From Paucihalobacter ruber (GTDB taxonomy: Bacteria > Bacteroidota > Bacteroidia > Flavobacteriales > Flavobacteriaceae), in the NCBI RefSeq assembly GCF_006494535.1, contig NZ_VHIQ01000007.1, positions 62,001 through 126,000 of the forward strand: a DNA stretch of 64,000 bases. The letters run 5' to 3'. The position numbers were made by a program, and so were the translations under genes. Below are positions 1-64,000 of this stretch, piece after piece. Position 1 is the stretch's first letter, and each line of letters starts with the position of its first letter. The notes beneath the pieces were generated by a model. The model had not been told where the DNA came from. It did not search any database and was given only the letters and a program-made list of their open reading frames with translations.

Positions 1-2294
1 TGCGGTTGTGGTTTTGTATCTAATTTACAATCGCCACCACCACCGGGTAAATTAACGGTACCATTGTTACAGGTAAAAATAGATTGTTCCATACCTAACT
101 CGCCAAAGTGCCAAATCATTTTTGGTCCCGGGATGGTTAGTGTTACAGCTCCCAATGCCGACATTCTCGACAAGGCCACGTTAAGATTTTTAACATCGTG
201 GTTCGAGTTTGTAGAATTTCCGAATTGTAAATTTTTATACATCAGGCGTTCTTCGTCATGACTTTCGGCGTAGCCAAGAAGACGTGGTTGAGTGAACCCT
301 CTACTTTTGTGGCCCATACGGTTAAAGTTTTTATTGCCGTTTTGCCCCATGGTAAGCTCGTTATACTCATCGGTCATTTTACCCCAAAGCATGATTCCTT
401 TGCCTTCGTTGATGCGGTAGTTGGCCCATTGTTGTTCTTCGTTATCACTACCCAAGTGTTCAAAAATTACATAGTGGGTGTTATCTAAAGACCAAGAGTA
501 GTCAGCATATTCTTTAAGTACATCAATACGATCTTGCTGATAATTTTGAGTACAACCAAAGTCTCCATCAAAGGTACCGTTGCCACAATTTTGAGTAAAT
601 CCTTTGGTTAAATCCCATCTAAAGCCATCAATTTTGAATTCTGTAATCCAGTGTTCGATGACGCGTCTTGTATATTCCTGCACTAATGGCTGTTGGTGGT
701 TGAAGTCGTTACCAACGTTGAATGAGTGTGTAGGGAATTTGTTGAAATACGGACTGTCGTCTGCAGGTCCGCCCCAACCATCACCGTCGGGATCATCCAT
801 CCACATACGAACCAATGGGTTCCTGCCAAAGGCATGATTTAAAACAACGTCTAAAATTATGGCAATACCATTTTGATGACACACGTCAATAAACTCTTTC
901 AGCTTATCTTCAGTGCCGTAAAATTTATCAAGTGCCATGTGGAAAGAAGTATTGTAACCCCAGCTTTCGTTGCCTTCAAATTCCATTACCGGCATTAAAT
1001 GAATGGCATTGATATTTAAACTTTTAAAATAATCAATTTTATCGATTAAATCCTGATAGTTTCTATCGGCATCAAAATCTCTTACCAGTACTTCGTAAAT
1101 AATTAGGTCTTCCATCTTTGGTTTCTCAAAGTTTTCAACCTGCCAATTGTATGGTGTTTGTCCGGTTTGCAAAACAGTCACTTCTCTTTGCTGTCCTGCC
1201 GGATAGGCTGGAAGGTTTGGATAGGTGGTTGACGGAATAAAAGGATCATCAAAAGGCGATAGTACTAATGTTGAAAATGGATCAGCTGTTTTAACTAAAG
1301 CCGGAGAGCCTGAAATCGGATTTGAGTCAAAAACCCAATATTGATAAGTTTCAATATTTCCTGAAGTTAATCCGTTTAACTCTAGCCAGAATTTACCGTT
1401 AACCGGATCGCGTTTCATAGCATAATCCTGAGTTGGGTTGTAATTATTAAAACTACCTGCTACTTGAACATAATCTTTTCCAGGAGCAGTCAAAACCAAT
1501 GTAGCTTTTGTTGGATCGGTGGTAGAGTAATTAATACCATCTACTAACCCACTAGGAATTGGTTCTTCAATGGCAGTATCTATAACAAAAACTTCAAAAC
1601 TTGCTTCACCCGTTTCGCTAGTACCAGGTGGTGATCCAACAAATCGTACGGTACCACTATTTGTTATATTTGTTAACGTCCTGTTACAAGCCGGGAAACC
1701 ACAGGTGCCAGTAGCGACAGACAAGTTGTTGTAAAAAATTTCATAAGTACCTTGAACTGTTGTGCTACCCTGAAAGGCAATTGTTGCTGATACGGTAAGG
1801 TTGCTTCCAGATGTAATGATTGCAGGTCTAGTTGATGGAGCAGTGATAGTAATTTGTACAGCACCAACTAGAAGAATAAAGTCCTGGCAACCTGTTGCTT
1901 TTAATTCTTGAGTGCCATCAGGATTTCTAAAAACGATACCAATTCTTGTGGCTTCCGCTGCCTGCTGTTGTGTTAAGCCATAATAATCCTGAGGCACAAT
2001 GGTAATACTCCATGTTCCATCGCCATTGTTGGTCATTTCGCCAACGCCGTCATCTTGTCCCCAGTTTCCGATGACGCTAAACCCAAAAGCGTTGTTGTTA
2101 TTTCCAATACCAGAGTGCATATAGACTTTCTGTGGATTGTTAATGCCGTTACAGTTAGTTTCGTTACTGTTTAAATCAACCGTAATGGTAACCGGTTGGT
2201 CAACCTCTATGGCTCCCGGGTCAATTGTTACTTGTGAAAAAATTGTTCCAAGCCCACAAAAAATTAAAAAAGTTAGTAATGTAAATTTCTTCAT
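1..2294 (-). CDS. Secreted multidomain GH13 alpha-amylase, partial (3' end outside window)
   Basis: The reading frame opens at 2294 and stays open to base 1, giving at least 764 residues. It starts with a Sec signal peptide (MKKFTLLTFLIFCGLG..FSQ). Residues about 24-130 form a beta-rich binding-type module, about 145-230 an Ig-like module, and about 245-380 a CBM48/E-set-like module, followed by a GH13 barrel from about 395. The catalytic triad is visible: nucleophile D561 in GFRWD, acid/base E612 in IFEHLGS and D680 in ESHDEER. GH13 enzymes cut alpha-1,4-glucans with retention. The gene follows susE on the minus strand, so it is likely the SusG counterpart that makes the first cuts outside the cell. 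It has a cleavable signal peptide rather than a lipobox, so I infer T9SS secretion, with a sorting domain expected beyond the window edge. Confidence 0.9.
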   Translation of the reverse strand, partial: MKKFTLLTFLIFCGLGTIFSQVTIDPGAIEVDQPVTITVDLNSNETNCNGINNPQKVYMHSGIGNNNNAFGFSVIGNWGQDDGVGEMTNNGDGTWSITIVPQDYYGLTQQQAAEATRIGIVFRNPDGTQELKATGCQDFILLVGAVQITITAPSTRPAIITSGSNLTVSATIAFQGSTTVQGTYEIFYNNLSVATGTCGFPACNRTLTNITNSGTVRFVGSPPGTSETGEASFEVFVIDTAIEEPIPSGLVDGINYSTTDPTKATLVLTAPGKDYVQVAGSFNNYNPTQDYAMKRDPVNGKFWLELNGLTSGNIETYQYWVFDSNPISGSPALVKTADPFSTLVLSPFDDPFIPSTTYPNLPAYPAGQQREVTVLQTGQTPYNWQVENFEKPKMEDLIIYEVLVRDFDADRNYQDLIDKIDYFKSLNINAIHLMPVMEFEGNESWGYNTSFHMALDKFYGTEDKLKEFIDVCHQNGIAIILDVVLNHAFGRNPLVRMWMDDPDGDGWGGPADDSPYFNKFPTHSFNVGNDFNHQQPLVQEYTRRVIEHWITEFKIDGFRWDLTKGFTQNCGNGTFDGDFGCTQNYQQDRIDVLKEYADYSWSLDNTHYVIFEHLGSDNEEQQWANYRINEGKGIMLWGKMTDEYNELTMGQNGNKNFNRMGHKSRGFTQPRLLGYAESHDEERLMYKNLQFGNSTNSNHDVKNLNVALSRMSALGAVTLTIPGPKMIWHFGELGMEQSIFTCNNGTVNLPGGGGDCKLDTKPQP

Positions 2295-2312
2295 AGCTTA
2301 AAATAGTTTAAA

Positions 2313-2343
2313 AAAAAGGCTATGTGATTAGCATAGCCTTTTT
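2313..2343 (-). terminator. Rho-independent-type terminator between susE and the amylase gene
   Basis: A 12-bp perfect stem (arms 2313-2324 and 2332-2343, loop of 7) is followed on the minus strand by a run of T (gcctttttttt). It lies after the susE stop codon and before the amylase start, so it would end most susCDE transcripts and leave reduced read-through into the amylase. It could also act in the plus direction, but no gene ends there. Confidence 0.75.
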
Positions 2344-2365
2344 ATTGACTTTATAATTAAATTTA

Positions 2366-3547
2366 TTATTCTAAGGTGATTGTTTTGTTAATGGTGTCAA
2401 TTTTTAAGAAATATTGACCCGCAGTTCCAATAAATTGGAAGTTATTATCACCATCCTGAGCATCTTGGAAACGATTATCGATCGTGTAACCTTGGCTTAT
2501 AAATCCAGGATAATTAGTTCCAGAACCCCAGTCGGTAGCGGTGTTAAAGAATCTAAAGTTACCATCGTTTTCAGGTGATAAATTCACCCAACCTTGATAC
2601 ACGCCATTACCTTCGCACATAAATTGAATAGGGGTATCCCAGCTCCAGCCTGCATCAGGTAAACCTGCTCCTACCGCCCATAACTGGTCAAGGTCGCAAG
2701 AACCTGTTGGTGTTGGATCATCCAATGTAATTGTTTTATTGATATCATCAATAGTTAGGAAGTATAATCCTGAAGCTCCTGTAAATAAGAAGTTATTATC
2801 ACCATCCTGAGCATCTTCAAATCTTGAATCGATGGTATAACCGTCGTTGGCATATCCGGGGAAATTGGTTCCTGAACCCCAATCTGTTGCAGTCGAGAAG
2901 AATCTGAAATTACCATCACCATCAACGTTATTAGTAAAGGCCACATTACCTGTGTAAACACCATTACCTGAGCAGTTAATTACTTGGGGAGTATCCCAGC
3001 TCCATCCGGCAAACTTAACACCGGCACCTACTAAAAATAATTGATCGTGATCGCATACAGCAGGAGCTGTTGTTGTGTCTTCCGGTAGTACTAAAGTTAG
3101 TACTGCAGTATTAGAATATGTTTCTAAACCACCGTCGCCAACTGTAGAGCGAACTCTAAATGAAACCTGACCTGTGTTCGGATTTTCAGTATTTGGATCG
3201 CTGTCTAGCCCGGCTTGAGCGGCTATTACCAACATATCTCCAATGGTAATTGCAATTTCATTTGATGAAGTTGCGCCAACAGTCACAGCGTCAGAAAAGT
3301 CTCCCGCGATAGATCTTTGTAACTGATAGGTAATATTTGTGGGTACACCAACATCTGGTGTATTCCAAGTAAAGCGCTCGCCTAAATTTTGAGCGGCTAT
3401 TGGTGTCAATACATATTGTGCTGAGAACGAATTGGTAAATGCGAAGTCAGCTTGATTCGCTATAAAAACCACGTCATCTTCGGTTTCACAGCTGTTAAAA
3501 CTTATTAAGGCAAAGATGAAAAGGCCTAAGATTGATAATTTTTTCAT
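2366..3547 (-). CDS. susE: SusE/SusF-like starch-binding outer-membrane lipoprotein
   Basis: The product is 393 residues with a lipoprotein signal peptide ending in FNSC (Cys about residue 20), then acidic residues (ETEDD) as is common in surface lipoproteins of Bacteroidota. An N-terminal SusE-type domain (about 25-155) is followed by two tandem homologous modules of about 110 residues (about 164-275 and 283-393). Each contains WSWDTP, NFRFF, TDWGSGTN and QDGDNNF, so they are internal duplicates; the Trp and Asp rich patches suit glucan binding. SusE-family proteins have no catalytic activity and hold starch at the cell surface. The gene is 20 bp downstream of susD. The exact ligand is inferred from context. 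Confidence 0.85.
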   Translation of the reverse strand: MKKLSILGLFIFALISFNSCETEDDVVFIANQADFAFTNSFSAQYVLTPIAAQNLGERFTWNTPDVGVPTNITYQLQRSIAGDFSDAVTVGATSSNEIAITIGDMLVIAAQAGLDSDPNTENPNTGQVSFRVRSTVGDGGLETYSNTAVLTLVLPEDTTTAPAVCDHDQLFLVGAGVKFAGWSWDTPQVINCSGNGVYTGNVAFTNNVDGDGNFRFFSTATDWGSGTNFPGYANDGYTIDSRFEDAQDGDNNFLFTGASGLYFLTIDDINKTITLDDPTPTGSCDLDQLWAVGAGLPDAGWSWDTPIQFMCEGNGVYQGWVNLSPENDGNFRFFNTATDWGSGTNYPGFISQGYTIDNRFQDAQDGDNNFQFIGTAGQYFLKIDTINKTITLE

Positions 3548-3567
3548 GTTTAAAAAGATGTTGTTAA

Positions 3568-5196
3568 TTAATATCCTGTATTTTGAGTTAAATTGGTGTT
3601 GATACCTAAATCGGTGGCCGGTAATGGCATTAAATCTCTAAAAGATTCGGTGGTGGTACCTTGAGGTACGTTACCTTTCCATTGCCAAATACCTTGATCT
3701 GAGAATTGTCCAAATCTAATCAAGTCTGTTCGTCTGTGCATTTCCCAGTATAATTCTCTGGCGCGTTCGTCGATAATAAAATCGAGTGTTAAATTGCCCG
3801 AAGTAATGTTGCCACTGGTGTCACCATAAGCACGTTCTCTAAGCTGGTTAATATAACCTACTGCTGTTCCAACGTTTCCACCGCCGCCTCTTAAAGCTGC
3901 CTCGGCGTACATTAAATAAGCATCGGCCAATCTAAACATAGGGAAATCTGTATCCGGAAAATCACCTGTTGGGTCAGACCCCGCTACACCATTTACATCC
4001 ACATTGCGATATTTCGTAATAGCAAATCCTTGGTTGAACGGTCCAACTTGGTTGATATCTTTACTTTGTCCCTGAGTGTAAAATAAAGCCCTTCCATCGG
4101 CTGAATTTTCTTCGCCCGGGAACATTTCAACAAAGGTAGGTGTGGTTCTAATACCAAACCAGCCACCGTTGATACCAAAAGCAGCAGGATTCATTGAACC
4201 ACCAACAGGCGCGTGTAATAAGAAAGTCATACCACCAAATCCTTGTGTTCTTAAACCGTCAAATGGAATGGTGAATACTACCTCATTTTGTGCTCCATTA
4301 GAATCATTATCGGCCAAGAAAGAGTGGAAATAAGGAATATTTGGAATGACATACCCTGCACCAATTACATTATTGGTGTAAGTGATCACTTCGCTGTAGC
4401 GAGGTGTACCGGTATATACTTCTGCATTTAAATACAGCTTCGCAAGTAACATCCAGGCAGCGGCTCTGTCGGCACGTCCGTACTCATTTTGACGTGGTGC
4501 TACCATATCGTCCAAGATATCCAGTAATTCAGACTCAACATAGGTAAATAAATCTTCACGGCTAATTTGTTGAGGTAAGAAGGCTCCAATTGGGTCATTC
4601 TCTGTAACAAATGGCACATTGCCATATAAATCAAGCGCGTGCCAGTACGTTAAAGCACGCATGAATCTTACTTCTGCTCTGTAGGTCTCAACTTCTGCTC
4701 TTAAATTACCGTCAACACCTCTGCCATCAAGTTTTTCCGGGGTAGTTTGACGTAAAAATTCATTGGTTAAGGCAACCTGATAGAAAATTCTACTGTACAT
4801 GGTTCTGATAAATTCATTACCCGATGTCCAGGTTTGTGCATGTAAATCTTGAATGGTACCATCGTTCCAGCCTATCAAGGCTTCATCGGTGGTTAATTCC
4901 TGCATTTTCCAATACAAACGCATGTAATTGGAAAAACCTTCATCCAATCCTACCAAATCCGGGGCTCCTGCAGGACCTTCTTGGCCACTTACGGATATAC
5001 CTACATAAATTTTAGCGAGGAATTGTCTGTACGACTCCGGATTTTCAAATGCGGCGTCTCCCACAAGACGATTGTCTTCTGGTTGCAAGTCTAAATTGCT
5101 TTCGCAGGACTGGAAAAATGCCAGCACCGAAAAGGCAACTACAAGGGTTTTAATTGTTCTTAACATAGCTTTGATATTTATAAATTTATTCATCAT
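3568..5196 (-). CDS. susD: SusD-family outer-membrane nutrient-binding lipoprotein
   Basis: This 542-residue protein has the SusD layout: lipobox FFQSC, an N-terminal SusD-like helical region, and the C-terminal RagB/SusD region ending in a list of short segments such as RLADAYLMYAEA and LRERAY, with FIIDERARELYWE, the typical SusD signature. SusD caps the SusC barrel and captures glucan oligosaccharides. It directly abuts the susC stop codon, so the two are translated together. The start is uncertain: ATG codons occur at 5196, 5193 and 5166. The 5166 start (MLRTIK) gives a more usual signal peptide of about 22 residues. Confidence 0.93.
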   Translation of the reverse strand: MMNKFINIKAMLRTIKTLVVAFSVLAFFQSCESNLDLQPEDNRLVGDAAFENPESYRQFLAKIYVGISVSGQEGPAGAPDLVGLDEGFSNYMRLYWKMQELTTDEALIGWNDGTIQDLHAQTWTSGNEFIRTMYSRIFYQVALTNEFLRQTTPEKLDGRGVDGNLRAEVETYRAEVRFMRALTYWHALDLYGNVPFVTENDPIGAFLPQQISREDLFTYVESELLDILDDMVAPRQNEYGRADRAAAWMLLAKLYLNAEVYTGTPRYSEVITYTNNVIGAGYVIPNIPYFHSFLADNDSNGAQNEVVFTIPFDGLRTQGFGGMTFLLHAPVGGSMNPAAFGINGGWFGIRTTPTFVEMFPGEENSADGRALFYTQGQSKDINQVGPFNQGFAITKYRNVDVNGVAGSDPTGDFPDTDFPMFRLADAYLMYAEAALRGGGGNVGTAVGYINQLRERAYGDTSGNITSGNLTLDFIIDERARELYWEMHRRTDLIRFGQFSDQGIWQWKGNVPQGTTTESFRDLMPLPATDLGINTNLTQNTGY

Positions 5197-8100
5197 TTAA
5201 AATTTAAAATTCAATCCTAGCACAAAGGTTCTGGCTCTTGGGTAGAAATTATTATCGATACCATTAGCGATTTCAGGATCTAAACCATCGTATTCAGTAA
5301 TAACAAATAAGTTGGTTCCTGTTAAAGATACTCTTAAGTTAACTTTTTCCATAGGGATGTTATAACCTATGGTAGCGTTGTCAAGTCTCAAGAAATCTGC
5401 TCTTTGTAAGTAGTAGTCTGAAAAAAGATTTTGACTTCTAAAATTAGTAGCTAAAACGCTCTGGTGAGCATTCGGTTGAAAATCTCCGGGAGCATCAAGA
5501 ACTACAGCAAGATTACCTCTATCTGAGGCTACGTTATTATACACATAGTTGCCAAAACTGCCTCTGAAGGTAAAACTTAAATCAAAATTTTTGTATTGGA
5601 AGTTATTTGTAAGTCCGATAAATGCATCAGGTGTCGCTTTTTTATAAGCCTGTCTGTCTGCCTCTGTAATTTGATTATCGGCATTAGTATCGACATAAGC
5701 GCCTTCTATTGGATTATTTTGGTTGTTATAAACCTGTCTCCAAACAAAGAAAGTAAGTGGATCTAGGCCCGGTCTCCATAATTGGATGGTGTTACCAACA
5801 CCACCGGCAATACCGCCTTGAGGGATAAAGAAGTTAGGATCACCGCTTAGATTAAGCTTAGTGATTTCATTTTCTTGTAATGTGAAGTTAAAATTCACAT
5901 CCCAGTTCAGGTTTTCTGATTTCGCAAGAACACCATTTAAACTTAATTCTAAACCTTTAGAAGTAGTTGCTCCTACGTTAGTTGTTAAGAAATCTGAAAG
6001 GTTAGATCCTGCTGCCACCGGTATGGTTGCTAATAAATCCTCTGTTTCTCTGTAGTATCCGTCAATAGAACCTGTTAATCTGTTATTGAATAATCCGAAA
6101 TCAAGACCTACGTTGTATTGGGTTGTTGATTCCCAGGTTAGATTTTCGTCGAAAGCTTCAGGTCTTAGTGGATCAACAAATTGATTTCCAAATTGCGCAC
6201 TTACTTGATCATTTAAGGCAGGCGTATAAACGCCTAAGTAACCGTAATTAGGTCCAATCTCTTGCTGACCGGTTACACCCCAACCGCCGCGTAATTTTAA
6301 GTTAGAGAAGAAAGAATTGGCCATAAAAGGCTCATTCATAATTTTCCAACCTACCGATACACCGGGGAAATTACCCCATCGACCAGCTGGACTAAATCTT
6401 GAAGAACCATCACGTCTGAAAGTTGCAGAAATTAAATAACGGTCTGAAATATCAAAACTGGCTCTTGCAAAATATGATTCTAAGGCATTTCTGTTAATAA
6501 CCGTTGGGAAAGTGTTTAGTACACCTCCGGCACCGGTGGCAGTTCTATCAGATCTGATATAAAACTCTTGGTACGAGTGACCAGCAGTTAAATCTACAAT
6601 TGTATTGATTGATTCAACATTTGTTTTGTAGTTAAAATAAAAATCCAGCAACGTGTTTCGGTTTAAACCTGAATAAAAATTCTGGAAAGCGAAGGCACCC
6701 GGATTGTTAGGATTTGCCACATTAAATTGCGCACCGTCATTTTCGGCATAATCAATACCTGCATTTAAGTTGAATTTCAAGTCAGGCAAAAATCTAAATC
6801 TGTAATCAATATTAAAATTAGAAATAAAACGCTTAATATTACTTCTGTTTTGATTTTCTAATAATAAGGTTAGCGGGTTTACAGGAGCTAAATTGGCATT
6901 TCCTATTTGGCTGTACTGAAATAAAGACCCGTCAGGATTTCTAACCGGTTGCGTTGGATCGAATTGAGCCGCAGCACCAATGGCACCTTGATCTGTAAAG
7001 AAGAATTCGTCTAAAATACCTCTTGTTGTTAAAGTTAATTTTAAATCATTATCGAACAAACGTTGTACAAAAGATGCGTTTAGTGCATTTCGCTCGTACA
7101 AATCGCGTAATAAGGTACCTTGTTGCGAAACGTGGTTGTAATTTACTCTAAAATTAAAGTTTTCATAACCTTTAGAAACGGTTAAGTTATGAATAGCACC
7201 AATGGCTGTTTGATAAATCTGATCTTGCCAGTTTGTATTGGCATCACCCAACAACGCCGGATTAAATTCGCTGCTAATTGATGATAAACCTCTATACTGA
7301 TCTGCCGTTAGAACATCAAGTTCATTTATATTACTGGCTGCAGAAGCCTTTAAATCGTATTCTACAGTTAAAGGTGCGTTAGCCGAACCTTTCTTGGTTG
7401 TGATTAAAATAACGCCGTTAGAAGCTCTTGATCCATAGATAGCCGTAGCTGAGGCGTCTTTTAACACCACAAAATCTTCAATATCGTCAGGGTTAATAGC
7501 AGAAAGTGAATTTCTGGTACCTTGAGCACCACCGCGTTGATCTAGTGGTAATCCATCTATAACTATCAAAGGACTGTTGTTAGCAGAAAGCGATGCACCA
7601 CCTCTAATTCTAATTTCCGAACCTTCACCGGCAGCACCACCGCCTGAGGTAACTCTTACCCCGGCAGATTTACCTGCTAAAAGTGTTTCAGGAGATACAA
7701 TGGCACCTTTGTTAAAACGTTCGTCGTTAATTTTTTCAACGGCACCTGTGGCATCTTGTTTGGTGGTGGCACCGTAACCAATTAGTACCACTTCGTCTAA
7801 TTGAGCGGCATCTTCGTTTAGGGTAACATCTAACCTGCTACCACCGCTGTAAATAACCTCCTTTGATTTGTAACCTAAATAAGAAAATACCACTACGTCG
7901 CCATTGTTTAATGATAATGAGTAATTGCCATCAAAATCTGTAGACGCACCGGTAGTTGTTCCCTTCACCAAGACGTTCACACCGGGAAGCGGAAGTCCGT
8001 TAGCTTCATCTGTTACCGTACCCGATACACTGGTTTGCGCAAAAAGCGTTGCAGGTATCAAAAAAACTAGTAAAAGCAAGCTATTAAAAAATGTTCTCAT
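5197..8100 (-). CDS. susC: SusC-family TonB-dependent outer-membrane transporter
   Basis: The product is 967 residues with signal peptide MRTFFNSLLLLVF..LFAQ, a CarboxypepD_reg-like domain (about 23-105, with SGTVTDEANGLPLPGVNV), a plug domain (about 110-235, with DEVVLIGYG and VLKDASATAIYGSRASNG), and a beta-barrel ending in an aromatic residue (VLGLNFKF). SusC proteins import oligosaccharides across the outer membrane using TonB energy, paired with the adjacent SusD. It is the first gene of the minus-strand unit susC-susD-susE-amylase. At 967 residues it is near the normal length for the alpha-glucan SusC branch. Substrate is inferred from the surrounding GH13/GH31/GH65/GH97 genes. Confidence 0.95.
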   Translation of the reverse strand: MRTFFNSLLLLVFLIPATLFAQTSVSGTVTDEANGLPLPGVNVLVKGTTTGASTDFDGNYSLSLNNGDVVVFSYLGYKSKEVIYSGGSRLDVTLNEDAAQLDEVVLIGYGATTKQDATGAVEKINDERFNKGAIVSPETLLAGKSAGVRVTSGGGAAGEGSEIRIRGGASLSANNSPLIVIDGLPLDQRGGAQGTRNSLSAINPDDIEDFVVLKDASATAIYGSRASNGVILITTKKGSANAPLTVEYDLKASAASNINELDVLTADQYRGLSSISSEFNPALLGDANTNWQDQIYQTAIGAIHNLTVSKGYENFNFRVNYNHVSQQGTLLRDLYERNALNASFVQRLFDNDLKLTLTTRGILDEFFFTDQGAIGAAAQFDPTQPVRNPDGSLFQYSQIGNANLAPVNPLTLLLENQNRSNIKRFISNFNIDYRFRFLPDLKFNLNAGIDYAENDGAQFNVANPNNPGAFAFQNFYSGLNRNTLLDFYFNYKTNVESINTIVDLTAGHSYQEFYIRSDRTATGAGGVLNTFPTVINRNALESYFARASFDISDRYLISATFRRDGSSRFSPAGRWGNFPGVSVGWKIMNEPFMANSFFSNLKLRGGWGVTGQQEIGPNYGYLGVYTPALNDQVSAQFGNQFVDPLRPEAFDENLTWESTTQYNVGLDFGLFNNRLTGSIDGYYRETEDLLATIPVAAGSNLSDFLTTNVGATTSKGLELSLNGVLAKSENLNWDVNFNFTLQENEITKLNLSGDPNFFIPQGGIAGGVGNTIQLWRPGLDPLTFFVWRQVYNNQNNPIEGAYVDTNADNQITEADRQAYKKATPDAFIGLTNNFQYKNFDLSFTFRGSFGNYVYNNVASDRGNLAVVLDAPGDFQPNAHQSVLATNFRSQNLFSDYYLQRADFLRLDNATIGYNIPMEKVNLRVSLTGTNLFVITEYDGLDPEIANGIDNNFYPRARTFVLGLNFKF

Positions 8101-8404
8101 ACAATGTTTTTAATTGTTAAATTGATTAAGTTGATTTGTATATTTTCACTTCTAAACGTTAAAACTATGTAAAAAAAAGGTAACTTTTTAGTTAAGCATC
8201 TTTTTGACATGACCGAAAACGTTTTCGTGTTGAAAACTTTTATAGAATAGCACTTTTGCTTTCAAAAATAGCTAAAAATTATCATATTCACAATAGAGTC
8301 TTTGTATCATTGTTAAAAGTGGAAATACAAATGCTAAAATTAGCGTATCTTAGCTACCAAATTTATGATGAATGTCATAAAAATGTTATATCTAAAGCGC
8401 CTTT
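8101..8404. promoter_or_regulatory. Divergent regulatory region between susC and the LacI regulator
   Basis: This 304-bp stretch has no gene. It holds a 14-bp palindromic operator (8214-8227), a minus-strand box TACCTTTT (8175-8182) as the best susC promoter candidate, and a plus-strand box TATCTTAG (8346-8353) as a candidate for the regulator gene. Neither box is a perfect match to TAnnTTTG. Confidence 0.55.
8214..8227. promoter_or_regulatory. Perfect palindromic LacI-family operator
   Basis: The sequence cgaaaacgttttcg is its own reverse complement, with the central CG and AAAAC/GTTTT arms typical of LacI/GalR operators. It lies upstream of susC and next to a LacI-family gene. Its centre is about 50 bp upstream of the likely susC start site, outside the promoter core, which would fit activation or upstream control better than simple promoter blocking; that last point is inference. 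Confidence 0.75.
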
Positions 8405-9451
8405 ATGAAACGTAAAATTACTCTTAAACAAATTGCTAGAGAATTAGATGTATCTATTTCAACAGTATCAAAAGCGTTGCGAAACAGCGAAGAAATTAGC
8501 GCAGATACCATTGAAAAAGTTCAGGCTTTTGCCAAACTGTACAATTATAAACCTAATAACATTGCTTTAAGTCTTAAAAACCGACGAACCAAGAAAATAG
8601 GGGTTATTATTCCTGAGATTGTACATCATTTTTTCTCAAACGTCATTAAAGGCATCGAGAAGGTTGCTAATAAGCACGGTTATAATGTAATTGTGGCCTT
8701 GTCGAATGAATCATTTGATAAAGAGGTTCTAAATATGGAAATGCTTGCCAATGGCAGTATTGACGGATTTATTTTGTCTATTTCAAAAGAAACACTAATG
8801 CTCAAAGACTATCACCATTTTAGAGAAACCATCAATCAGGGAATGCCTATTGTCATGTTTGACAGGGTGGTTAATGAAATTAACTGCGATAAGGTGATTG
8901 TAGACGATTTTGACGGCGCCAAAAATGCCGTAAAGATTATGATAGACGGTGGCAGTAAACACATAGGAATTATTACCACCAAAGATTATGTAAGTGTTGG
9001 AAGCCTTAGAACCAACGGCTATTTAAGCGCTTTACAACTTAGCGGAATTACGGCTTCAGATGAGCTTGTTTTGAAAGTAGAAGACGGTTTAGACACTGAA
9101 GAAAACTCAGATAAATTGTACAAAACCATTCAGTCGTTATTTGATAACAACCCACAAATGGATGGCGTTTTTGCGGTTAACGAACTATTTGCATTGATTG
9201 CCATGAAAGTTGCTCACGAACGGGGGATTAAAATACCCGAACAAATGCAGGTTATTGGCTTTACCAACGGGGTTTTGTCAAAGTATGCCACACCAAGTCT
9301 TACCACTGTTAGTCAGCATGCCCAGCAGATTGGAGAACAATCGGCATACTTACTGATTGAGCGTTTAGAAAAAGACGAAGATCTAGAAGAAGATGGCTGG
9401 AAAACCGTTATTGTAAAGACCGATGTTGTAGAACGCGATTCGACGAAATAG
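8405..9451 (+). CDS. LacI/GalR-family transcriptional regulator
   Basis: The 348-residue protein has an N-terminal LacI helix-turn-helix (residues about 3-55: LKQIARELDVSISTVSKALR) with hinge region YKPNNIALSLKNRRT, then a periplasmic-binding-protein-like effector domain from KIGVIIPEI to the end. The family binds sugar or sugar phosphate and a palindromic operator. It is divergent from susC and upstream of the maltose operon, so it is the probable local regulator of alpha-glucan use, with maltose or a maltodextrin as likely effector (inference). This differs from the Bacteroides thetaiotaomicron sus system, where SusR, an unrelated sensor, does this job. Confidence 0.93.
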   Translation: MKRKITLKQIARELDVSISTVSKALRNSEEISADTIEKVQAFAKLYNYKPNNIALSLKNRRTKKIGVIIPEIVHHFFSNVIKGIEKVANKHGYNVIVALSNESFDKEVLNMEMLANGSIDGFILSISKETLMLKDYHHFRETINQGMPIVMFDRVVNEINCDKVIVDDFDGAKNAVKIMIDGGSKHIGIITTKDYVSVGSLRTNGYLSALQLSGITASDELVLKVEDGLDTEENSDKLYKTIQSLFDNNPQMDGVFAVNELFALIAMKVAHERGIKIPEQMQVIGFTNGVLSKYATPSLTTVSQHAQQIGEQSAYLLIERLEKDEDLEEDGWKTVIVKTDVVERDSTK

Positions 9452-9455
9452 CGGG

Positions 9456-9495
9456 GTTATTAAGTTATTAAGTTATTGAGTTATTGAGTTATTGA
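9456..9495. repeat. Five tandem copies of an 8-bp unit gttatt(a/g)a
   Basis: Two copies of gttattaa are followed by three copies of gttattga, directly after the regulator stop codon. It looks like a short slipped-strand repeat with no coding role. Confidence 0.85.
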
Positions 9496-9642
9496 GTGGT
9501 GAGCCTGTCCGCCAAAGCGATAGCGTAGGAGATAGGTGAGTGCTTTTGTGGTTGCACAGAATAAAAGTTAAATATTAAAAGTTAAAAGTCTGTACGTCCA
9601 TTATATAGGCTGAATACTTATCGTAAATACATGGAACTAATT

Positions 9643-9658
9643 GTCCCCTCGAGGGGAC
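9643..9658. repeat. 16-bp perfect palindrome
   Basis: gtcccctcgaggggac is self-complementary and GC-rich in an AT-rich gap, and is followed by cataggggtg, which repeats the gggg motif. It may be a piece of a dispersed intergenic repeat or a protein-binding site; only one copy is seen in this window. Confidence 0.6.
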
Positions 9659-10016
9659 CATAGGGGTGTAAAACCTAATTAACAAAAATTTGAAAAATTA
9701 ATGTTTAATAACGGTCAACTCTAATCAGGGAAGTTCAGTCTGCAATAAGTAACATATAAATAGGTTGTTATAAGTCGAGAATTTTCTGAGCTGGATTGTC
9801 TCTTTTGATTTCAAATTCTTATACGAAATCAACATAAAACTTCGCTAAGAGCTCTGTATACATATGTTTAGCTCGGCAAGAAGAGTCGCATTTCTAGACT
9901 TTTAGGGGAGTAATGTTAAGTGGTTGTAGTTTTCTGTCAATACTTTAGTAATGAAATAAATTCGTGCATTCGTGGCATTTTTTAGCTCAAGCTAATATAA
10001 TATTTAAAATCTTTCC

Positions 10017-10024
10017 TATCTTTA
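10017..10024 (+). promoter_or_regulatory. Probable promoter box of the maltose operon
   Basis: TATCTTTA fits the Bacteroidota -7 box TAnnTTTG except in the last base. Transcription would start near 10031, leaving a leader of about 80 nt before the MFS start codon. Confidence 0.5.
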
Positions 10025-10034
10025 CACCTTTCAA

Positions 10035-10107
10035 AGCTTATATTTTCACTTCTACAAATAAGTTTTGATAAGCTAATGTCGGCTTATCGTAATATAATTT
10101 ACGATAA
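10035..10107 (+). promoter_or_regulatory. Leader with four alternately pairing segments ahead of the MFS gene
   Basis: Segment 1 (10035-10041, agcttat) is complementary to segment 2 (10068-10074). Segment 2 (10067-10073, gataagc) is also complementary to segment 3 (10082-10088). Segment 3 (10084-10092, ttatcgtaa) is also complementary to segment 4 (10099-10107, ttacgataa), which ends 3 nt before the ATG. Pairings 1:2, 2:3 and 3:4 exclude one another, as in attenuators. The 3:4 palindrome could instead be a DNA operator. Confidence 0.5.
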
Positions 10108-10110
10108 CTA

Positions 10111-11601
10111 ATGAAAAAAAGACAATTAAGCTTCTGGGAGATTTGGAACGTTAGTTTCGGTTTCATGGGAGTTCAGTTTGGTTTTGCGCTGCAAAATGCA
10201 AACATTAGTAATGTGCTCGAAAATTTGGGCGCAGACGTCCATTCACTTTCGTTCTTTTGGTTAGCAGCCCCAGTAATGGGATTGATTGTGCAACCTATTG
10301 TGGGTGGTGCTTCCGATTTAACATGGAACAAACGTTTTGGTCGGCGAGGTCCTTTTATTTTAGGTGGTGCTTTCTTTGCGGCTTTGGGAATGTATTTAAT
10401 GCCCAATTCGCCATTGTTTGTTAAACTCATGCCGGCCATGTTTTTTGGCGGACTCATGTTGGCCTTGATGGATGGTAGTTTTAACGTTACTATGCAGCCG
10501 TTTCGAGCGCTGGTAGCCGATATGCTTCCGGAAAGTCAAAGAAATAAAGGCTATTCCATACAGTCATTACTTATTAATATTGGTGCGGTCATCGGTTCGG
10601 CTTTGCCATTTATTCTTACCAACGTGATTGGTTTGAGTAATATTGCCGAGAAAGGTCAGGTTTCGGCCAGCGTTACCTGGGCATTTTATATTGGTGCTAC
10701 CATTTTATTAGGCTCGGTACTTTGGACGGTTTTTAAAACCAAAGAATATCCGCCCGAAGTATACTATGCCAACGAAGGTATTGACCCCGAAGAGATAAAG
10801 GCACAGCGCGAAGCCGATGCTAAAAGGTCGTTTTCTCAAAAGGCAAGCGGTTTTATTGGCCTTGTCGTTAATATGCCAAAAACAATGAAGCAGTTGGCAG
10901 TAGTTCAATTTTTCTCTTGGTTTGCGCTTTTTTTAATGTGGGTGTATACCACACCGGCCATTGGTCAGTACATTTGGGATGTGCCACAGTATTTATATGG
11001 TGATATTTCTAAAATTCCGGGTGATGTACCCATTAGCACCATCGAAAATTTTAGAGCAGCCAAAGGCGCCGCAGGCGATTGGGTTGGGATTTTATTTGCC
11101 GGTTATTCGCTATTTGCAGCGATATTTTCGGTAGTGATGATAAAAATTGCCAATACCTTCGGAAGAAAACCTACTTATGCTGTGTCCTTATTATTGGGAG
11201 GTTTGAGTTATGTGGCATTTTTACTGTTTAAAGATCCTGAAATTATCCAAGTTAACTTATTAATAGCTTCATTTGAAGTGCCTAAAGGCGCAGTCATGCT
11301 CATCATACCTATGATTGGTGTTGGAATAGCCTGGGCAGCCATTTTAGCCATGCCATATGCTATTTTATCGAATGCCTTGCCTCCGCAAAAGATGGGAATT
11401 TATATGGGAATTTTCAATTTTACCATTGCCGGTCCGCAAATCATTGCCGGTTTATTTGGTAGTTTTATCTTGAAATTATTGGGTGAAAAACCTATTTATA
11501 TGATTGTGGTGGCCGGCGTGTCCATGCTATTAGCCGCCGCATTTGTGTTTATTGTGAAGGAAACTATCCCAAAACCCATTAATGAAACTTCAGAAGAATG
11601 A
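10111..11601 (+). CDS. MFS sugar transporter (SLC45/GPH-like), probable maltose uptake
   Basis: The product is 496 residues, strongly hydrophobic, with about 12 membrane segments. The MFS loop motif appears as NKRFGRRGPFI (about residues 72-82), the form seen in SLC45-type and plant-sucrose-carrier-like sugar transporters. It is the first gene of the plus-strand operon and overlaps the next gene, beta-phosphoglucomutase, by 4 nt. With a maltose phosphorylase in the same operon, it most likely brings maltose or short maltodextrins through the inner membrane by proton symport. Function rests on family and context. Confidence 0.88.
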   Translation: MKKRQLSFWEIWNVSFGFMGVQFGFALQNANISNVLENLGADVHSLSFFWLAAPVMGLIVQPIVGGASDLTWNKRFGRRGPFILGGAFFAALGMYLMPNSPLFVKLMPAMFFGGLMLALMDGSFNVTMQPFRALVADMLPESQRNKGYSIQSLLINIGAVIGSALPFILTNVIGLSNIAEKGQVSASVTWAFYIGATILLGSVLWTVFKTKEYPPEVYYANEGIDPEEIKAQREADAKRSFSQKASGFIGLVVNMPKTMKQLAVVQFFSWFALFLMWVYTTPAIGQYIWDVPQYLYGDISKIPGDVPISTIENFRAAKGAAGDWVGILFAGYSLFAAIFSVVMIKIANTFGRKPTYAVSLLLGGLSYVAFLLFKDPEIIQVNLLIASFEVPKGAVMLIIPMIGVGIAWAAILAMPYAILSNALPPQKMGIYMGIFNFTIAGPQIIAGLFGSFILKLLGEKPIYMIVVAGVSMLLAAAFVFIVKETIPKPINETSEE

Positions 11602-12254
11602 GTAAAAAAGGATTCATATTCGATTTAGACGGCGTCATTGTTGATACGGCCAAGTATCATTTTTTAGCTTGGCGCAAATTGGCTAATTCTTTAGGGATTG
11701 ATTTCACCGAAGTTCAAAACGAACAACTTAAAGGGGTGAGCCGTGTTAAATCGCTCGAAAAAATTTTAAACTGGGGCAATAAAGAGGTTTCTCAAGGCGA
11801 GTTTAATCGCTTAATGGCCGAAAAAAACGAAGACTATCTGAGTTATATCTACAAAATGGATGCTTCTGAAATTTTGCCGGACGTTCATCGCGTTCTCAAT
11901 TTATTAAAAGAACATCATCAAGGAATCGCCCTAGGTTCGGCCAGCAAAAATGCAAAACTTATTTTAGAGAAAGTCAACTTGCTGGACTATTTCGAGGTTG
12001 TGGTAGATGGTAACAGCGTTACCAAAGCAAAACCCGATCCCGAAGTGTTTCTGAACGCCGCTAACGCGCTTGAAATCAAACCTGACAATTGTATTGTGTT
12101 TGAAGATGCCGTTGCCGGTGTTGAAGCAGCCAATGCAGCACAAATGATATCAATAGGAATTGGCAGTAAAAATGTTTTAAGTCATGCCAATTTTGTTTTT
12201 AAAGACTTTACCGAAATCTCTAACGATTTTATCTTACAACTTATAAATCAATAA
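11598..12254 (+). CDS. pgmB: Beta-phosphoglucomutase (HAD superfamily)
   Basis: The 218-residue protein carries the HAD motif DLDGVIVDT with nucleophile D9 and acid/base D11, the cap region with GVSRVKSLE, motif II GSASKN, and motifs III/IV as KPDPEVF and FEDAVAGVEAA. The enzyme turns beta-D-glucose-1-phosphate into glucose-6-phosphate by way of a 1,6-bisphosphate. It overlaps the transporter by ATGA and precedes the GH65 phosphorylase, the source of its substrate, which fixes the assignment firmly. Confidence 0.95.
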   Translation: MSKKGFIFDLDGVIVDTAKYHFLAWRKLANSLGIDFTEVQNEQLKGVSRVKSLEKILNWGNKEVSQGEFNRLMAEKNEDYLSYIYKMDASEILPDVHRVLNLLKEHHQGIALGSASKNAKLILEKVNLLDYFEVVVDGNSVTKAKPDPEVFLNAANALEIKPDNCIVFEDAVAGVEAANAAQMISIGIGSKNVLSHANFVFKDFTEISNDFILQLINQ

Positions 12255-12290
12255 AAATTACACAGTCAAAAACTGTAAAACATATTACAA

Positions 12291-14597
12291 ATGAACTTAG
12301 ATTATATCATACCTAACAATTGGTCTATTATAGAAGAAGGTTTTAACCCCGAGTTGGTTAAATCTTCTGAAAGTATTTTTAGCCTTGGAAATGGTGCCAT
12401 GGGTCAGCGCGCCAATTTTGAAGAAACCTACACCGGTGCCACCTTTCAGGGCAGCTATATTGCCGGCGTTTATTATCCAGATAAAACCCGTGTGGGTTGG
12501 TGGAAAAACGGCTATCCCGAATATTTTGCCAAAGTACTCAACGCACCTAATTGGATTGGTATTAATGTTAACATAAACGGTACAGCCTTCGATTTAAACA
12601 CTTGCAAAAAAGTTGAGAATTTTAGAAGAGAGCTCAACATGAAAGAAGGTTGGTTAAGTAGAAGTTTTAAAGCAACCTTACCCAACGACGTAGAAATAGC
12701 TGTTAAAGTTAAAAGATTTTTAAGCTTGGACTTAGATGAAGTTGGTGCCATAAAGTTCCAAATTACGCCTCTAAATACCCATGCTAACATCGCTTTTGAA
12801 CCTTATCTGGATAGTGGTATTACAAACGAAGATTCTAACTGGGACGATAAATTTTGGGATACTTTAAATGTAAGTCACGACAATCATCAGGCATTTATTC
12901 AATGTAAAACGATGAAAACCCATTTTCATGTGTGTGCTTTTATGGAATCGGAAGTTTTTATTAACGATAAAAAATTGTTGATTGAAGCTAAAAACACGGC
13001 CGATGCCACCAAAACAACCTTTTCATATGCACATGCGGTTAAACAAAACGAAACCTATACCATTTGCAAGTTTGGCGGTTATACTGTCGATAGAAATCAT
13101 GCCAAAGAAGACTTGGTGAAAGCAGCCAAGGCAACCCTTAAAAAGGCTAAAGACATAGGCTTTGAGACCTTGCTCGACATGCAAAAACAAGCCTGGGCAA
13201 ACATCTGGGAAATGGCAGACATCACCATAGACGGTGATGTGAAAGCTCAACAGGGCATTAGATTTAATATTTATCAGCTCAACCAAACATATTTAGGAAC
13301 TGATGCCAGACTTAATATTGGTCCAAAAGGTTTTACAGGTGAAAAATACGGCGGAAGTACTTATTGGGATACGGAGGCTTATTGCATACCGTTTTATATG
13401 GCTACCAAAGACCAAAGTGTGGCCAGGAATTTATTAGCGTACCGTTATAACCACCTTCAAAAAGCGATTGAAAATGCTGAGAAACTCGGTTTTTCAAATG
13501 GAGCGGCCTTGTATCCAATGGTGACCATGAATGGCGAGGAATGTCATAACGAATGGGAAATTACCTTCGAGGAAATTCATAGAAATGGCGCTATTGCCTT
13601 CGCTATTTATAACTATCACCGCTTTACGGGCGATTATAGTTATATCCCTCAAAAAGGATTAGAAGTGTTGATTGGTATTGCCAGATTTTGGCACCAGCGC
13701 GCCAGCTATTCAACCCAAAAAAATCAGTATGTTATTTTAGGTGTTACCGGACCCAATGAATACGAAAACAACGTGAACAACAACTTTTACACCAATTACA
13801 TCGCTAAATGGTGTATCAATTATGCAGTTGAAAATATCGAAAAGGTTGAAGCTGAATTTGCTTCAGATTTCACCCGAATTATGAATAAAACCAAGTTGTC
13901 TAAAGCCGAAATCAGTCAGTGGCAAGAGGTCGCCAATAATATGTATTTTCCATATTCTGAAGAACACCAAGTGTATCTGCAACAGGATGGCTTTTTAGAC
14001 AAGCATTTGGTGACGGTAGCAAATTTAGATAAGTCGCAGCGCCCCATCAACCAAAAATGGAGTTGGGATCGTATTTTGCGTTCGCCTTATATCAAACAAG
14101 CCGATACGCTTCAAGGATTTTATTTCTTCGAAGACCATTTCACTACAGAGGAATTAAAACGTCATTTCGATTATTATGAGCCATTTACGGTTCATGAAAG
14201 TTCACTGTCGCCTTGTGTACACAGTATTCAGGCTGCCAAGCTGGGTCAGATGGATCAGGCTTACACCTTCTATCTAAGAACATCCAGACTCGATTTAGAC
14301 GACTACAATCACGAAGTACACGAAGGTTTACACATTACCTCAATGGCAGGAACCTGGATGAGTATTGTTGAAGGTTTTGGCGGTATGCGTGTTAGAAATA
14401 ACCAATTGTGTTTTGAACCCAGAATTCCGAGTCAGTGGGAAGCCTATTCGTTTAAAGTGAATTTCCGTCATCAAGTATTAAAAGTGATGGTCACACAAAA
14501 AGAGACGAGATTTGAAGTAGACGGTGAACAAGATTTAAAAATCTTGGTTAACAATAGAGAAGTGCACATCATACCACATCAATTAATAGCAGTTTAA
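12291..14597 (+). CDS. GH65 maltose phosphorylase
   Basis: The protein is 768 residues, the usual length for GH65 phosphorylases, with no signal peptide, so it is cytoplasmic. The general acid is E490 in GPNEYENNVNNN, close to the position known for Lactobacillus maltose phosphorylase (E487 as I recall it), and the (alpha/alpha)6 barrel motifs KYGGSTYWDTEAY and NGEECHNEWE are present. It splits maltose with phosphate into glucose and beta-glucose-1-phosphate. Trehalose and kojibiose phosphorylases are in the same family; the starch locus and the neighbouring pgmB favour maltose. Confidence 0.92.
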   Translation: MNLDYIIPNNWSIIEEGFNPELVKSSESIFSLGNGAMGQRANFEETYTGATFQGSYIAGVYYPDKTRVGWWKNGYPEYFAKVLNAPNWIGINVNINGTAFDLNTCKKVENFRRELNMKEGWLSRSFKATLPNDVEIAVKVKRFLSLDLDEVGAIKFQITPLNTHANIAFEPYLDSGITNEDSNWDDKFWDTLNVSHDNHQAFIQCKTMKTHFHVCAFMESEVFINDKKLLIEAKNTADATKTTFSYAHAVKQNETYTICKFGGYTVDRNHAKEDLVKAAKATLKKAKDIGFETLLDMQKQAWANIWEMADITIDGDVKAQQGIRFNIYQLNQTYLGTDARLNIGPKGFTGEKYGGSTYWDTEAYCIPFYMATKDQSVARNLLAYRYNHLQKAIENAEKLGFSNGAALYPMVTMNGEECHNEWEITFEEIHRNGAIAFAIYNYHRFTGDYSYIPQKGLEVLIGIARFWHQRASYSTQKNQYVILGVTGPNEYENNVNNNFYTNYIAKWCINYAVENIEKVEAEFASDFTRIMNKTKLSKAEISQWQEVANNMYFPYSEEHQVYLQQDGFLDKHLVTVANLDKSQRPINQKWSWDRILRSPYIKQADTLQGFYFFEDHFTTEELKRHFDYYEPFTVHESSLSPCVHSIQAAKLGQMDQAYTFYLRTSRLDLDDYNHEVHEGLHITSMAGTWMSIVEGFGGMRVRNNQLCFEPRIPSQWEAYSFKVNFRHQVLKVMVTQKETRFEVDGEQDLKILVNNREVHIIPHQLIAV

Positions 14598-14624
14598 AAA
14601 CAGACCATCTCAAAAATAATAACC

Positions 14625-16553
14625 ATGAATAAACTAAAGTTTCATATTCTTTTTTTAATCCTTTTTTTGGGATGGTCTTGTAAAAACGAAACATCCCAAA
14701 ACACAGCAATTGATGAGGTTTCAGCCGAAGTCGAAATTTATAACGACATCAATCGTGTGGAGCCGCCCAACTGGTGGACCGGGTTTAAGTCTAATAAGCT
14801 ACAATTGTTGGTACAACACGACAATATTGGTACTGCAACACCATCGGTAAAGGCCAATGGCATTTCACTTGTTGAAGTTCATAAAGCTGATAGTCCCAAT
14901 TATTTGTTTTTAGATTTAAATATCGAACCAAATGCTAAGGCGGGCAATTTTAATTTAGTTTTCACCTTTGATGATCAAACCGAACTGAAACAAACCTATA
15001 CTCTAAAAGAGCGTCAACAAGCCGCAGAAGATTTTATAGGTTTCAACAGTAGCGATGTGATGTACCTCATCACACCCGACCGATTTGCCAATGCCAATCC
15101 TGAAAACGACAGCGTTGAAGGCCTGCACGAAACTGCAGTAGATCGCACCAACGATTACGCTCGACATGGCGGCGATATTGCCGGTATTACTCAACATTTA
15201 GATTACATTGAAAAAATGGGCTTTACCGCCATTTGGCCAAGTCCGCTATTAACCAACGATATGCCTCAAGCATCCTATCACGGTTATGCCATGACCGATT
15301 TTTATGAAGTTGACCCACGTTTCGGAACTTTGGAAGACTATAAAACCTTGGCTTCAGAAGCTAAAAAAAGAGGCATCAAACTGGTGATGGATCAAGTAGC
15401 CAATCATTGTGGCAGCTATCATTGGTGGATGGAAGATTTGCCTTTTAAAGATTGGCTCAACTTTCAAGATGAATTTTTAAAAGGTGAAAAACTAATCACC
15501 TCCAACCACCGCAGAACAGTTAATCAAGATGATTATGCCAGCAAAGCAGACACAGCTTTAATGAGCAAAGGCTGGTTTGTTAGCAGTATGCCCGATTTAA
15601 ATCAGCAAAATCCATTTTTGGCGACTTATCTTATTCAAAACAGTATTTGGTGGGTTGAAACCTTAGCGCTTGGCGGCATTCGTCAGGACACTTATCCTTA
15701 TCCTGATAAAGCATTCATGTCTGATTGGGCCGGTGCCATTATGAACGAATATCCAAACTTCAATATTGTAGGTGAAGAATGGAGTAACAATCCGTTATTG
15801 ATTGCCTACTGGCAACAGGGCGCAAAAAATAAAGACGGTTATGAGTCTAACTTAAAATCTACCATGGATTTTGCCATGAAAGATCATTTAGTTGCCGGAC
15901 TTAAAGAACCTGAAACCTGGGGTACCGGATTGGTAAAAATCTACGACGGCTTGTCCAATGACTTCCACTATCCGTCACCCGAAAATTTATTGGTGTTTCC
16001 CGATAATCACGATATGGATAGGGTTTTTACACAGTTTGATGAAGATATTACTAACACCAAAATGGCCTTGAGTTATATGCTCATGTTACCGCGTATTCCG
16101 CAAATTTATTACGGCACGGAGATCTTAATGCAAAACACCGCCAAACCGGGAGATCACGGCTTAATTAGAACCGATTTTCCGGGAGGTTGGCAAGGCGATG
16201 CCATGAATGCCTTTACCGGAGAAGGTCTATCAGCCGAAGCCTTAGATATGCAGGAATACCTAAAAAAACTATTAAACTATAGAAAGTTATCAAAGGCAAT
16301 TCACGAAGGAAAAACAGTTCATTTTGCACCTGAAAACAATATGTATGTGTTGTTTAGAATACTGGATGCTGAGGTAGTGGTTCACATTTTAAACAAAAAC
16401 GAATCACCGGTTGATTTAGATCTTAGCAGATTTAAAGAATTAGGTTTGGAAGGCAAACGGTTTAGAAACATCATAGAAGGTTATTCGGTAGAATGGAAAG
16501 ATACCTTGAAATTAGAGCAAAAAGGCAGTTATATTTTTAGCACCAGGTTATGA
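14625..16553 (+). CDS. GH13 lipoprotein, SusA-like neopullulanase/cyclomaltodextrinase
   Basis: The product is 642 residues with a lipobox (LGWSC, Cys19). An N-terminal domain with PPNWWTGFKSNKLQLLV is typical of the cyclomaltodextrinase N-terminal family, followed by the GH13 barrel (about 135-540) and a C-terminal beta domain. Catalytic residues are D355 in GIRQDTYPY, E384 in VGEEW and D463 in FPDNHDMDR. SusA-type enzymes cut imported maltooligosaccharides and pullulan in the periplasm. The stop codon overlaps the start of the following esterase by 4 nt, which ties their translation. Confidence 0.9.
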   Translation: MNKLKFHILFLILFLGWSCKNETSQNTAIDEVSAEVEIYNDINRVEPPNWWTGFKSNKLQLLVQHDNIGTATPSVKANGISLVEVHKADSPNYLFLDLNIEPNAKAGNFNLVFTFDDQTELKQTYTLKERQQAAEDFIGFNSSDVMYLITPDRFANANPENDSVEGLHETAVDRTNDYARHGGDIAGITQHLDYIEKMGFTAIWPSPLLTNDMPQASYHGYAMTDFYEVDPRFGTLEDYKTLASEAKKRGIKLVMDQVANHCGSYHWWMEDLPFKDWLNFQDEFLKGEKLITSNHRRTVNQDDYASKADTALMSKGWFVSSMPDLNQQNPFLATYLIQNSIWWVETLALGGIRQDTYPYPDKAFMSDWAGAIMNEYPNFNIVGEEWSNNPLLIAYWQQGAKNKDGYESNLKSTMDFAMKDHLVAGLKEPETWGTGLVKIYDGLSNDFHYPSPENLLVFPDNHDMDRVFTQFDEDITNTKMALSYMLMLPRIPQIYYGTEILMQNTAKPGDHGLIRTDFPGGWQGDAMNAFTGEGLSAEALDMQEYLKKLLNYRKLSKAIHEGKTVHFAPENNMYVLFRILDAEVVVHILNKNESPVDLDLSRFKELGLEGKRFRNIIEGYSVEWKDTLKLEQKGSYIFSTRL

Positions 16554-17521
16554 TGAGAGTAATAACATTATTAATATTAACCTTTATTTTTGTTAGTTGT
16601 AAAAACGAACCAAAAACAGTCGAATCGGCCACCGAATCTTCAAAAATTGAAGTCGGCTTGCTTCAAGAGGCCGTTTTATCTTCGGGGAAATTATACAGAA
16701 TTGAAGCCTTTCCTACTGATTACATTCAACCAAGACCGGTAGATATTTGGCTGCCTGATAATTATTCCAATGCTGAAAAATGCGCAGTGCTCTATATGCA
16801 CGACGGACAAATGTTATTCGATTCTACCACTACCTGGAATCAGCAAGAGTGGAAGGTAGACGAATGGGCTTCAAAACTCATGAGTCAAAACCAAACAAAG
16901 CCCTTTATTGTCGTAGCTGTACACAACATACCGGAGATTAGATGGCTGGATTTGTTTCCTGAAAAAGCTTTTTTAAATATTGAAGCATCAAAACGTCAAG
17001 AACTGCTTGAAAATGGTATGAACAACATGAAAAATGTTTCACTCAATGGTGATAATTATCTTAAGTTTATTGTAGAAGATTTGAAACCGTATATCGATAG
17101 TAACTATTCAGTGTATACCAATGCTGAAAATACTTTTATCGCCGGTTCCAGTATGGGTGGTTTAATGAGTATGTATGCTATTTCAGAATATCCTGAAGTA
17201 TTTAGTGGAGCCGCTTGTTTATCGACGCATTGGCCCGGTGCCATACCAAGTGATGACAGTCTGTTTCCCGATGCTATTTTTAAATACGTAGAGGCCAAAT
17301 TACCACAAGCAGGACATCATAAATTGTATTTTGATTACGGCAATCAAACTTTAGATATACATTATCCGCAATACGCCCCGCGATTAGATGATATTTTAGC
17401 CCAAAAAGGTTATACCGACACAGATGCCAGGAATTTATTTTTTGAAGGAACTGACCATTCAGAAAATTCATGGAATAAAAGATTGGATGTGCCGCTAACT
17501 TTTTTGTTAGGGAAACAATAG
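16550..17521 (+). CDS. Alpha/beta-hydrolase esterase lipoprotein (esterase D/Fes-like)
   Basis: The 323-residue protein has a lipobox (IFVSC) followed by KNEP, and an esterase-family (PF00756-type) fold. YMHDGQMLFD, the nucleophile elbow GSSMGG, and a C-terminal DHSENSW supply Ser and His of the triad. Such enzymes remove acyl or feruloyl groups, or hydrolyse iron-chelator esters. It sits inside the alpha-glucan operon and overlaps the GH13 gene by ATGA, so I infer that it acts on acylated glucans or glucan conjugates in the periplasm or on the surface. The true substrate cannot be read from the sequence. Confidence 0.8.
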   Translation: MMRVITLLILTFIFVSCKNEPKTVESATESSKIEVGLLQEAVLSSGKLYRIEAFPTDYIQPRPVDIWLPDNYSNAEKCAVLYMHDGQMLFDSTTTWNQQEWKVDEWASKLMSQNQTKPFIVVAVHNIPEIRWLDLFPEKAFLNIEASKRQELLENGMNNMKNVSLNGDNYLKFIVEDLKPYIDSNYSVYTNAENTFIAGSSMGGLMSMYAISEYPEVFSGAACLSTHWPGAIPSDDSLFPDAIFKYVEAKLPQAGHHKLYFDYGNQTLDIHYPQYAPRLDDILAQKGYTDTDARNLFFEGTDHSENSWNKRLDVPLTFLLGKQ

Positions 17522-17538
17522 ATTACTAGCAAGATGTC

Positions 17539-17571
17539 AGACCTCACAGGTTTTTAAAACCTGTGAGGTCT
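17539..17571. repeat. REP-like palindrome, copy A
   Basis: Two 16-bp arms (agacctcacaggtttt and its complement) surround a single central T. The identical arms recur at 59085-59117 and 59701-59733 next to a RAYT-type transposase. Here it lies in the 65-bp gap between the esterase and GH31 genes and could also act as a hairpin that affects read-through in the operon. Confidence 0.9.
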
Positions 17572-17586
17572 TTAAAATTGAATTAA

Positions 17587-20010
17587 ATGAAATTAAACAT
17601 TTTATACATCACACTAATTTTCACCTGTTCTGCGCTTTATGGACAAAATGCAAACCGTGATTATAAAAGTGCGGCCTTTGACGGAACCCATTTAACGGTC
17701 GAAGTGAATGACGGTAGGTATTTGTTTAAACCCTATTCTTCAGAAATAATTGAGACCACCTTTGTTCCTTCAAACGAAACTTTTAACCAAAATTCTCATG
17801 CCGTTATATTAGACCCAACCGCTGTTAATGTTAATTATTCTGACGAAGAAAACAACATAAACTTTTCAACACCTAATATATCGGTTATAATCACAAAATC
17901 GCCGTTTCAAATCAGTTACTACTACAATGGTAAAGCATTAATTTCCGAAAAACAAGGCTATTTTAAAAGTTCACATGAACCCATGGAAATGGTTCAGGGT
18001 AATATTGTAGCCGATTCCACCGAAAAAATAGAGTTCAACCTCACTAAAGATGAAGTTTTATACGGTGCAGGCGCCAGAGCTTTGGGGATGAACAGACGTG
18101 GTTTTAGATTACCGCTTTACAACAGAGCACACTATGGTTACGAAACCAAAAGCGAACTCATGAACTTTACCTTGCCAATTGTACTGTCATCAAAGCAATA
18201 CATGATTCACTTTGAGAATGCACCTATTGGATATTTGGATTTAGACAGTAAAGGAAATAATACGCTCGTGTACGAGACTATTTCAGGGCGAAAAACCTAC
18301 CAGATCATTGCCGGTGATACCTGGTATGAAGTCGTTGAAAATTACACGAAATTAACCGGGAAACAGCCCATGCCACCGCGCTGGGCCTTGGGGAACTTTT
18401 CAAGCAGATTTGGTTACCGTTCCCAGTATGAAACAGAAGCAACCATTAAAGCTTTTAAGGATGCCGAAATTCCTGTTGATGCCATTATTCTTGATTTGTA
18501 TTGGTTCGGGAAAGAGGTACAAGGTACCATGGGTAATTTGGAAGTTGACCGTGATTCGTTCCCCGATTTTGAAGGCATGGTCAACAGACTGAAACAGCAA
18601 GGTGTAAAAACCATTCCCATTACCGAACCATTTGTATTAACCACATCAAAGCGCTGGCAGGAAGCCGTTGACAAAGATGTTTTGGCGAAAGATTCCATAG
18701 GTCAGCCATTTACCTACGATTTTTATTTTGGCAACACAGGGTTAATAGATGTTTACAAACCCGAAGCTGAGCAATGGTTCTGGAATATTTACAAAGATTT
18801 AGCCAATAATGGTGTGGCAGGCGTTTGGGGCGATTTGGGTGAACCGGAAGTGCATCCCTCAGGCTTAATTCACCATACTGGTACAGCCGATGAAGTTCAT
18901 AATACCTACGGTCATGACTGGGCGCGTTTGGTGTTTGAAGGATACCAAAGAGATTTCCCTGAGGTTCGTCCGTTTATTTTAATGCGTGCCGGCTATTCGG
19001 GGTCGCAGCGTTACGGACTTATTCCTTGGTCGGGAGATGTTAACAGAACCTGGGGCGGATTGCAAAGTCAACCCGAAATATCCCTTCAAATGGGTATGCA
19101 AGGCCTGGCCTATATGCATAGCGATTTGGGAGGCTTTGCCGGTGCCAATCTCGACGATGAGTTATATGTGCGGTGGTTACAATATGGCGTTTTTCAACCG
19201 GTCTACAGGCCACATGCCCAAGAAGATGTGCCCAGCGAACCTGTTTTTAGAAGCGAAAAAGCCAAAGCATTGGCCAAACAAGCTATCGAACTGCGTTACC
19301 AATTACTGCCTTACAATTATAATCTTGTTTTTGAAAATAATCAAAACGGAACACCCTTAATGCGACCGCTGTTTTTTGAAGATAACAATGAAGTTTTGTT
19401 AACGTATTCAAAATCCTATTTATGGGGCGAAGACATTTTGGTATCGCCTGTTTTGGAAGCAGGATTAACCCAACAGGAAGTGTATTTTCCTTCCGGCAGT
19501 GATTGGGTTGATTTCTATTCGGGCGATATCTATAAAGGTGGCACCACTCAAACTGTTCAATTGGTTGATACTAATATTCCAACCTTTATACGTGCCGGTG
19601 CCTTTATTCCTATGGCACAGCCTATGAGTTCTACCGAGGCCTATAACCCCAATGATTTATCGGTTCATTTTTATTATCATTCTGAATTAGATGAATCAGA
19701 GCGCCAATTTTACAACGACGATGGCAAAACTGCCAACGCCTTTGAAAAAGAAGCTTTCGAAATTTTAGAATTTGAAGCCGAAAAAGACGGCAAATGGCTT
19801 GAAATTGAAATGGAGGCTGAAATAGGAATAAATTTTAAAAGTGAAGACAAACGCATCAAATTAGTAATTCACAATTTAGAAAGGATGCCAAAGCGCATCA
19901 AAATTAAGGGCGAAAAAGTAAATGGTATCTATAATTCAAATGAAAAAACTTTAAGCATTTATACACTTTGGAATATTTCCGAAGAGAAAGAAATAAGAAT
20001 CAAACTTTAA
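17587..20010 (+). CDS. GH31 alpha-glucosidase or alpha-transglucosylase
   Basis: The product is 807 residues with a Sec signal peptide (..SALYGQ) and no lipobox, so it is periplasmic or exported. The order is an N-terminal GH31 beta domain, a barrel from about 255, and C-terminal beta domains. The nucleophile is D416 in WGDLGEPE and the acid/base D484 in WSGDVNRTW. The WGDLGEPE form rather than WxDMNE, and the 68-residue spacing, resemble the Cellvibrio enzyme Agd31B (D412/D480 as I recall), which transfers glucosyl units between oligosaccharides. Plain alpha-glucosidase activity is the other option. Confidence 0.88.
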   Translation: MKLNILYITLIFTCSALYGQNANRDYKSAAFDGTHLTVEVNDGRYLFKPYSSEIIETTFVPSNETFNQNSHAVILDPTAVNVNYSDEENNINFSTPNISVIITKSPFQISYYYNGKALISEKQGYFKSSHEPMEMVQGNIVADSTEKIEFNLTKDEVLYGAGARALGMNRRGFRLPLYNRAHYGYETKSELMNFTLPIVLSSKQYMIHFENAPIGYLDLDSKGNNTLVYETISGRKTYQIIAGDTWYEVVENYTKLTGKQPMPPRWALGNFSSRFGYRSQYETEATIKAFKDAEIPVDAIILDLYWFGKEVQGTMGNLEVDRDSFPDFEGMVNRLKQQGVKTIPITEPFVLTTSKRWQEAVDKDVLAKDSIGQPFTYDFYFGNTGLIDVYKPEAEQWFWNIYKDLANNGVAGVWGDLGEPEVHPSGLIHHTGTADEVHNTYGHDWARLVFEGYQRDFPEVRPFILMRAGYSGSQRYGLIPWSGDVNRTWGGLQSQPEISLQMGMQGLAYMHSDLGGFAGANLDDELYVRWLQYGVFQPVYRPHAQEDVPSEPVFRSEKAKALAKQAIELRYQLLPYNYNLVFENNQNGTPLMRPLFFEDNNEVLLTYSKSYLWGEDILVSPVLEAGLTQQEVYFPSGSDWVDFYSGDIYKGGTTQTVQLVDTNIPTFIRAGAFIPMAQPMSSTEAYNPNDLSVHFYYHSELDESERQFYNDDGKTANAFEKEAFEILEFEAEKDGKWLEIEMEAEIGINFKSEDKRIKLVIHNLERMPKRIKIKGEKVNGIYNSNEKTLSIYTLWNISEEKEIRIKL

Positions 20011-20022
20011 TAACGATTCAAA

Positions 20023-21918
20023 ATGAAAAACTATAAAAATATCATATTAACAATGGCCATTTTGGGTGTTCTTGCATGCAAAAACGACCCCAAACCCGAA
20101 GAACCAACCGTTACCCAAACCCAAGATTTAAAAAAACCTATGAAGCAAAAGGAAGTCGTTTATCAAGTTTTTACCCGTTTATTCGGCAATACCAATTCTA
20201 AAAACAAACCTTGGGGAACGCTGGAAGAAAACGGTGTTGGCAAGTTTAACGATTTCACAAACCAGGCACTTCAAGAAATTAAAGACTTGGGCGTAACACA
20301 CATTTGGTATACCGGTGTACCACACCATGACGTCATTACCGATTACACGCAATACGGGATTTCAAACGACGATCCCGATGTGGTAAAAGGCCGAGCAGGG
20401 TCGCCCTATGCCGTTAAGGATTATTACAATGTTAACCCTGATTTGGCTGTAGATGTCAACAACCGTTTACAAGAGTTTGAAGCCCTGATCGAACGCACTC
20501 ATAACGCAGGCATGAAAGTGTTAATTGATATTGTACCTAATCACGTGGCGCGAAATTACCAAAGTTTAACTAATCCTGAAGGCATCTCAGACTTTGGAGC
20601 AAATGATGATACTTCGGTTACTTACCATGTTAACAATAATTTTTATTACAATCCCGGCGAAGCTTTTAAAGTACCCCAGTGGCGCGACGGTTATTTACCG
20701 CTTGGTGGTGAAAATCACCCGTTGGCTGATGGCAAATTTGATGAAAATCCGGCAAAATGGACCGGCAACGGCTCCAGATTATCGCAACCCGATATGAACG
20801 ACTGGTACGAAACGGTTAAAATTAATTATGGTATTAGTCCGGATGGCCAAAAGGATTTTGACGATTTACCCGATGGTTTTGACAACGAGGATTACAAAGC
20901 CCATTTTAAATTATGGCAGGATAAAATAGTACCCGATTCATGGATAAAATTTAAAGACATTGCACTTTACTGGATTGACAAAGGTGTAGATGGTTTTAGA
21001 TATGATATGGCAGAAATGGTACCCGTTGAGTTTTGGAGTTATATGAATTCGGCTGTAAAAATGAAAAACCCGGAAGCTTTTTTATTGGCCGAAGTGTATC
21101 AGCCTCAATTGTATCGCGAATACATCAAAAAAGGTAAAATGGACTATCTATATGACAAGGTGCAACTGTACGACACTATTAAAAACGTGATGCAAGGTCA
21201 TGGTAAAACCGATAACATTCCTCCAATTCAAGACGATTTAAAGGATATTGAACACCACATGCTGCATTTCCTTGAAAATCACGATGAACAACGTATTGCA
21301 AGTCCGGAGTTTGCCGGTGATGCCAAAAAAGGAATGCCTGCTATGGTGGTTTCGGCCACTATTAGTACCTCCCCAACACTCATCTATTTTGGGCAAGAAT
21401 TAGGCGAGCCTGGAGCTGAAGATGCCGGATTTGGAAAACCATCCAGAACCTCAATTTTCGACTATATTGGTGTGCCAACTTACCAACGTTGGGTAAATAA
21501 CAAAACTTTTGATGGTGGGAAATCTACGGTTCACGAATTGGAGCTTCGGGATTTTTATAAACGCTTGTTGAATTTCACCATTAATAGCGAAGCCTTGATG
21601 GGCGATTACTTTAGTTTACATCAATTTAATCGTGAGAATACCGATAATTATAACGATAAGGTCATGTCTTTTGTACGATGGACTGATAACGAACAACTCA
21701 TTATTATTTCAAATTTTGATCCAGAAAACAGGTATCGATTCAACTTAAAATTACCCAAAGCCCTTGTCGAGAAAATGCAATTGCTTGACGGCTCTTTTGA
21801 ATGTGTTGATATGTTATACAAAGATGTGAGATCAACACTTAATATAGAAGATGGCAATGGTGAAATGACCATTAACTTAAAACCATTGGAGTCGCTAATA
21901 TTTAAAATAAATAATTAA
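20023..21918 (+). CDS. GH13 alpha-amylase-family lipoprotein
   Basis: This 631-residue protein has the lipobox LACK (Cys19) followed by KND. The GH13 barrel contains VLIDIVPNHVARNY (region I), D328 in GFRYDMAEM, E357 in LLAEVYQP and D421 in LENHDEQR, then a beta C-terminal domain. It starts 12 bp after the GH31 gene. The long insertion after region I, with several Asn and Asp residues, is typical of a Bacteroidota subfamily with undefined specificity. It is probably a membrane-bound maltooligosaccharide-cleaving enzyme. Confidence 0.9.
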   Translation: MKNYKNIILTMAILGVLACKNDPKPEEPTVTQTQDLKKPMKQKEVVYQVFTRLFGNTNSKNKPWGTLEENGVGKFNDFTNQALQEIKDLGVTHIWYTGVPHHDVITDYTQYGISNDDPDVVKGRAGSPYAVKDYYNVNPDLAVDVNNRLQEFEALIERTHNAGMKVLIDIVPNHVARNYQSLTNPEGISDFGANDDTSVTYHVNNNFYYNPGEAFKVPQWRDGYLPLGGENHPLADGKFDENPAKWTGNGSRLSQPDMNDWYETVKINYGISPDGQKDFDDLPDGFDNEDYKAHFKLWQDKIVPDSWIKFKDIALYWIDKGVDGFRYDMAEMVPVEFWSYMNSAVKMKNPEAFLLAEVYQPQLYREYIKKGKMDYLYDKVQLYDTIKNVMQGHGKTDNIPPIQDDLKDIEHHMLHFLENHDEQRIASPEFAGDAKKGMPAMVVSATISTSPTLIYFGQELGEPGAEDAGFGKPSRTSIFDYIGVPTYQRWVNNKTFDGGKSTVHELELRDFYKRLLNFTINSEALMGDYFSLHQFNRENTDNYNDKVMSFVRWTDNEQLIIISNFDPENRYRFNLKLPKALVEKMQLLDGSFECVDMLYKDVRSTLNIEDGNGEMTINLKPLESLIFKINN

Positions 21919-21921
21919 ACT

Positions 21922-23604
21922 ATGCGAGCTTTAAGAATTATTACAACACTATTACTACTAACCGGTTGCGACGGTATGATAACGACTGATAAGAAGGAAA
22001 CAAAGACACAAAATGTTACTGAAGTAAAAACTAATACGCCTTTTGTTTGGGAGGCTGCCAATGTGTATTTTTTATTAACCGATAGATTTAATAACGGCGA
22101 TCCAACGAACGATATCAATTTCAATAGAAATTTGGAAACCGGCAAATTAAGAGGTTTTGAAGGAGGCGATTTAAAAGGCATCACCCAAAAAATTGAAGAA
22201 GGTTATTTTAACAAGTTAGGCATTAATGCCATTTGGATGACGCCCATAGTTGAACAAATACATGGCGGTACCGACGAAGGCACGGGGTTAACCTATGGTT
22301 ATCACGGTTACTGGACTAAAGATTGGACTGCTATAGATCCTAATTTTGGCACGACCGAAGATTTAAAAGCATTGGTAGATGCGGCTCATAGAAATGGCAT
22401 TAGAATTTTACTCGATGCTGTTATTAATCATACCGGTCCGGTTACCGAAAAAGATCCGGTTTGGCCGGCCGAATGGGTGCGCACCGATGTGCAATGTTCT
22501 TATGATAATTACGAAAACACGGTAAGTTGTACGCTTGTTAAAAACCTGCCCGATATTAGAACCGAAAGTAATGACAACGTAGATTTACCACCACAATTGG
22601 TTGAAAAATGGAAAGCTGAAGGTCGATACGAGCAAGAAATAGCCGAGTTAGACGCTTTTTTTCAGCGCACCGGTTACCCAAGAGCACCGCGTTTCTATAT
22701 CATGAAATGGCTCACCGATTATATCACCGAATTCGGAATTGACGGTTATAGATGCGATACCGTAAAACATACCGAACCCTATGTTTGGGAAGAATTTAAA
22801 AAAGAATGTGATTATTCTTTTGAAGAATTTAAAAAGAATAATCCTGATAAAGTTTTGGATAATACCCCGTTTTATTTGGTGGGTGAAGTTTATAATTACG
22901 GAATATCTGCCGGAAAAGCCTTTGACTTTGGAGATAAAAAGGTGAATTATTTTGATAACATGTTCAGCAGCCAAATTAATTTTGAATTTAAATGGGATGC
23001 TGCACAAATGAACTACGAAGCACTCTTCAAAAAATATTACGATGCGTTATCTTCTGATTTAAAAGGTTACAGCGTATTGAATTATTTGAGTTCTCACGAT
23101 GATGGTCAGCCATTCGATTCAGAAAGAAAAAAAGCGATGGAAACCGCTACCAAATTATTATTATCGCCGGGTGCTTCGCAAGTATATTACGGCGATGAAT
23201 TGGCCAGACCATTGATTATAGAAGACACAGAGGGAGATGCTACCCTACGTTCGTTTATGAATTGGGATGACATTTCAAATAACGCAGAAACCTCACAAAT
23301 TTTAGAACACTGGCGAAAATTGGGTCAGTTTAGAGCCAAACATCCTGCCGTTGGTGCAGGAATTCACCAAATGATAACCCAACAGCCTTACTATTTCTAC
23401 AGAAGTTTTACTAAGGGCGATTACAAAGATTTAGTGGTAATAGGTTTGGGAGTTCATAAAGGCGGAAAGCTTATTGATGTGTCCAAGGTATTTCAAGAAG
23501 GCGACCAATTGCAAGATGCCTATTCTGGAGAAAAGGCTATCGTACAAAATGGTAAGGTTACCATTGATAGTCCGTTTGATATCGTTTTATTAGAAAAATT
23601 ATAA
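21922..23604 (+). CDS. GH13 alpha-amylase-family lipoprotein
   Basis: The product is 560 residues with lipobox LLTGC (Cys15). It lacks the N-terminal extra domain of the SusA-like protein. The barrel starts near residue 48 with ANVYFLLTDRFNNGDP, a form common in extracellular and cyclodextrinase-like amylases. Catalytic residues are D279 in GYRCDTVKH, E322 in LVGEVYNYG and D393 in SSHDDGQPF. It begins 3 nt after the previous stop codon. It is a second membrane-anchored alpha-glucan endo-hydrolase, and differences in the acceptor-side loops suggest a different product range from its neighbour (inference). Confidence 0.9.
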   Translation: MRALRIITTLLLLTGCDGMITTDKKETKTQNVTEVKTNTPFVWEAANVYFLLTDRFNNGDPTNDINFNRNLETGKLRGFEGGDLKGITQKIEEGYFNKLGINAIWMTPIVEQIHGGTDEGTGLTYGYHGYWTKDWTAIDPNFGTTEDLKALVDAAHRNGIRILLDAVINHTGPVTEKDPVWPAEWVRTDVQCSYDNYENTVSCTLVKNLPDIRTESNDNVDLPPQLVEKWKAEGRYEQEIAELDAFFQRTGYPRAPRFYIMKWLTDYITEFGIDGYRCDTVKHTEPYVWEEFKKECDYSFEEFKKNNPDKVLDNTPFYLVGEVYNYGISAGKAFDFGDKKVNYFDNMFSSQINFEFKWDAAQMNYEALFKKYYDALSSDLKGYSVLNYLSSHDDGQPFDSERKKAMETATKLLLSPGASQVYYGDELARPLIIEDTEGDATLRSFMNWDDISNNAETSQILEHWRKLGQFRAKHPAVGAGIHQMITQQPYYFYRSFTKGDYKDLVVIGLGVHKGGKLIDVSKVFQEGDQLQDAYSGEKAIVQNGKVTIDSPFDIVLLEKL

Positions 23605-23606
23605 TA

Positions 23607-25727
23607 ATGAAGTTTCGTATTTTATCTTTAACTTTTGTTGCCCTTATAGTTAGTGCTTGTACTTCGAAAGAGTTTGTTTTAGAAGCGACTTCGCCCAATT
23701 CAGATATTTCGGTGCAGTTTAATTTAGATAAAGAGGCACAAGCATTCTATATCACTAATTTTAAAAGCGAAGTGGTGATAGATACCTCGTACTTAGGTTT
23801 TGAATTCACCAACGCTTCACCATTAAAAAACGACTTAAAAATTCTTAATTCACAGATTTCTACTTTTAATGACACCTGGCAAATGCCATGGGGTGAACAA
23901 CTAGATGTTGTAAATAACTACAACGAATTAAAGATTGAATTACAAGAAAGCAAGTCGCCCAACCGAAAATTCAACATAGTTTTTAAAGTTTATAACGATG
24001 GCATTGGTTTTAGATATGAGTTTCCGGAACAGGAGAATTTTACCGAAGCCTTGATTGCAGATGAGCACACGCAATTCAACCTAACACAAGATTATAAGGC
24101 TTTTTGGCAACCCGGCGATTGGGATATTTACGAGCATTTGTACAGCACCACAAAATTGTCTGAAATTAACGCGCTAAGCTATGTGGGTCACGTAAATCTG
24201 GCACAAACCTATATTCCCGAAAATGCTGTGAATACACCGGTAACTTTGGTTGGCGACAATGGTATTCATTTAAGTTTTCACGAAGCCGCTTTGGTGGATT
24301 ATTCAGATATGACTTTAAAGGTTGATACTGAAAACCTGAGTTTCACGAGCAACTTGGTAGGCTCAGAAAACACCGAATATAAGGTTAGAAGAACGCTGCC
24401 ATTTCACACACCTTGGCGTACGGTTCAAATAACCGATAACGCGCCGGCTTTAATTGAGTCCAATTTAATTGTAAATTTAAACGAACCTAACAAGTTAGGT
24501 GATGTGTCTTGGTTTAAACCCATGAAATATACGGGAGTTTGGTGGGAAATGCATTTAGATAAATCGTCTTGGGATTACGGTATGGAATTGGTTGATGGCC
24601 AATGGAAAGACACCGGAAAAGCCCATAGGCGTCACGGTGCTACCACCGAAAACGTGAAGCGATTTATCGATTTTTCAGCCGAAAACAATATTGGCGGTGT
24701 TTTGGTAGAAGGTTGGAATACCGGATGGGAACGCTGGATTGGTTTTGAAGACCGTGAAGGGGTTTTTGATTTTATCACACCCTATCCCGATTACGATATT
24801 GACGAAGTAACTCGCTATGCCAAAGAAAAAGGCGTACAAATTATCATGCATCACGAGACATCGGCGGCTACAGAAACCTACACCAAGCAACAAGATACCG
24901 CTTTTGCACTCATGCAACATTACGGCATGAACGCTGTAAAAACCGGCTACGTTGGTAAAATTTTACCTAAGGGTGAATACCATCACGGTCAGTATATGGT
25001 GAATCACTACAATAATACGGTTGAAAAGGCTGCCAAATATCAGGTCGCCATTAACGCTCACGAACCTATCAAGGCTACGGGATTACGCCGAACCTATCCC
25101 AATACCATTTCGCGCGAAGGTTTACGCGGACAAGAATTTAACGCCTGGGCTGAAGACGGCGGCAATCCACCCGAGCATCTGCCCATTGTAGCCTTTACAA
25201 GAATGTTGGCCGGCCCCATCGATTTTACACCCGGTATTTTCAACATTAAATTCGATGAATATAAGAAGAACAATCAGGTAAATACCACACTGGCGCAGCA
25301 ATTAGCTTTGTATGTGGTTATTTACAGTCCGGTGCAAATGGCAGCCGATTTGGTGGAGCATTATGAAGCCAATCCCGAAGCGTTTCAATTTATTAAAGAC
25401 GTTGGTGTAGATTGGGAAACCACCAAGGTTATAAATGGTGTAGTAGGCGATTACGTTACCATTGCAAGAAAAGAACGAAATTCCGGCAACTGGTTTGTGG
25501 GCGGCATCACCGATGAGAATTCCAGAACCTTAACCCTCGATTTTAGTTTTCTCGATGCTGATGCCAATTATACTGCCACCATTTATAAAGATGGTGTTAA
25601 CGCCCATTGGGATGAGAATCCGCTGGATTTAGAAATCACAACAACCACAACCATAGATGCCCAAACCGAATTGGTGATTAACTTGGCCGAAGGTGGTGGT
25701 TTTGCCATAAGTTTAATCAAAAATTAA
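23607..25727 (+). CDS. susB: GH97 inverting alpha-glucosidase, SusB-like
   Basis: The 706-residue lipoprotein (lipobox VSAC) has the GH97 N-terminal beta domain, a TIM barrel and a C-terminal domain. Five Glu positions of Bacteroides SusB are expected from my memory (E194, E439, E508, E526, E532). Here E417 (HHETS), E486 (NAHEP), E504 (REGLRG) and E510 (GQEF) keep exactly the same spacing with a shift of 22. They mark the inverting, calcium-dependent SusB type, not the retaining alpha-galactosidase branch. The enzyme releases glucose from the non-reducing end of maltooligosaccharides. It follows the GH13 gene by 2 nt. Confidence 0.94.
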   Translation: MKFRILSLTFVALIVSACTSKEFVLEATSPNSDISVQFNLDKEAQAFYITNFKSEVVIDTSYLGFEFTNASPLKNDLKILNSQISTFNDTWQMPWGEQLDVVNNYNELKIELQESKSPNRKFNIVFKVYNDGIGFRYEFPEQENFTEALIADEHTQFNLTQDYKAFWQPGDWDIYEHLYSTTKLSEINALSYVGHVNLAQTYIPENAVNTPVTLVGDNGIHLSFHEAALVDYSDMTLKVDTENLSFTSNLVGSENTEYKVRRTLPFHTPWRTVQITDNAPALIESNLIVNLNEPNKLGDVSWFKPMKYTGVWWEMHLDKSSWDYGMELVDGQWKDTGKAHRRHGATTENVKRFIDFSAENNIGGVLVEGWNTGWERWIGFEDREGVFDFITPYPDYDIDEVTRYAKEKGVQIIMHHETSAATETYTKQQDTAFALMQHYGMNAVKTGYVGKILPKGEYHHGQYMVNHYNNTVEKAAKYQVAINAHEPIKATGLRRTYPNTISREGLRGQEFNAWAEDGGNPPEHLPIVAFTRMLAGPIDFTPGIFNIKFDEYKKNNQVNTTLAQQLALYVVIYSPVQMAADLVEHYEANPEAFQFIKDVGVDWETTKVINGVVGDYVTIARKERNSGNWFVGGITDENSRTLTLDFSFLDADANYTATIYKDGVNAHWDENPLDLEITTTTTIDAQTELVINLAEGGGFAISLIKN

Positions 25728-25740
25728 AATCCTGAAAATT

Positions 25741-26217
25741 ATGAAAACAACAATCTCAGTTCTGCTGTTTTTTGTAACCTTTTGTGGTTTTTCGCAAGTA
25801 GGTATTAATACCGATACACCATTGAGTATGCTGGATATTAATGGGAATTTGTCTTTAAAGGTGGTTACTTTAAATGGTGGATCGCAAAATAATGCCACAC
25901 CGATAAACGATGGTATTTATATCAATCTTATTCCTACAGTGAATAATTTGGAGTTTATTTTGCCGGACGCAGATGCTGTTCCTGGAAGAATTTATATTTT
26001 AAGAAATATCACCAATAATTTAAATGCTGAAATTTACAGTTTTGATGGTGGTTTTTTTTCAGGTGATAGCAGGTTAGCGACTACAATTTCTGTTACAGAT
26101 TTGACACCACGTGTCATAATGGCTCCCGATGCTGATAATAACGGCGGTGATATTACCAAAACGTTAATATTTATTAGTGATGGTAATAATTGGACATACG
26201 GACGTCTTGGTCTTTAG
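25741..26217 (+). CDS. Small secreted protein of unknown function
   Basis: The protein is 158 residues with a signal peptide (..FCGFSQ) and then VGINTDTPLSMLDINGNLSLK, a motif common at the start of Bacteroidota surface and tail-fibre-like proteins. The rest is predicted beta-rich with no recognised catalytic motif. It starts 13 nt after the GH97 gene, so it could be the last gene of the alpha-glucan operon, but its role there is unknown. Confidence 0.7.
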   Translation: MKTTISVLLFFVTFCGFSQVGINTDTPLSMLDINGNLSLKVVTLNGGSQNNATPINDGIYINLIPTVNNLEFILPDADAVPGRIYILRNITNNLNAEIYSFDGGFFSGDSRLATTISVTDLTPRVIMAPDADNNGGDITKTLIFISDGNNWTYGRLGL

Positions 26218-26262
26218 TTCATTCCTTAACATTTCTTTCCAATATCTTCATTTTATAGATTG

Positions 26263-26270
26263 TATCTTTA
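26263..26270 (+). promoter_or_regulatory. Promoter box of msrB
   Basis: TATCTTTA followed by C matches the Bacteroidota -7 form with one change. It lies 17 nt before the ATG at 26287, so transcription would start near 26277. This argues against a longer msrB beginning at 26260. Confidence 0.6.
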
Positions 26271-26286
26271 CAGTAAAAAAAGAACA

Positions 26287-26745
26287 ATGCTTACTTGGAA
26301 AGATATTATCAATTTCGCGGTTAACGGTAACCCCAAACCAGACCGAATTGTTACCAAAACTGAGCAAGAATGGCGAGAACAGCTCACCGATGATCAGTAT
26401 AGAATCACCCGAAAGAAAGGCACCGAAGCACCTTTTACCGGTGCACTTTGTCACGCCCACGAACCCGGATTGTACAATTGTATTTGCTGTGGTACAACTT
26501 TGTTCGACTCCACCATAAAATTCGATTCAAAATCAGGGTGGCCTAGTTTTACCCAACCTTACAAACCCAATTCGGTGAAGTACGAAAAGGATAGTTCGTT
26601 CGGAATGGTAAGGGTTGAAATTATGTGTAATACCTGCGATGCGCATTTGGGTCACGTATTTCCCGATGGTCCTGAACCTAGCGGATTGCGTTATTGTGTG
26701 AATTCAGAATCTATAACTTTACAAACCCAACATGAGCGCAACTAA
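26287..26745 (+). CDS. msrB: Peptide-methionine (R)-S-oxide reductase
   Basis: From the ATG at 26287 the protein has 152 residues, starting MLTWKDIINF. Four zinc-binding cysteines lie in two pairs (NCICCG and MCNTCDAHLGH), and the catalytic Cys is in LRYCVNSESI. MsrB reduces methionine-R-sulfoxide in proteins with thioredoxin. There is no signal peptide, so it is cytoplasmic. It overlaps msrA by 14 nt. Confidence 0.95.
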   Translation: MLTWKDIINFAVNGNPKPDRIVTKTEQEWREQLTDDQYRITRKKGTEAPFTGALCHAHEPGLYNCICCGTTLFDSTIKFDSKSGWPSFTQPYKPNSVKYEKDSSFGMVRVEIMCNTCDAHLGHVFPDGPEPSGLRYCVNSESITLQTQHERN

Positions 26746-27274
26746 TTTAGAAATGGCTACCATAGGCGGCGGTTGCTTTTGGTGTACAGAGGCGGTTTTT
26801 CAACGTATTAATGGTGTAGAAAAAGTGGTGTCGGGTTATTCGGGCGGAACTGTTCCCGGGAAACCTACTTATCGTGAAATTTGCTCCGGATTAACCGGAC
26901 ATGCCGAAGTTATTCAGGTAAGTTTTAATCCTGAAATCATATCTTATCAAATTATTTTGGAGATTTTTATGACCACTCACGATCCAACCACACTCAATCG
27001 TCAGGGCGCCGATGTTGGTACACAATACCGCTCGGTAATCTTTTATCATAATGATATCCAAAAGGAGATAGCACATCAGGTGGTTTCAGAATTAGCAAGT
27101 TATTTTAGCAATCCGATAGTTACCGAAATTTCGCCTTTGACCAAGTTTTTTGAAGCCGAAGATTACCATCAAAATTATTATAACCAAAATCAGGAACAAG
27201 GTTACTGTAGTTTTGTAATTTCCCCTAAAATTCAAAAACTAAAATCGCAACACGCTCAATATTTAAAAGCCTAA
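26732..27274 (+). CDS. msrA: Peptide-methionine (S)-S-oxide reductase
   Basis: The protein is 180 residues with the catalytic motif GGGCFWC (C15), YSGGTVPGKPTY and EDYHQNYY. MsrA reduces the S epimer of methionine sulfoxide, complementing MsrB. A start at the internal Met8 (MATIGGG) is possible and would reduce the overlap with msrB. The stop codon shares a base with the next start (TAATG), so the three genes are coupled. Confidence 0.95.
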   Translation: MSATNLEMATIGGGCFWCTEAVFQRINGVEKVVSGYSGGTVPGKPTYREICSGLTGHAEVIQVSFNPEIISYQIILEIFMTTHDPTTLNRQGADVGTQYRSVIFYHNDIQKEIAHQVVSELASYFSNPIVTEISPLTKFFEAEDYHQNYYNQNQEQGYCSFVISPKIQKLKSQHAQYLKA

Positions 27275-28836
27275 TGCAACTTCACATTGATAATAGCTTT
27301 ATAGAAGAACTGCCGGCAGACGATGTCACAGACAACCATGTTCGGCAGGTGTTTGAGGCGGCTTATTCGTATGTTAATCCTAAAGTTCCGAAACAGCCTA
27401 AATTACTTCATGTGTCTCCGGAAATGATTGAAGCTGTTGGTTTAAATCTTGAAGATGCCAATTCAAAACAATTTTTGGAAGTATTTTCAGGAACGTCTGT
27501 TTATCAAAATACAAAACCATACGCCATGGCTTATGCCGGACACCAATTTGGAGTTTGGGCCGGACAATTGGGCGATGGTCGCGCCATAAATTTATTTGAA
27601 GTTTGGCAGAACAACAAACGTTGGGCCTTTCAGTTAAAAGGTGCCGGACGTACACCTTATTCTCGTCAGGGCGACGGACTGGCGGTGTTGCGCTCTTCTG
27701 TAAGAGAATACCTTTGTAGCGAAGCTATGTACCATTTAGGTGTGCCAACCACCCGCGCCTTGTGTCTTATAGAATCTGGTGAGGATGTATTAAGAGATAT
27801 GCTGTATAACGGTAATGCCGAATATGAAAAAGGCGCTATTGTTTGCCGTGTTGCGCCAAGTTTTTTAAGATTTGGGAATTTTGAATTGTTTGCTGCCAGA
27901 CAAGATTATGATAATTTAAAGAAATTAACAGATTACACTATTAAATATTTCTATCCGCATTTGGGTCAACCTTCAAAGGTTGTCTACATTCAATTTTTCC
28001 AGGAAGTTACCCAACGCACACTCAAAATGATAATAGATTGGCAACGTGTAGGCTTTGTCCATGGGGTGATGAATACCGACAATATGTCCATCCTGGGGCT
28101 CACTATTGACTACGGTCCGTATGGCTGGCTCGAGGGCTTTGAATACAACTGGACACCCAATACCACCGATGCCGAAAATAAACGCTACCGTTACGGCAAT
28201 CAGCCTAACACAGCCTTATGGAATTTGCTGCAATTGGCCAATGCCTTGTATCCTTTAGTTGAAGAAACCGCACCATTTGAAAAAATCTTAAATCAGTATA
28301 AAATAGATTTTGAAGTGGACTATCTCAATATGATGCGCAGTAAAATTGGTTTAGTGCAGCAACTTGAAACCGATGCCGATTTGATAGCGAGGTTAGAAGC
28401 ATTGTTGTTGAAGCACGAAACAGATATGACCATATTTTTCAGAAAGTTGTGTAGCTACCAAAAAGGAAAGATATCAGAAGGTTTTGATTTGATAAAAGAA
28501 GCCTTTTATGATGATGACAACTTTCCCGAAACTTTAAAAATGACATGGTTAAAATGGATTGAGGATTACAACGAAAGACTTCAAATGGAGCCTGCCGGCA
28601 ATGTACAACGCAGCGAAACCATGAAGCGCGTTAATCCAAAATATGTGCTTAGAAATTACATGGCACAGCTAGCTATAGACGATGCCAATAAGGGTAATTA
28701 TCATATGATTGACGAATTGTTTCAACTTCTCAAAAAACCATATGATGAGCAACCTGAAAACACCAAGTGGTTTGCTAAACGACCGGAGTGGGCAAGGCAT
28801 AAGGTGGGCTGTTCTATGTTATCTTGTAGTTCTTAG
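27274..28836 (+). CDS. selO: SelO/YdiU-family protein adenylyltransferase
   Basis: The 520-residue protein is a UPF0061 member: the family motifs LGDGRAINL, LKGAGRTPYSRQGDGLAVLRSS, GVMNTDNMSI and DYGPYG are all visible. SelO is a pseudokinase that AMPylates protein hydroxyl groups, linked to redox stress. In bacteria a C-terminal Cys replaces the selenocysteine; here the end is CSMLSCSS. It overlaps msrA by one base, suggesting one oxidative-stress operon. Confidence 0.93.
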   Translation: MQLHIDNSFIEELPADDVTDNHVRQVFEAAYSYVNPKVPKQPKLLHVSPEMIEAVGLNLEDANSKQFLEVFSGTSVYQNTKPYAMAYAGHQFGVWAGQLGDGRAINLFEVWQNNKRWAFQLKGAGRTPYSRQGDGLAVLRSSVREYLCSEAMYHLGVPTTRALCLIESGEDVLRDMLYNGNAEYEKGAIVCRVAPSFLRFGNFELFAARQDYDNLKKLTDYTIKYFYPHLGQPSKVVYIQFFQEVTQRTLKMIIDWQRVGFVHGVMNTDNMSILGLTIDYGPYGWLEGFEYNWTPNTTDAENKRYRYGNQPNTALWNLLQLANALYPLVEETAPFEKILNQYKIDFEVDYLNMMRSKIGLVQQLETDADLIARLEALLLKHETDMTIFFRKLCSYQKGKISEGFDLIKEAFYDDDNFPETLKMTWLKWIEDYNERLQMEPAGNVQRSETMKRVNPKYVLRNYMAQLAIDDANKGNYHMIDELFQLLKKPYDEQPENTKWFAKRPEWARHKVGCSMLSCSS

Positions 28837-28896
28837 TGTAGACTCTAACTGTTAACAATTCATTATTTTTAATCACTATAACTGTATCGAAACAAA

Positions 28897-28931
28897 GATG
28901 GTTTCTCATTCTTATTTGAAGAGAAACCATC
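28897..28931. terminator. Stem-loop between convergent selO and the giant secreted-protein gene
   Basis: Perfect 11-bp arms (gatggtttctc and its complement) enclose a 13-nt loop. It is followed by an AT-rich inverted repeat at 28951-28971 (gtaaaaa / tttttac). Their place between two convergent genes fits a bidirectional terminator, although the T tract after the first stem is weak. Confidence 0.6.
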
Positions 28932-28982
28932 CTGATAACTAAAAGTGTAAGTAAAAAGTTTTATTTTTTACAAAAGATCAGT

Positions 28983-31900
28983 TTATTTAATAATTACTTT
29001 TTGAGTCATTTTAGCTGAATTGCTTTCAAGACTTATAATATAAACACCTTTTTCTAATTGATTTGTGTAAAAACTTTGTTGCATGATATCTAAACTTAAA
29101 GGTCTTGAAATAACCAATCTTCCTTGGGCATCGTACAGTTTAGCCACCGTTGGTTCTGTAATTAAGCCATAAATTATAATAGATTGCGATTCAAAATTGC
29201 TAAATACTTTTAATTTATTAAATTCAGAGTTGTTTAATGACAAAGCATTATCTCTAAATGCTAGATAGAAGCGCCCAAATGCATTAAGTGTGCTGCTAGG
29301 GGTTAACACGTAATCGTTATTGTTTATCAATACTGAAGTTTGTGTTAGCGCATCTTCTAAATACACACCAATATTACTAGGTAATGTATTCTCTGCAATA
29401 CTAATTTTAAGTTGCTGACCAATACTTGCTTTAACGCCTAACGGAATTGTGAGATCGCTATAATCTGTTTCATCAACCGATTGAATTGCCAACGGTAAGC
29501 CGGTATTTCCTTCTGCTAAATAAGAGAAAATCGAAAAGTTAGGAGCCGTTCCACCCCAGATTTGGGCGTCATACCCCTTATCTAAACCTCTGCTAGAATT
29601 AGCGTTAAAATAAAAATCGGTATGGTATGATTTATCGCTTTGACTTAGATTTAGTCTTAAATAACTCGAAGTGGTTGAGGTACTTCTTCCAAGAATAAAG
29701 TCATCTGAAGTTCCTTTTTCTCTCATAGAGGGTAAAAAGTTAACAGTGCCACCTTCCGGTTTTGAAGACACAAAGAAACCTTGTCCCGGAGTAATTAAAG
29801 CGTCAGGATTTTGTGCGGCATAAGCTAAGTTCCAAACAGTCCAACCATCACTTGCATTACCGTCATATCCGTAAATTGCGGCACTATTATTGGCAAACTC
29901 CGAATTATTTTCGGTTAAAAAGTCTCCTACCTTAATGTACGACGGATATGGATTTCCTATTAAATTCCAAATTTGGAAAGCAGGACCGGAATTGCTAATA
30001 GGTACTGAAATAGGGCCTGTATTTACTGTGCCGGTAAAGGTGAAGGTACTTGTGTTTGTAGAAGCGGCTCTATAACCAATAGCAGGGTCTAGTGTGGCTG
30101 TTTCAGCTTCTGAATAAACAACATAAGCACCGGTTTCTTTATTAAACGGACCAAAAAGATACAGCGTGTTGGTACTATTACTTACAATATTGTCATTGTT
30201 AGATAAAAATTCAACAAATGACTGACCTGTAAGTGGCGCTGAAATTAAATCATTAGCGTCAGATTCGCCCGGATTGGCTGTTCTGTTTACATGTCGTTTG
30301 TATAGAATATTTCCATCTACAGTGCCGTTAGGTATAAGGCTGGAATACGACGTAGAAGTAGATAGAAGCTCTAAAGTACCGTTACCTTTTATGTCGCCTT
30401 GTGTTGTAATAGAGTTCCCGGCTTCAACTTTTACGGATGTGTTCTGTCTAATGTTTAGAATATTGAGCGCAATGTCAGAATCTACTGTATACTCACCACT
30501 AAGAATGATTGCGTTATCTGATACAGTTGTTTCGCTTGGAGCATTAGGACTCCAGCTGGTTCCGTCATAAATTAAGTTATAACCTGTAGCACTTAGAGTA
30601 ATTATTAGGCTATCTGAGTTATTGTAATTGATGGTAAGTATTGCATTTTTTTCGTCAAGGTCTGTACCTAAATATGAAACTATGAGATCGTGAGAAGCAT
30701 TTGCTCCAATTAATTTAAATGGAATATTACCCGAGTCTAAACTAAACTCGGCAGCATCGTCCCCAGTTATAGTTATGTCTTTGAGTATGGCACCTACGTT
30801 ACCGTCGCTGTTGGAGATTGAAATTGTCTTGGTTTCACCAATTTCAAAATTTATGGTAGTTTCAGATGAAAGGATACTCACAGCACTCGCTGTCCCTATG
30901 GGATTATCTTGTCCATAGAATTCCATATTTTTCTGATTGCTTGGCCCTCTTAATGGAGAACCACCTGCCACGAATAGTCCGCCACCCGAAACAATTCCCT
31001 GGGTTCCGTGTCTTCGATTGATTAATGGAGCTCCAAGGGACCAAGACTGAGAAACCGGATCATAAATTTCAGTAATATTAAAGGCATCTGTACTTGCTAA
31101 TGATTCCCCACCGGCAACAATAAGTTTATCTTCAAAATTAGCCACTACAGCACCGGCTCTTGGCGTTGGAATGTCTAGGGCATTAGGCAAGGTACTCCAA
31201 CTTTCAGTAGCAAAATCATAAACATCAATCTCTGATATCACTGGGCTAAAAACTCCTTCCGGCCCACCAGAGAGTCGTCCTGAGGCGGCATATAATTTTC
31301 CATTGATAACGGCAGAGTGAAAGTGGTCACGAGCTCTTGGAGCGTCAGTGAGTTCAGTCCATATTCCGGTATGTGGGTCGTATTCGTCGAACCAGCTCAC
31401 GTAGCCACCACTATGCCCATTGGTATTACCCGCTAAAACATAAAATTTATCGTTGTGAACAACCAATCCTGCTGAACCTCTTTTTCTACTGGCTGGTATT
31501 TCTGGTCCCTGCACCCATTCAAGGGTTGCCGGGTTGAAAGTCCAAATAAAATCTGCCGGAGTTTCAGAAGGAAAGCTATTGGTTTTATACGCTCCAATAA
31601 CCCAAATTAAACCTTCATATTCAATAGCTTGAAAATGGTTAAACTCGAAAGGTGCAGAATTTGCTAAAGTATTCCACGTATTTGTTGTATAATCATAGAT
31701 ATCTATACTTTGTGCATTCTCTCTACCTCCAAATAAATAGAATTTATCTCCTGCTTGAACAAAAGAGCATTCGTGACGGCCGGTGTAATTTTCATTTTCA
31801 TTTTTATCAAACCAGAAATTATTAGTAACAACCCAAATAAAACTTATTGTAACGGCATTATTTGATGAGGGATCGCTATCGTCAACTGTTATGCTCACGT

Positions 31901-34900
31901 TATATGGGCTGTTGGCATCAGCGTTTAAGCCAATCGTACCCGTAATTTGTCCATTCGTTGTATTAATTGATATGCCCGGTGGCAGGTCTATGGCGCTATA
32001 TTGAAGGTTTCCGTCTCCACCCGAGGCAATAACACCAAAACCGGATTCTAAGGTTTCACCGGGAAAACTAAACTGATTTTCAATATTATTTACAATGATT
32101 GGAGGAATGAAAGATGCAGCATTTAAAATTTCTATAGCATTGATTAAAGGGTTTTCTACCACACGTTCGAATAAAACATTTAAGACTTCATCGGTAAGAC
32201 TTACCGGAACCGAAATCATACCGCCTACCTGATTTCCAAATCTCTCAACCAAATCTAAATTATCAGCGGCAAGTATTCCTTCCACAGAAATATTGAAGAC
32301 ACGGCTGCCAATTGTTGAAGTTCCGCTAAAGCTGTTACCCAGATATAGATTAACAATATAATCACCATTAGGTAACGGGATATCAAACTGCATTTCCGGC
32401 AGTGCCGGAGGGTCCCATCGCTCTTGGGCGAAAATTGCGGTATAAGTTGCTTCGTCTATATAAGCCGGGATTGAGCTATCTCTATTGGCATAAATTAAAT
32501 TTCCAACAGCAATATTACCGGTATTAACGTTATAGCCTTCACCGTTAACCGCACCTATAGTATTATTGGCTACCCAGTCTAATTCACCGTCGGTTGCTGT
32601 AAATGCAGCGCCACCGGCGTTGACTCTAAACACTACTAATGGAGCTTCTTTAATGGTCCAAATAAATTCTACTGAAATGGCATCGGTTGTAATGGCATCA
32701 CTATCATCTACCGTAACAATAACATTGTATGGGCTATTTTGTTCGGCATTTAGTTCAATGGTTCCTGAAAATTCGCCCGTATTAGGGTTTAAACTAATTC
32801 CGGGTGGTAATCCAACCGCAGTGTACTGAAGATCACCGGTACCTCCAAAAGCTTCAACACCAAAACCTGGATTTATTTCGTCTCCAACGAAATTTGTTTG
32901 ATCGTTTATATTATTAACTAAAATTGGTGCATTTGGAGCAGCAACGTTTAAAATTTCAATGGCATTAATCAATGGATTTTCTACAACGTGTTCAAATAAG
33001 ATATTTAATACTTCGTCATTAAGAGTAACCGGAACCGAAATCATACCGCCTACCTGATTTCCAAATCTCTCAACCAAATCTAAATTATCAGCGGCAAGTA
33101 TTCCTTCCACAGAAATATTGAAGACACGACTGCCAATTGCTGAAGTTCCGCTAAAGCTGTTACCCATATACAGATTAACGATATAATCACCGTTAGGTAA
33201 GGGAATATCGAACTGCATTTCAGGTGCTGCCGGTTGATCCCAGCGCTCTTGGGCGAAAATTGCGGTATAAGTTGCTTCGTCTATATAATCCGGGATTGAG
33301 CTATCTCTATTGGCATAAATTAAATTTCCAACAGCAATATTACCGGTATTAACGTTATAGCCTTCACCGTTAACCGCACCTATAGTATTATTGGCTACCC
33401 AGTCTAATTCACCGTCGGTTGCTGTAAATGCAGCGCCACCGGCGTTGACTCTAAAGACCACCAGGGATTTTTGTTTAACGGTCCATATGAAATTTGAGAT
33501 AATAGGCCCTGATTCAGTTCCGGTTGCGGTAATGGTAACATTATAAATACCATCATTATTAGGTCCGCCAATTTCGGCACCTTCAGGGATAATTCCTGTA
33601 ATGATTCCGGTTTCTGAATCAATGGTAATGCCGTTTGGTTGCCCTTCAATGCTGTAGGTTATTGTTTCTAGTGGGAAGCCTCCAAAAGTGATTATGGGAA
33701 TATTTATGTTGTCTTCAACTTCAGAAATAAAATCTTCAATAGCTACAATTTCAAGTGGTATAATCTCAACAGTCCAAAGAAACTGTATGGTAACCGCATC
33801 TGTAGAAATGGCATCACTATCGTCAATTGTAATTGTTACTAAATATGGACTATTATCTGCAGAATCAGGCCCCAAAGTGCCTCCAATCTGACCATTGGTA
33901 GGTTCTATTACAACTCCTGGAGGTAAACCGGCAGCACTAAATTGAAGATTGCCATCGCCACCAATGGCCACAACTCCAAGACTTCCATCTAATGCTTCAC
34001 CAGGAAAACTAATTTGATCAGGAATGACACCAACGTATATAGGGGTATCTAAGGAAGTTGCTTCTAAAATTTCTATACCATTTATTAATGGGTTTTCAGT
34101 ATCATGCAAAAATGAAATATTGATTTCACCATCATTTACAGGCACAACGGTTGATATCACACTACCAACCTTATGACCGAATCTATCAGATAAATCTACT
34201 CCACTTAATTGAGGATAAGGATTACCTTCAATTGTAACATTAAAAATACGCTGACCGGGTTGAGAGGTGCCGTCAAAACCATTCATCAGATATAAACGCA
34301 CTTCATAATTTCCGTTTTCAGCAACGGGAAAAGCATAGGTTAAATTTGGCGGGCCGGGATTACTATCAAATCGTTCGGTTGTAAAAATAGCGACAGGTAC
34401 TTTGTCTGTATTGACATTAGTTGTTGAGTTGATAGTTGTACTAAAAGTAGTATTTGAACCAGGCTCTTGAAGGTATTCGTTATTATTAGCTACCGTATCG
34501 GCTGACCAATTAACACCTGCATCGTCTATAGCCGTGATTTCAGGTCCGCCGGTATTAACTCGATATAGAACTGTAGGCTCTTCTGTAACGATTACGGTAA
34601 AGCTTTGTTCAACAAAATTTTCGTCGGCATCTGTAGCTCTTATGGTAATATTTGATAATGCAGGCAAAGCCGGAAATGTTAAACTTAGTGTATTATCAAC
34701 TATGATTGCTCCAATTGAACTGTCTGTGTTTGCTGTAACGGTAAAGGTTAATTCTTCAATATCGCCGTCGTCTGTAAAATAATTATTGAGGTTTATTTCT
34801 TCGGTTGGGGAACCTACCAATCTATCTATATTTGGTATAGGTAGATTAACAAATGGCTGGCTGTCTAAAACATTTAAGAAATCCCATGAGCCTTCTAACT

Positions 34901-37571
34901 CCACACCATCTACACCGGAAGTGCCTATAAAGCCCACTGCTAGATCTTTATCGATATCTTGGAGGACTTCTAATATTTTACCTTGAGCAGTTAGTGTGGT
35001 TATATCAACTTTAGGATTTGAATCAATTCTGTAAGAAAAGCTTACCTCTCCGTTTGCCGGATTAACAACAAAATAAAATCTAATTTTATCAGTGGTTCGG
35101 TCTTCAACCGGAATAACTACATTAGTAGGTGTTTGTGGTATATCGTCAATTTCTTGCTGTACGGTAAAACCATCTACCGTTACCATAAATTTGATAAAAT
35201 TACTTTGCGTGCCATCCCCAATAAAAAAGCCTAGTTCGCCACCAATAGCAGCTGTATTTCCGTACAATCTCAAATTACTGCCATCAAAACCATTCATCCC
35301 GCCAATAACTGAAAAGGGTGAAGTATTGGCATCGACTTTTACACCGTACTGATAGCCTTTTTCTTGATTGTTGATGCTGCCATTAGCTGTACCCGAGGTC
35401 ATATGCGAGGTCATGATTCCCGGCGCGCCGCCTAATACGTCGTTAGGATTTGGATCATTAGGGTCGTCTCTGCGGTCTATCCAATTGAGCCAATTGGGTC
35501 CTGTATCGCCGTTATTCATAAGTCCGGTCATTCCCAGCCCAAAAATACCACCTAGGCCTTGTTGATCGTTAAAAAGGTCATTTGCGATAGGTATAGTAAA
35601 CGCCTGTTCATTAGCGGGTTTAAGCGGGTTTCCTAATTGAAACGGGTCTTCTGCATCAGGAATGCCGTCTCCATCATCATCAGGATCGTTGAGGTCTGAA
35701 ATAAAAGGTGGTCCAAGAATTTTGTCAAAATCTGAGGGTTGAGATCCTCCATTACAATAATCTGTACCGTTGTCAATCTCGTCTTGGTTGGTGTAGCCAT
35801 CACCGTCATAGTCTGCTAATGGCTCGAATTCCGGATCGTCAGGAGCTATACAATTTATTGCATCCTGAGGCTCTAGCACCACTATATTGCCATTAAAGGT
35901 ACCTCCCCAAACAGTTCCGGGAAATATGTCGTTGTCGCCATTACTAGTTAAACCAAGCACATTACCGCCGAGACCTGAGAAAAAATTCTCGTCCAGTGTA
36001 CCGGTGGTGCCATCTTGAGACAGGATGACTCTTCTAATATTTCCGCCACTATGGCCGGCTAATAGATTGCCCTTTAAAGCGCCATTAAAATTACTGGCTG
36101 TGTATTCGGCGATTGAATTGGTATTGGTTCCCCAAGTAACCACAGGATTATCTTGAGGCCCGTCTGGATTAAATATAGTTGGGCCTCGCCAATCACCTTC
36201 TACAGGGTTGGCTATTTGTACCGGTGGCCAGTTTGCAGGAAGACCTTGATTTGGATTGGTTGTTGAGTTTGGTCTTGAGCCGTCGGGATCATAAATTTGA
36301 GTACGCCATATAGGTGAGCCAAAAGTACCCAGTGCGCTGGTATTGTCTGTGTAGAGTCCGGCGCCTTGCGGATTGGCTCTAACAGGGTTGGGATGACCAC
36401 CGTAAAGACTGTTAAAAGTATAGGTGTTTAAATTGGTTGTTACCAGCTGAAGATGATCTACATTATCAACAAATTCTCCACTTGCAGCAGGATTAGAGGC
36501 TGTGCTACCTGGTTCTCCGGGAATGTAGTTATTTGTTGCATTGGCAGTCCCTTGATTTTCAGGTAAGCCGCCCCAACCTTGATTGGCACCGTTGTCGGTA
36601 ACATAAAGTGCGCCACTTTCGGTAACTACCAAATCGTAGGCATTTCGATAACCGGGAGATAAAATTTGCACAGGACCATCCGGGTCTATAATGGCCATAT
36701 TAAGACCGTCATTACCACCAAACGGATCACCAATGTCTATACCGTCATAACCCGGGTCATCAGGGTCTGTAATACCATTCACATTAGGTCTTGTTGGATC
36801 GTCTAAGGTTGGTAAATCGTAAATATAATCACGGCCATCGTCATTTAAGATGGGCATGGCTTCTAGCATGTCTAAATTAATGGCTAACACTGCTCCCGAT
36901 AATGCGTACTCACAAGTAAACACGAAATTAATAGATGGCGCTCCGCCATTGGTATGGCCACCACTAGCCGCAATCAGGTAGTTGGTGCCATTTATGGTTG
37001 CTAATTCTAGTCCGTTAGTAGCATGATTTTCTTCAGATCGCGGTAGTCCTCTAACAATATCTACAACATCCCAAGAAGCACCATTCCACGAAAATCGTGT
37101 AATGATTCCCGAGTTGGTATCTAATCCAACGTCTTGAGAGCCACCTCCTGAACCGGCTCCTATTCTAATGTCGCTCGAACTTACGTAAAATACCGGATTT
37201 GTAGCGGTTCCACCTACAGCAATACCAATTGTTTCTCTTGCGGCAGGATCACTTCTAGTTACACCATCGTCATCATGATCTTTGATGGTTAAAATACCAT
37301 CAAGTACTTCGTTATTGGTTACCACATAGTCTGTTGGGCCATTGCGTTCAATGGTCAAAATTTTAACAGCACCGGTATATTCTACCACATAGAGGCGAGA
37401 GTCCGGACCAAATGTCATACCCGTAACTGCCGAAACATTACCGTTACCATTAAAATTTAAATTACTTTGGGCAAAATTTATTTGGGCTTTTGAAAATTGA
37501 GTTAGTGCCAAAAATAAAAATAGGGTAAGGATAAGTAGATTTAACGGGCTGTTTGTTTTAATTGTATTCAT
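28983..37571 (-). CDS. Giant T9SS-secreted multidomain protein (propeller, malectin, Kelch)
   Basis: The product is 2862 residues with a Sec signal peptide (ends SKAQ). In order: a beta-propeller like glucose/sorbosone dehydrogenase (about 30-570, MTFGPDSRLYVVEY); Asp-rich calcium repeats (about 590-650, DPDDDGDGIPDAEDP); a lectin-like jelly-roll (about 655-900); cadherin-like repeat; malectin-like module 1 (about 1000-1165); putative Ig (LPPGVxI type) repeats; malectin 2 (about 1374-1540); malectin 3 (about 1647-1815); Kelch repeats (about 1925-2215); a choice-of-anchor region; and a type A T9SS domain (about 2790-2862, ending KVIIK). It is probably a surface glycan-binding or adhesion protein. 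No enzyme active site is recognised with certainty. Confidence 0.88.
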   Translation of the reverse strand: MNTIKTNSPLNLLILTLFLFLALTQFSKAQINFAQSNLNFNGNGNVSAVTGMTFGPDSRLYVVEYTGAVKILTIERNGPTDYVVTNNEVLDGILTIKDHDDDGVTRSDPAARETIGIAVGGTATNPVFYVSSSDIRIGAGSGGGSQDVGLDTNSGIITRFSWNGASWDVVDIVRGLPRSEENHATNGLELATINGTNYLIAASGGHTNGGAPSINFVFTCEYALSGAVLAINLDMLEAMPILNDDGRDYIYDLPTLDDPTRPNVNGITDPDDPGYDGIDIGDPFGGNDGLNMAIIDPDGPVQILSPGYRNAYDLVVTESGALYVTDNGANQGWGGLPENQGTANATNNYIPGEPGSTASNPAASGEFVDNVDHLQLVTTNLNTYTFNSLYGGHPNPVRANPQGAGLYTDNTSALGTFGSPIWRTQIYDPDGSRPNSTTNPNQGLPANWPPVQIANPVEGDWRGPTIFNPDGPQDNPVVTWGTNTNSIAEYTASNFNGALKGNLLAGHSGGNIRRVILSQDGTTGTLDENFFSGLGGNVLGLTSNGDNDIFPGTVWGGTFNGNIVVLEPQDAINCIAPDDPEFEPLADYDGDGYTNQDEIDNGTDYCNGGSQPSDFDKILGPPFISDLNDPDDDGDGIPDAEDPFQLGNPLKPANEQAFTIPIANDLFNDQQGLGGIFGLGMTGLMNNGDTGPNWLNWIDRRDDPNDPNPNDVLGGAPGIMTSHMTSGTANGSINNQEKGYQYGVKVDANTSPFSVIGGMNGFDGSNLRLYGNTAAIGGELGFFIGDGTQSNFIKFMVTVDGFTVQQEIDDIPQTPTNVVIPVEDRTTDKIRFYFVVNPANGEVSFSYRIDSNPKVDITTLTAQGKILEVLQDIDKDLAVGFIGTSGVDGVELEGSWDFLNVLDSQPFVNLPIPNIDRLVGSPTEEINLNNYFTDDGDIEELTFTVTANTDSSIGAIIVDNTLSLTFPALPALSNITIRATDADENFVEQSFTVIVTEEPTVLYRVNTGGPEITAIDDAGVNWSADTVANNNEYLQEPGSNTTFSTTINSTTNVNTDKVPVAIFTTERFDSNPGPPNLTYAFPVAENGNYEVRLYLMNGFDGTSQPGQRIFNVTIEGNPYPQLSGVDLSDRFGHKVGSVISTVVPVNDGEINISFLHDTENPLINGIEILEATSLDTPIYVGVIPDQISFPGEALDGSLGVVAIGGDGNLQFSAAGLPPGVVIEPTNGQIGGTLGPDSADNSPYLVTITIDDSDAISTDAVTIQFLWTVEIIPLEIVAIEDFISEVEDNINIPIITFGGFPLETITYSIEGQPNGITIDSETGIITGIIPEGAEIGGPNNDGIYNVTITATGTESGPIISNFIWTVKQKSLVVFRVNAGGAAFTATDGELDWVANNTIGAVNGEGYNVNTGNIAVGNLIYANRDSSIPDYIDEATYTAIFAQERWDQPAAPEMQFDIPLPNGDYIVNLYMGNSFSGTSAIGSRVFNISVEGILAADNLDLVERFGNQVGGMISVPVTLNDEVLNILFEHVVENPLINAIEILNVAAPNAPILVNNINDQTNFVGDEINPGFGVEAFGGTGDLQYTAVGLPPGISLNPNTGEFSGTIELNAEQNSPYNVIVTVDDSDAITTDAISVEFIWTIKEAPLVVFRVNAGGAAFTATDGELDWVANNTIGAVNGEGYNVNTGNIAVGNLIYANRDSSIPAYIDEATYTAIFAQERWDPPALPEMQFDIPLPNGDYIVNLYLGNSFSGTSTIGSRVFNISVEGILAADNLDLVERFGNQVGGMISVPVSLTDEVLNVLFERVVENPLINAIEILNAASFIPPIIVNNIENQFSFPGETLESGFGVIASGGDGNLQYSAIDLPPGISINTTNGQITGTIGLNADANSPYNVSITVDDSDPSSNNAVTISFIWVVTNNFWFDKNENENYTGRHECSFVQAGDKFYLFGGRENAQSIDIYDYTTNTWNTLANSAPFEFNHFQAIEYEGLIWVIGAYKTNSFPSETPADFIWTFNPATLEWVQGPEIPASRKRGSAGLVVHNDKFYVLAGNTNGHSGGYVSWFDEYDPHTGIWTELTDAPRARDHFHSAVINGKLYAASGRLSGGPEGVFSPVISEIDVYDFATESWSTLPNALDIPTPRAGAVVANFEDKLIVAGGESLASTDAFNITEIYDPVSQSWSLGAPLINRRHGTQGIVSGGGLFVAGGSPLRGPSNQKNMEFYGQDNPIGTASAVSILSSETTINFEIGETKTISISNSDGNVGAILKDITITGDDAAEFSLDSGNIPFKLIGANASHDLIVSYLGTDLDEKNAILTINYNNSDSLIITLSATGYNLIYDGTSWSPNAPSETTVSDNAIILSGEYTVDSDIALNILNIRQNTSVKVEAGNSITTQGDIKGNGTLELLSTSTSYSSLIPNGTVDGNILYKRHVNRTANPGESDANDLISAPLTGQSFVEFLSNNDNIVSNSTNTLYLFGPFNKETGAYVVYSEAETATLDPAIGYRAASTNTSTFTFTGTVNTGPISVPISNSGPAFQIWNLIGNPYPSYIKVGDFLTENNSEFANNSAAIYGYDGNASDGWTVWNLAYAAQNPDALITPGQGFFVSSKPEGGTVNFLPSMREKGTSDDFILGRSTSTTSSYLRLNLSQSDKSYHTDFYFNANSSRGLDKGYDAQIWGGTAPNFSIFSYLAEGNTGLPLAIQSVDETDYSDLTIPLGVKASIGQQLKISIAENTLPSNIGVYLEDALTQTSVLINNNDYVLTPSSTLNAFGRFYLAFRDNALSLNNSEFNKLKVFSNFESQSIIIYGLITEPTVAKLYDAQGRLVISRPLSLDIMQQSFYTNQLEKGVYIISLESNSAKMTQKVIIK
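32130..32630. repeat. Segmental duplication inside the giant gene, left copy
   Basis: This block, encoding malectin module 3, is almost identical base for base to 32955-33455, with a fixed offset of 825 bp (275 codons). Long uninterrupted matches of more than 150 bp are visible, for example around 32480-32630 and 33305-33455. The near identity at silent sites suggests a recent duplication or gene conversion. Confidence 0.9.
32955..33455. repeat. Segmental duplication inside the giant gene, right copy
   Basis: This block encodes malectin module 2 and pairs with 32130-32630. Changes such as IPDYID versus IPAYID and WDQPAAPE versus WDPPALPE are few and scattered. Flanking Ig-like parts are more diverged. 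Confidence 0.9.
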
Positions 37572-37890
37572 TGAATTATGAAATTTTTAAAAGGTAAAAG
37601 TACATGTTCAATCTTAAAATATTTTGATTATTAACAGGTTATTCGTTTAAAATAATAAATTTATCGTTCAACTGTTTTTTTAATATCCCAACTCCTTAGA
37701 TATTGTGATTTCTAATGAAATAAGGACGTTGTCAAAAAAAAAGAAAATTGATTATAGTAAATAATCAAGTAGAATAGAGTTAAAATTAAGATTGAAATGG
37801 CCGGCTATTATTGATGATCTTAACTTATAAATTTTTTCCGGCGAATGTTTGTATCAAATAGTTTTAAATTTGTTTTAAACTAATAAAGAA
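37572..37890. promoter_or_regulatory. Divergent intergenic region with promoters for the giant gene and the flavoprotein
   Basis: The 319-bp stretch has no gene. On the plus strand TAAATTTG (37865-37872) is a perfect TAnnTTTG box just ahead of the flavoprotein. On the minus strand TACTTTTA (37595-37602) is a weaker candidate for the giant gene. The rest is AT-rich with no further structure that I can name. Confidence 0.6.
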
Positions 37891-39099
37891 TTGATCGATT
37901 ATTACAATGTTATCATTATTGGTGGTGGTGCCGCCGGATTTTTTGCAGCAATCAATATTGCCGAAAAACATCCGCATTTAAAAGTTTCCATTTTAGAGCG
38001 AGGAAGCGAAGGACTCCAAAAGGTAAAAATATCGGGAGGTGGCCGATGTAATGTTACCCACGCTGAATTTATTCCGCAGGAATTGGTGAAAAATTACCCA
38101 AGAGGTGAGAAAGAATTATTGGGGCCGTTTCATCAGTTTATGACCGGCGATACCATTGAATGGTTTGAAAAGCGCGGTATCCCTTTAAAAATAGAGGAAG
38201 ACGGACGCATGTTTCCTGAAACTGATTCATCAAAAACAATTGTAGATTTTTTTTTAAATGAGGCCGAAAGATTAGGTGTGAAGGTACTGTATAACCAATC
38301 GGTAGTTGGGTTTGAAGAAAATGAAACGCTCTGGAAAATAAGCACTAAAAAAGATGTTTTTACCTGCGAAAAACTAATTATAGCCACCGGCAGCAATCCC
38401 AAAATATGGAATTTATTGGAACAACTGGGTCATACCATCGTTAAGCCGGTACCGTCGTTGTTTACTTTTAATATTAAAGATAAGCGCATTCAGGATATTC
38501 CGGGTGTATCGGTGCCTCACGTGCAGGTAAAAGTGTTAGACAGTAAACTAACTTCCGAAGGTGCTTTGCTGGTTACTCATTGGGGTTTAAGTGCACCGGC
38601 TATTTTAAAATTATCGGCATTTGGCGCCTTAGAATTGGCTGAATGCAATTATCAATTCAAAATTGAAATTAATTTCATAAGCATTGGTTATGACGAATGT
38701 CTCACATTGTTAAAAAACTTCAAACTTACTGAAGCCAAAAAACAAGTGGGTAAATACAGCCGCTTTGAGTTACCAAAGCGCTTGTGGCAAAATCTGGTTA
38801 AGGCCTCTCAAATTTCTGAAAATAAAACTTGGGCCGATTTAAATTTGGAGCAGTTAGAAGCTTTGGCTACTCAGCTTACCAAAGCCTTATTTGAGGTGAA
38901 TGGCAAAAGCACCTTTAAAGAAGAATTTGTTACTGCCGGTGGTGTTGACCTAAAGGAAGTTAATTTTAAAACGTTTGAAAGTAAACTTCACAATCATCTT
39001 TATTTAGCCGGTGAAGTCTTAAATATTGATGCCGTAACGGGCGGATTTAATTTTCAAAATTGCTGGACTTCGGCTTTTATTCTTTCTAAAAATATATAA
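37891..39099 (+). CDS. HI0933-family NAD(P)/FAD-dependent oxidoreductase
   Basis: The product is 402 residues. The FAD-binding motif GGGAAGFFAA lies at the very N-terminus, followed by KISGGGRCNVTH, a family signature, and a C-terminal GGVDLKEVNFKTF..LYLAGEVLNIDAVTGGFNFQ. It belongs to the BaiN/HI0933 flavoproteins, whose physiological role is mostly unknown. The start is TTG, about 10 nt after the expected transcription start from the box at 37865, so the message would have almost no leader. Confidence 0.88.
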   Translation: MIDYYNVIIIGGGAAGFFAAINIAEKHPHLKVSILERGSEGLQKVKISGGGRCNVTHAEFIPQELVKNYPRGEKELLGPFHQFMTGDTIEWFEKRGIPLKIEEDGRMFPETDSSKTIVDFFLNEAERLGVKVLYNQSVVGFEENETLWKISTKKDVFTCEKLIIATGSNPKIWNLLEQLGHTIVKPVPSLFTFNIKDKRIQDIPGVSVPHVQVKVLDSKLTSEGALLVTHWGLSAPAILKLSAFGALELAECNYQFKIEINFISIGYDECLTLLKNFKLTEAKKQVGKYSRFELPKRLWQNLVKASQISENKTWADLNLEQLEALATQLTKALFEVNGKSTFKEEFVTAGGVDLKEVNFKTFESKLHNHLYLAGEVLNIDAVTGGFNFQNCWTSAFILSKNI

Positions 39100-39116
39100 G
39101 ATTCATATAAAAAGTA

Positions 39117-39124
39117 TATATTTG
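39117..39124 (+). promoter_or_regulatory. Promoter and possible operator of the toxin-antitoxin pair
   Basis: TATATTTG is a perfect TAnnTTTG box, centred in an inverted repeat atatat-ttg-atatat (39116-39130). GTATAT recurs at 39138-39143. The overlap of palindrome and promoter fits autorepression by the antitoxin complex. Confidence 0.6.
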
Positions 39125-39144
39125 ATATATTAAAATTGTATATC

Positions 39145-39396
39145 ATGGGAAAGACAAAGAAATTAATCGAATTAGACGATAAAGCCATTAAAATTCTTGA
39201 GCAGCAAGCCAAACTTCAAAAGCGCTCACTAAAAAATTACATTGAATTCACTCTTGAAGATACCGCGGCGCGTTTTAGTGAACCTTCCGATGCCTACAAG
39301 GCGATGATGGATGATATGATAAAGCGTCATGACGAAGGAACCCTTGAAACGTTTCCTGTATCAGAAGTTTTAAAGCAGTATGGAAGAAAACTTTGA
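39145..39396 (+). CDS. RHH-like antitoxin of a type II toxin-antitoxin pair
   Basis: From the ATG at 39145 the protein is 83 residues. Residues about 3-40 (KLIELDDKAIKILEQQAKLQKRS) give a beta strand followed by two helices, as in ribbon-helix-helix antitoxins. The C-terminal part, with KRHDEGTLETFPVSEV, would be the toxin-wrapping tail. The longer TTG start at 39136 is less likely because it lies too near the promoter box. It overlaps the toxin gene by 17 nt. Class is inferred from layout and weak motif. Confidence 0.7.
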   Translation: MGKTKKLIELDDKAIKILEQQAKLQKRSLKNYIEFTLEDTAARFSEPSDAYKAMMDDMIKRHDEGTLETFPVSEVLKQYGRKL

Positions 39397-39652
39397 ATTT
39401 TCTGCCGAAGCTAAATCAGAGCTTTTTAGAGCGAGGTGTTATTTTAAATTGATTGGTAGAGAGGAAGAGTTTTTGGATGATTTAATAAATCAATTAAACA
39501 TTATTCAAAATATGCCTGAGGCTTTTCAAGTAAGATATAAAAGTATTCGAATTGTTCAATTTGACAGATTTGACTACTCTATTCATTATAGACTTCAATT
39601 AAATGGAAAAATCACCATCTATCATATAATCAATCAAAAACAAGATTTTTAA
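39380..39652 (+). CDS. ParE/RelE-superfamily toxin
   Basis: The 90-residue protein has the ParE-like layout: two N-terminal helices (FSAEAKSELFRARCYFKLIG..LDDLINQL) and a C-terminal sheet with RYKSIRIVQFDRFDYSIHYRL and ITIYHIINQKQD. ParE toxins inhibit gyrase and RelE toxins cut mRNA; the sequence does not decide which. The overlap with the antitoxin supports a two-gene module. Confidence 0.78.
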   Translation: MEENFEFSAEAKSELFRARCYFKLIGREEEFLDDLINQLNIIQNMPEAFQVRYKSIRIVQFDRFDYSIHYRLQLNGKITIYHIINQKQDF

Positions 39653-39679
39653 TTTCAATTTCCAAAACCAAATACTTAG

Positions 39680-39687
39680 TATCTTTG
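39680..39687 (+). promoter_or_regulatory. Promoter box of mvaD, predicted leaderless transcript
   Basis: TATCTTTG is a perfect TAnnTTTG box ending 6 nt before the ATG at 39694. With the usual start about 6-8 nt after the box, the mRNA would begin at or next to the start codon. Confidence 0.75.
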
Positions 39688-39693
39688 CCCCGC

Positions 39694-40773
39694 ATGACAA
39701 CAGAACACTTTATTCCAAAACATAGTAATTCAACATTAACAGCTGGGAGCGTTTCATGGCAATCGCCCAGTAATATTGCCTTGGTGAAATACTGGGGGAA
39801 GTATGGTGAGCAATTGCCTAAAAACACATCTATAAGTTTTACTCTGAGTAATTGCCATACCAAAACCAAGTTGAATTATACACCTTCTAACTCTAATACA
39901 TTTGAATTCGAGGTTTATCTTGACGGCCAACGCGCTGAAAGTTTTGAACCCAAAATTTTAAAGTTTTTTGAACGCATTGAAGTTTATATGCCGTTTTTAA
40001 AACAGTTCAAGTATAAAATAGAAACCACCAATAGTTTTCCGCATAGCAGTGGTATTGCGTCTTCGGCCAGTGGCATGAGTGCTTTGGCATTGTGTTTAAT
40101 GAATTTAGAAAGACTTGTAAATTCGGATATCACAGACGAGTATTTTTATGCTAAAGCGTCGTTTTTGGCAAGATTAGGTTCGGGTAGTGCCTGCAGAAGT
40201 ATTCAAGGTCCGTTGGTGGTTTGGGGTGAACACTCGGTTTTACCCGGAAGCAGCAATTTAGTTGGTACCACTTTACCTTTTGAACTTCACAGTAATTTTA
40301 AAGATTATTGCGACACCATCTTACTGGTAGATGAAGGCGAAAAAGTGGTGTCGAGTACTGTTGGTCATAATTTAATGCACAAACACCCTTTTGCCGAACA
40401 GCGTTTTAGTCAGGCTAATCATAATTTTGAAAAAATCATTGAGGTTTTAAAATCGGGTGATTTAGATAGTTTTATGGAAATAGTTGAAAGTGAAGCGCTC
40501 AGCTTACATGCCATGATGATGACCAGTCATCCTTATTTTATTTTAATGAAGCCCAATACTTTGAGCATTATTAATAAGATCTGGGAATTTAGAAGACAAT
40601 CAGGCAGCAAAGTCTGTTTTACCTTAGATGCCGGCGCCAATGTTCATGTGTTGTATCCCAATGCCGAAAAAGAACAAGTGAGATACTTTATTACGAATGA
40701 ATTGGCTTCCTTTTGTGAAAACAAAAAATATATTAACGACCAGGTTGGTAACGGAGCATTTGCTTTAATTTGA
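39694..40773 (+). CDS. mvaD: Diphosphomevalonate decarboxylase
   Basis: From the ATG at 39694 the protein is 359 residues. Family motifs are SPSNIALVKYWGK, the GHMP loop HSSGIASSASGMSAL, and GSGSACRSI. It makes isopentenyl diphosphate from mevalonate diphosphate with ATP. The adjacent GHMP kinase and prenyltransferase confirm a mevalonate cluster. A TTG 9 nt further upstream lies within the promoter box and is rejected as start. Confidence 0.95.
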   Translation: MTTEHFIPKHSNSTLTAGSVSWQSPSNIALVKYWGKYGEQLPKNTSISFTLSNCHTKTKLNYTPSNSNTFEFEVYLDGQRAESFEPKILKFFERIEVYMPFLKQFKYKIETTNSFPHSSGIASSASGMSALALCLMNLERLVNSDITDEYFYAKASFLARLGSGSACRSIQGPLVVWGEHSVLPGSSNLVGTTLPFELHSNFKDYCDTILLVDEGEKVVSSTVGHNLMHKHPFAEQRFSQANHNFEKIIEVLKSGDLDSFMEIVESEALSLHAMMMTSHPYFILMKPNTLSIINKIWEFRRQSGSKVCFTLDAGANVHVLYPNAEKEQVRYFITNELASFCENKKYINDQVGNGAFALI

Positions 40774-40824
40774 TAAATTATACTTAAAAAACGGCATTCA
40801 AATAGTTTGTATCACTTTAATTAT

Positions 40825-40832
40825 TAGATTTG
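40825..40832 (+). promoter_or_regulatory. Promoter box of the GHMP kinase gene
   Basis: TAGATTTG is a perfect TAnnTTTG match, 24 nt before the ATG at 40857. It separates the kinase from mvaD as its own transcription unit and rules out a TTG start at 40830. Confidence 0.7.
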
Positions 40833-40856
40833 TATCGCTTATCAGACTCATTGCCT

Positions 40857-41786
40857 ATGAAAGGTCCGTTGTTTTATTCTAAAATCTTACTCTTTGGAGA
40901 GTATGGTATTATTAAAGATTCTAAAGGTTTATCCATTCCATACAACTTCTATAATGGCGCCTTAAAAATGGATGGTAATACATCTGAGAAGGCTTTGAAA
41001 TCAAATGAAAGCCTAAAAAAATTCACACATTATATCACCAATCTAGATAAGAGTCTAGTGCGTTTTGATATAGAGGCATTAAAGACCGACGTTGATTCCG
41101 GAATGTACTTTGACTCATCTATTCCGCAAGGTTACGGAGTTGGTAGTAGCGGTGCTTTGGTGGCTGCTATTTACGATAAATATGCGCTTGATAAAATTAC
41201 AGTTTTAGAAAATCTCACCCGTGAAAAGTTATTAGAACTTAAGCAGATTTTTTCTGAAATGGAATCGTTTTTCCACGGTAAGTCGTCCGGATTAGACCCA
41301 TTAAACAGTTATTTAAGTCTTCCAATTTTAATCAATTCAAAAGATAATATTGAAGCTACCGGTATTCCCTATCAAAAATCATCAGGGAAAGGAGCAGTAT
41401 TTTTATTAGATAGTGGCATTGTTGGTGAAACAGCACCAATGGTTGGGATCTTTATGGAAAATATGAAGCAAGAAGGTTTTAGAAATATGCTCAAAGACCA
41501 GTTTATCAAATATACCGATGCCTGTGTTGACGATTTTCTGAAAGGTGATGTAAAGTCGCTTTTTAAAAACACCAAGCAACTGTCTAAGGTAGTTTTAAAT
41601 AACTTTAAGCCCATGATTCCACAACAGTTTCATGAGTTGTGGCAAAAAGGCATAGAAACCAACGACTACTATTTAAAACTTTGTGGTTCTGGCGGTGGTG
41701 GTTATATATTAGGATTCACCGAGAATATTGAGAAAGCCAAAATATCGTTAGAAGGTCATAAAATTGAAGTAGTTTATAACTTCTAA
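40857..41786 (+). CDS. GHMP kinase, probable mevalonate kinase
   Basis: From the ATG at 40857 the protein has 309 residues: KILLFGEYGIIKD at the N-terminus, the ATP loop IPQGYGVGSSGALVAAIYDKY, and the C-terminal LCGSGGGGYILGF. The mevalonate context suggests mevalonate kinase (phosphorylates mevalonate), though phosphomevalonate kinase of the same fold cannot be excluded. It precedes the prenyltransferase. Confidence 0.85.
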   Translation: MKGPLFYSKILLFGEYGIIKDSKGLSIPYNFYNGALKMDGNTSEKALKSNESLKKFTHYITNLDKSLVRFDIEALKTDVDSGMYFDSSIPQGYGVGSSGALVAAIYDKYALDKITVLENLTREKLLELKQIFSEMESFFHGKSSGLDPLNSYLSLPILINSKDNIEATGIPYQKSSGKGAVFLLDSGIVGETAPMVGIFMENMKQEGFRNMLKDQFIKYTDACVDDFLKGDVKSLFKNTKQLSKVVLNNFKPMIPQQFHELWQKGIETNDYYLKLCGSGGGGYILGFTENIEKAKISLEGHKIEVVYNF

Positions 41787-41838
41787 TCGAGCTATATCAA
41801 GGCAGACTCTTTTAGGTCCTGCTAAAAAATAATTCACC

Positions 41839-42744
41839 ATGCTATCTCGCAGTCAAAAACATATACTTATTAAGTTTTTTAGTCTGTTCTCGGTAGTAAG
41901 AGGCTACAATATTCTTGTAGTTGTTGTTGCGCAGTACCTAGCCTCTATTTATATTTTTGCCTCAGACTTGCCCATTTCCACTGTTATATTTGATATAAAC
42001 TTATTAATGCTAGTATTAGCTTCATCGGCTTCAATAGCGGCAGGCTATATTATTAACAGTTTTTACGACTCAGAAAAAGATTTAATAAACAGGCCACAAA
42101 AAACCATGATAGATAGGTTGGTAAGTCAAAACACCAAGTTGTCTTTTTATTTTATTCTCAATTTTTTAGCCGTTGTTTTTGCTAGTTATGTATCGTTTAG
42201 AGCCGTTGTATTTTTTGCGTTTTATATTTTTTCAATTTGGTTGTATTCTCATAAATTAAAAAAGATTCCATTGCTTGGAAATATTTTTTCGGCGTTACTA
42301 ACCGTGACCCCGTTTTTTGCCATTTTTATTTATTACCGCAATTTTAACGAAGACATTTTTTTTCATGCTACTTTTTTGTTTTTACTGTTAAGTATTAGAG
42401 AAATGGTAAAAGATTTAGAGAATCTTCAAGGCGATTTTACCCAAAACTATCAAACAATACCTGTGAAATTTGGCGTTAGGGTTTCAAAAAGCATCATTTC
42501 AATTTTTGTTTTTTTAACCATAATCCCAGCGGTTATTCTTATAACCAGTTATAATTTAGGTTATATGTATGTCTATTTTTATTTGAGTATGGTGCTGTTG
42601 GTTATAGCCTTAATTGTGTTGTGGATGTCTAATTCAAAACAGCAGTTCTGGTGGTTACACAACCTCTTAAAATTTGTAATTGTTTTGGGTGTGCTTTGTA
42701 TTGTTTTGATTGATATCGATGCGCTACTTAAAAAGATTATATAA
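41839..42744 (+). CDS. UbiA-family prenyltransferase
   Basis: The 301-residue membrane protein has about nine hydrophobic segments and the first Asp-rich motif in NSFYDSEKDLINRP, typical of UbiA enzymes, which join a prenyl diphosphate to an acceptor. The second Asp-rich loop region is REMVKDLENLQGDF. Homologues beside mevalonate genes in Flavobacteriia are often labelled geranylgeranylglycerol-phosphate geranylgeranyltransferase; I cannot confirm that acceptor from sequence. Confidence 0.82.
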   Translation: MLSRSQKHILIKFFSLFSVVRGYNILVVVVAQYLASIYIFASDLPISTVIFDINLLMLVLASSASIAAGYIINSFYDSEKDLINRPQKTMIDRLVSQNTKLSFYFILNFLAVVFASYVSFRAVVFFAFYIFSIWLYSHKLKKIPLLGNIFSALLTVTPFFAIFIYYRNFNEDIFFHATFLFLLLSIREMVKDLENLQGDFTQNYQTIPVKFGVRVSKSIISIFVFLTIIPAVILITSYNLGYMYVYFYLSMVLLVIALIVLWMSNSKQQFWWLHNLLKFVIVLGVLCIVLIDIDALLKKII

Positions 42745-42810
42745 TTTAATTACAGATAAATATTAAGATTTACTTAATAAATTAAAAGCCGTTAAATTCT
42801 TTTAAACCTT

Positions 42811-42818
42811 TATTTTTG
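42811..42818 (+). promoter_or_regulatory. Promoter box of the envelope cluster
   Basis: TATTTTTG matches TAnnTTTG. It is followed by three copies of TCTAAATT (42841, 42864 and 42891), possible regulator sites, before the TTG start at 42907. Confidence 0.55.
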
Positions 42819-42906
42819 CAGGAATTTAAGCTGTTTATAATCTAAATTTAAAAAGTAATCGTATCTAAATTATACAATCAATTAACCTAATCTAAATTTC
42901 ACATTT

Positions 42907-43515
42907 TTGAAAATAAAATTCCTCTTTTTGTTTCTAGTTTTAATTAGTTTTGAGTTGTTGAATGCGCAGATAAAACCTGAATTTGGTTTAAAATTTGGAG
43001 TTAATCTCGCAGATATGCGAACAGATGAAAATACCTTAAGCCCAAGATCTACCTTTCATTTTGGTTTTGAAGCCGAGCAACAACTCAGCAGCAAATGGAG
43101 TTTGCAAACAGAATTGCTTTACTCAAGACAAGGTAATGTGCGCAGAGGTCGTACCGAAGAAGGCGTTAAATTTGATAATATCTTAGCCTTAGATTATTTA
43201 AACATTCCAATATTTGCAAACTATTACTTAAAAGATGGCTTATATATAAGCTCAGGGATGCAATTAGGATTTTTGTTAAGAGCTCAACTTCAGGAAACCG
43301 TTGGAACAGATTCTAACCAGCAAAATGTTAATGACAATTATAAAAATACAGATGTAGGTATGATTTTTGGAGCGGGATATAAAACCGATTGGGGTTTTAA
43401 CGTGGGGTTAAGATATAATTGGGGTTTTACCAATGTATTAAAAGAACCACTAGCATATACGCTTGTAGAAAGAAATTCGGTTTTACAATTATATATGAGT
43501 TATCGAATAAAATAA
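42907..43515 (+). CDS. Outer-membrane beta-barrel protein (PorT/OMP_b-brl_2 type)
   Basis: The product is 202 residues with a signal peptide (KIKFLFLFLVL..LLNAQ) and a small barrel: alternating strands, IKPEFGLKFGVNLADM at the start and a final aromatic strand LQLYMSYRIK. The start codon is TTG; no ATG precedes the signal peptide. It is the first of four envelope genes with spacers of 7-17 nt. PorT-like barrels are common in Bacteroidota and their roles vary. Confidence 0.82.
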   Translation: MKIKFLFLFLVLISFELLNAQIKPEFGLKFGVNLADMRTDENTLSPRSTFHFGFEAEQQLSSKWSLQTELLYSRQGNVRRGRTEEGVKFDNILALDYLNIPIFANYYLKDGLYISSGMQLGFLLRAQLQETVGTDSNQQNVNDNYKNTDVGMIFGAGYKTDWGFNVGLRYNWGFTNVLKEPLAYTLVERNSVLQLYMSYRIK

Positions 43516-43522
43516 AAACGCT

Positions 43523-45496
43523 TTGATTTACAATAAGATAAAATATTTCTTACTCTGTATTTTCTGTTTTGGAAGTATAGTTACTTTAAAGGCTCAAGAA
43601 ACCTTCAAAGGTAATTTTCAGCTTACCGACACCATTTTCGGGCATGCCGAATACAACTATGCAACAAAAAATAATACCAGCATTTTTGTAGGAGCCTTTA
43701 AATTTAATTATTCAAAAAAGTTTAATGAGGTATTTAGAACCCTCAGCTATCAAGGGAATTTTGATGAGAATAAAAAAACCGGACAATGGATATTTTCTTC
43801 AAAAAACCTTGTTAAATCAGACTCCTTAAATATTTCAGATTATCAAATCAGCTATACTGCCAGTGGATTTGAATATCGCGTTCAAGGCCAATTTAAAGAT
43901 GGCAAGGCTTGGGGAGATTGGGTCGTTATCGAACAAAACTTTAAAGATGCCACTCCATTAGATACTATTTTTTCGGCAAATGCGGTATTTGAAAATGGTA
44001 AAATGATTAATGAATTAAGGGCTAAATCCCAAAAAATGAGCTTAGATGGTCTGTTTGATAATGACGGTATGGCTAATGGCACCTGGGTAATTCTTCATAA
44101 CCTTGATGATAAAATTATAGAAGAAAGAAGAGTTTATGAGAACGGGGTTTTTAAAAATCATTTTTTGAGTTATAAGGGAGAAACCCATCAAATAGAACAC
44201 TTTGGTTTAGGTACTACTAAAGATGAAGATGAAGCAAACTGGGAAATTATTGATGTAAGAAATCAATATTTCAACATTTTTGAATTAAGTAACATTGGTT
44301 TTAAAGGCAATTCAAATCTGCCAGAAGTAAACGATGTAAAGCGTTTAACACACACCGCAAACGACTTTATGGAAAGATCAATCACATCTTTTGCTTTAAA
44401 AAATAATTTTAATATATGGAATAACATCACAAATGAACAAGAAATTGAATTTGGTAAATTTAAAGTGAGAAAATATCCATACACCAAAAATGAAAAACAA
44501 ATAGTTGCCGATATCATTTCCTACAGCAGCAATATTTCTAAGACTCTCAAACAATTTTTTAATAATCCACAGATTGAATTAGGTAGACTCAATTTCGAAT
44601 CTTTAAATAGATGCTATGCTGTTTTGGAAGTCTATAAAAACCATTTAAAAGAAATTGATGCTCTGGCCGAAAAAATTTCCAATCCGGCTCTCGAGTATTT
44701 AGATAGAAGCACTTTCGTAAAAAGTATTGCGCCTAATTTTAATTTAGGTGACAGCATTACATATAGCTTCAAGGAAGATACGTATTCAGAGAATCATAAT
44801 TTCCCAACGGTGCCTTTAAAAGACGCTTTTAATATGGAATCTGCCCATCAATTTTTCAAATCTATTCAACAAGATTTAAGTTCGGTGTATAAAGAAGCGG
44901 CCGTTGTTTTGAACGATTTGCAAAAAATGGAAGATTTGTCCGATTTAGAGACATCATTTGTGCAAAAAAGAAATGAAATTCAAAATCGCTTTAATAATTC
45001 CGAAAACGACGAATACTACAACAATTTTCATATAGATTTTAAGGATGTTGTTCAAGCATTTTCAGAACAACAGTTCAAATCTTATGCAGCTTTGAGTTTA
45101 GACGATAAAAAACAACGAATTGATGATTATTTAGCTTGTTTTGAGGACGTATTGAACCTCTATGATTTTCTGGCCGATTTGCAAATAAAAATTAACCGAC
45201 TTGATGAAACTTACATACGAACTACGTTTAATCCATACCTGATGGTTGATATGGACGAGCGCATAAAAGAGCGACTTTACAACGCTTACATTGACATTGC
45301 TTTGCCTTATTTATTAGATAAAATGAAGAATGAATTTGAATGTGAAAACATAGATCTTAACACCGAAAACATTAAAAATTTAATCAATAAAATGTCTCAA
45401 CTCAGAGATGAAGATACGGCTGTAAAAGAGCGGCAACTTAGACGTGTAAAAGATGCTTTAGAAGTATTTGGCATCATAGAGCTCGATATTAACTAA
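43523..45496 (+). CDS. Secreted protein of unknown function with YwqK/MORN-like N-terminal repeats
   Basis: The product is 657 residues with a TTG start and a signal peptide (LLCIFCFGS..LKAQ). Residues about 60-230 contain G-x-F/W-x-x-x-K-x-x-G-x-W repeats (YQGNFDENKKTGQWIF, GQFKDGKAWGDWV, GLFDNDGMANGTWV) like antitoxin-YwqK/MORN folds. The remaining 420 residues are largely helical, with charged coiled-coil-like stretches. I do not recognise the C-terminal family. It sits between two barrels, so an envelope role is likely. Confidence 0.72.
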   Translation: MIYNKIKYFLLCIFCFGSIVTLKAQETFKGNFQLTDTIFGHAEYNYATKNNTSIFVGAFKFNYSKKFNEVFRTLSYQGNFDENKKTGQWIFSSKNLVKSDSLNISDYQISYTASGFEYRVQGQFKDGKAWGDWVVIEQNFKDATPLDTIFSANAVFENGKMINELRAKSQKMSLDGLFDNDGMANGTWVILHNLDDKIIEERRVYENGVFKNHFLSYKGETHQIEHFGLGTTKDEDEANWEIIDVRNQYFNIFELSNIGFKGNSNLPEVNDVKRLTHTANDFMERSITSFALKNNFNIWNNITNEQEIEFGKFKVRKYPYTKNEKQIVADIISYSSNISKTLKQFFNNPQIELGRLNFESLNRCYAVLEVYKNHLKEIDALAEKISNPALEYLDRSTFVKSIAPNFNLGDSITYSFKEDTYSENHNFPTVPLKDAFNMESAHQFFKSIQQDLSSVYKEAAVVLNDLQKMEDLSDLETSFVQKRNEIQNRFNNSENDEYYNNFHIDFKDVVQAFSEQQFKSYAALSLDDKKQRIDDYLACFEDVLNLYDFLADLQIKINRLDETYIRTTFNPYLMVDMDERIKERLYNAYIDIALPYLLDKMKNEFECENIDLNTENIKNLINKMSQLRDEDTAVKERQLRRVKDALEVFGIIELDIN

Positions 45497-45513
45497 TCCA
45501 AACAAAATCATCC

Positions 45514-46329
45514 TTGAAGAAAATTTACATTCATTTTTCCGTTCTTCCTTTGTATTGTCTGGTTTGGTTATCGTCGTATGGACAAAATACAGAGCCTGAA
45601 GCTTCATTGGTCAATCCGCAAACTACACTTACATGGATTGGAAATTATGGCACATTTAGGTTGAGCGACAAATTTTATTGGCATGCCGAATTGCATTACA
45701 GAAGGCGCGAATCTGCTAACACCTTGTTTTATGGCCAAATGGCTCAAATTTACAATAGACATGGTATTAAATATGTGCCTACTAAAAATTTTAGTGCCAC
45801 CTTTGGTGGTGTTTTAAGATTTGACTTTAATCCCAATGCAGAAGATGGCTTTGAAAGTATGATTTTAGAGCCCAGACTTTGGCATGAATATATTTGGACC
45901 ATGCCTTATGAACACCTACGAATTTATCACAGGTTAAGATTTGAACACAGATGGAGCAGAGGTTTTGCTGAAAATTCAGATTGGCGCTTTAGAAATCGCT
46001 GGCGATATAAGTTTTTAATGAAAATACCCCTTAATAAACCCAATTTACAACCGGGTGCTTTTTATTTTAGTCCAGATGTGGAGCTAATCATGCAATCGGG
46101 TAAAACCATTAGTGATAACACACTTGAGGACTTGCGTATTTTTCCGACATTTGCATATATTGCAAGCCCAAGAGTGACGTATTCAGCGGGTTTAATGTAC
46201 ACTACCGGTCAAACGGAAGAAGCCGGCTATATCTACCGTGAGCGGTGGATTTTGAGGTTTAATGTTTATTTAAATTTCGATTTTAGAAAAGGAGAACAAA
46301 AAATTCCGGAAACTAATTTTTACGATTAA
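45514..46329 (+). CDS. DUF2490-family outer-membrane protein
   Basis: The 271-residue protein has a TTG start, a signal peptide (..WLSSYGQ), and DUF2490-like strands rich in W, R and Y, for example WHAELHYRRRE, LRFEHRWSRGF and RFRNRWRYKF. The C-terminus has the strand NVYLNFDFRK. It is probably a 10-12 strand barrel. It is 17 nt after the previous gene and 7 nt before the MORN gene. Confidence 0.82.
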   Translation: MKKIYIHFSVLPLYCLVWLSSYGQNTEPEASLVNPQTTLTWIGNYGTFRLSDKFYWHAELHYRRRESANTLFYGQMAQIYNRHGIKYVPTKNFSATFGGVLRFDFNPNAEDGFESMILEPRLWHEYIWTMPYEHLRIYHRLRFEHRWSRGFAENSDWRFRNRWRYKFLMKIPLNKPNLQPGAFYFSPDVELIMQSGKTISDNTLEDLRIFPTFAYIASPRVTYSAGLMYTTGQTEEAGYIYRERWILRFNVYLNFDFRKGEQKIPETNFYD

Positions 46330-46336
46330 CAAATTT

Positions 46337-47239
46337 ATGAGTACAGAAATCACTAAAAAACTAAAATTATATAAGTCACTATCGCTGTTTTTTTTAATAA
46401 CAAGTGTTGCCGTAGTGACAATTTTTATCGTGAATGTTTCTAAAAACAAAGGGCAACAACAAGAAGGTTTTGTATCGATGGAAGAGCACAATAAACTAGC
46501 TGAAGATTTTGGAATAGCCCACGAAATTTTGAAATTAGACCAACAGCTTCTGGCTAATGGAGATCGTCAAAATATTCTTGACAAATTAGAATCTTTTGCA
46601 TCCACTATCGACGACAATAATTTGAATGATGTTGTTAAAAATAGGATTGCATTTACTAAAAACTTGATTAAAGCTCAAAAGGAAGATGAGTTTTCTCAGC
46701 AAGATTTACAAACCGAATTGCTTAATAAGAGTCAAATAATTGATTCATTGGTAAATATCAGTGATAGCTTAAATACAACCCTGGCTAACTACAAAAAAAA
46801 TACAGTTCGCAAAACAGATAGCTTAATCGCAACTTCTAAGAAAAAGGAAATACAATTATCCAGAAAGGAAACTGTAAAAGTAATCACCTTTAAAAACGGC
46901 AGTGGTAATCTTATTCATTATTTAGGTGAAACAGAAGGAGATAAAGCTAAAGGTAACGGAGTTGGTATTTGGAACACTGGCTCTATTTATCGCGGTGAAT
47001 GGTTAAATAATAAGCGTCACGGTAAGGGCGAATTTACCTGGAGTGATGGTCAAAAATACAGCGGCGATTTTATTGACGATATTAGAACAGGTAATGGCAT
47101 TTATTATTGGCCAAGTGGTGAACGTTATGAAGGCGAATTTTTAAACAACAAACGACACGGTAATGGTATTTTTTACGACCCTGACGGTAATGTAAAGTTT
47201 AATGGCGAATGGAAAAACGATAAATTCTCGGCCAGCTAA
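46337..47239 (+). CDS. Single-pass membrane protein with coiled coil and MORN repeats
   Basis: The 300-residue protein has a cytoplasmic start, one membrane segment (about 14-33), a helical, coiled-coil-like stretch (about 45-165) and four MORN repeats at the C-terminus (about 200-295): YRGEWLNNKRHGKGEF, YSGDFIDDIRTGNGIY, YEGEFLNNKRHGNGIF and FNGEWKNDKF. MORN repeats often bind lipid or protein. The orientation puts the repeats in the periplasm, where they could contact the partner barrels. Confidence 0.8.
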   Translation: MSTEITKKLKLYKSLSLFFLITSVAVVTIFIVNVSKNKGQQQEGFVSMEEHNKLAEDFGIAHEILKLDQQLLANGDRQNILDKLESFASTIDDNNLNDVVKNRIAFTKNLIKAQKEDEFSQQDLQTELLNKSQIIDSLVNISDSLNTTLANYKKNTVRKTDSLIATSKKKEIQLSRKETVKVITFKNGSGNLIHYLGETEGDKAKGNGVGIWNTGSIYRGEWLNNKRHGKGEFTWSDGQKYSGDFIDDIRTGNGIYYWPSGERYEGEFLNNKRHGNGIFYDPDGNVKFNGEWKNDKFSAS

Positions 47240-47268
47240 AAAGTTTATGTCATCTAAATTAAAACAAC

Positions 47269-47276
47269 TAACTTTA
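47269..47276 (+). promoter_or_regulatory. Possible promoter box of the pseudouridine synthase gene
   Basis: TAACTTTA, followed by C, is close to TAnnTTTG and lies 26 nt before the ATG, suggesting separate transcription from the envelope cluster. Confidence 0.45.
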
Positions 47277-47302
47277 CAAAAATCAATACGGTAATTTAAC
47301 AT

Positions 47303-48151
47303 ATGAGCAGACATCAAGGCAGTAATGAAAGACGCGGAAAGAAAATGTCGGGTCGTGGTGGCTCGTATAAATCGCAAGCTAATTTGGCGCGCGGTAATGC
47401 GCCAATAAAAAAAGTATCTGCTCCTAATAAAGAATCTGAAGAGCGTAACGGTATCAGACTAAATAAATACATTGCAAATTCGGGCATTTGCTCGCGTAGA
47501 GAAGCAGACGATTATATTGCTATTGGGTTGGTAACCGTAAATGGCAAGATCATCAACCAAATGGGTTATAAAGTACAGCCCGGTGATGAGGTTCGCTATG
47601 ATGGTGCCGTTGTTAATCCAGAAAAACCAACTTATGTTCTTTTAAATAAGCCCAAAGGTTTTGCAACTACCACAAGCAATGCCAAAGATAGAACCGTTAT
47701 GGATTTAGTAGCAAATGCTACCAACGCTAAAATTAAACCAATTGGAAGATTAGGACGTAATTCTACGGGCTTATTGCTGTTCACCAATGACGATGATATT
47801 ACCAGAAAATTTACGCAATCTAAACACGGAGTACCAAGACTGTTTCAGGTGGAGCTTGACAAAAATCTAAAGTTCGAAGATTTTAAGAAAATACAGGATG
47901 GCTTTAAGATTGACGGTAAACTCATTTCGGTTGAAGAAATTAGTTACATTGAAAGTTTGCCAAAAAACCAGATAGGGCTAAAGATTAAAAACACAGGTAA
48001 CAGTATTATCAGAACTATTTTTGAGAATTTTAATTACGACATTATTAAAATTGATTGTGTGTCAATAGCGCATCTAACCAAAAAAGATTTAACTCGTGGG
48101 CACTGGCGTTTTTTAACCCAGCAAGAGGTAAATACTTTAAAAATGTTATAG
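47303..48151 (+). CDS. RsuA/RluB-family pseudouridine synthase with altered catalytic motif
   Basis: The 282-residue protein has a basic N-terminal tail (1-45), an S4 RNA-binding domain (about 50-95: RLNKYIANSGICSRREADDYI), and the synthase domain. Family members normally have GRLDxxTxGLLLLTNDG, where Asp attacks uridine C6. Here the segment is IGRLGRNSTGLLLFTNDDD, with Gly (codon gga) at the Asp position. Otherwise the fold motifs look normal. It may bind RNA without activity, or use another residue, or belong to a lineage with this change. Confidence 0.85.
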   Translation: MSRHQGSNERRGKKMSGRGGSYKSQANLARGNAPIKKVSAPNKESEERNGIRLNKYIANSGICSRREADDYIAIGLVTVNGKIINQMGYKVQPGDEVRYDGAVVNPEKPTYVLLNKPKGFATTTSNAKDRTVMDLVANATNAKIKPIGRLGRNSTGLLLFTNDDDITRKFTQSKHGVPRLFQVELDKNLKFEDFKKIQDGFKIDGKLISVEEISYIESLPKNQIGLKIKNTGNSIIRTIFENFNYDIIKIDCVSIAHLTKKDLTRGHWRFLTQQEVNTLKML

Positions 48152-48155
48152 TTTT

Positions 48156-49169
48156 TTAGCTTTTTACCCTAAAGGTGTAGGTGGAAATCAAATCGTTGTT
48201 TATTAGTAGATGCACATCGTAAAAACCTTTTTTGTCAAATTGGTGTTCAACAGTTAGCAAATCATCATTTAGTCTAGTTTTCAGAGGTTTTACTTCTACG
48301 GTTGTATTACCGTCGTCTATCATTAGTACAACTTCGGCTAATTCAATGGTTTTAGATAGTTTATACTTAAAAGCAATGGTTTCATCTCTTTTGATGATAT
48401 TATACATTTCCAACGGAAAGATGTGAGTGCTCAAATTAGCATAAGCCCGGTTATAAATTAAAGGCGATTGTAAAAACATGTCGAAAGTAGGTTTGTTGTT
48501 GTCTAACAACATCCATTTTTCATCTATAGGGTAATGATTCATCACAAATAAATCGGGGCTTGGTAAAAACAATCCATCTTTAAAATCAAATTTAAATTGA
48601 AAAGTGTCTGGGTCAATAAGTCCGCTGGCCCAAGTTGGATCGCACAAGTACCATTTATCGTTTAGTTTTACGGCATTCCACGAGTGGTTTGGTGCGGTAA
48701 TGTTGTCTAAATTCATGGTGCTGGTTTTTCCATAACCGTGAACAATTTCACATTCAATGTTAGCGATATTAGCCATTTCTTTCACTAAATAGGCGTAACC
48801 CGTGCAAATGGTTTGTTTATTTTCAATTAGTTTTTTAAAAATTTCTTTTTTGAACTCATTATTCCAGGTTTCCAGTAAAATGGGGTCGTTTAAGTATCGG
48901 TTGCGTTTTCGGCTATTTTTTGTATACAGATTGTAATCGTTGCTAATATTGGTACAAACCCACATGTAGATAGCTCTAAAACGTTCTACGTCGGTCGATA
49001 AATGTTCGGTTAACTTTTCTACTAAGGAATTTAAATTATATAGTTCTTCACCTTTGTACTTAAGAGCAATAGCGTCGGCTTTATCAAAATTTATGTTCGC
49101 AAAATCGTTACGCTGAGCATTCGCCTGAAAAACAAAGATGAAGAATAATATAACAGGCACTAACTTCAT
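48156..49169 (-). CDS. Periplasmic transglutaminase-like cysteine peptidase
   Basis: The 337-residue protein has signal peptide MKLVPVILFFIF..NAQ and a transglutaminase-like core: Cys in KQTICTGYAYL, His in NHSWNAV, Asp in YLCDPTWASG. A C-terminal beta domain follows. These domains cut or cross-link peptides in the envelope. The upstream gene overlaps the start by 1 nt. It is convergent with the synthase gene (4-nt gap). Confidence 0.85.
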   Translation of the reverse strand: MKLVPVILFFIFVFQANAQRNDFANINFDKADAIALKYKGEELYNLNSLVEKLTEHLSTDVERFRAIYMWVCTNISNDYNLYTKNSRKRNRYLNDPILLETWNNEFKKEIFKKLIENKQTICTGYAYLVKEMANIANIECEIVHGYGKTSTMNLDNITAPNHSWNAVKLNDKWYLCDPTWASGLIDPDTFQFKFDFKDGLFLPSPDLFVMNHYPIDEKWMLLDNNKPTFDMFLQSPLIYNRAYANLSTHIFPLEMYNIIKRDETIAFKYKLSKTIELAEVVLMIDDGNTTVEVKPLKTRLNDDLLTVEHQFDKKGFYDVHLLINNDLISTYTFRVKS

Positions 49170-49600
49170 TAGTTTTTATTCTTGCGTTTAGATTTGTATG
49201 GTTTATCTACATCTAAAGCACCTAAAATTTCAACTAAGTCTGGCATTAATTCTATTTTTAAAAAAGAGCTGTCGGCTTTAATGATAATTTCCTGAGTAGT
49301 GTAACCAATGTATTGAAAAACAAGAACATCGTTTACCTTCAGTTTTACCGGAAACGTAAAGGTGCCTTCCATATCTGTTACGGTGCCTGTTTTTGTTCCT
49401 TTAAGAAGTATATTCACACCGGGTAAAGGTCCATCTTCATTTACTACCAATCCTTTAACAGTAATTTCGTTGGTACTCGTAATTGTCGGATTGGTTTGAG
49501 CTGTTGTAGTATTTAGTGAAAATAAAATGCAGCCTAAAAGCGCAAAAAATGTTTTTAAATTAATACTTTTAAAAACTAAGGGTTGTACAAGTGTTTTCAT
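49169..49600 (-). CDS. CarboxypepD_reg-like domain protein
   Basis: The 143-residue protein begins with a long hydrophobic segment (about 15-34, ending in TTAQ) and has one CarboxypepD_reg-like domain (about 44-115: VKGLVVNEDGPLPGVNILLKG), the same fold as the N-terminus of SusC proteins, but no plug or barrel. The end is strongly basic (KPYKSKRKNKN). It overlaps the transglutaminase gene by 1 nt, so they are probably one transcript and may act together in the periplasm. A box TATCTTTA lies at 49640-49647 on the minus strand. Confidence 0.8.
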   Translation of the reverse strand: MKTLVQPLVFKSINLKTFFALLGCILFSLNTTTAQTNPTITSTNEITVKGLVVNEDGPLPGVNILLKGTKTGTVTDMEGTFTFPVKLKVNDVLVFQYIGYTTQEIIIKADSSFLKIELMPDLVEILGALDVDKPYKSKRKNKN

Positions 49601-50148
49601 GATTTTGGTGTTTTTCTATTGAAAATTAAGAAACTTAGTTAAAGATATAAAATTAGCGTGAGTTAATTCAAATAGATTCCTTGACAAACTACAATTTTAA
49701 CATGTTAACCATATTTTAAGTGTGATTATTTAGATACAATTAATTTTACCAATAGGAATATATCATTAAAACTGATGTTAATAAATTGTTATGAGGATAC
49801 CGTATTTTGCTCTAAATAGCCTAAAAAACAAAATAACTAAATGACAATCAAATCTTTACTATTATTTCAAAAAAAATACCGTAAAGTTTTGCGTATAAAA
49901 AAATAAACTATTTTTGTTATACATTGAATACCGCTAATCATTATGCAGATTTTTAAAATCGCCGTTGAAAATTAAAGACTCATACCGAAGTATATTTTTG
50001 AAGTATCCACTACACAACTTCAATACAGACAAAGCCTTTTCAATGGTTGTAATTTTCGTTTTATTTAATTATATTTCAAACGAACTCAATTTTTTCAAGC
50101 AACAGTTTTGATGCCTCAACTTTTTATAACGAACGCTATTTTATTTAA
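49601..50148. promoter_or_regulatory. Divergent 548-bp intergenic region ahead of the polyamine operon
   Basis: It has no recognised gene. Minus-strand box TATCTTTA at 49640-49647 suits the CarboxypepD_reg gene. On the plus strand, TTTG at 49888-49891 and TATTTTTG at 49909-49916 (17 nt apart) form the best promoter, giving a leader of about 225 nt. A second TATTTTTG lies at 49993-50000. A ten-codon open frame, MQIFKIAVEN, occupies 49943-49975; no known riboswitch was recognised. Confidence 0.5.
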
Positions 50149-51549
50149 ATGAACACTAAATACATTGATTTAATAGATCAAACTTTTTATTTTCCACAGG
50201 AAGAATTTAAGTTAAAAGATAACAACCTTTTATTTCACGATATAGATTTAATGGCTTTGGTTGAAAAATATGGTACGCCATTAAAATTCACCTACCTTCC
50301 ACAAATATCAAATAACATACAACGCGCTAAGCAATGGTTTGCAAACGCACGCAAAACCAATAAATATAAAGGCAAATACTACTATTGTTATTGCACAAAA
50401 AGTTCGCATTTTAAACATGTTTTAAATGAGGCTTTAAAAAACGATATTCATATAGAAACGTCTTCGGCGTTTGATTTAGATATTGTAAACACTTTAAAAG
50501 CTGAAGGAAAAATCAACAATAATACCTTTGTAATTTGCAACGGATTTAAACGCGATGAGTACATCAATAACATCGCCAATCTCATCAACGGAGGTCACAA
50601 AAATTGTATTCCCGTTATAGACAATTTTGAAGAAATTGATTTGTTGACGCAGCAGGTTAAACGCAAGTTTAAAATTGGCATCCGTATTGCTTCTGAGGAA
50701 GAACCAAAATTTGAATTTTATACCTCAAGACTCGGTATTGGCTATAAAAATATTGTGCCATTTTACAATCGTCAGGTTAGAGATAATCGAAAATTAGAGC
50801 TTAAAATGCTTCATTTCTTTATCAATACAGGTATTAGAGACAATGCTTACTACTGGAATGAACTGGCCAAGTGTTTAAAAGTTTATGTGAGTTTGAAAAG
50901 AATTTGCCCATCTCTAGATAGCCTTAATATTGGTGGAGGCTTTCCTATAAAAAATTCTTTGGGTTTTGAGTTTGATTATCAGTACATGATTGACGAAATC
51001 TTAAACCAGATAAAACTTACTTGCGACGAAGAAGAAGTTCCTGTACCTAATATCTTCACAGAATTTGGCAGCTACACCGTTGGCGAAAGTGGGGGTGCTA
51101 TTTATAAAGTGTTATACCAAAAACAACAAAACGACCGTGAAGCCTGGAACATGATCAACTCCTCGTTTATTACTACTTTACCAGACACTTGGGCTATTAA
51201 TAAGCGCTTTATTTTATTGCCAGTAAATCGTTGGAACGACTCTTATGAGCGTGTACTTTTAGGCGGTTTAACTTGCGATAGCGATGATTATTACAACAGT
51301 GAGCAACACATGAACGCCATTTATTTGCCCAAGTACAACAAAGATAAAGATTTGTATATTGGCTTTTTCAATACCGGTGCATATCAGGAAACTATTGGTG
51401 GTTTCGGCGGATTGCAGCATTGCTTAATTCCGGCACCCAAACACCTTTTAATAGATAAAGACGAAAAGGGCAACCTCGTAACAACAGTATTTAAAGAACA
51501 ACAAAAAAGTGAAGACTTACTTAAAATTTTAGGTTATCATGAGCAATAA
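50149..51549 (+). CDS. speA: PLP-dependent biosynthetic arginine decarboxylase
   Basis: The 466-residue protein belongs to the alanine-racemase-fold decarboxylases: PLP lysine K84 in CYCTKSSHF, IGGGFPI for the phosphate, and FGSYTVGESGG near the active site. Arginine decarboxylase makes agmatine. It overlaps the agmatinase by 11 nt and the operon order supports the substrate. Diaminopimelate decarboxylase and carboxynorspermidine decarboxylase share the fold but fit the context less well. It is shorter than E. coli SpeA because it lacks the extra domains. Confidence 0.88.
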   Translation: MNTKYIDLIDQTFYFPQEEFKLKDNNLLFHDIDLMALVEKYGTPLKFTYLPQISNNIQRAKQWFANARKTNKYKGKYYYCYCTKSSHFKHVLNEALKNDIHIETSSAFDLDIVNTLKAEGKINNNTFVICNGFKRDEYINNIANLINGGHKNCIPVIDNFEEIDLLTQQVKRKFKIGIRIASEEEPKFEFYTSRLGIGYKNIVPFYNRQVRDNRKLELKMLHFFINTGIRDNAYYWNELAKCLKVYVSLKRICPSLDSLNIGGGFPIKNSLGFEFDYQYMIDEILNQIKLTCDEEEVPVPNIFTEFGSYTVGESGGAIYKVLYQKQQNDREAWNMINSSFITTLPDTWAINKRFILLPVNRWNDSYERVLLGGLTCDSDDYYNSEQHMNAIYLPKYNKDKDLYIGFFNTGAYQETIGGFGGLQHCLIPAPKHLLIDKDEKGNLVTTVFKEQQKSEDLLKILGYHEQ

Positions 51550-52480
51550 AACTTATGCCGGCATTCCAGAAGAGTTTGCCAAATTAGACAATTCTAAAAT
51601 TGTTTTAATTCCTGTGCCTTACGATGGTACCAGTACCTGGCAAAAAGGTTCAGATAAAGGTCCGGAAGCATTCTTGCACGCTTCAGAAAATATGGAGTTG
51701 TATGATGTAGAAACTCGCACAGAAGTCTACAAACAAGGAATATATTTGGCCGATGCCATTACAGAAAACAGCTCACCCGAAGCGATGGTAGATGCGGTTC
51801 ACAAATCTGTAAAGACCTTTATTAAACGCAATAAATTTGTAACCATTTTTGGTGGCGAACATTCTATTTCCATTGGAACCATTAGAGCTTTCAACGAATG
51901 TTTCGACAATTTAACCGTGTTACATATTGATGCTCATACCGATCTAAGAAAATCGTATTTAGGTTCAAAATATAATCACGCCTGCGCCGCTTACGAAGCC
52001 AGTCAAACTACCAATCTTATTCAAGTTGGTATTAGAAGCATGGATGCCATTGAGACTACGGTTATGGACGAAGAAAAAGTTTACTTTGCCCATGAATTGG
52101 CTACTGATGAGTTTTGGATGGATAGCGCTATTGATCAAATGACCGATAATGTTTTTATTACATTTGATTTAGACGCTTTAGATCCATCAATTCTGCCATC
52201 TACCGGAACACCTGAACCGGGTGGATTGTTTTGGTATGAAACACTCGAGTTTTTAAAGAAAGTTTTCGAAGAAAAAAACGTAGTTGGTTTTGATATGATG
52301 GAACTTTGTCCTAATCCAAACGAAAAATCTTCCGATTTTCTTGCTGCAAAGTTGTATTATAAAATGTTATCGTATAAGTTTGTCGATGATGATGTAGATG
52401 ATGATTTTGAAAGTAATTTTAAAGACAACAATAACTCAGGATTAAAATCCGGTAAATTCAATGATGATGACGACCTCTAA
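51539..52480 (+). CDS. speB: Agmatinase (ureohydrolase family)
   Basis: The 313-residue protein has the manganese ligands H108 (GGEHS), D131, H133 and D135 (DAHTD), and D210 and D212 (FDLDALDPS). Agmatinase splits agmatine to putrescine and urea. The C-terminal 40 residues form an acidic tail (DDDVDDDFES..FNDDDDL) rather than a known domain. It overlaps the next gene by 20 nt. Confidence 0.93.
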   Translation: MSNKTYAGIPEEFAKLDNSKIVLIPVPYDGTSTWQKGSDKGPEAFLHASENMELYDVETRTEVYKQGIYLADAITENSSPEAMVDAVHKSVKTFIKRNKFVTIFGGEHSISIGTIRAFNECFDNLTVLHIDAHTDLRKSYLGSKYNHACAAYEASQTTNLIQVGIRSMDAIETTVMDEEKVYFAHELATDEFWMDSAIDQMTDNVFITFDLDALDPSILPSTGTPEPGGLFWYETLEFLKKVFEEKNVVGFDMMELCPNPNEKSSDFLAAKLYYKMLSYKFVDDDVDDDFESNFKDNNNSGLKSGKFNDDDDL

Positions 52481-53444
52481 AGGAGCCATTTCTAATTTTA
52501 TAGAAAAGTATTATTTGCACTTCAATGCTGCTGCGCTTGTTGATGCCGCCAAAGCTTATGAAGCGCAACTTGATAGCGGTGCAAAAATGCTGGTATCACT
52601 CGCCGGAGCCATGAGTACTGCCGAACTTGGTAAAATATTTGCAGAAATAATTCGACAGGATAAAGTGCATATTATTTCATGCACCGGTGCCAACCTCGAA
52701 GAAGATATCATGAATTTGGTAGCACATTCACATTACGAGCGCGTGCCAAATTACAGAGATTTAACACCACAAGACGAATGGGATCTGCTCGAAAAAGGAC
52801 TCAATCGTGTTACAGACACCTGTATTCCGGAAGAAGAAGCTTTTAGAAGACTACAAAAGCACATCTTCAAAATCTGGAAAGATGCTGAAGATAAAGGCGA
52901 ACGCTATTTTCCGCATGAATTTATGTATAAAATGCTGTTAAGCGGTGTTCTTGAAGAATACTACGAAATAGACATTAAAAATTCGTGGATGTATGCTGCT
53001 GCTCAAAAAAACCTGCCAATGGTTGTCCCGGGATGGGAAGACAGTACCATGGGAAATATTTTCGCAAGTTATGTGCTTAAAGGCGAGTTAAAAGCCAGTA
53101 CCATGAAATCGGGTATAGAATACATGACATTTTTAGCCGATTGGTACACCGATAATTCAGCGAAAGGTATTGGGTTTTTTCAGATTGGTGGCGGCATAGC
53201 GGGCGATTTCCCAATTTGTGTTGTGCCCATGTTATACCAAGATATGGAACGTACCGATACGCCTTTTTGGAGCTATTTTTGTCAGATTAGTGACTCAACC
53301 ACCAGTTATGGTTCGTATTCCGGTGCTGTACCTAACGAAAAAATTACCTGGGGAAAATTAGATATTCATACCCCAAAATTTATTATAGAAAGTGATGCAA
53401 CTATTGTTGCTCCTCTTATATTTGCATACCTATTAGACATGTAA
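52461..53444 (+). CDS. Deoxyhypusine synthase-family enzyme, possible homospermidine synthase
   Basis: The 327-residue protein has the deoxyhypusine-synthase fold: AGAMSTAELGK, SCTGANLEED, and the catalytic Lys (K299) in EKITWGKL, matching the WGK motif of eukaryotic enzymes. Bacteria lack the eIF5A partner in its usual form, so bacterial relatives in polyamine operons likely move the aminobutyl group of spermidine or putrescine to putrescine, forming homospermidine. Order speA-speB-DHS supports this. Three ATG codons lie at 52461, 52464 and 52467, so the exact start is open. Confidence 0.85.
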   Translation: MMMTTSKGAISNFIEKYYLHFNAAALVDAAKAYEAQLDSGAKMLVSLAGAMSTAELGKIFAEIIRQDKVHIISCTGANLEEDIMNLVAHSHYERVPNYRDLTPQDEWDLLEKGLNRVTDTCIPEEEAFRRLQKHIFKIWKDAEDKGERYFPHEFMYKMLLSGVLEEYYEIDIKNSWMYAAAQKNLPMVVPGWEDSTMGNIFASYVLKGELKASTMKSGIEYMTFLADWYTDNSAKGIGFFQIGGGIAGDFPICVVPMLYQDMERTDTPFWSYFCQISDSTTSYGSYSGAVPNEKITWGKLDIHTPKFIIESDATIVAPLIFAYLLDM

Positions 53445-53446
53445 CT

Positions 53447-53773
53447 ATGGCAAAACAAGACAACCTAAAACGCGTCATCGTTGATTTTAAAAAACTCACA
53501 CCCGAGATTCTCGCATTGTTGGTAGAAAAATACCCCGATGGGTATGACGACGATCAAATTATTTCTTTTAGAAATGCTAAAAACGAATTAATTGAAGCAG
53601 TTGAAGTGAGTACTGAAGACACCAAGTATTTGGTAAAAGTAAGTACAAAGCTTGCTGTTACCATGGAGAACTACGATGAAGATGACTACGAAAACTTCGA
53701 TAGTGATGATCCCGAAGCAGTGCAGGATCCTGAAGGTATCGCCGATGAAGAAGTAGAAGACGACGATTTGTAA
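53447..53773 (+). CDS. Small acidic protein of unknown function
   Basis: The 108-residue protein has a helical N-terminus (KKLTPEILALLVEKYPDG) and ends with a long acidic tail (EDDYENFDSDDPEAV..VEDDDL). It starts 2 nt after the DHS-like gene. Homologues in Flavobacteriia are usually listed as hypothetical. The acidic tail resembles that of the agmatinase in this operon; a polyamine-binding or charge-sensing role is only a guess. Confidence 0.75.
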   Translation: MAKQDNLKRVIVDFKKLTPEILALLVEKYPDGYDDDQIISFRNAKNELIEAVEVSTEDTKYLVKVSTKLAVTMENYDEDDYENFDSDDPEAVQDPEGIADEEVEDDDL

Positions 53774-53824
53774 TAAGTATGAATAAAACATTACAAGACC
53801 TACATTGTAGGTTAAAACTTAAAG

Positions 53825-53853
53825 AAAGCCACGCTAAACTGCGTGGCTTTTTT
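53825..53853. terminator. Bidirectional terminator
   Basis: A 10-bp perfect stem (aaagccacgc and its complement, loop taaact) is followed by T bases on the plus strand and has an A run on the left that serves as U tract on the minus strand. It ends the polyamine operon and overlaps the stop codon of the opposing glycosyltransferase operon. Confidence 0.9.
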
Positions 53854-55219
53854 AGTTGAGCGTAATTTTAGATTTGACAGGAATTTTTTTAAAAACTTCC
53901 CAAATAAATATAGCGTAAACAGGTAAATATTGCAGAATGAGAATTACGGGAGATTCTTTAACTTCCGGGGTTGAATAAGCCAAATAGCTTAATATAATGG
54001 TAAATGTCCATAACAATGGAAATTTATAACCTGTGAGTATTCCCAAAATTAATACTGTGGCAATGTACCACGGATGAACCGTGGTTGCGGTAAAAAAGTA
54101 AATCGATATTGCCAATAACAGTGTTGTAAGTAGTGTTTTGTAGTCGTAATTTTTTCTGAAAAATGATAAAGTGAAAATTAAAATAACTATAAAAATCACG
54201 ATTATTTTCCCAATCAAGGCAATTTGATTATAGCCTGAAATATAATAACCCAAAGCCCGGGCCAAATAGTAAATACTGGCATTAAATTCAAAATTTTGAA
54301 ACCAAAGACCAACCGTTTTTGAATAGTTGCCGGCTAAATCAGTATCTATAAAAGGAACAAAACTTAAAATCACTAATAAAATTATAACACCATAAAAACC
54401 AAAAAGTTTAGAAATATTAATTGGATGAGCTTTGTCTTTTACAAACCATTTAAAAAAAACAGGTAGTAATAATAACGGAATTAACTTAACCAAAATTGAT
54501 GCACTAATCGCCATAGCCGCGCCAATCCATTTTTGTTTACTTAGCTGGTAAAGTCCAAATACTAAAAAGAATATCATCACGCCCTCGAAATGTAAATTCC
54601 CGGTAAGTTCTATAATCACGAAAGGATTTAAGATGTAAAAAAATATATTGTGAAGTGGTAAATTGACGCGTCCTAATATTTTTGTTCCATAGTAAAAAAC
54701 ACCAACGTCAGCGAAAATAATAATGAGTCGCATTACAACGACTGCACCTAAAATACTATTGGGGGATAGCCAACCGGCAACTAAAAACGTTAGTTGATTT
54801 AAAGGTGGGTAATTAGAAAAGTTAGTAGCACTTAATTGTCCCATACCTGCAATTAAAGTATTTGATTGTGCTATGACATCAGGATTTAATCCAATAAAGC
54901 TTTCAGGTGTAAACAGGTATGGATTAAATCCATTTGCAATGAGTCTGCCATCCCAAATAAACCGATAAAAATCCTGAGATAAATTTGGCAAAGAAAGCAA
55001 GCATAGCAATCTAAAAATTAAGGCAATCAATGCCAAGATCTTAATGTTGTTTTTAAAATGTTCAATAATTCTAAGGAACATTGCAAACAACATAGCATAC
55101 ACCAATAAAAGAGACAAAAACTCAGAGCGCTGTTGAAAGTAAAAAAACCAGAAATACAGCAGAAATGAAAGTAACGCAAGTAAAAAGGGTATGACTTTGT
55201 ATTTACCTACAAAACTCAC
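53852..55219 (-). CDS. Polytopic glycosyltransferase, GT87/mannosyltransferase-like
   Basis: The 455-residue protein has about 11-13 hydrophobic segments and short loops with GT-C features (first loop LSQDFYRFIWDGRLIANGFNPY, with acidic Asp residues; HPWYIATVLIL). GT-C enzymes use lipid-linked sugars. It is the last gene of a three-gene minus-strand operon (4-nt overlaps), together with a processive GT2 and a DPM1-like GT2 that could make the polyprenyl-phosphate sugar donor. Sugar and acceptor are not known. Confidence 0.78.
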   Translation of the reverse strand: MSFVGKYKVIPFLLALLSFLLYFWFFYFQQRSEFLSLLLVYAMLFAMFLRIIEHFKNNIKILALIALIFRLLCLLSLPNLSQDFYRFIWDGRLIANGFNPYLFTPESFIGLNPDVIAQSNTLIAGMGQLSATNFSNYPPLNQLTFLVAGWLSPNSILGAVVVMRLIIIFADVGVFYYGTKILGRVNLPLHNIFFYILNPFVIIELTGNLHFEGVMIFFLVFGLYQLSKQKWIGAAMAISASILVKLIPLLLLPVFFKWFVKDKAHPINISKLFGFYGVIILLVILSFVPFIDTDLAGNYSKTVGLWFQNFEFNASIYYLARALGYYISGYNQIALIGKIIVIFIVILIFTLSFFRKNYDYKTLLTTLLLAISIYFFTATTVHPWYIATVLILGILTGYKFPLLWTFTIILSYLAYSTPEVKESPVILILQYLPVYAIFIWEVFKKIPVKSKITLN

Positions 55220-56706
55220 ACTTTAGAGGTAATGGATTTAAAAAATACATATCCAAAACCAATAAACAACATTAAGTGAAACGGAAACAATCCAAAATCG
55301 CCACCTTGGTCACCAACTACAAAAGCGCTATACAGACCAAAGCCAAAATACAGCATCAACAAACCTTCAAAAATAACGTTTGGTGATAGCTTTCCTTTTA
55401 AATATTTATTGCCTTTCCAGGAGTCCTTTAGCGTTTTTATGTTGAATTTAGGGGTTCTTACAAATTCACTTCTTTTACCAATATGTCCTTCAATGACGGC
55501 TATTGAATTATGAAGCGAAAATCCCATAGCAATCGAGAAAAAGGTAAAGAACATAACGATGTACTCAAAAAACTTTTTGAACCCACTACCGTAAATTTGT
55601 TTGAACATAAACCAGTAACAAACAAAAAAGATGACAGTACTAACCACAAAAAAACTCATGATGTAAAAGTAGTATCTTAAATGGGCATATTCGTTTTTAA
55701 TGTAAAGCATTGGAATACTCAATACAGCTACAATAAAAATATTAAGAAACATCGTGCTGTTCAGCAAATGCAACACACCATGCACTTTTGTCTTTGCTGA
55801 AATGTTTTTAGATTTTAGCACACGCCACATCATTTTTCTGAAGTTTTCGGCGCCGCCTTTATTCCATCTAAATTGTTGCGAACGGGCTGCGCTAATCACT
55901 ACCGGCAATTCGGCAGGTGTTTCTACGTCTTCTAAGTATTTAAATTTCCAATTTTTCAATTGTGCGCGATAGCTTAAGTCTAAGTCTTCGGTAAGTGTAT
56001 CGCCTTCCCAGTTACCTGCGTCAATGATACAGGTTTTACGCCACACTCCGGCTGTACCATTAAAATTGATAAAATGACCTTTGCTATTTCTGCCAACTTG
56101 TTCTAGTGTAAAATGAGCATCAAGAGCGAAAGCCTGAATTTTGGTAAGCAATGAATAGTTTCGGTTTAAATGGCCCCAACGGGTTTGAACTACCCCAATT
56201 TCTAGATCTTTAAAATATGGAATGGTACGCAAAAGCCAATCGTCTTCGGGTAAAAAATCGGCATCAAAAATGGCAATTAACTCACCTTTGGCAGTCTTTA
56301 AACCTTCCTTTAGCGCACCTGCCTTGAAACCGCCTCTGTCGGTTCTGGTAATGTGTTTTATATCTAAGCCTCTGGCGCGTAATTCTTTAATTTTTTCGGC
56401 AGTAAGTTTTAATGAATAATCGGTTGAATCGTCGAGTACTTGTATTTCAAGTTTTCCTTCCGGGTATTTGATTTCAGCAATATTATCTAAAAGCCGTTCC
56501 ATAACATACATTTCGTTGTAAACCGGTAACTGTATGGTTACAAACGGAACTTCATCCGGATTATCCAAATCAAATTTTGGTGCTTTGTTTTTTTCCTTCT
56601 GAGCTGTTAAATAATTGAACAACAAATTAAGTTGTGCCAAGGCGTAGAAGAAAATCATAACAATGGCAAATGTGTAAATTACGATGATTGCTGTTTCAAA
56701 AATCAT
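55216..56706 (-). CDS. Cellulose-synthase-like membrane GT2 glycosyltransferase
   Basis: The 496-residue protein has an N-terminal membrane segment, a GT2 domain (about 45-310) with QLPVYNE, DDSTD, DADFLP, TEDLDLSYR and the QxxRW motif (QQFRW), then three to four membrane segments. These motifs mark processive synthases. It overlaps both neighbours by 4 nt. The product polymer or glycolipid is not known. Confidence 0.88.
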   Translation of the reverse strand: MIFETAIIVIYTFAIVMIFFYALAQLNLLFNYLTAQKEKNKAPKFDLDNPDEVPFVTIQLPVYNEMYVMERLLDNIAEIKYPEGKLEIQVLDDSTDYSLKLTAEKIKELRARGLDIKHITRTDRGGFKAGALKEGLKTAKGELIAIFDADFLPEDDWLLRTIPYFKDLEIGVVQTRWGHLNRNYSLLTKIQAFALDAHFTLEQVGRNSKGHFINFNGTAGVWRKTCIIDAGNWEGDTLTEDLDLSYRAQLKNWKFKYLEDVETPAELPVVISAARSQQFRWNKGGAENFRKMMWRVLKSKNISAKTKVHGVLHLLNSTMFLNIFIVAVLSIPMLYIKNEYAHLRYYFYIMSFFVVSTVIFFVCYWFMFKQIYGSGFKKFFEYIVMFFTFFSIAMGFSLHNSIAVIEGHIGKRSEFVRTPKFNIKTLKDSWKGNKYLKGKLSPNVIFEGLLMLYFGFGLYSAFVVGDQGGDFGLFPFHLMLFIGFGYVFFKSITSKV

Positions 56707-57395
56707 TTTTTAAAGCTGTATTTAAATATCCATCCAAGGATTTTTACGCCTGCAAAGATAGCACCTTTTATGGTTCCTGAAACTTTTGAGACACCTATTC
56801 TGTTTCGGTAGTTTACAGGTATTTCTTTGTAGGTCATATTTTTTTTCAAAACCTTTAACTGCATCTCTACAGTCCACCCATAAGTTTTATCTTCCATGTT
56901 GAGGTCCAGTAATTTAGAATATTTGATGGCTCTAAACGGACCAAGATCTGTGAAAGTTGAATTGTAAATAACAGACATTAAATTGGTTGCAAGCCAGTTC
57001 CCGAATATTTGAGGAAAGGTCATCGCGCCTTTTTCGCGTAGTTCTTTAACGCGTGCACCTACAACAAAATCGAAATTTTCTTCAATAATAGGGGCTACAA
57101 TTTTGGTGAGTTCTTCGGGATAATCGCTATAATCTCCATCTAAAAAAACAATAATTTCGGGTTTATCTGTTTGTTTAGATATGTAATCCATGCCTTTTAG
57201 GCAAGCATATCCATAGCCTTTACGGGTTTCGATTAACACGGTTGCACCGGAATTTTTGGCGTTTTTTTCGGTGTCGTCGGTTGAATTATTACTCACCACA
57301 ATGACTTCGTCTACTATTGACGGAATATCGTTGATAACCTTTGCAATGGATTCGCCTTCGTTATAGGCGGGAATAATAACTTTAATTCCGGTCAT
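56703..57395 (-). CDS. DPM1-like GT2 family glycosyltransferase
   Basis: The 230-residue protein has no membrane segments of note. Motifs IPAYNEGESI and FLDGDYSDYPEEL mark the nucleotide-sugar site of a polyprenyl-phosphate glycosyltransferase-like GT2. It starts the operon; a perfect box CAAAAGTA (57413-57420, TACTTTTG on the minus strand) lies about 18 nt upstream of the ATG, which gives a very short leader. Confidence 0.85.
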   Translation of the reverse strand: MTGIKVIIPAYNEGESIAKVINDIPSIVDEVIVVSNNSTDDTEKNAKNSGATVLIETRKGYGYACLKGMDYISKQTDKPEIIVFLDGDYSDYPEELTKIVAPIIEENFDFVVGARVKELREKGAMTFPQIFGNWLATNLMSVIYNSTFTDLGPFRAIKYSKLLDLNMEDKTYGWTVEMQLKVLKKNMTYKEIPVNYRNRIGVSKVSGTIKGAIFAGVKILGWIFKYSFKK

Positions 57396-57412
57396 GAATT
57401 ACTTTTTGTTTG

Positions 57413-57420
57413 CAAAAGTA
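57413..57420 (-). promoter_or_regulatory. Promoter box of the glycosyltransferase operon
   Basis: TACTTTTG on the minus strand is a perfect TAnnTTTG match. The expected transcription start near 57406 is 11 nt before the start codon. Confidence 0.7.
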
Positions 57421-57458
57421 ATTTTCTAAAGTATTTTTCAATGTACATTCAAATGATT

Positions 57459-59060
57459 TCATTTGTTTTTATTCAAGAAATTCATCAAATTCACATCGTT
57501 ACCAAGTAAAATTTCTTTCGGATTGATACGGTTTTTAAGCGAATCATTTTCCAGTTTTAAAACACCACGCGGACAAACGGCGCTGCAAATACCGCAACCT
57601 ACGCAGCTACTGCGTACAATGTTTTCACCTTTTTGCGCATAAGCACGCACATCAATGCCCATTTCACAGTAGGTAGAACAATTTCCGCACGAAATACATT
57701 GACCGCCATTGGTTGTAATTCTAAATTTTGAAAACATGCGTTGCTGAAATCCCAAAATGGCAGCCAATGGGCAACCCATGCGGCACCAAACGCGATTCCC
57801 AAATATGGGATAAAATCCGGTGCCAATTACTCCCGAAAATATCGAACCAATCAAAAAGCCGTAAGTGGTGCGGAGTGTTTCTTTTTCAAAAAGAAAAAGT
57901 TTGCTGCCGTCACTAAATACGTGTAAACCAATTAAAGCCATAATTATTACAAAATAGCCAATGGCACCCAGTTTGGCATCTTTGCCCAATTCGTGACGTT
58001 TAAAAATCATGGTTCCTGCAAAAACAAGGGTGAGTAAAACTGCCACTAAGGTTAGAAACACTGGTTTGGTAAGCCAATATTTTGTATTATCAACACCCAA
58101 ATAAGAGTAAATAACAGCTGTAGTCATTAACACCACAAATACCAGAACACTGTGAATTACCCAACGCTCAACCTTCCAGGCAAACTGGCGTTTATCACTT
58201 AAATGACGAAAAGCATCGCCGGCGGTTTCAGCCAAGCCGCCACATCCGCAAACCCATGAACAATACCAGCGTTTTCCGTATTTATAGGTTAGATAAGGCG
58301 TTATTACAAAAATAGAAGCCACGCCGAAAATTAACAAAGCTATGCCTATATTTCCAGCGCTGATAAATTCGTCTACTCTGTATTTCTCGAAGTTGTAATA
58401 ATTTAAAGGCCAGATGTTTTTTAAATCGTAATAAGGCAGTTTAAAGGAATCTGAATTTAATCTTGCCATCAACTCCGGGATTAAAAAGGCAAAGCCCAAT
58501 TGAAAAAACATCACCGAAATGGTTCGCAATTGCTGGTATTTACTATGACGGTATTTCAATATAAATTTATAACCAAAACCCAGAATAGCCAAGGTATACA
58601 AAGTACCGTAAACAAACCATTGGCTGGCCGGATTACCACTTAATAATTTACTTAACGGATCAAAAAAGGCTACCAAACCAGTGTTTTCAGCACCATTTTT
58701 ACCTAAACCAAGGTATTGCGGATAAAAATACAGCACAATATAAAAAGCGGTTAGAGCAACTCCGGTTAAATAGCCTAAAACACCACGATTTGAAATGGAT
58801 TTAAACCAAACACCATCGTTTTTAATACCTTCTAATTTATTGAGGTAGGCTTGGTTAGAAAACCACACAATGCCTAGGGTTAATAATATAAGAGAAGTGG
58901 TTAAGACCAATGGTTTATTGGGCATGTTCATGTTTAATAATGCCAAAACCAAAATAAATAATCCCACAAGACCAATAGCCAACGCTATTTTTTGTTTGGT
59001 GTTGATGGCGTTGGTATCGGGATTTGAAAGTGATAAACTGTGATTTATTTTTAGGCTCAT
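57459..59060 (-). CDS. Polyferredoxin-type membrane protein with 4Fe-4S clusters
   Basis: The 533-residue protein has about 8-10 hydrophobic segments, the NapH/NosR-type cytoplasmic motifs CSWVCGCGGL and CRMGCPLA, and two C-terminal ferredoxin-type clusters (CISCGNCSTYC and CVGCGICSAVC). Such proteins pass electrons at the inner membrane. Its probable partner, the FAD oxidoreductase, lies just upstream but is separated by a RAYT transposase with REP palindromes. Confidence 0.88.
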   Translation of the reverse strand: MSLKINHSLSLSNPDTNAINTKQKIALAIGLVGLFILVLALLNMNMPNKPLVLTTSLILLTLGIVWFSNQAYLNKLEGIKNDGVWFKSISNRGVLGYLTGVALTAFYIVLYFYPQYLGLGKNGAENTGLVAFFDPLSKLLSGNPASQWFVYGTLYTLAILGFGYKFILKYRHSKYQQLRTISVMFFQLGFAFLIPELMARLNSDSFKLPYYDLKNIWPLNYYNFEKYRVDEFISAGNIGIALLIFGVASIFVITPYLTYKYGKRWYCSWVCGCGGLAETAGDAFRHLSDKRQFAWKVERWVIHSVLVFVVLMTTAVIYSYLGVDNTKYWLTKPVFLTLVAVLLTLVFAGTMIFKRHELGKDAKLGAIGYFVIIMALIGLHVFSDGSKLFLFEKETLRTTYGFLIGSIFSGVIGTGFYPIFGNRVWCRMGCPLAAILGFQQRMFSKFRITTNGGQCISCGNCSTYCEMGIDVRAYAQKGENIVRSSCVGCGICSAVCPRGVLKLENDSLKNRINPKEILLGNDVNLMNFLNKNK

Positions 59061-59084
59061 GTTTTTGATTTATTTATTGTCTCT

Positions 59085-59117
59085 AGACCTCACAGGTTTT
59101 AAAAACCTGTGAGGTCT
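59085..59117. repeat. REP-like palindrome, copy B
   Basis: The 16-bp arms match copies A and C exactly, with A rather than T at the centre, so its orientation is opposite. It lies between the polyferredoxin start and the RAYT stop codon. Confidence 0.92.
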
Positions 59118-59127
59118 TTAATTTTTG

Positions 59128-59673
59128 CTATTCCAATATATATTTTTCTAATATACTTGTGTTTTTACTTTGATGAACAAATTCAAAATTTTTCCGATCA
59201 TCAAACAAGCTTAGAACAAATTCCCGATCTAATTCTGTTGGTTTTTTCGATGTCATACTATGGTATGAACTGTATTTGTATGTTCTAAAATCGGTTGTAA
59301 ACCCATGATGAGTCGGGTTAGTGTGCACATAAATAATAATAGATTGTAAGTATGTTTCATCTTCAATTTTTATTCTTGAAAACTGGTCTTTAAATAAGCT
59401 GCCACTTCTATGGTATCTTTTATTAATTGCTTTTGCATAGGCATTGAAAAGATTTGAAAAGGACCTGGATAAATTGTTATCAGACGTATCTGGTTTTGTT
59501 TTTACAATTAAATGAAAGTGATTTTTTATTAAATCCATCGAATTTAAAAGATGTTTTTTTATCAGAGACAAGAAATAGATGTAGTTATCTTCCTCTATAA
59601 ATAAATTTTCCTTGTTGTTTCCACAATTATAAATATGAAAATAGGCATCTGGAGTTATTGGTTCGTATTTCAT
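59128..59673 (-). CDS. REP-associated tyrosine transposase (RAYT, IS200-like Y1 family)
   Basis: The 181-residue protein has the HUH motif HFH (H52-F53-H54 in NHFHLIVKT), the typical KAINKRYHRSGSLFKDQF, and the nucleophilic Tyr, probably Y115 in IIIYVHTNPTHHGF. The part before HFH looks a few residues shorter than in usual relatives (compare ..LMPNHFHLL), a possible small deletion. It is bracketed by two inverted REP palindromes (59085 and 59701). RAYTs act on such single-strand hairpins. Confidence 0.92.
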   Translation of the reverse strand: MKYEPITPDAYFHIYNCGNNKENLFIEEDNYIYFLSLIKKHLLNSMDLIKNHFHLIVKTKPDTSDNNLSRSFSNLFNAYAKAINKRYHRSGSLFKDQFSRIKIEDETYLQSIIIYVHTNPTHHGFTTDFRTYKYSSYHSMTSKKPTELDREFVLSLFDDRKNFEFVHQSKNTSILEKYILE

Positions 59674-59700
59674 GAATACATCGAGTTAAATTTCCTTTTT

Positions 59701-59733
59701 AGACCTCACAGGTTTTTAAAACCTGTGAGGTCT
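59701..59733. repeat. REP-like palindrome, copy C
   Basis: It has the same 16-bp arms with a central T, as in copy A. It lies 27 bp upstream of the RAYT start codon and could be part of its promoter region. A diverged half copy (aaacctgtgagatc) lies at 59816-59829, next to the end of the FAD oxidoreductase gene. Confidence 0.92.
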
Positions 59734-59815
59734 TTGATTAGCGTTTGTTATCAGTTATATTTTTATTTATGTTTTATTTAATTTGAAATTAAATTATGTA
59801 AATAATTTGATATTC

Positions 59816-59829
59816 AAACCTGTGAGATC
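59816..59829. repeat. Half copy of the REP palindrome
   Basis: aaacctgtgagatc matches the right arm of the full REP with one change. It suggests an older, decayed insertion at the same place. Confidence 0.6.
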
Positions 59830-59840
59830 ACATTTATTTC

Positions 59841-61139
59841 TTAGGCTTCTTCCTTTAATTTTTGATAATAACTTCGTATGTCATTTTCATATCGTTTGTA
59901 AAACTCAGGATCAAAATTGGCTTCAGATAAATGTTCGATTACAAAATCGACTGTATGTTCTTCGGTTAACCATCGGTCAAATACCTCATGGCGCATTCTA
60001 ATTCCGAAGGTGTTAATACCTTCAAACTTATTAGATGATAGATTGTATTCAATAGTAATACAGAGATTTTCTGAAGGATGTTTCCAATGAAAATGAGTAT
60101 TTCCGTCTTTTGGTTCGGCAAACACCCAACCATAGGTTTGGTATTCGATGTCTAGAAATTTGGCCGAGTTAAACCAATGTCCGGGATTGTAAGCTGTTTT
60201 ATTACCGCAAATAGTTTGCGCAAGCGCTTCGCCCATCATACGGCCGGTGTACCAAACCGCTTCAATGGGTCTACGATTGCCAATGGCTTCGCGTTGTTCG
60301 GCGCAATCACCTATGGCGTACACATCGGGCACCGAGGTTTCAAGAAACCGATTTACCAAAACACCGCGATTTAAATCAATTTTACCTGACCTTAAAAAAT
60401 CGATATTTGGCGAAACACCGGCCGTTAATCCAACAAAATCACATGCTAATTCTTCGCCGGTTTCGTCGATGATCACCGATTTTGCATGACCATTTTCATC
60501 AGAAATAATGGCTTTTAGATTGCTTGATAATCGCAAGTCTATATGATGGTCAATAATATGCTGATTGATCATTTCGCTTTCACCTTTGGGCAATACGCCA
60601 TTCCAGAAACTGTTTTCTCTAACCAAGAAGGTTACCGGAATATCGCGGGTGCGCAGCATTTCGGCCAATTCAATGCCTATCAAGCCGCCACCAACAATCA
60701 CCGCGCGTTTACAAAGGTCTTTGTTGGGCGCATATACTTCTAAATTATCTAAGTCTTGTTTGTGATACAAGCCTTGCACCCCTTTTAACTCTTGTCCGGG
60801 CCAGCCAAATTTATTGGGTTTACTTCCGGTAGCGATAATGAGTTTGTCGTAGTTGAAGGTTTCATTTCCCGATAGTTTTAGGCATTTGTTATCGGTATCA
60901 ACACTTTCAACAAAGGCTTTTTTAAGCTCGATTCGGCTTTTTTGCCAAAACCAGTTTTCGTAGGGTTGTGTGTGTTCAAATTTCATATGACCCATATACA
61001 CATACATCAAGGCTGTACGCGAGAAAAAATAATCGGTTTCTGCTGAAATTATGGTGATTTGATGATTTGAGTTTTTACGAATATGCCGCGCTGCGGTAAC
61101 ACCCGCAATGCCGTTTCCAATAATAACAATATGATTCAT
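59841..61139 (-). CDS. FAD-dependent pyridine nucleotide-disulfide-type oxidoreductase
   Basis: The 432-residue protein has the FAD motif GNGIAGVTAARHI (7-19), the ATGSKPNKF region, the NAD motif GGGLIGIELAEML, and the C-terminal FAD-contact VYAIGDCAEQ. It resembles NAD(P)H-nitrite reductase or rubredoxin reductase-like enzymes, though the redox Cys pair is absent. The extra C-terminal part, from about 320, is unusual. A shared operon with the polyferredoxin was probably split by the RAYT insertion. Confidence 0.86.
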   Translation of the reverse strand: MNHIVIIGNGIAGVTAARHIRKNSNHQITIISAETDYFFSRTALMYVYMGHMKFEHTQPYENWFWQKSRIELKKAFVESVDTDNKCLKLSGNETFNYDKLIIATGSKPNKFGWPGQELKGVQGLYHKQDLDNLEVYAPNKDLCKRAVIVGGGLIGIELAEMLRTRDIPVTFLVRENSFWNGVLPKGESEMINQHIIDHHIDLRLSSNLKAIISDENGHAKSVIIDETGEELACDFVGLTAGVSPNIDFLRSGKIDLNRGVLVNRFLETSVPDVYAIGDCAEQREAIGNRRPIEAVWYTGRMMGEALAQTICGNKTAYNPGHWFNSAKFLDIEYQTYGWVFAEPKDGNTHFHWKHPSENLCITIEYNLSSNKFEGINTFGIRMRHEVFDRWLTEEHTVDFVIEHLSEANFDPEFYKRYENDIRSYYQKLKEEA

Positions 61140-61224
61140 GAATGGTGGTTAATTGTAACTTAAGTCGAAGGATTTGTTAAAGCCTTACCTTGGATTATTA
61201 AAATCAATTAAATTTAACACATAT

Positions 61225-62238
61225 ATGACAAAGTTTTTAACTTCTGCCGGTATTTGTTTGGTACTTTTTTCTTGTGCCATGTCACCTTCCACCTCAAAAA
61301 AAATGAATGGGGTGAGTTTTGTTGGCACCAGAGATACGCTGCAATCAGACTATATAACGCCTTTAAAAAACATTCACGTTAACTATACGGCCATTATGCC
61401 TTTTGGTTTTATCAGAGATAAAAATAACCCTGAAATTATTTTTAATACCGAAAGGCAATGGTTTGGAGAAAAGGTAGTAGGTGTCAAGCAATATGTTGAA
61501 ATGTTGCAGAATGAGAATATTCAAATCATGCTAAAACCGCAAATTTGGATAAGCAGAGGTGAATTTACCGGTCATTTAGAAATGCAAACCGAAGGGGAAT
61601 GGCAACAATTAGAAATCTCTTACGAAAAATTTATTCTTGAATACGCCCAATTGGCCGAAGACTTAAATATCAAATTACTTTGTATCGGAACTGAATTGGA
61701 ACGCTTCATAAGTAAAAGACCGGATTATTGGAACGATTTAATTGTAAAAATTAAGCAAGCTTACACAGGCAAATTAACCTATGCTGCTAATTGGGACGAA
61801 TACCCGAAAACACCTTTTTGGAATGATTTAGATTATATAGGCGTAAACGGCTACTTTCCTTTAACTGAAGAACAAACTCCAAGTGTTGAAGCCTGTATAA
61901 TAGCTTTGGAGCAATGGAAAACCGAGCTACAGGAGTTTTCTTTCTCAAATAATAAACCTGTTTTATTTACCGAGTTTGGTTACCGAAGTGTAGATTTTGG
62001 GGCGAAGCAACCATGGCGTTCAGACCGCGACATGACGGCTGTTAACCTGGAAGCGCAAACCAATGCAACTGTTGCGTTTTTTGAAACATTCTGGATTGAA
62101 GACTGGGTTGCCGGTGGTTTTATCTGGAAATGGTTCCCAAATCATACAACTACCGGTGGAAATAATGATAGCAGATTTACGCCTCAAAATAAACCTGCAG
62201 AAGCAGTTATTAAAGAACAATTCAAGCAATTTCGTTAG
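61225..62238 (+). CDS. GH113-like glycoside hydrolase lipoprotein
   Basis: From the ATG at 61225 the protein is 337 residues with a lipobox (LFSC, Cys17). The TIM-barrel enzyme carries E157 in CIGTELER and E250 in LFTEFGYRS, the acid/base and nucleophile pair of the GH113 beta-mannanase family, plus WISRGEF. It may act on a beta-mannan or similar glycan at the cell surface. No SusCD or other mannan gene is adjacent, so substrate is inferred from family. A TTG start further upstream is unlikely since it lacks a signal peptide. Confidence 0.82.
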   Translation: MTKFLTSAGICLVLFSCAMSPSTSKKMNGVSFVGTRDTLQSDYITPLKNIHVNYTAIMPFGFIRDKNNPEIIFNTERQWFGEKVVGVKQYVEMLQNENIQIMLKPQIWISRGEFTGHLEMQTEGEWQQLEISYEKFILEYAQLAEDLNIKLLCIGTELERFISKRPDYWNDLIVKIKQAYTGKLTYAANWDEYPKTPFWNDLDYIGVNGYFPLTEEQTPSVEACIIALEQWKTELQEFSFSNNKPVLFTEFGYRSVDFGAKQPWRSDRDMTAVNLEAQTNATVAFFETFWIEDWVAGGFIWKWFPNHTTTGGNNDSRFTPQNKPAEAVIKEQFKQFR

Positions 62239-62377
62239 CATTGGTATTGATTTTAATATCAAAGTATAGGTTACAATTTTCTATTGTAATGTTTTAAATC
62301 TAAGGCCGACAAAGTTTTTAACTGTAACATGCCAGGAAAACTTTATTTGTAAGCGTTCGTGGGTTTATTTAGAATAG

Positions 62378-63655
62378 ATGCGTTTAAAATCCTTATTAGT
62401 AGTTATTTTTTTTAGTCTTGCCCTTTGCGGTTTATCTCAAAACAGTATTATTTCTGAAGTTGAAATTGAAGGAAATAAACGAACAACAACAAATTTTTTA
62501 AAACGACTGGCTTTTGTTAAGAACGGTAGCACATTGGATTCTCTTAAAATAGCAGATGATGTAAGGCGATTTACCTTATTACCATCAGTTGCAAGTGCGT
62601 CCTTTCAATTGTATGAAATTGGTCCTGAGAATTATAAAGTAGTTTACAATATTGTGGAGAATTTTGCGATTATTCCCGGTTTAAATGTGTCGCAAGATGT
62701 GAATGATGATATCGCTTTTAGAACCTCTTTGTTCGATTTTAATTTTTTAGGTCAAAATCAAATAATTGGAGGCTTTTATAGCAGGAATGTTTTTGGTTCT
62801 TATGGTGCATTTTGGGAAGCGCCTAACCTGTTTACCCGAAAGTTAGGTTTTGGATTAAATTTTCAAAATAATGTACTTCAGGAACCTATATTTTTTGATG
62901 ACGGTAGAGATGTTGATTATAAATTTGACAGCTCATCTTTCGAGTTTCGATTTTTTTACGAACACAACTTTAAAAACAGATTTGAAATAGGATTGAATTT
63001 TGCAGCGATCAACTACAATTTATTAAATGGTGATGTGCCTGATAATTTTCCTGAAACTTTAGAGTTGAATAGAATTTTGGTTGTTGGAGAATATCAATAC
63101 AATAATCTTGCTTTAGAATATCAATATGTTAGTGGTTTTAGAAGTCTTTTTTCGTATGAATTCACCTTAGACTCAAAAGGTGATAACGACTTATTGCGTA
63201 ATTTTTTTGTAGGCCGAAATGATTTTGAGTATTTTAAAAGGGTTGGTGCTAAGGGCAATTGGGCAAATAGATTGCGATTGGGTTTTGCCAGCAACAGTTC
63301 AACGCCATTTGCACCGTTTGCATTAGACAATCAATTAAATATAAGAGGTGTTGGAAACGTTGTTGACAGAGGTTCAGCATCGGTTGTTGTGAATACCGAA
63401 TACCGATATACACTTTATGAAAAAGGATGGTTTGCCATGCAGGGCAACGCTTTTATTGATGCCGGAACGTGGCAAAACCCCGGAGGAGACATCAGCAATT
63501 TATTAAAAGCAGAGAATGCCTCGCTGTTTTCCGGTTTAGGACTGAGATTTATACACAAACGTATTTTTAATGCTGTTTTTAGAATAGATTATGGATTTAG
63601 TGTTGGCGATAAATCCAATAGCGGGATTGTTTTTGGCATAGGTCAATATTTTTAA
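62378..63655 (+). CDS. Short Omp85/BamA-like outer-membrane protein
   Basis: The 425-residue protein has a signal peptide (..CGLSQ), one POTRA-like domain (about 22-100: ISEVEIEGNKRTTTNFLKR) and a barrel from about 105, with LNIRGVGNVVDRGSASVVVNTEYRY and a C-terminal strand ending SGIVFGIGQYF. Family members have several POTRAs and assemble or secrete proteins; this form with one POTRA is near FhaC/Toc75-like or patatin-fusion relatives. Partner unknown. Confidence 0.8.
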   Translation: MRLKSLLVVIFFSLALCGLSQNSIISEVEIEGNKRTTTNFLKRLAFVKNGSTLDSLKIADDVRRFTLLPSVASASFQLYEIGPENYKVVYNIVENFAIIPGLNVSQDVNDDIAFRTSLFDFNFLGQNQIIGGFYSRNVFGSYGAFWEAPNLFTRKLGFGLNFQNNVLQEPIFFDDGRDVDYKFDSSSFEFRFFYEHNFKNRFEIGLNFAAINYNLLNGDVPDNFPETLELNRILVVGEYQYNNLALEYQYVSGFRSLFSYEFTLDSKGDNDLLRNFFVGRNDFEYFKRVGAKGNWANRLRLGFASNSSTPFAPFALDNQLNIRGVGNVVDRGSASVVVNTEYRYTLYEKGWFAMQGNAFIDAGTWQNPGGDISNLLKAENASLFSGLGLRFIHKRIFNAVFRIDYGFSVGDKSNSGIVFGIGQYF

Positions 63656-63691
63656 TAATGAACTATTGTAAAGATTAAGCAGTAGCTATTA

Positions 63692-64000
63692 TTAAGAGGA
63701 AATATGCTTCTTGTAATATTGGTAAAGTGATTGCGGTGAAGCTCCCAAACGTTTTTTAAGGTGTACCATCCAATAATGGTATTGTAATTTCCAAACCCCG
63801 TGTGTTTGATAATGTCGGGCCGAAGTTATTAGTGGTTGTTGAATTACTTTCAACTTACCAACTTTATATAGTTTAGAAATAAACACATTGTCTTCGTAAA
63901 TATTGTAATTCTCGTCATAGCCCCCAACTTGGTTAAATAGGGTTTTCGTTACAAATAAACTTTGGTCGCCACCGCGACATACGCGCCAATTAAACTGTGT
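63692..64000 (-). CDS. GT2 glycosyltransferase, TIGR04283-like, C-terminal part
   Basis: The frame is open from the window edge to a stop at 63692-63694, giving 103 residues. RGGDQSLFVTKTLFNQVGGYDE and IYEDNVFISKL match the TIGR04283 GT2 group (often RFGDQALFV). The N-terminal catalytic part is beyond the window. The end of the preceding Omp85-like gene is 36 nt away and convergent. Confidence 0.78.
   Translation of the reverse strand, partial: TQFNWRVCRGGDQSLFVTKTLFNQVGGYDENYNIYEDNVFISKLYKVGKLKVIQQPLITSARHYQTHGVWKLQYHYWMVHLKKRLGASPQSLYQYYKKHISS

Follow-up and report, generated by a model that had tools for sequence, protein, structure and literature searches.

TnpAREP has been termed the first domesticated transposase of prokaryotes (PMC8266576). 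The REPs that go with such proteins (RAYTs) are usually present in more than 100 copies per genome (PMC2817692). E. coli REPs have a GTAG tag and a bulge, and the RAYTs that have been studied use GTAG in recognition and, for one of them, also in selecting the cut site (PMC8266576). Two of the described subclasses bear on the present locus. Subclass 2.6, which corresponds to RAYT group 5 of Bertels, belongs to Bacteroidota, has a median length of 179 aa and has flanking hairpins without GT[AG]G, termed weak and atypical structures (Quentin et al., 2018; PMC6006769). Its characters include a median HuH-to-Tyr spacing of 82 residues and an alphaC-beta4 insertion. Subclass 2.4 (Bertels group 4) is found in Cyanobacteria and Bacteroidota, and a REP within the RAYT frame is reported to be unique to it (PMC6006769).

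The locus described here lies in a 64,000-nucleotide stretch of DNA (the window) from a Flavobacteriaceae genome of 3.54 Mb (19 contigs, 99.9% complete). We hold, with a probability of about 0.77, that it represents a REPtron, a REP/RAYT unit resident in its genome, with a TnpAREP of the Bacteroidota type, derived from an old, single insertion at a gene junction, inherited in place and repeatedly lost. By published description, the nearest described group is subclass 2.6, a candidate for the locus. The likeness extends to the phylum, the length (181 aa), an NH[LIV]H-like HuH motif, a Y-H-NP tyrosine motif with conserved serines after it, tagless flanking hairpins with copies elsewhere in the genome, and guide-binding W-Q residues that are not conserved. 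The differences are a HuH-to-Tyr spacing of about 61 residues in the clade of the window RAYT, against a median of 82, and perfect 33-bp palindromes instead of weak, atypical structures. With subclass 2.4 the locus shares palindrome feet that are complementary to each other ("double foot"-like), and four relatives (L096–L098 and L103) carry a REP inside the RAYT reading frame; the feet, however, are AGAC/GTCT rather than GT[AG]G/C[TC]AC, and the WQ motif is absent. These in-frame REPs (L096:3200-3228, L097:3180-3212, L098:3204-3236 and L103:3170-3202) fall between the HuH and tyrosine motifs, occur in Bacteroidota and in an Anaerolineae genome, and encode peptides such as LQGFQNLEG and KTSDFFKKSDV. 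The E. coli TnpAREP (4ER8, bound to its REP hairpin) has the same fold, catalytic residues and bracketing by REPs, but is only 13% identical, and the palindromes here lack the GTAG tag.

The RAYT and its palindromes

The features of the locus, in window coordinates, are as follows.

57459..59060, minus strand: downstream host gene, membrane 4Fe-4S protein (Pfam Fer4 families)
59085..59117, no strand: REP palindrome 3′ of the RAYT, centre A (sequence read directly)
59128..59673, minus strand: RAYT (TnpAREP-like HuH/Y1 transposase), 181 aa, single copy (ORF, profiles, AF2 fold)
59329..59331, minus strand: Y115, catalytic tyrosine, in the motif YVHTNP (column invariant in alignment A1)
59512..59523, minus strand: HuH motif NHFH, residues 51-54 (N, H and H columns invariant in A1)
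59532..59533, minus strand: site of five missing residues, ILSYC in relatives (alignment A1 and strand lengths in models)
59701..59733, no strand: REP palindrome 5′ of the RAYT, centre T (sequence read directly)
59815..59829, minus strand: half REP, a few bp beyond the oxidoreductase stop, where relatives have the 5′ REP
59841..61139, minus strand: upstream host gene, pyridine nucleotide-disulphide oxidoreductase (Pfam Pyr_redox_2, 177 bits)
17539..17571, no strand: solo REP separating two genes of the alpha-glucan operon, shared in position with G199, a genome of another genus

The 3′ palindrome reads AGACCTCACAGGTTTT-A-AAAACCTGTGAGGTCT on the plus strand, a perfect 33-bp palindrome with 16-bp arms. 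The 5′ copy and the remote copy have identical arms and are equally perfect, both with a central T (on the plus strand in the 5′ copy). The half copy, GATCTCACAGGTTTG, has two mismatches and is probably the decayed remains of the original 5′ REP. Direct reading has therefore confirmed the layout given in the original prediction: a Y1 reading frame flanked by palindromes, a third copy far away and a half copy. The window holds exactly three perfect palindromes with arms of at least 12 bp around a centre of 1 or 3 nt; from base composition, about 4e-5 perfect palindromes with 16-bp arms would be expected by chance per 64 kb.

A search of the whole genome for the arm-centre-arm pattern, with up to three mismatches allowed, found nine full copies, so the further copies that had been anticipated do exist; at the same tolerance the reversed control pattern had zero matches in the whole genome. 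Nine full copies, even with the several half or decayed ones also present, are far below the number usual for REPs. All four bases occur at the centre. We rejected the idea that the opposite centre bases of the two flanking copies signal orientation or flipping, because C and G occur often at the centre, so that opposite centres are nothing special, and because the central base at the orthologous site of the solo REP differs between two genomes, T against A. As the perfect palindromes have no orientation, the bracketing REPs cannot be scored as inverted or direct.

The tetranucleotide GT[AG]G is absent from the 33-bp palindrome and its foot, as reported for subclass 2.6 (PMC6006769). Since GTAG is what the studied RAYTs use, another recognition or cut signal must act in the absence of the GTRG tag, and the AGAC/GTCT foot is perhaps a candidate.

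The RAYT reading frame is intact. Its protein matches Pfam Y1_Tnp at 22.1 bits, just below the cut-off of 23, and NCBIfam REP_Tyr_transpos at 44.7 bits, below the cut-off of 80; a sequence search of the PDB and a search of PHROGs gave no match for it. The AlphaFold (AF2) model has a pLDDT of 83.9, and in a model search its best PDB fold match is 4ER8 (E 2.5e-5), with the IS200/IS608/ISDra2 transposases ranking below it. The weak REP_Tyr_transpos match, the fold and the dispersed palindromes together support the earlier proposal of a RAYT with its own REP family. That the locus is instead an insertion sequence of the IS200/IS605 type whose hairpins are subterminal is highly improbable. The HuH/Y1 fold is common to the transposases of IS608 and ISDra2, which also have hairpin ends, but the fold of the window protein is closer to 4ER8 than to these. 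They belong to true mobile elements, for which several near-identical whole units would be expected, whereas the genome has one RAYT copy in a protein search at E ≤ 0.001 (its other Y1 genes are distant), at a fixed locus and with solo REPs dispersed elsewhere. A second, distant Y1 protein of the same genome (L164, G000:C1:147798 region, 211 codons) adjoins a palindrome at 2108-2143 of that locus, a GGGGCGACTC/GAGTCGCC inverted repeat that resembles TIRYT ends.

In alignment A1, which holds 32 sequences (the window RAYT and 31 relatives), every sequence has both HuH histidines and Tyr115; the hydrophobic position of the HuH motif varies. The window RAYT is without five residues between positions 47 and 48 (ILSYC or similar) that are present in all 31 relatives. 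These residues belong to the conserved strand leading into the HuH motif, which has four residues in the window model vs. eight in a low-confidence model of a relative. The window copy may be catalytically impaired. In the region of guide contact it reads LFKDQF, and the relatives LFxxxF or LFE/Q; the canonical W-Q is absent.

Palindrome and RAYT across the family

A clear relative of the RAYT is found in 45 of the 299 genomes of the family (50 at E ≤ 0.001), and 39 named RAYT loci were taken from genome contigs. Among 80 related loci a palindrome stands beside the RAYT on at least one side in 69 and on both sides in 43. Counted by flank, 112 of 160 real flanks have a palindrome vs. 1 of 1600 shuffled ones. 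The palindrome mostly conserves its 33-bp size, the AGAC/GTCT feet and a T-run/A-run top. Its core varies by RAYT clade: CTCACAGG in the clade of the window RAYT and CTAACAGG, CTGTCAGG/CTGCAAGG, CTTCAAGG and others in other clades. Arm similarity follows protein similarity (Mantel r 0.62, permutation maximum 0.29), a correlation to which shared descent contributes. Pairing is thus seen without a GTAG tag, and the rules of guide use and recognition can be tested on natural core variants. The putative cognate sequence of the window RAYT as a single strand is AGACCTCACAGGTTTTNAAAACCTGTGAGGTCT; the natural core triplets are CAC (in the window), AAC, GTC, GCA and TCA.

The pairing also holds at the level of genomes. 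A generic palindrome is present in 34 of the 45 genomes with a RAYT vs. 23 of the 254 without one (OR 31, p 3e-20, the 299 family genomes each being treated as independent). The original prediction took copies in relatives lacking this RAYT family as evidence against itself. Such copies do occur, in the 23 genomes, but the association overall is still very strong. The 3.9 Mb, single-contig genome G209 has 27 palindrome copies and no Y1 gene was found in it; exceptions of this type look like orphaned REP populations.

It is improbable that the palindromes are mere bidirectional terminators or mRNA-end hairpins that lie near the gene by chance and are unrelated to the RAYT. The hairpins are certainly strong, about −24 kcal/mol whichever strand is considered, and all the solo copies whose context was examined are intergenic. 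Chance proximity, however, conflicts with bracketing of RAYTs that is family-wide and far exceeds the random level, with a palindrome sequence that shifts with the RAYT clade, and with palindrome presence that tracks RAYT presence among genomes.

Two further observations concern the palindromes of relatives. In flanks of L046, L071, L078 and L089 and at the L132 junction, some REPs have their centre interrupted, either by an extra short hairpin or by unrelated sequence such as TCCCGAAGCGTCGGGA, the arms being kept. In Oscillatoriales and Tychonema (L101, L102 and L105), cyanobacterial relatives of the RAYT lie beside several AGAAACCGGGTTTCT-type palindromes.

The junction and its occupants

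The RAYT sits between the oxidoreductase and 4Fe-4S genes. In 27 sampled genomes that lack the RAYT these genes are adjacent, mostly a few tens of bp apart. The junction is clean in 26 of them; in the other one (G157) a lone REP-like remnant is left. When the junction is occupied, the gap is about 700–780 bp and its ends are marked by REPs. The RAYT is found at the same junction and in the same orientation in Bizionia, Mariniflexile, five Gelidibacter loci, Winogradskyella, Psychroflexus and several metagenome genomes; in the only other genome of the window's own genus, a search for the 4Fe-4S gene gave no match. RAYT distances track the distances of the neighboring genes (Mantel r 0.77, with none of 5000 permutations as high). 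Stop codons inside Gelidibacter copies of the RAYT, together with the G157 remnant, are loss under way. A single junction, compared among genera, therefore shows empty site, occupied site, decay in place and a lone-REP scar, and RAYT gain and loss become directly testable beyond gammaproteobacteria.

The solo REP at 17539 is also shared. The same place in the operon is occupied in G199, with 82% DNA identity over 4 kb, and the centre is A, not T. Gelidibacter too carries a REP in that alpha-glucan junction, which is tight in most genomes. Between window positions 16040–20000 and G199:C16 (L185, L186), which are 82% identical in DNA, one protein is 92% identical; the 4Fe-4S protein of the two genomes is just 60% identical. 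From these sequence comparisons, horizontal transfer of the alpha-glucan operon between the window genome and the genus of G199, REP included, is likely.

The shared junction, the co-divergence with neighbors, the decay in place and the conserved solo-REP site are why we favor an old resident over a mover. The suggestion that the pair is still able to move has thus found no support: the RAYT is a single copy, stands at one conserved junction across genera with neighbors that co-diverge, has its third REP at an orthologous junction in another genus, and encodes a protein without five residues of a strand. An active element that re-inserts with a preference for this site, and so recurs at the same junction in many genera, remains an unlikely reading, for which some observations do speak. 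The empty sites are clean, and presence of the RAYT on the tree of the neighboring genes is patchy, requiring 10 changes, at least seven of them forced. So many changes call for a great number of losses, for transfer by recombination or for insertion at the junction more than once; losses, at any rate, must be frequent. The changes also count against the resident unit, as do the conflict between RAYT tree and host tree at L089 and L090, the REPs kept by some RAYT-less genomes and the missing GTRG tag, by which studied RAYTs direct their cutting. The sister clade of these RAYTs (Polaribacter, Algibacter, Jejuia) occupies another operon junction; its one member examined has a type III polyketide synthase-like gene on one side of the RAYT and a FabA-like gene on the other. 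The unit must therefore have moved on at least a few occasions in the past. Against continued activity are the agreement between RAYT and neighbor-gene distances, the want of a second copy in the genome, the pseudogenes in place and the lone-REP remnant, which point to loss, and the deletion that the window copy has beside its HuH motif.

For the resident unit that we prefer, the course of events would be as follows. One REP–RAYT–REP insertion of about 700 bp would have entered the short oxidoreductase/4Fe-4S junction along the direction of the operon, before the divergence of several present-day genera, and would afterwards have been inherited in place with repeated loss. Both neighbors share the direction of the RAYT in 54 of the 66 loci examined. 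By analogy with the RAYTs of E. coli and Stenotrophomonas, the protein would bind the hairpin that the palindrome forms as a single strand, and would cut and rejoin it through Tyr115, and past events of this kind may have scattered the nine or so solo REPs. Being intergenic and able to form strong hairpins, the solo REPs probably serve, in addition, as mRNA-end or operon-spacing hairpins. The unit itself would no longer transpose.

RAYT fusions to HemF

The locus in the window is of a known kind, a RAYT/REP pair; the most interesting part is what related RAYTs have become. In 12 of the 299 family genomes (L140–L151; e.g., L147:2713-4185) an in-frame fusion joins the RAYT to HemF, the coproporphyrinogen III oxidase, and this is the new finding here. 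The fused frame has 490–553 codons, with the RAYT N-terminal and HemF C-terminal (Pfam PF01218, about 444–457 bits), and is the sole HemF of the genome in all 12. Nine of the 12 fusions have a palindrome at the junction or within the linker, and the REP there encodes linker peptides such as DLSGFENLTG, DLQGFENLAG and similar ones. The palindrome scan found none at the junction or linker of L142, L143 and L144; the L142 linker nevertheless reads DLQGFKNLAG. The CAC core of the window has a stop codon in the linker reading frame. The native start of HemF has become an Ile, Thr, Val or Leu codon in eight of the 12 fusions, and an internal ATG is kept in four. In L141 the fused RAYT has lost the first HuH histidine (NQFH). 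The model of a fusion, from which the eight-residue strand before the HuH motif was taken, is of low confidence (pLDDT 62), as is its linker.

To judge from the reading frame, a single RAYT–HemF protein would be made. We lean towards the view that Bacteroidota RAYTs have been captured by their hosts, by lodging at operon junctions along the direction of transcription and, in one clade, as the N-terminal domain of the sole HemF, mostly linked by a REP. A transposase-like domain is then joined physically to the only copy of a haem enzyme, mostly via a REP-encoded peptide. If the capture holds, HemF is made only as RAYT–HemF, which ties haem synthesis to a nuclease domain acting on single-stranded DNA; at the minimum, the RAYT becomes undeletable.

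Long HemF frames outside the family were considered as further RAYT fusions and rejected: three have no recognizable domain, and four have a DUF559-like nuclease domain. The four (L242, L245, L246 and L247) are from another Bacteroidota family, and their N-terminal domain, named by sequence appearance, is joined to HemF by a linker reading ...PPAPPSKGD.... Judged on sequence, this is a second, independent joining of a nuclease to HemF.
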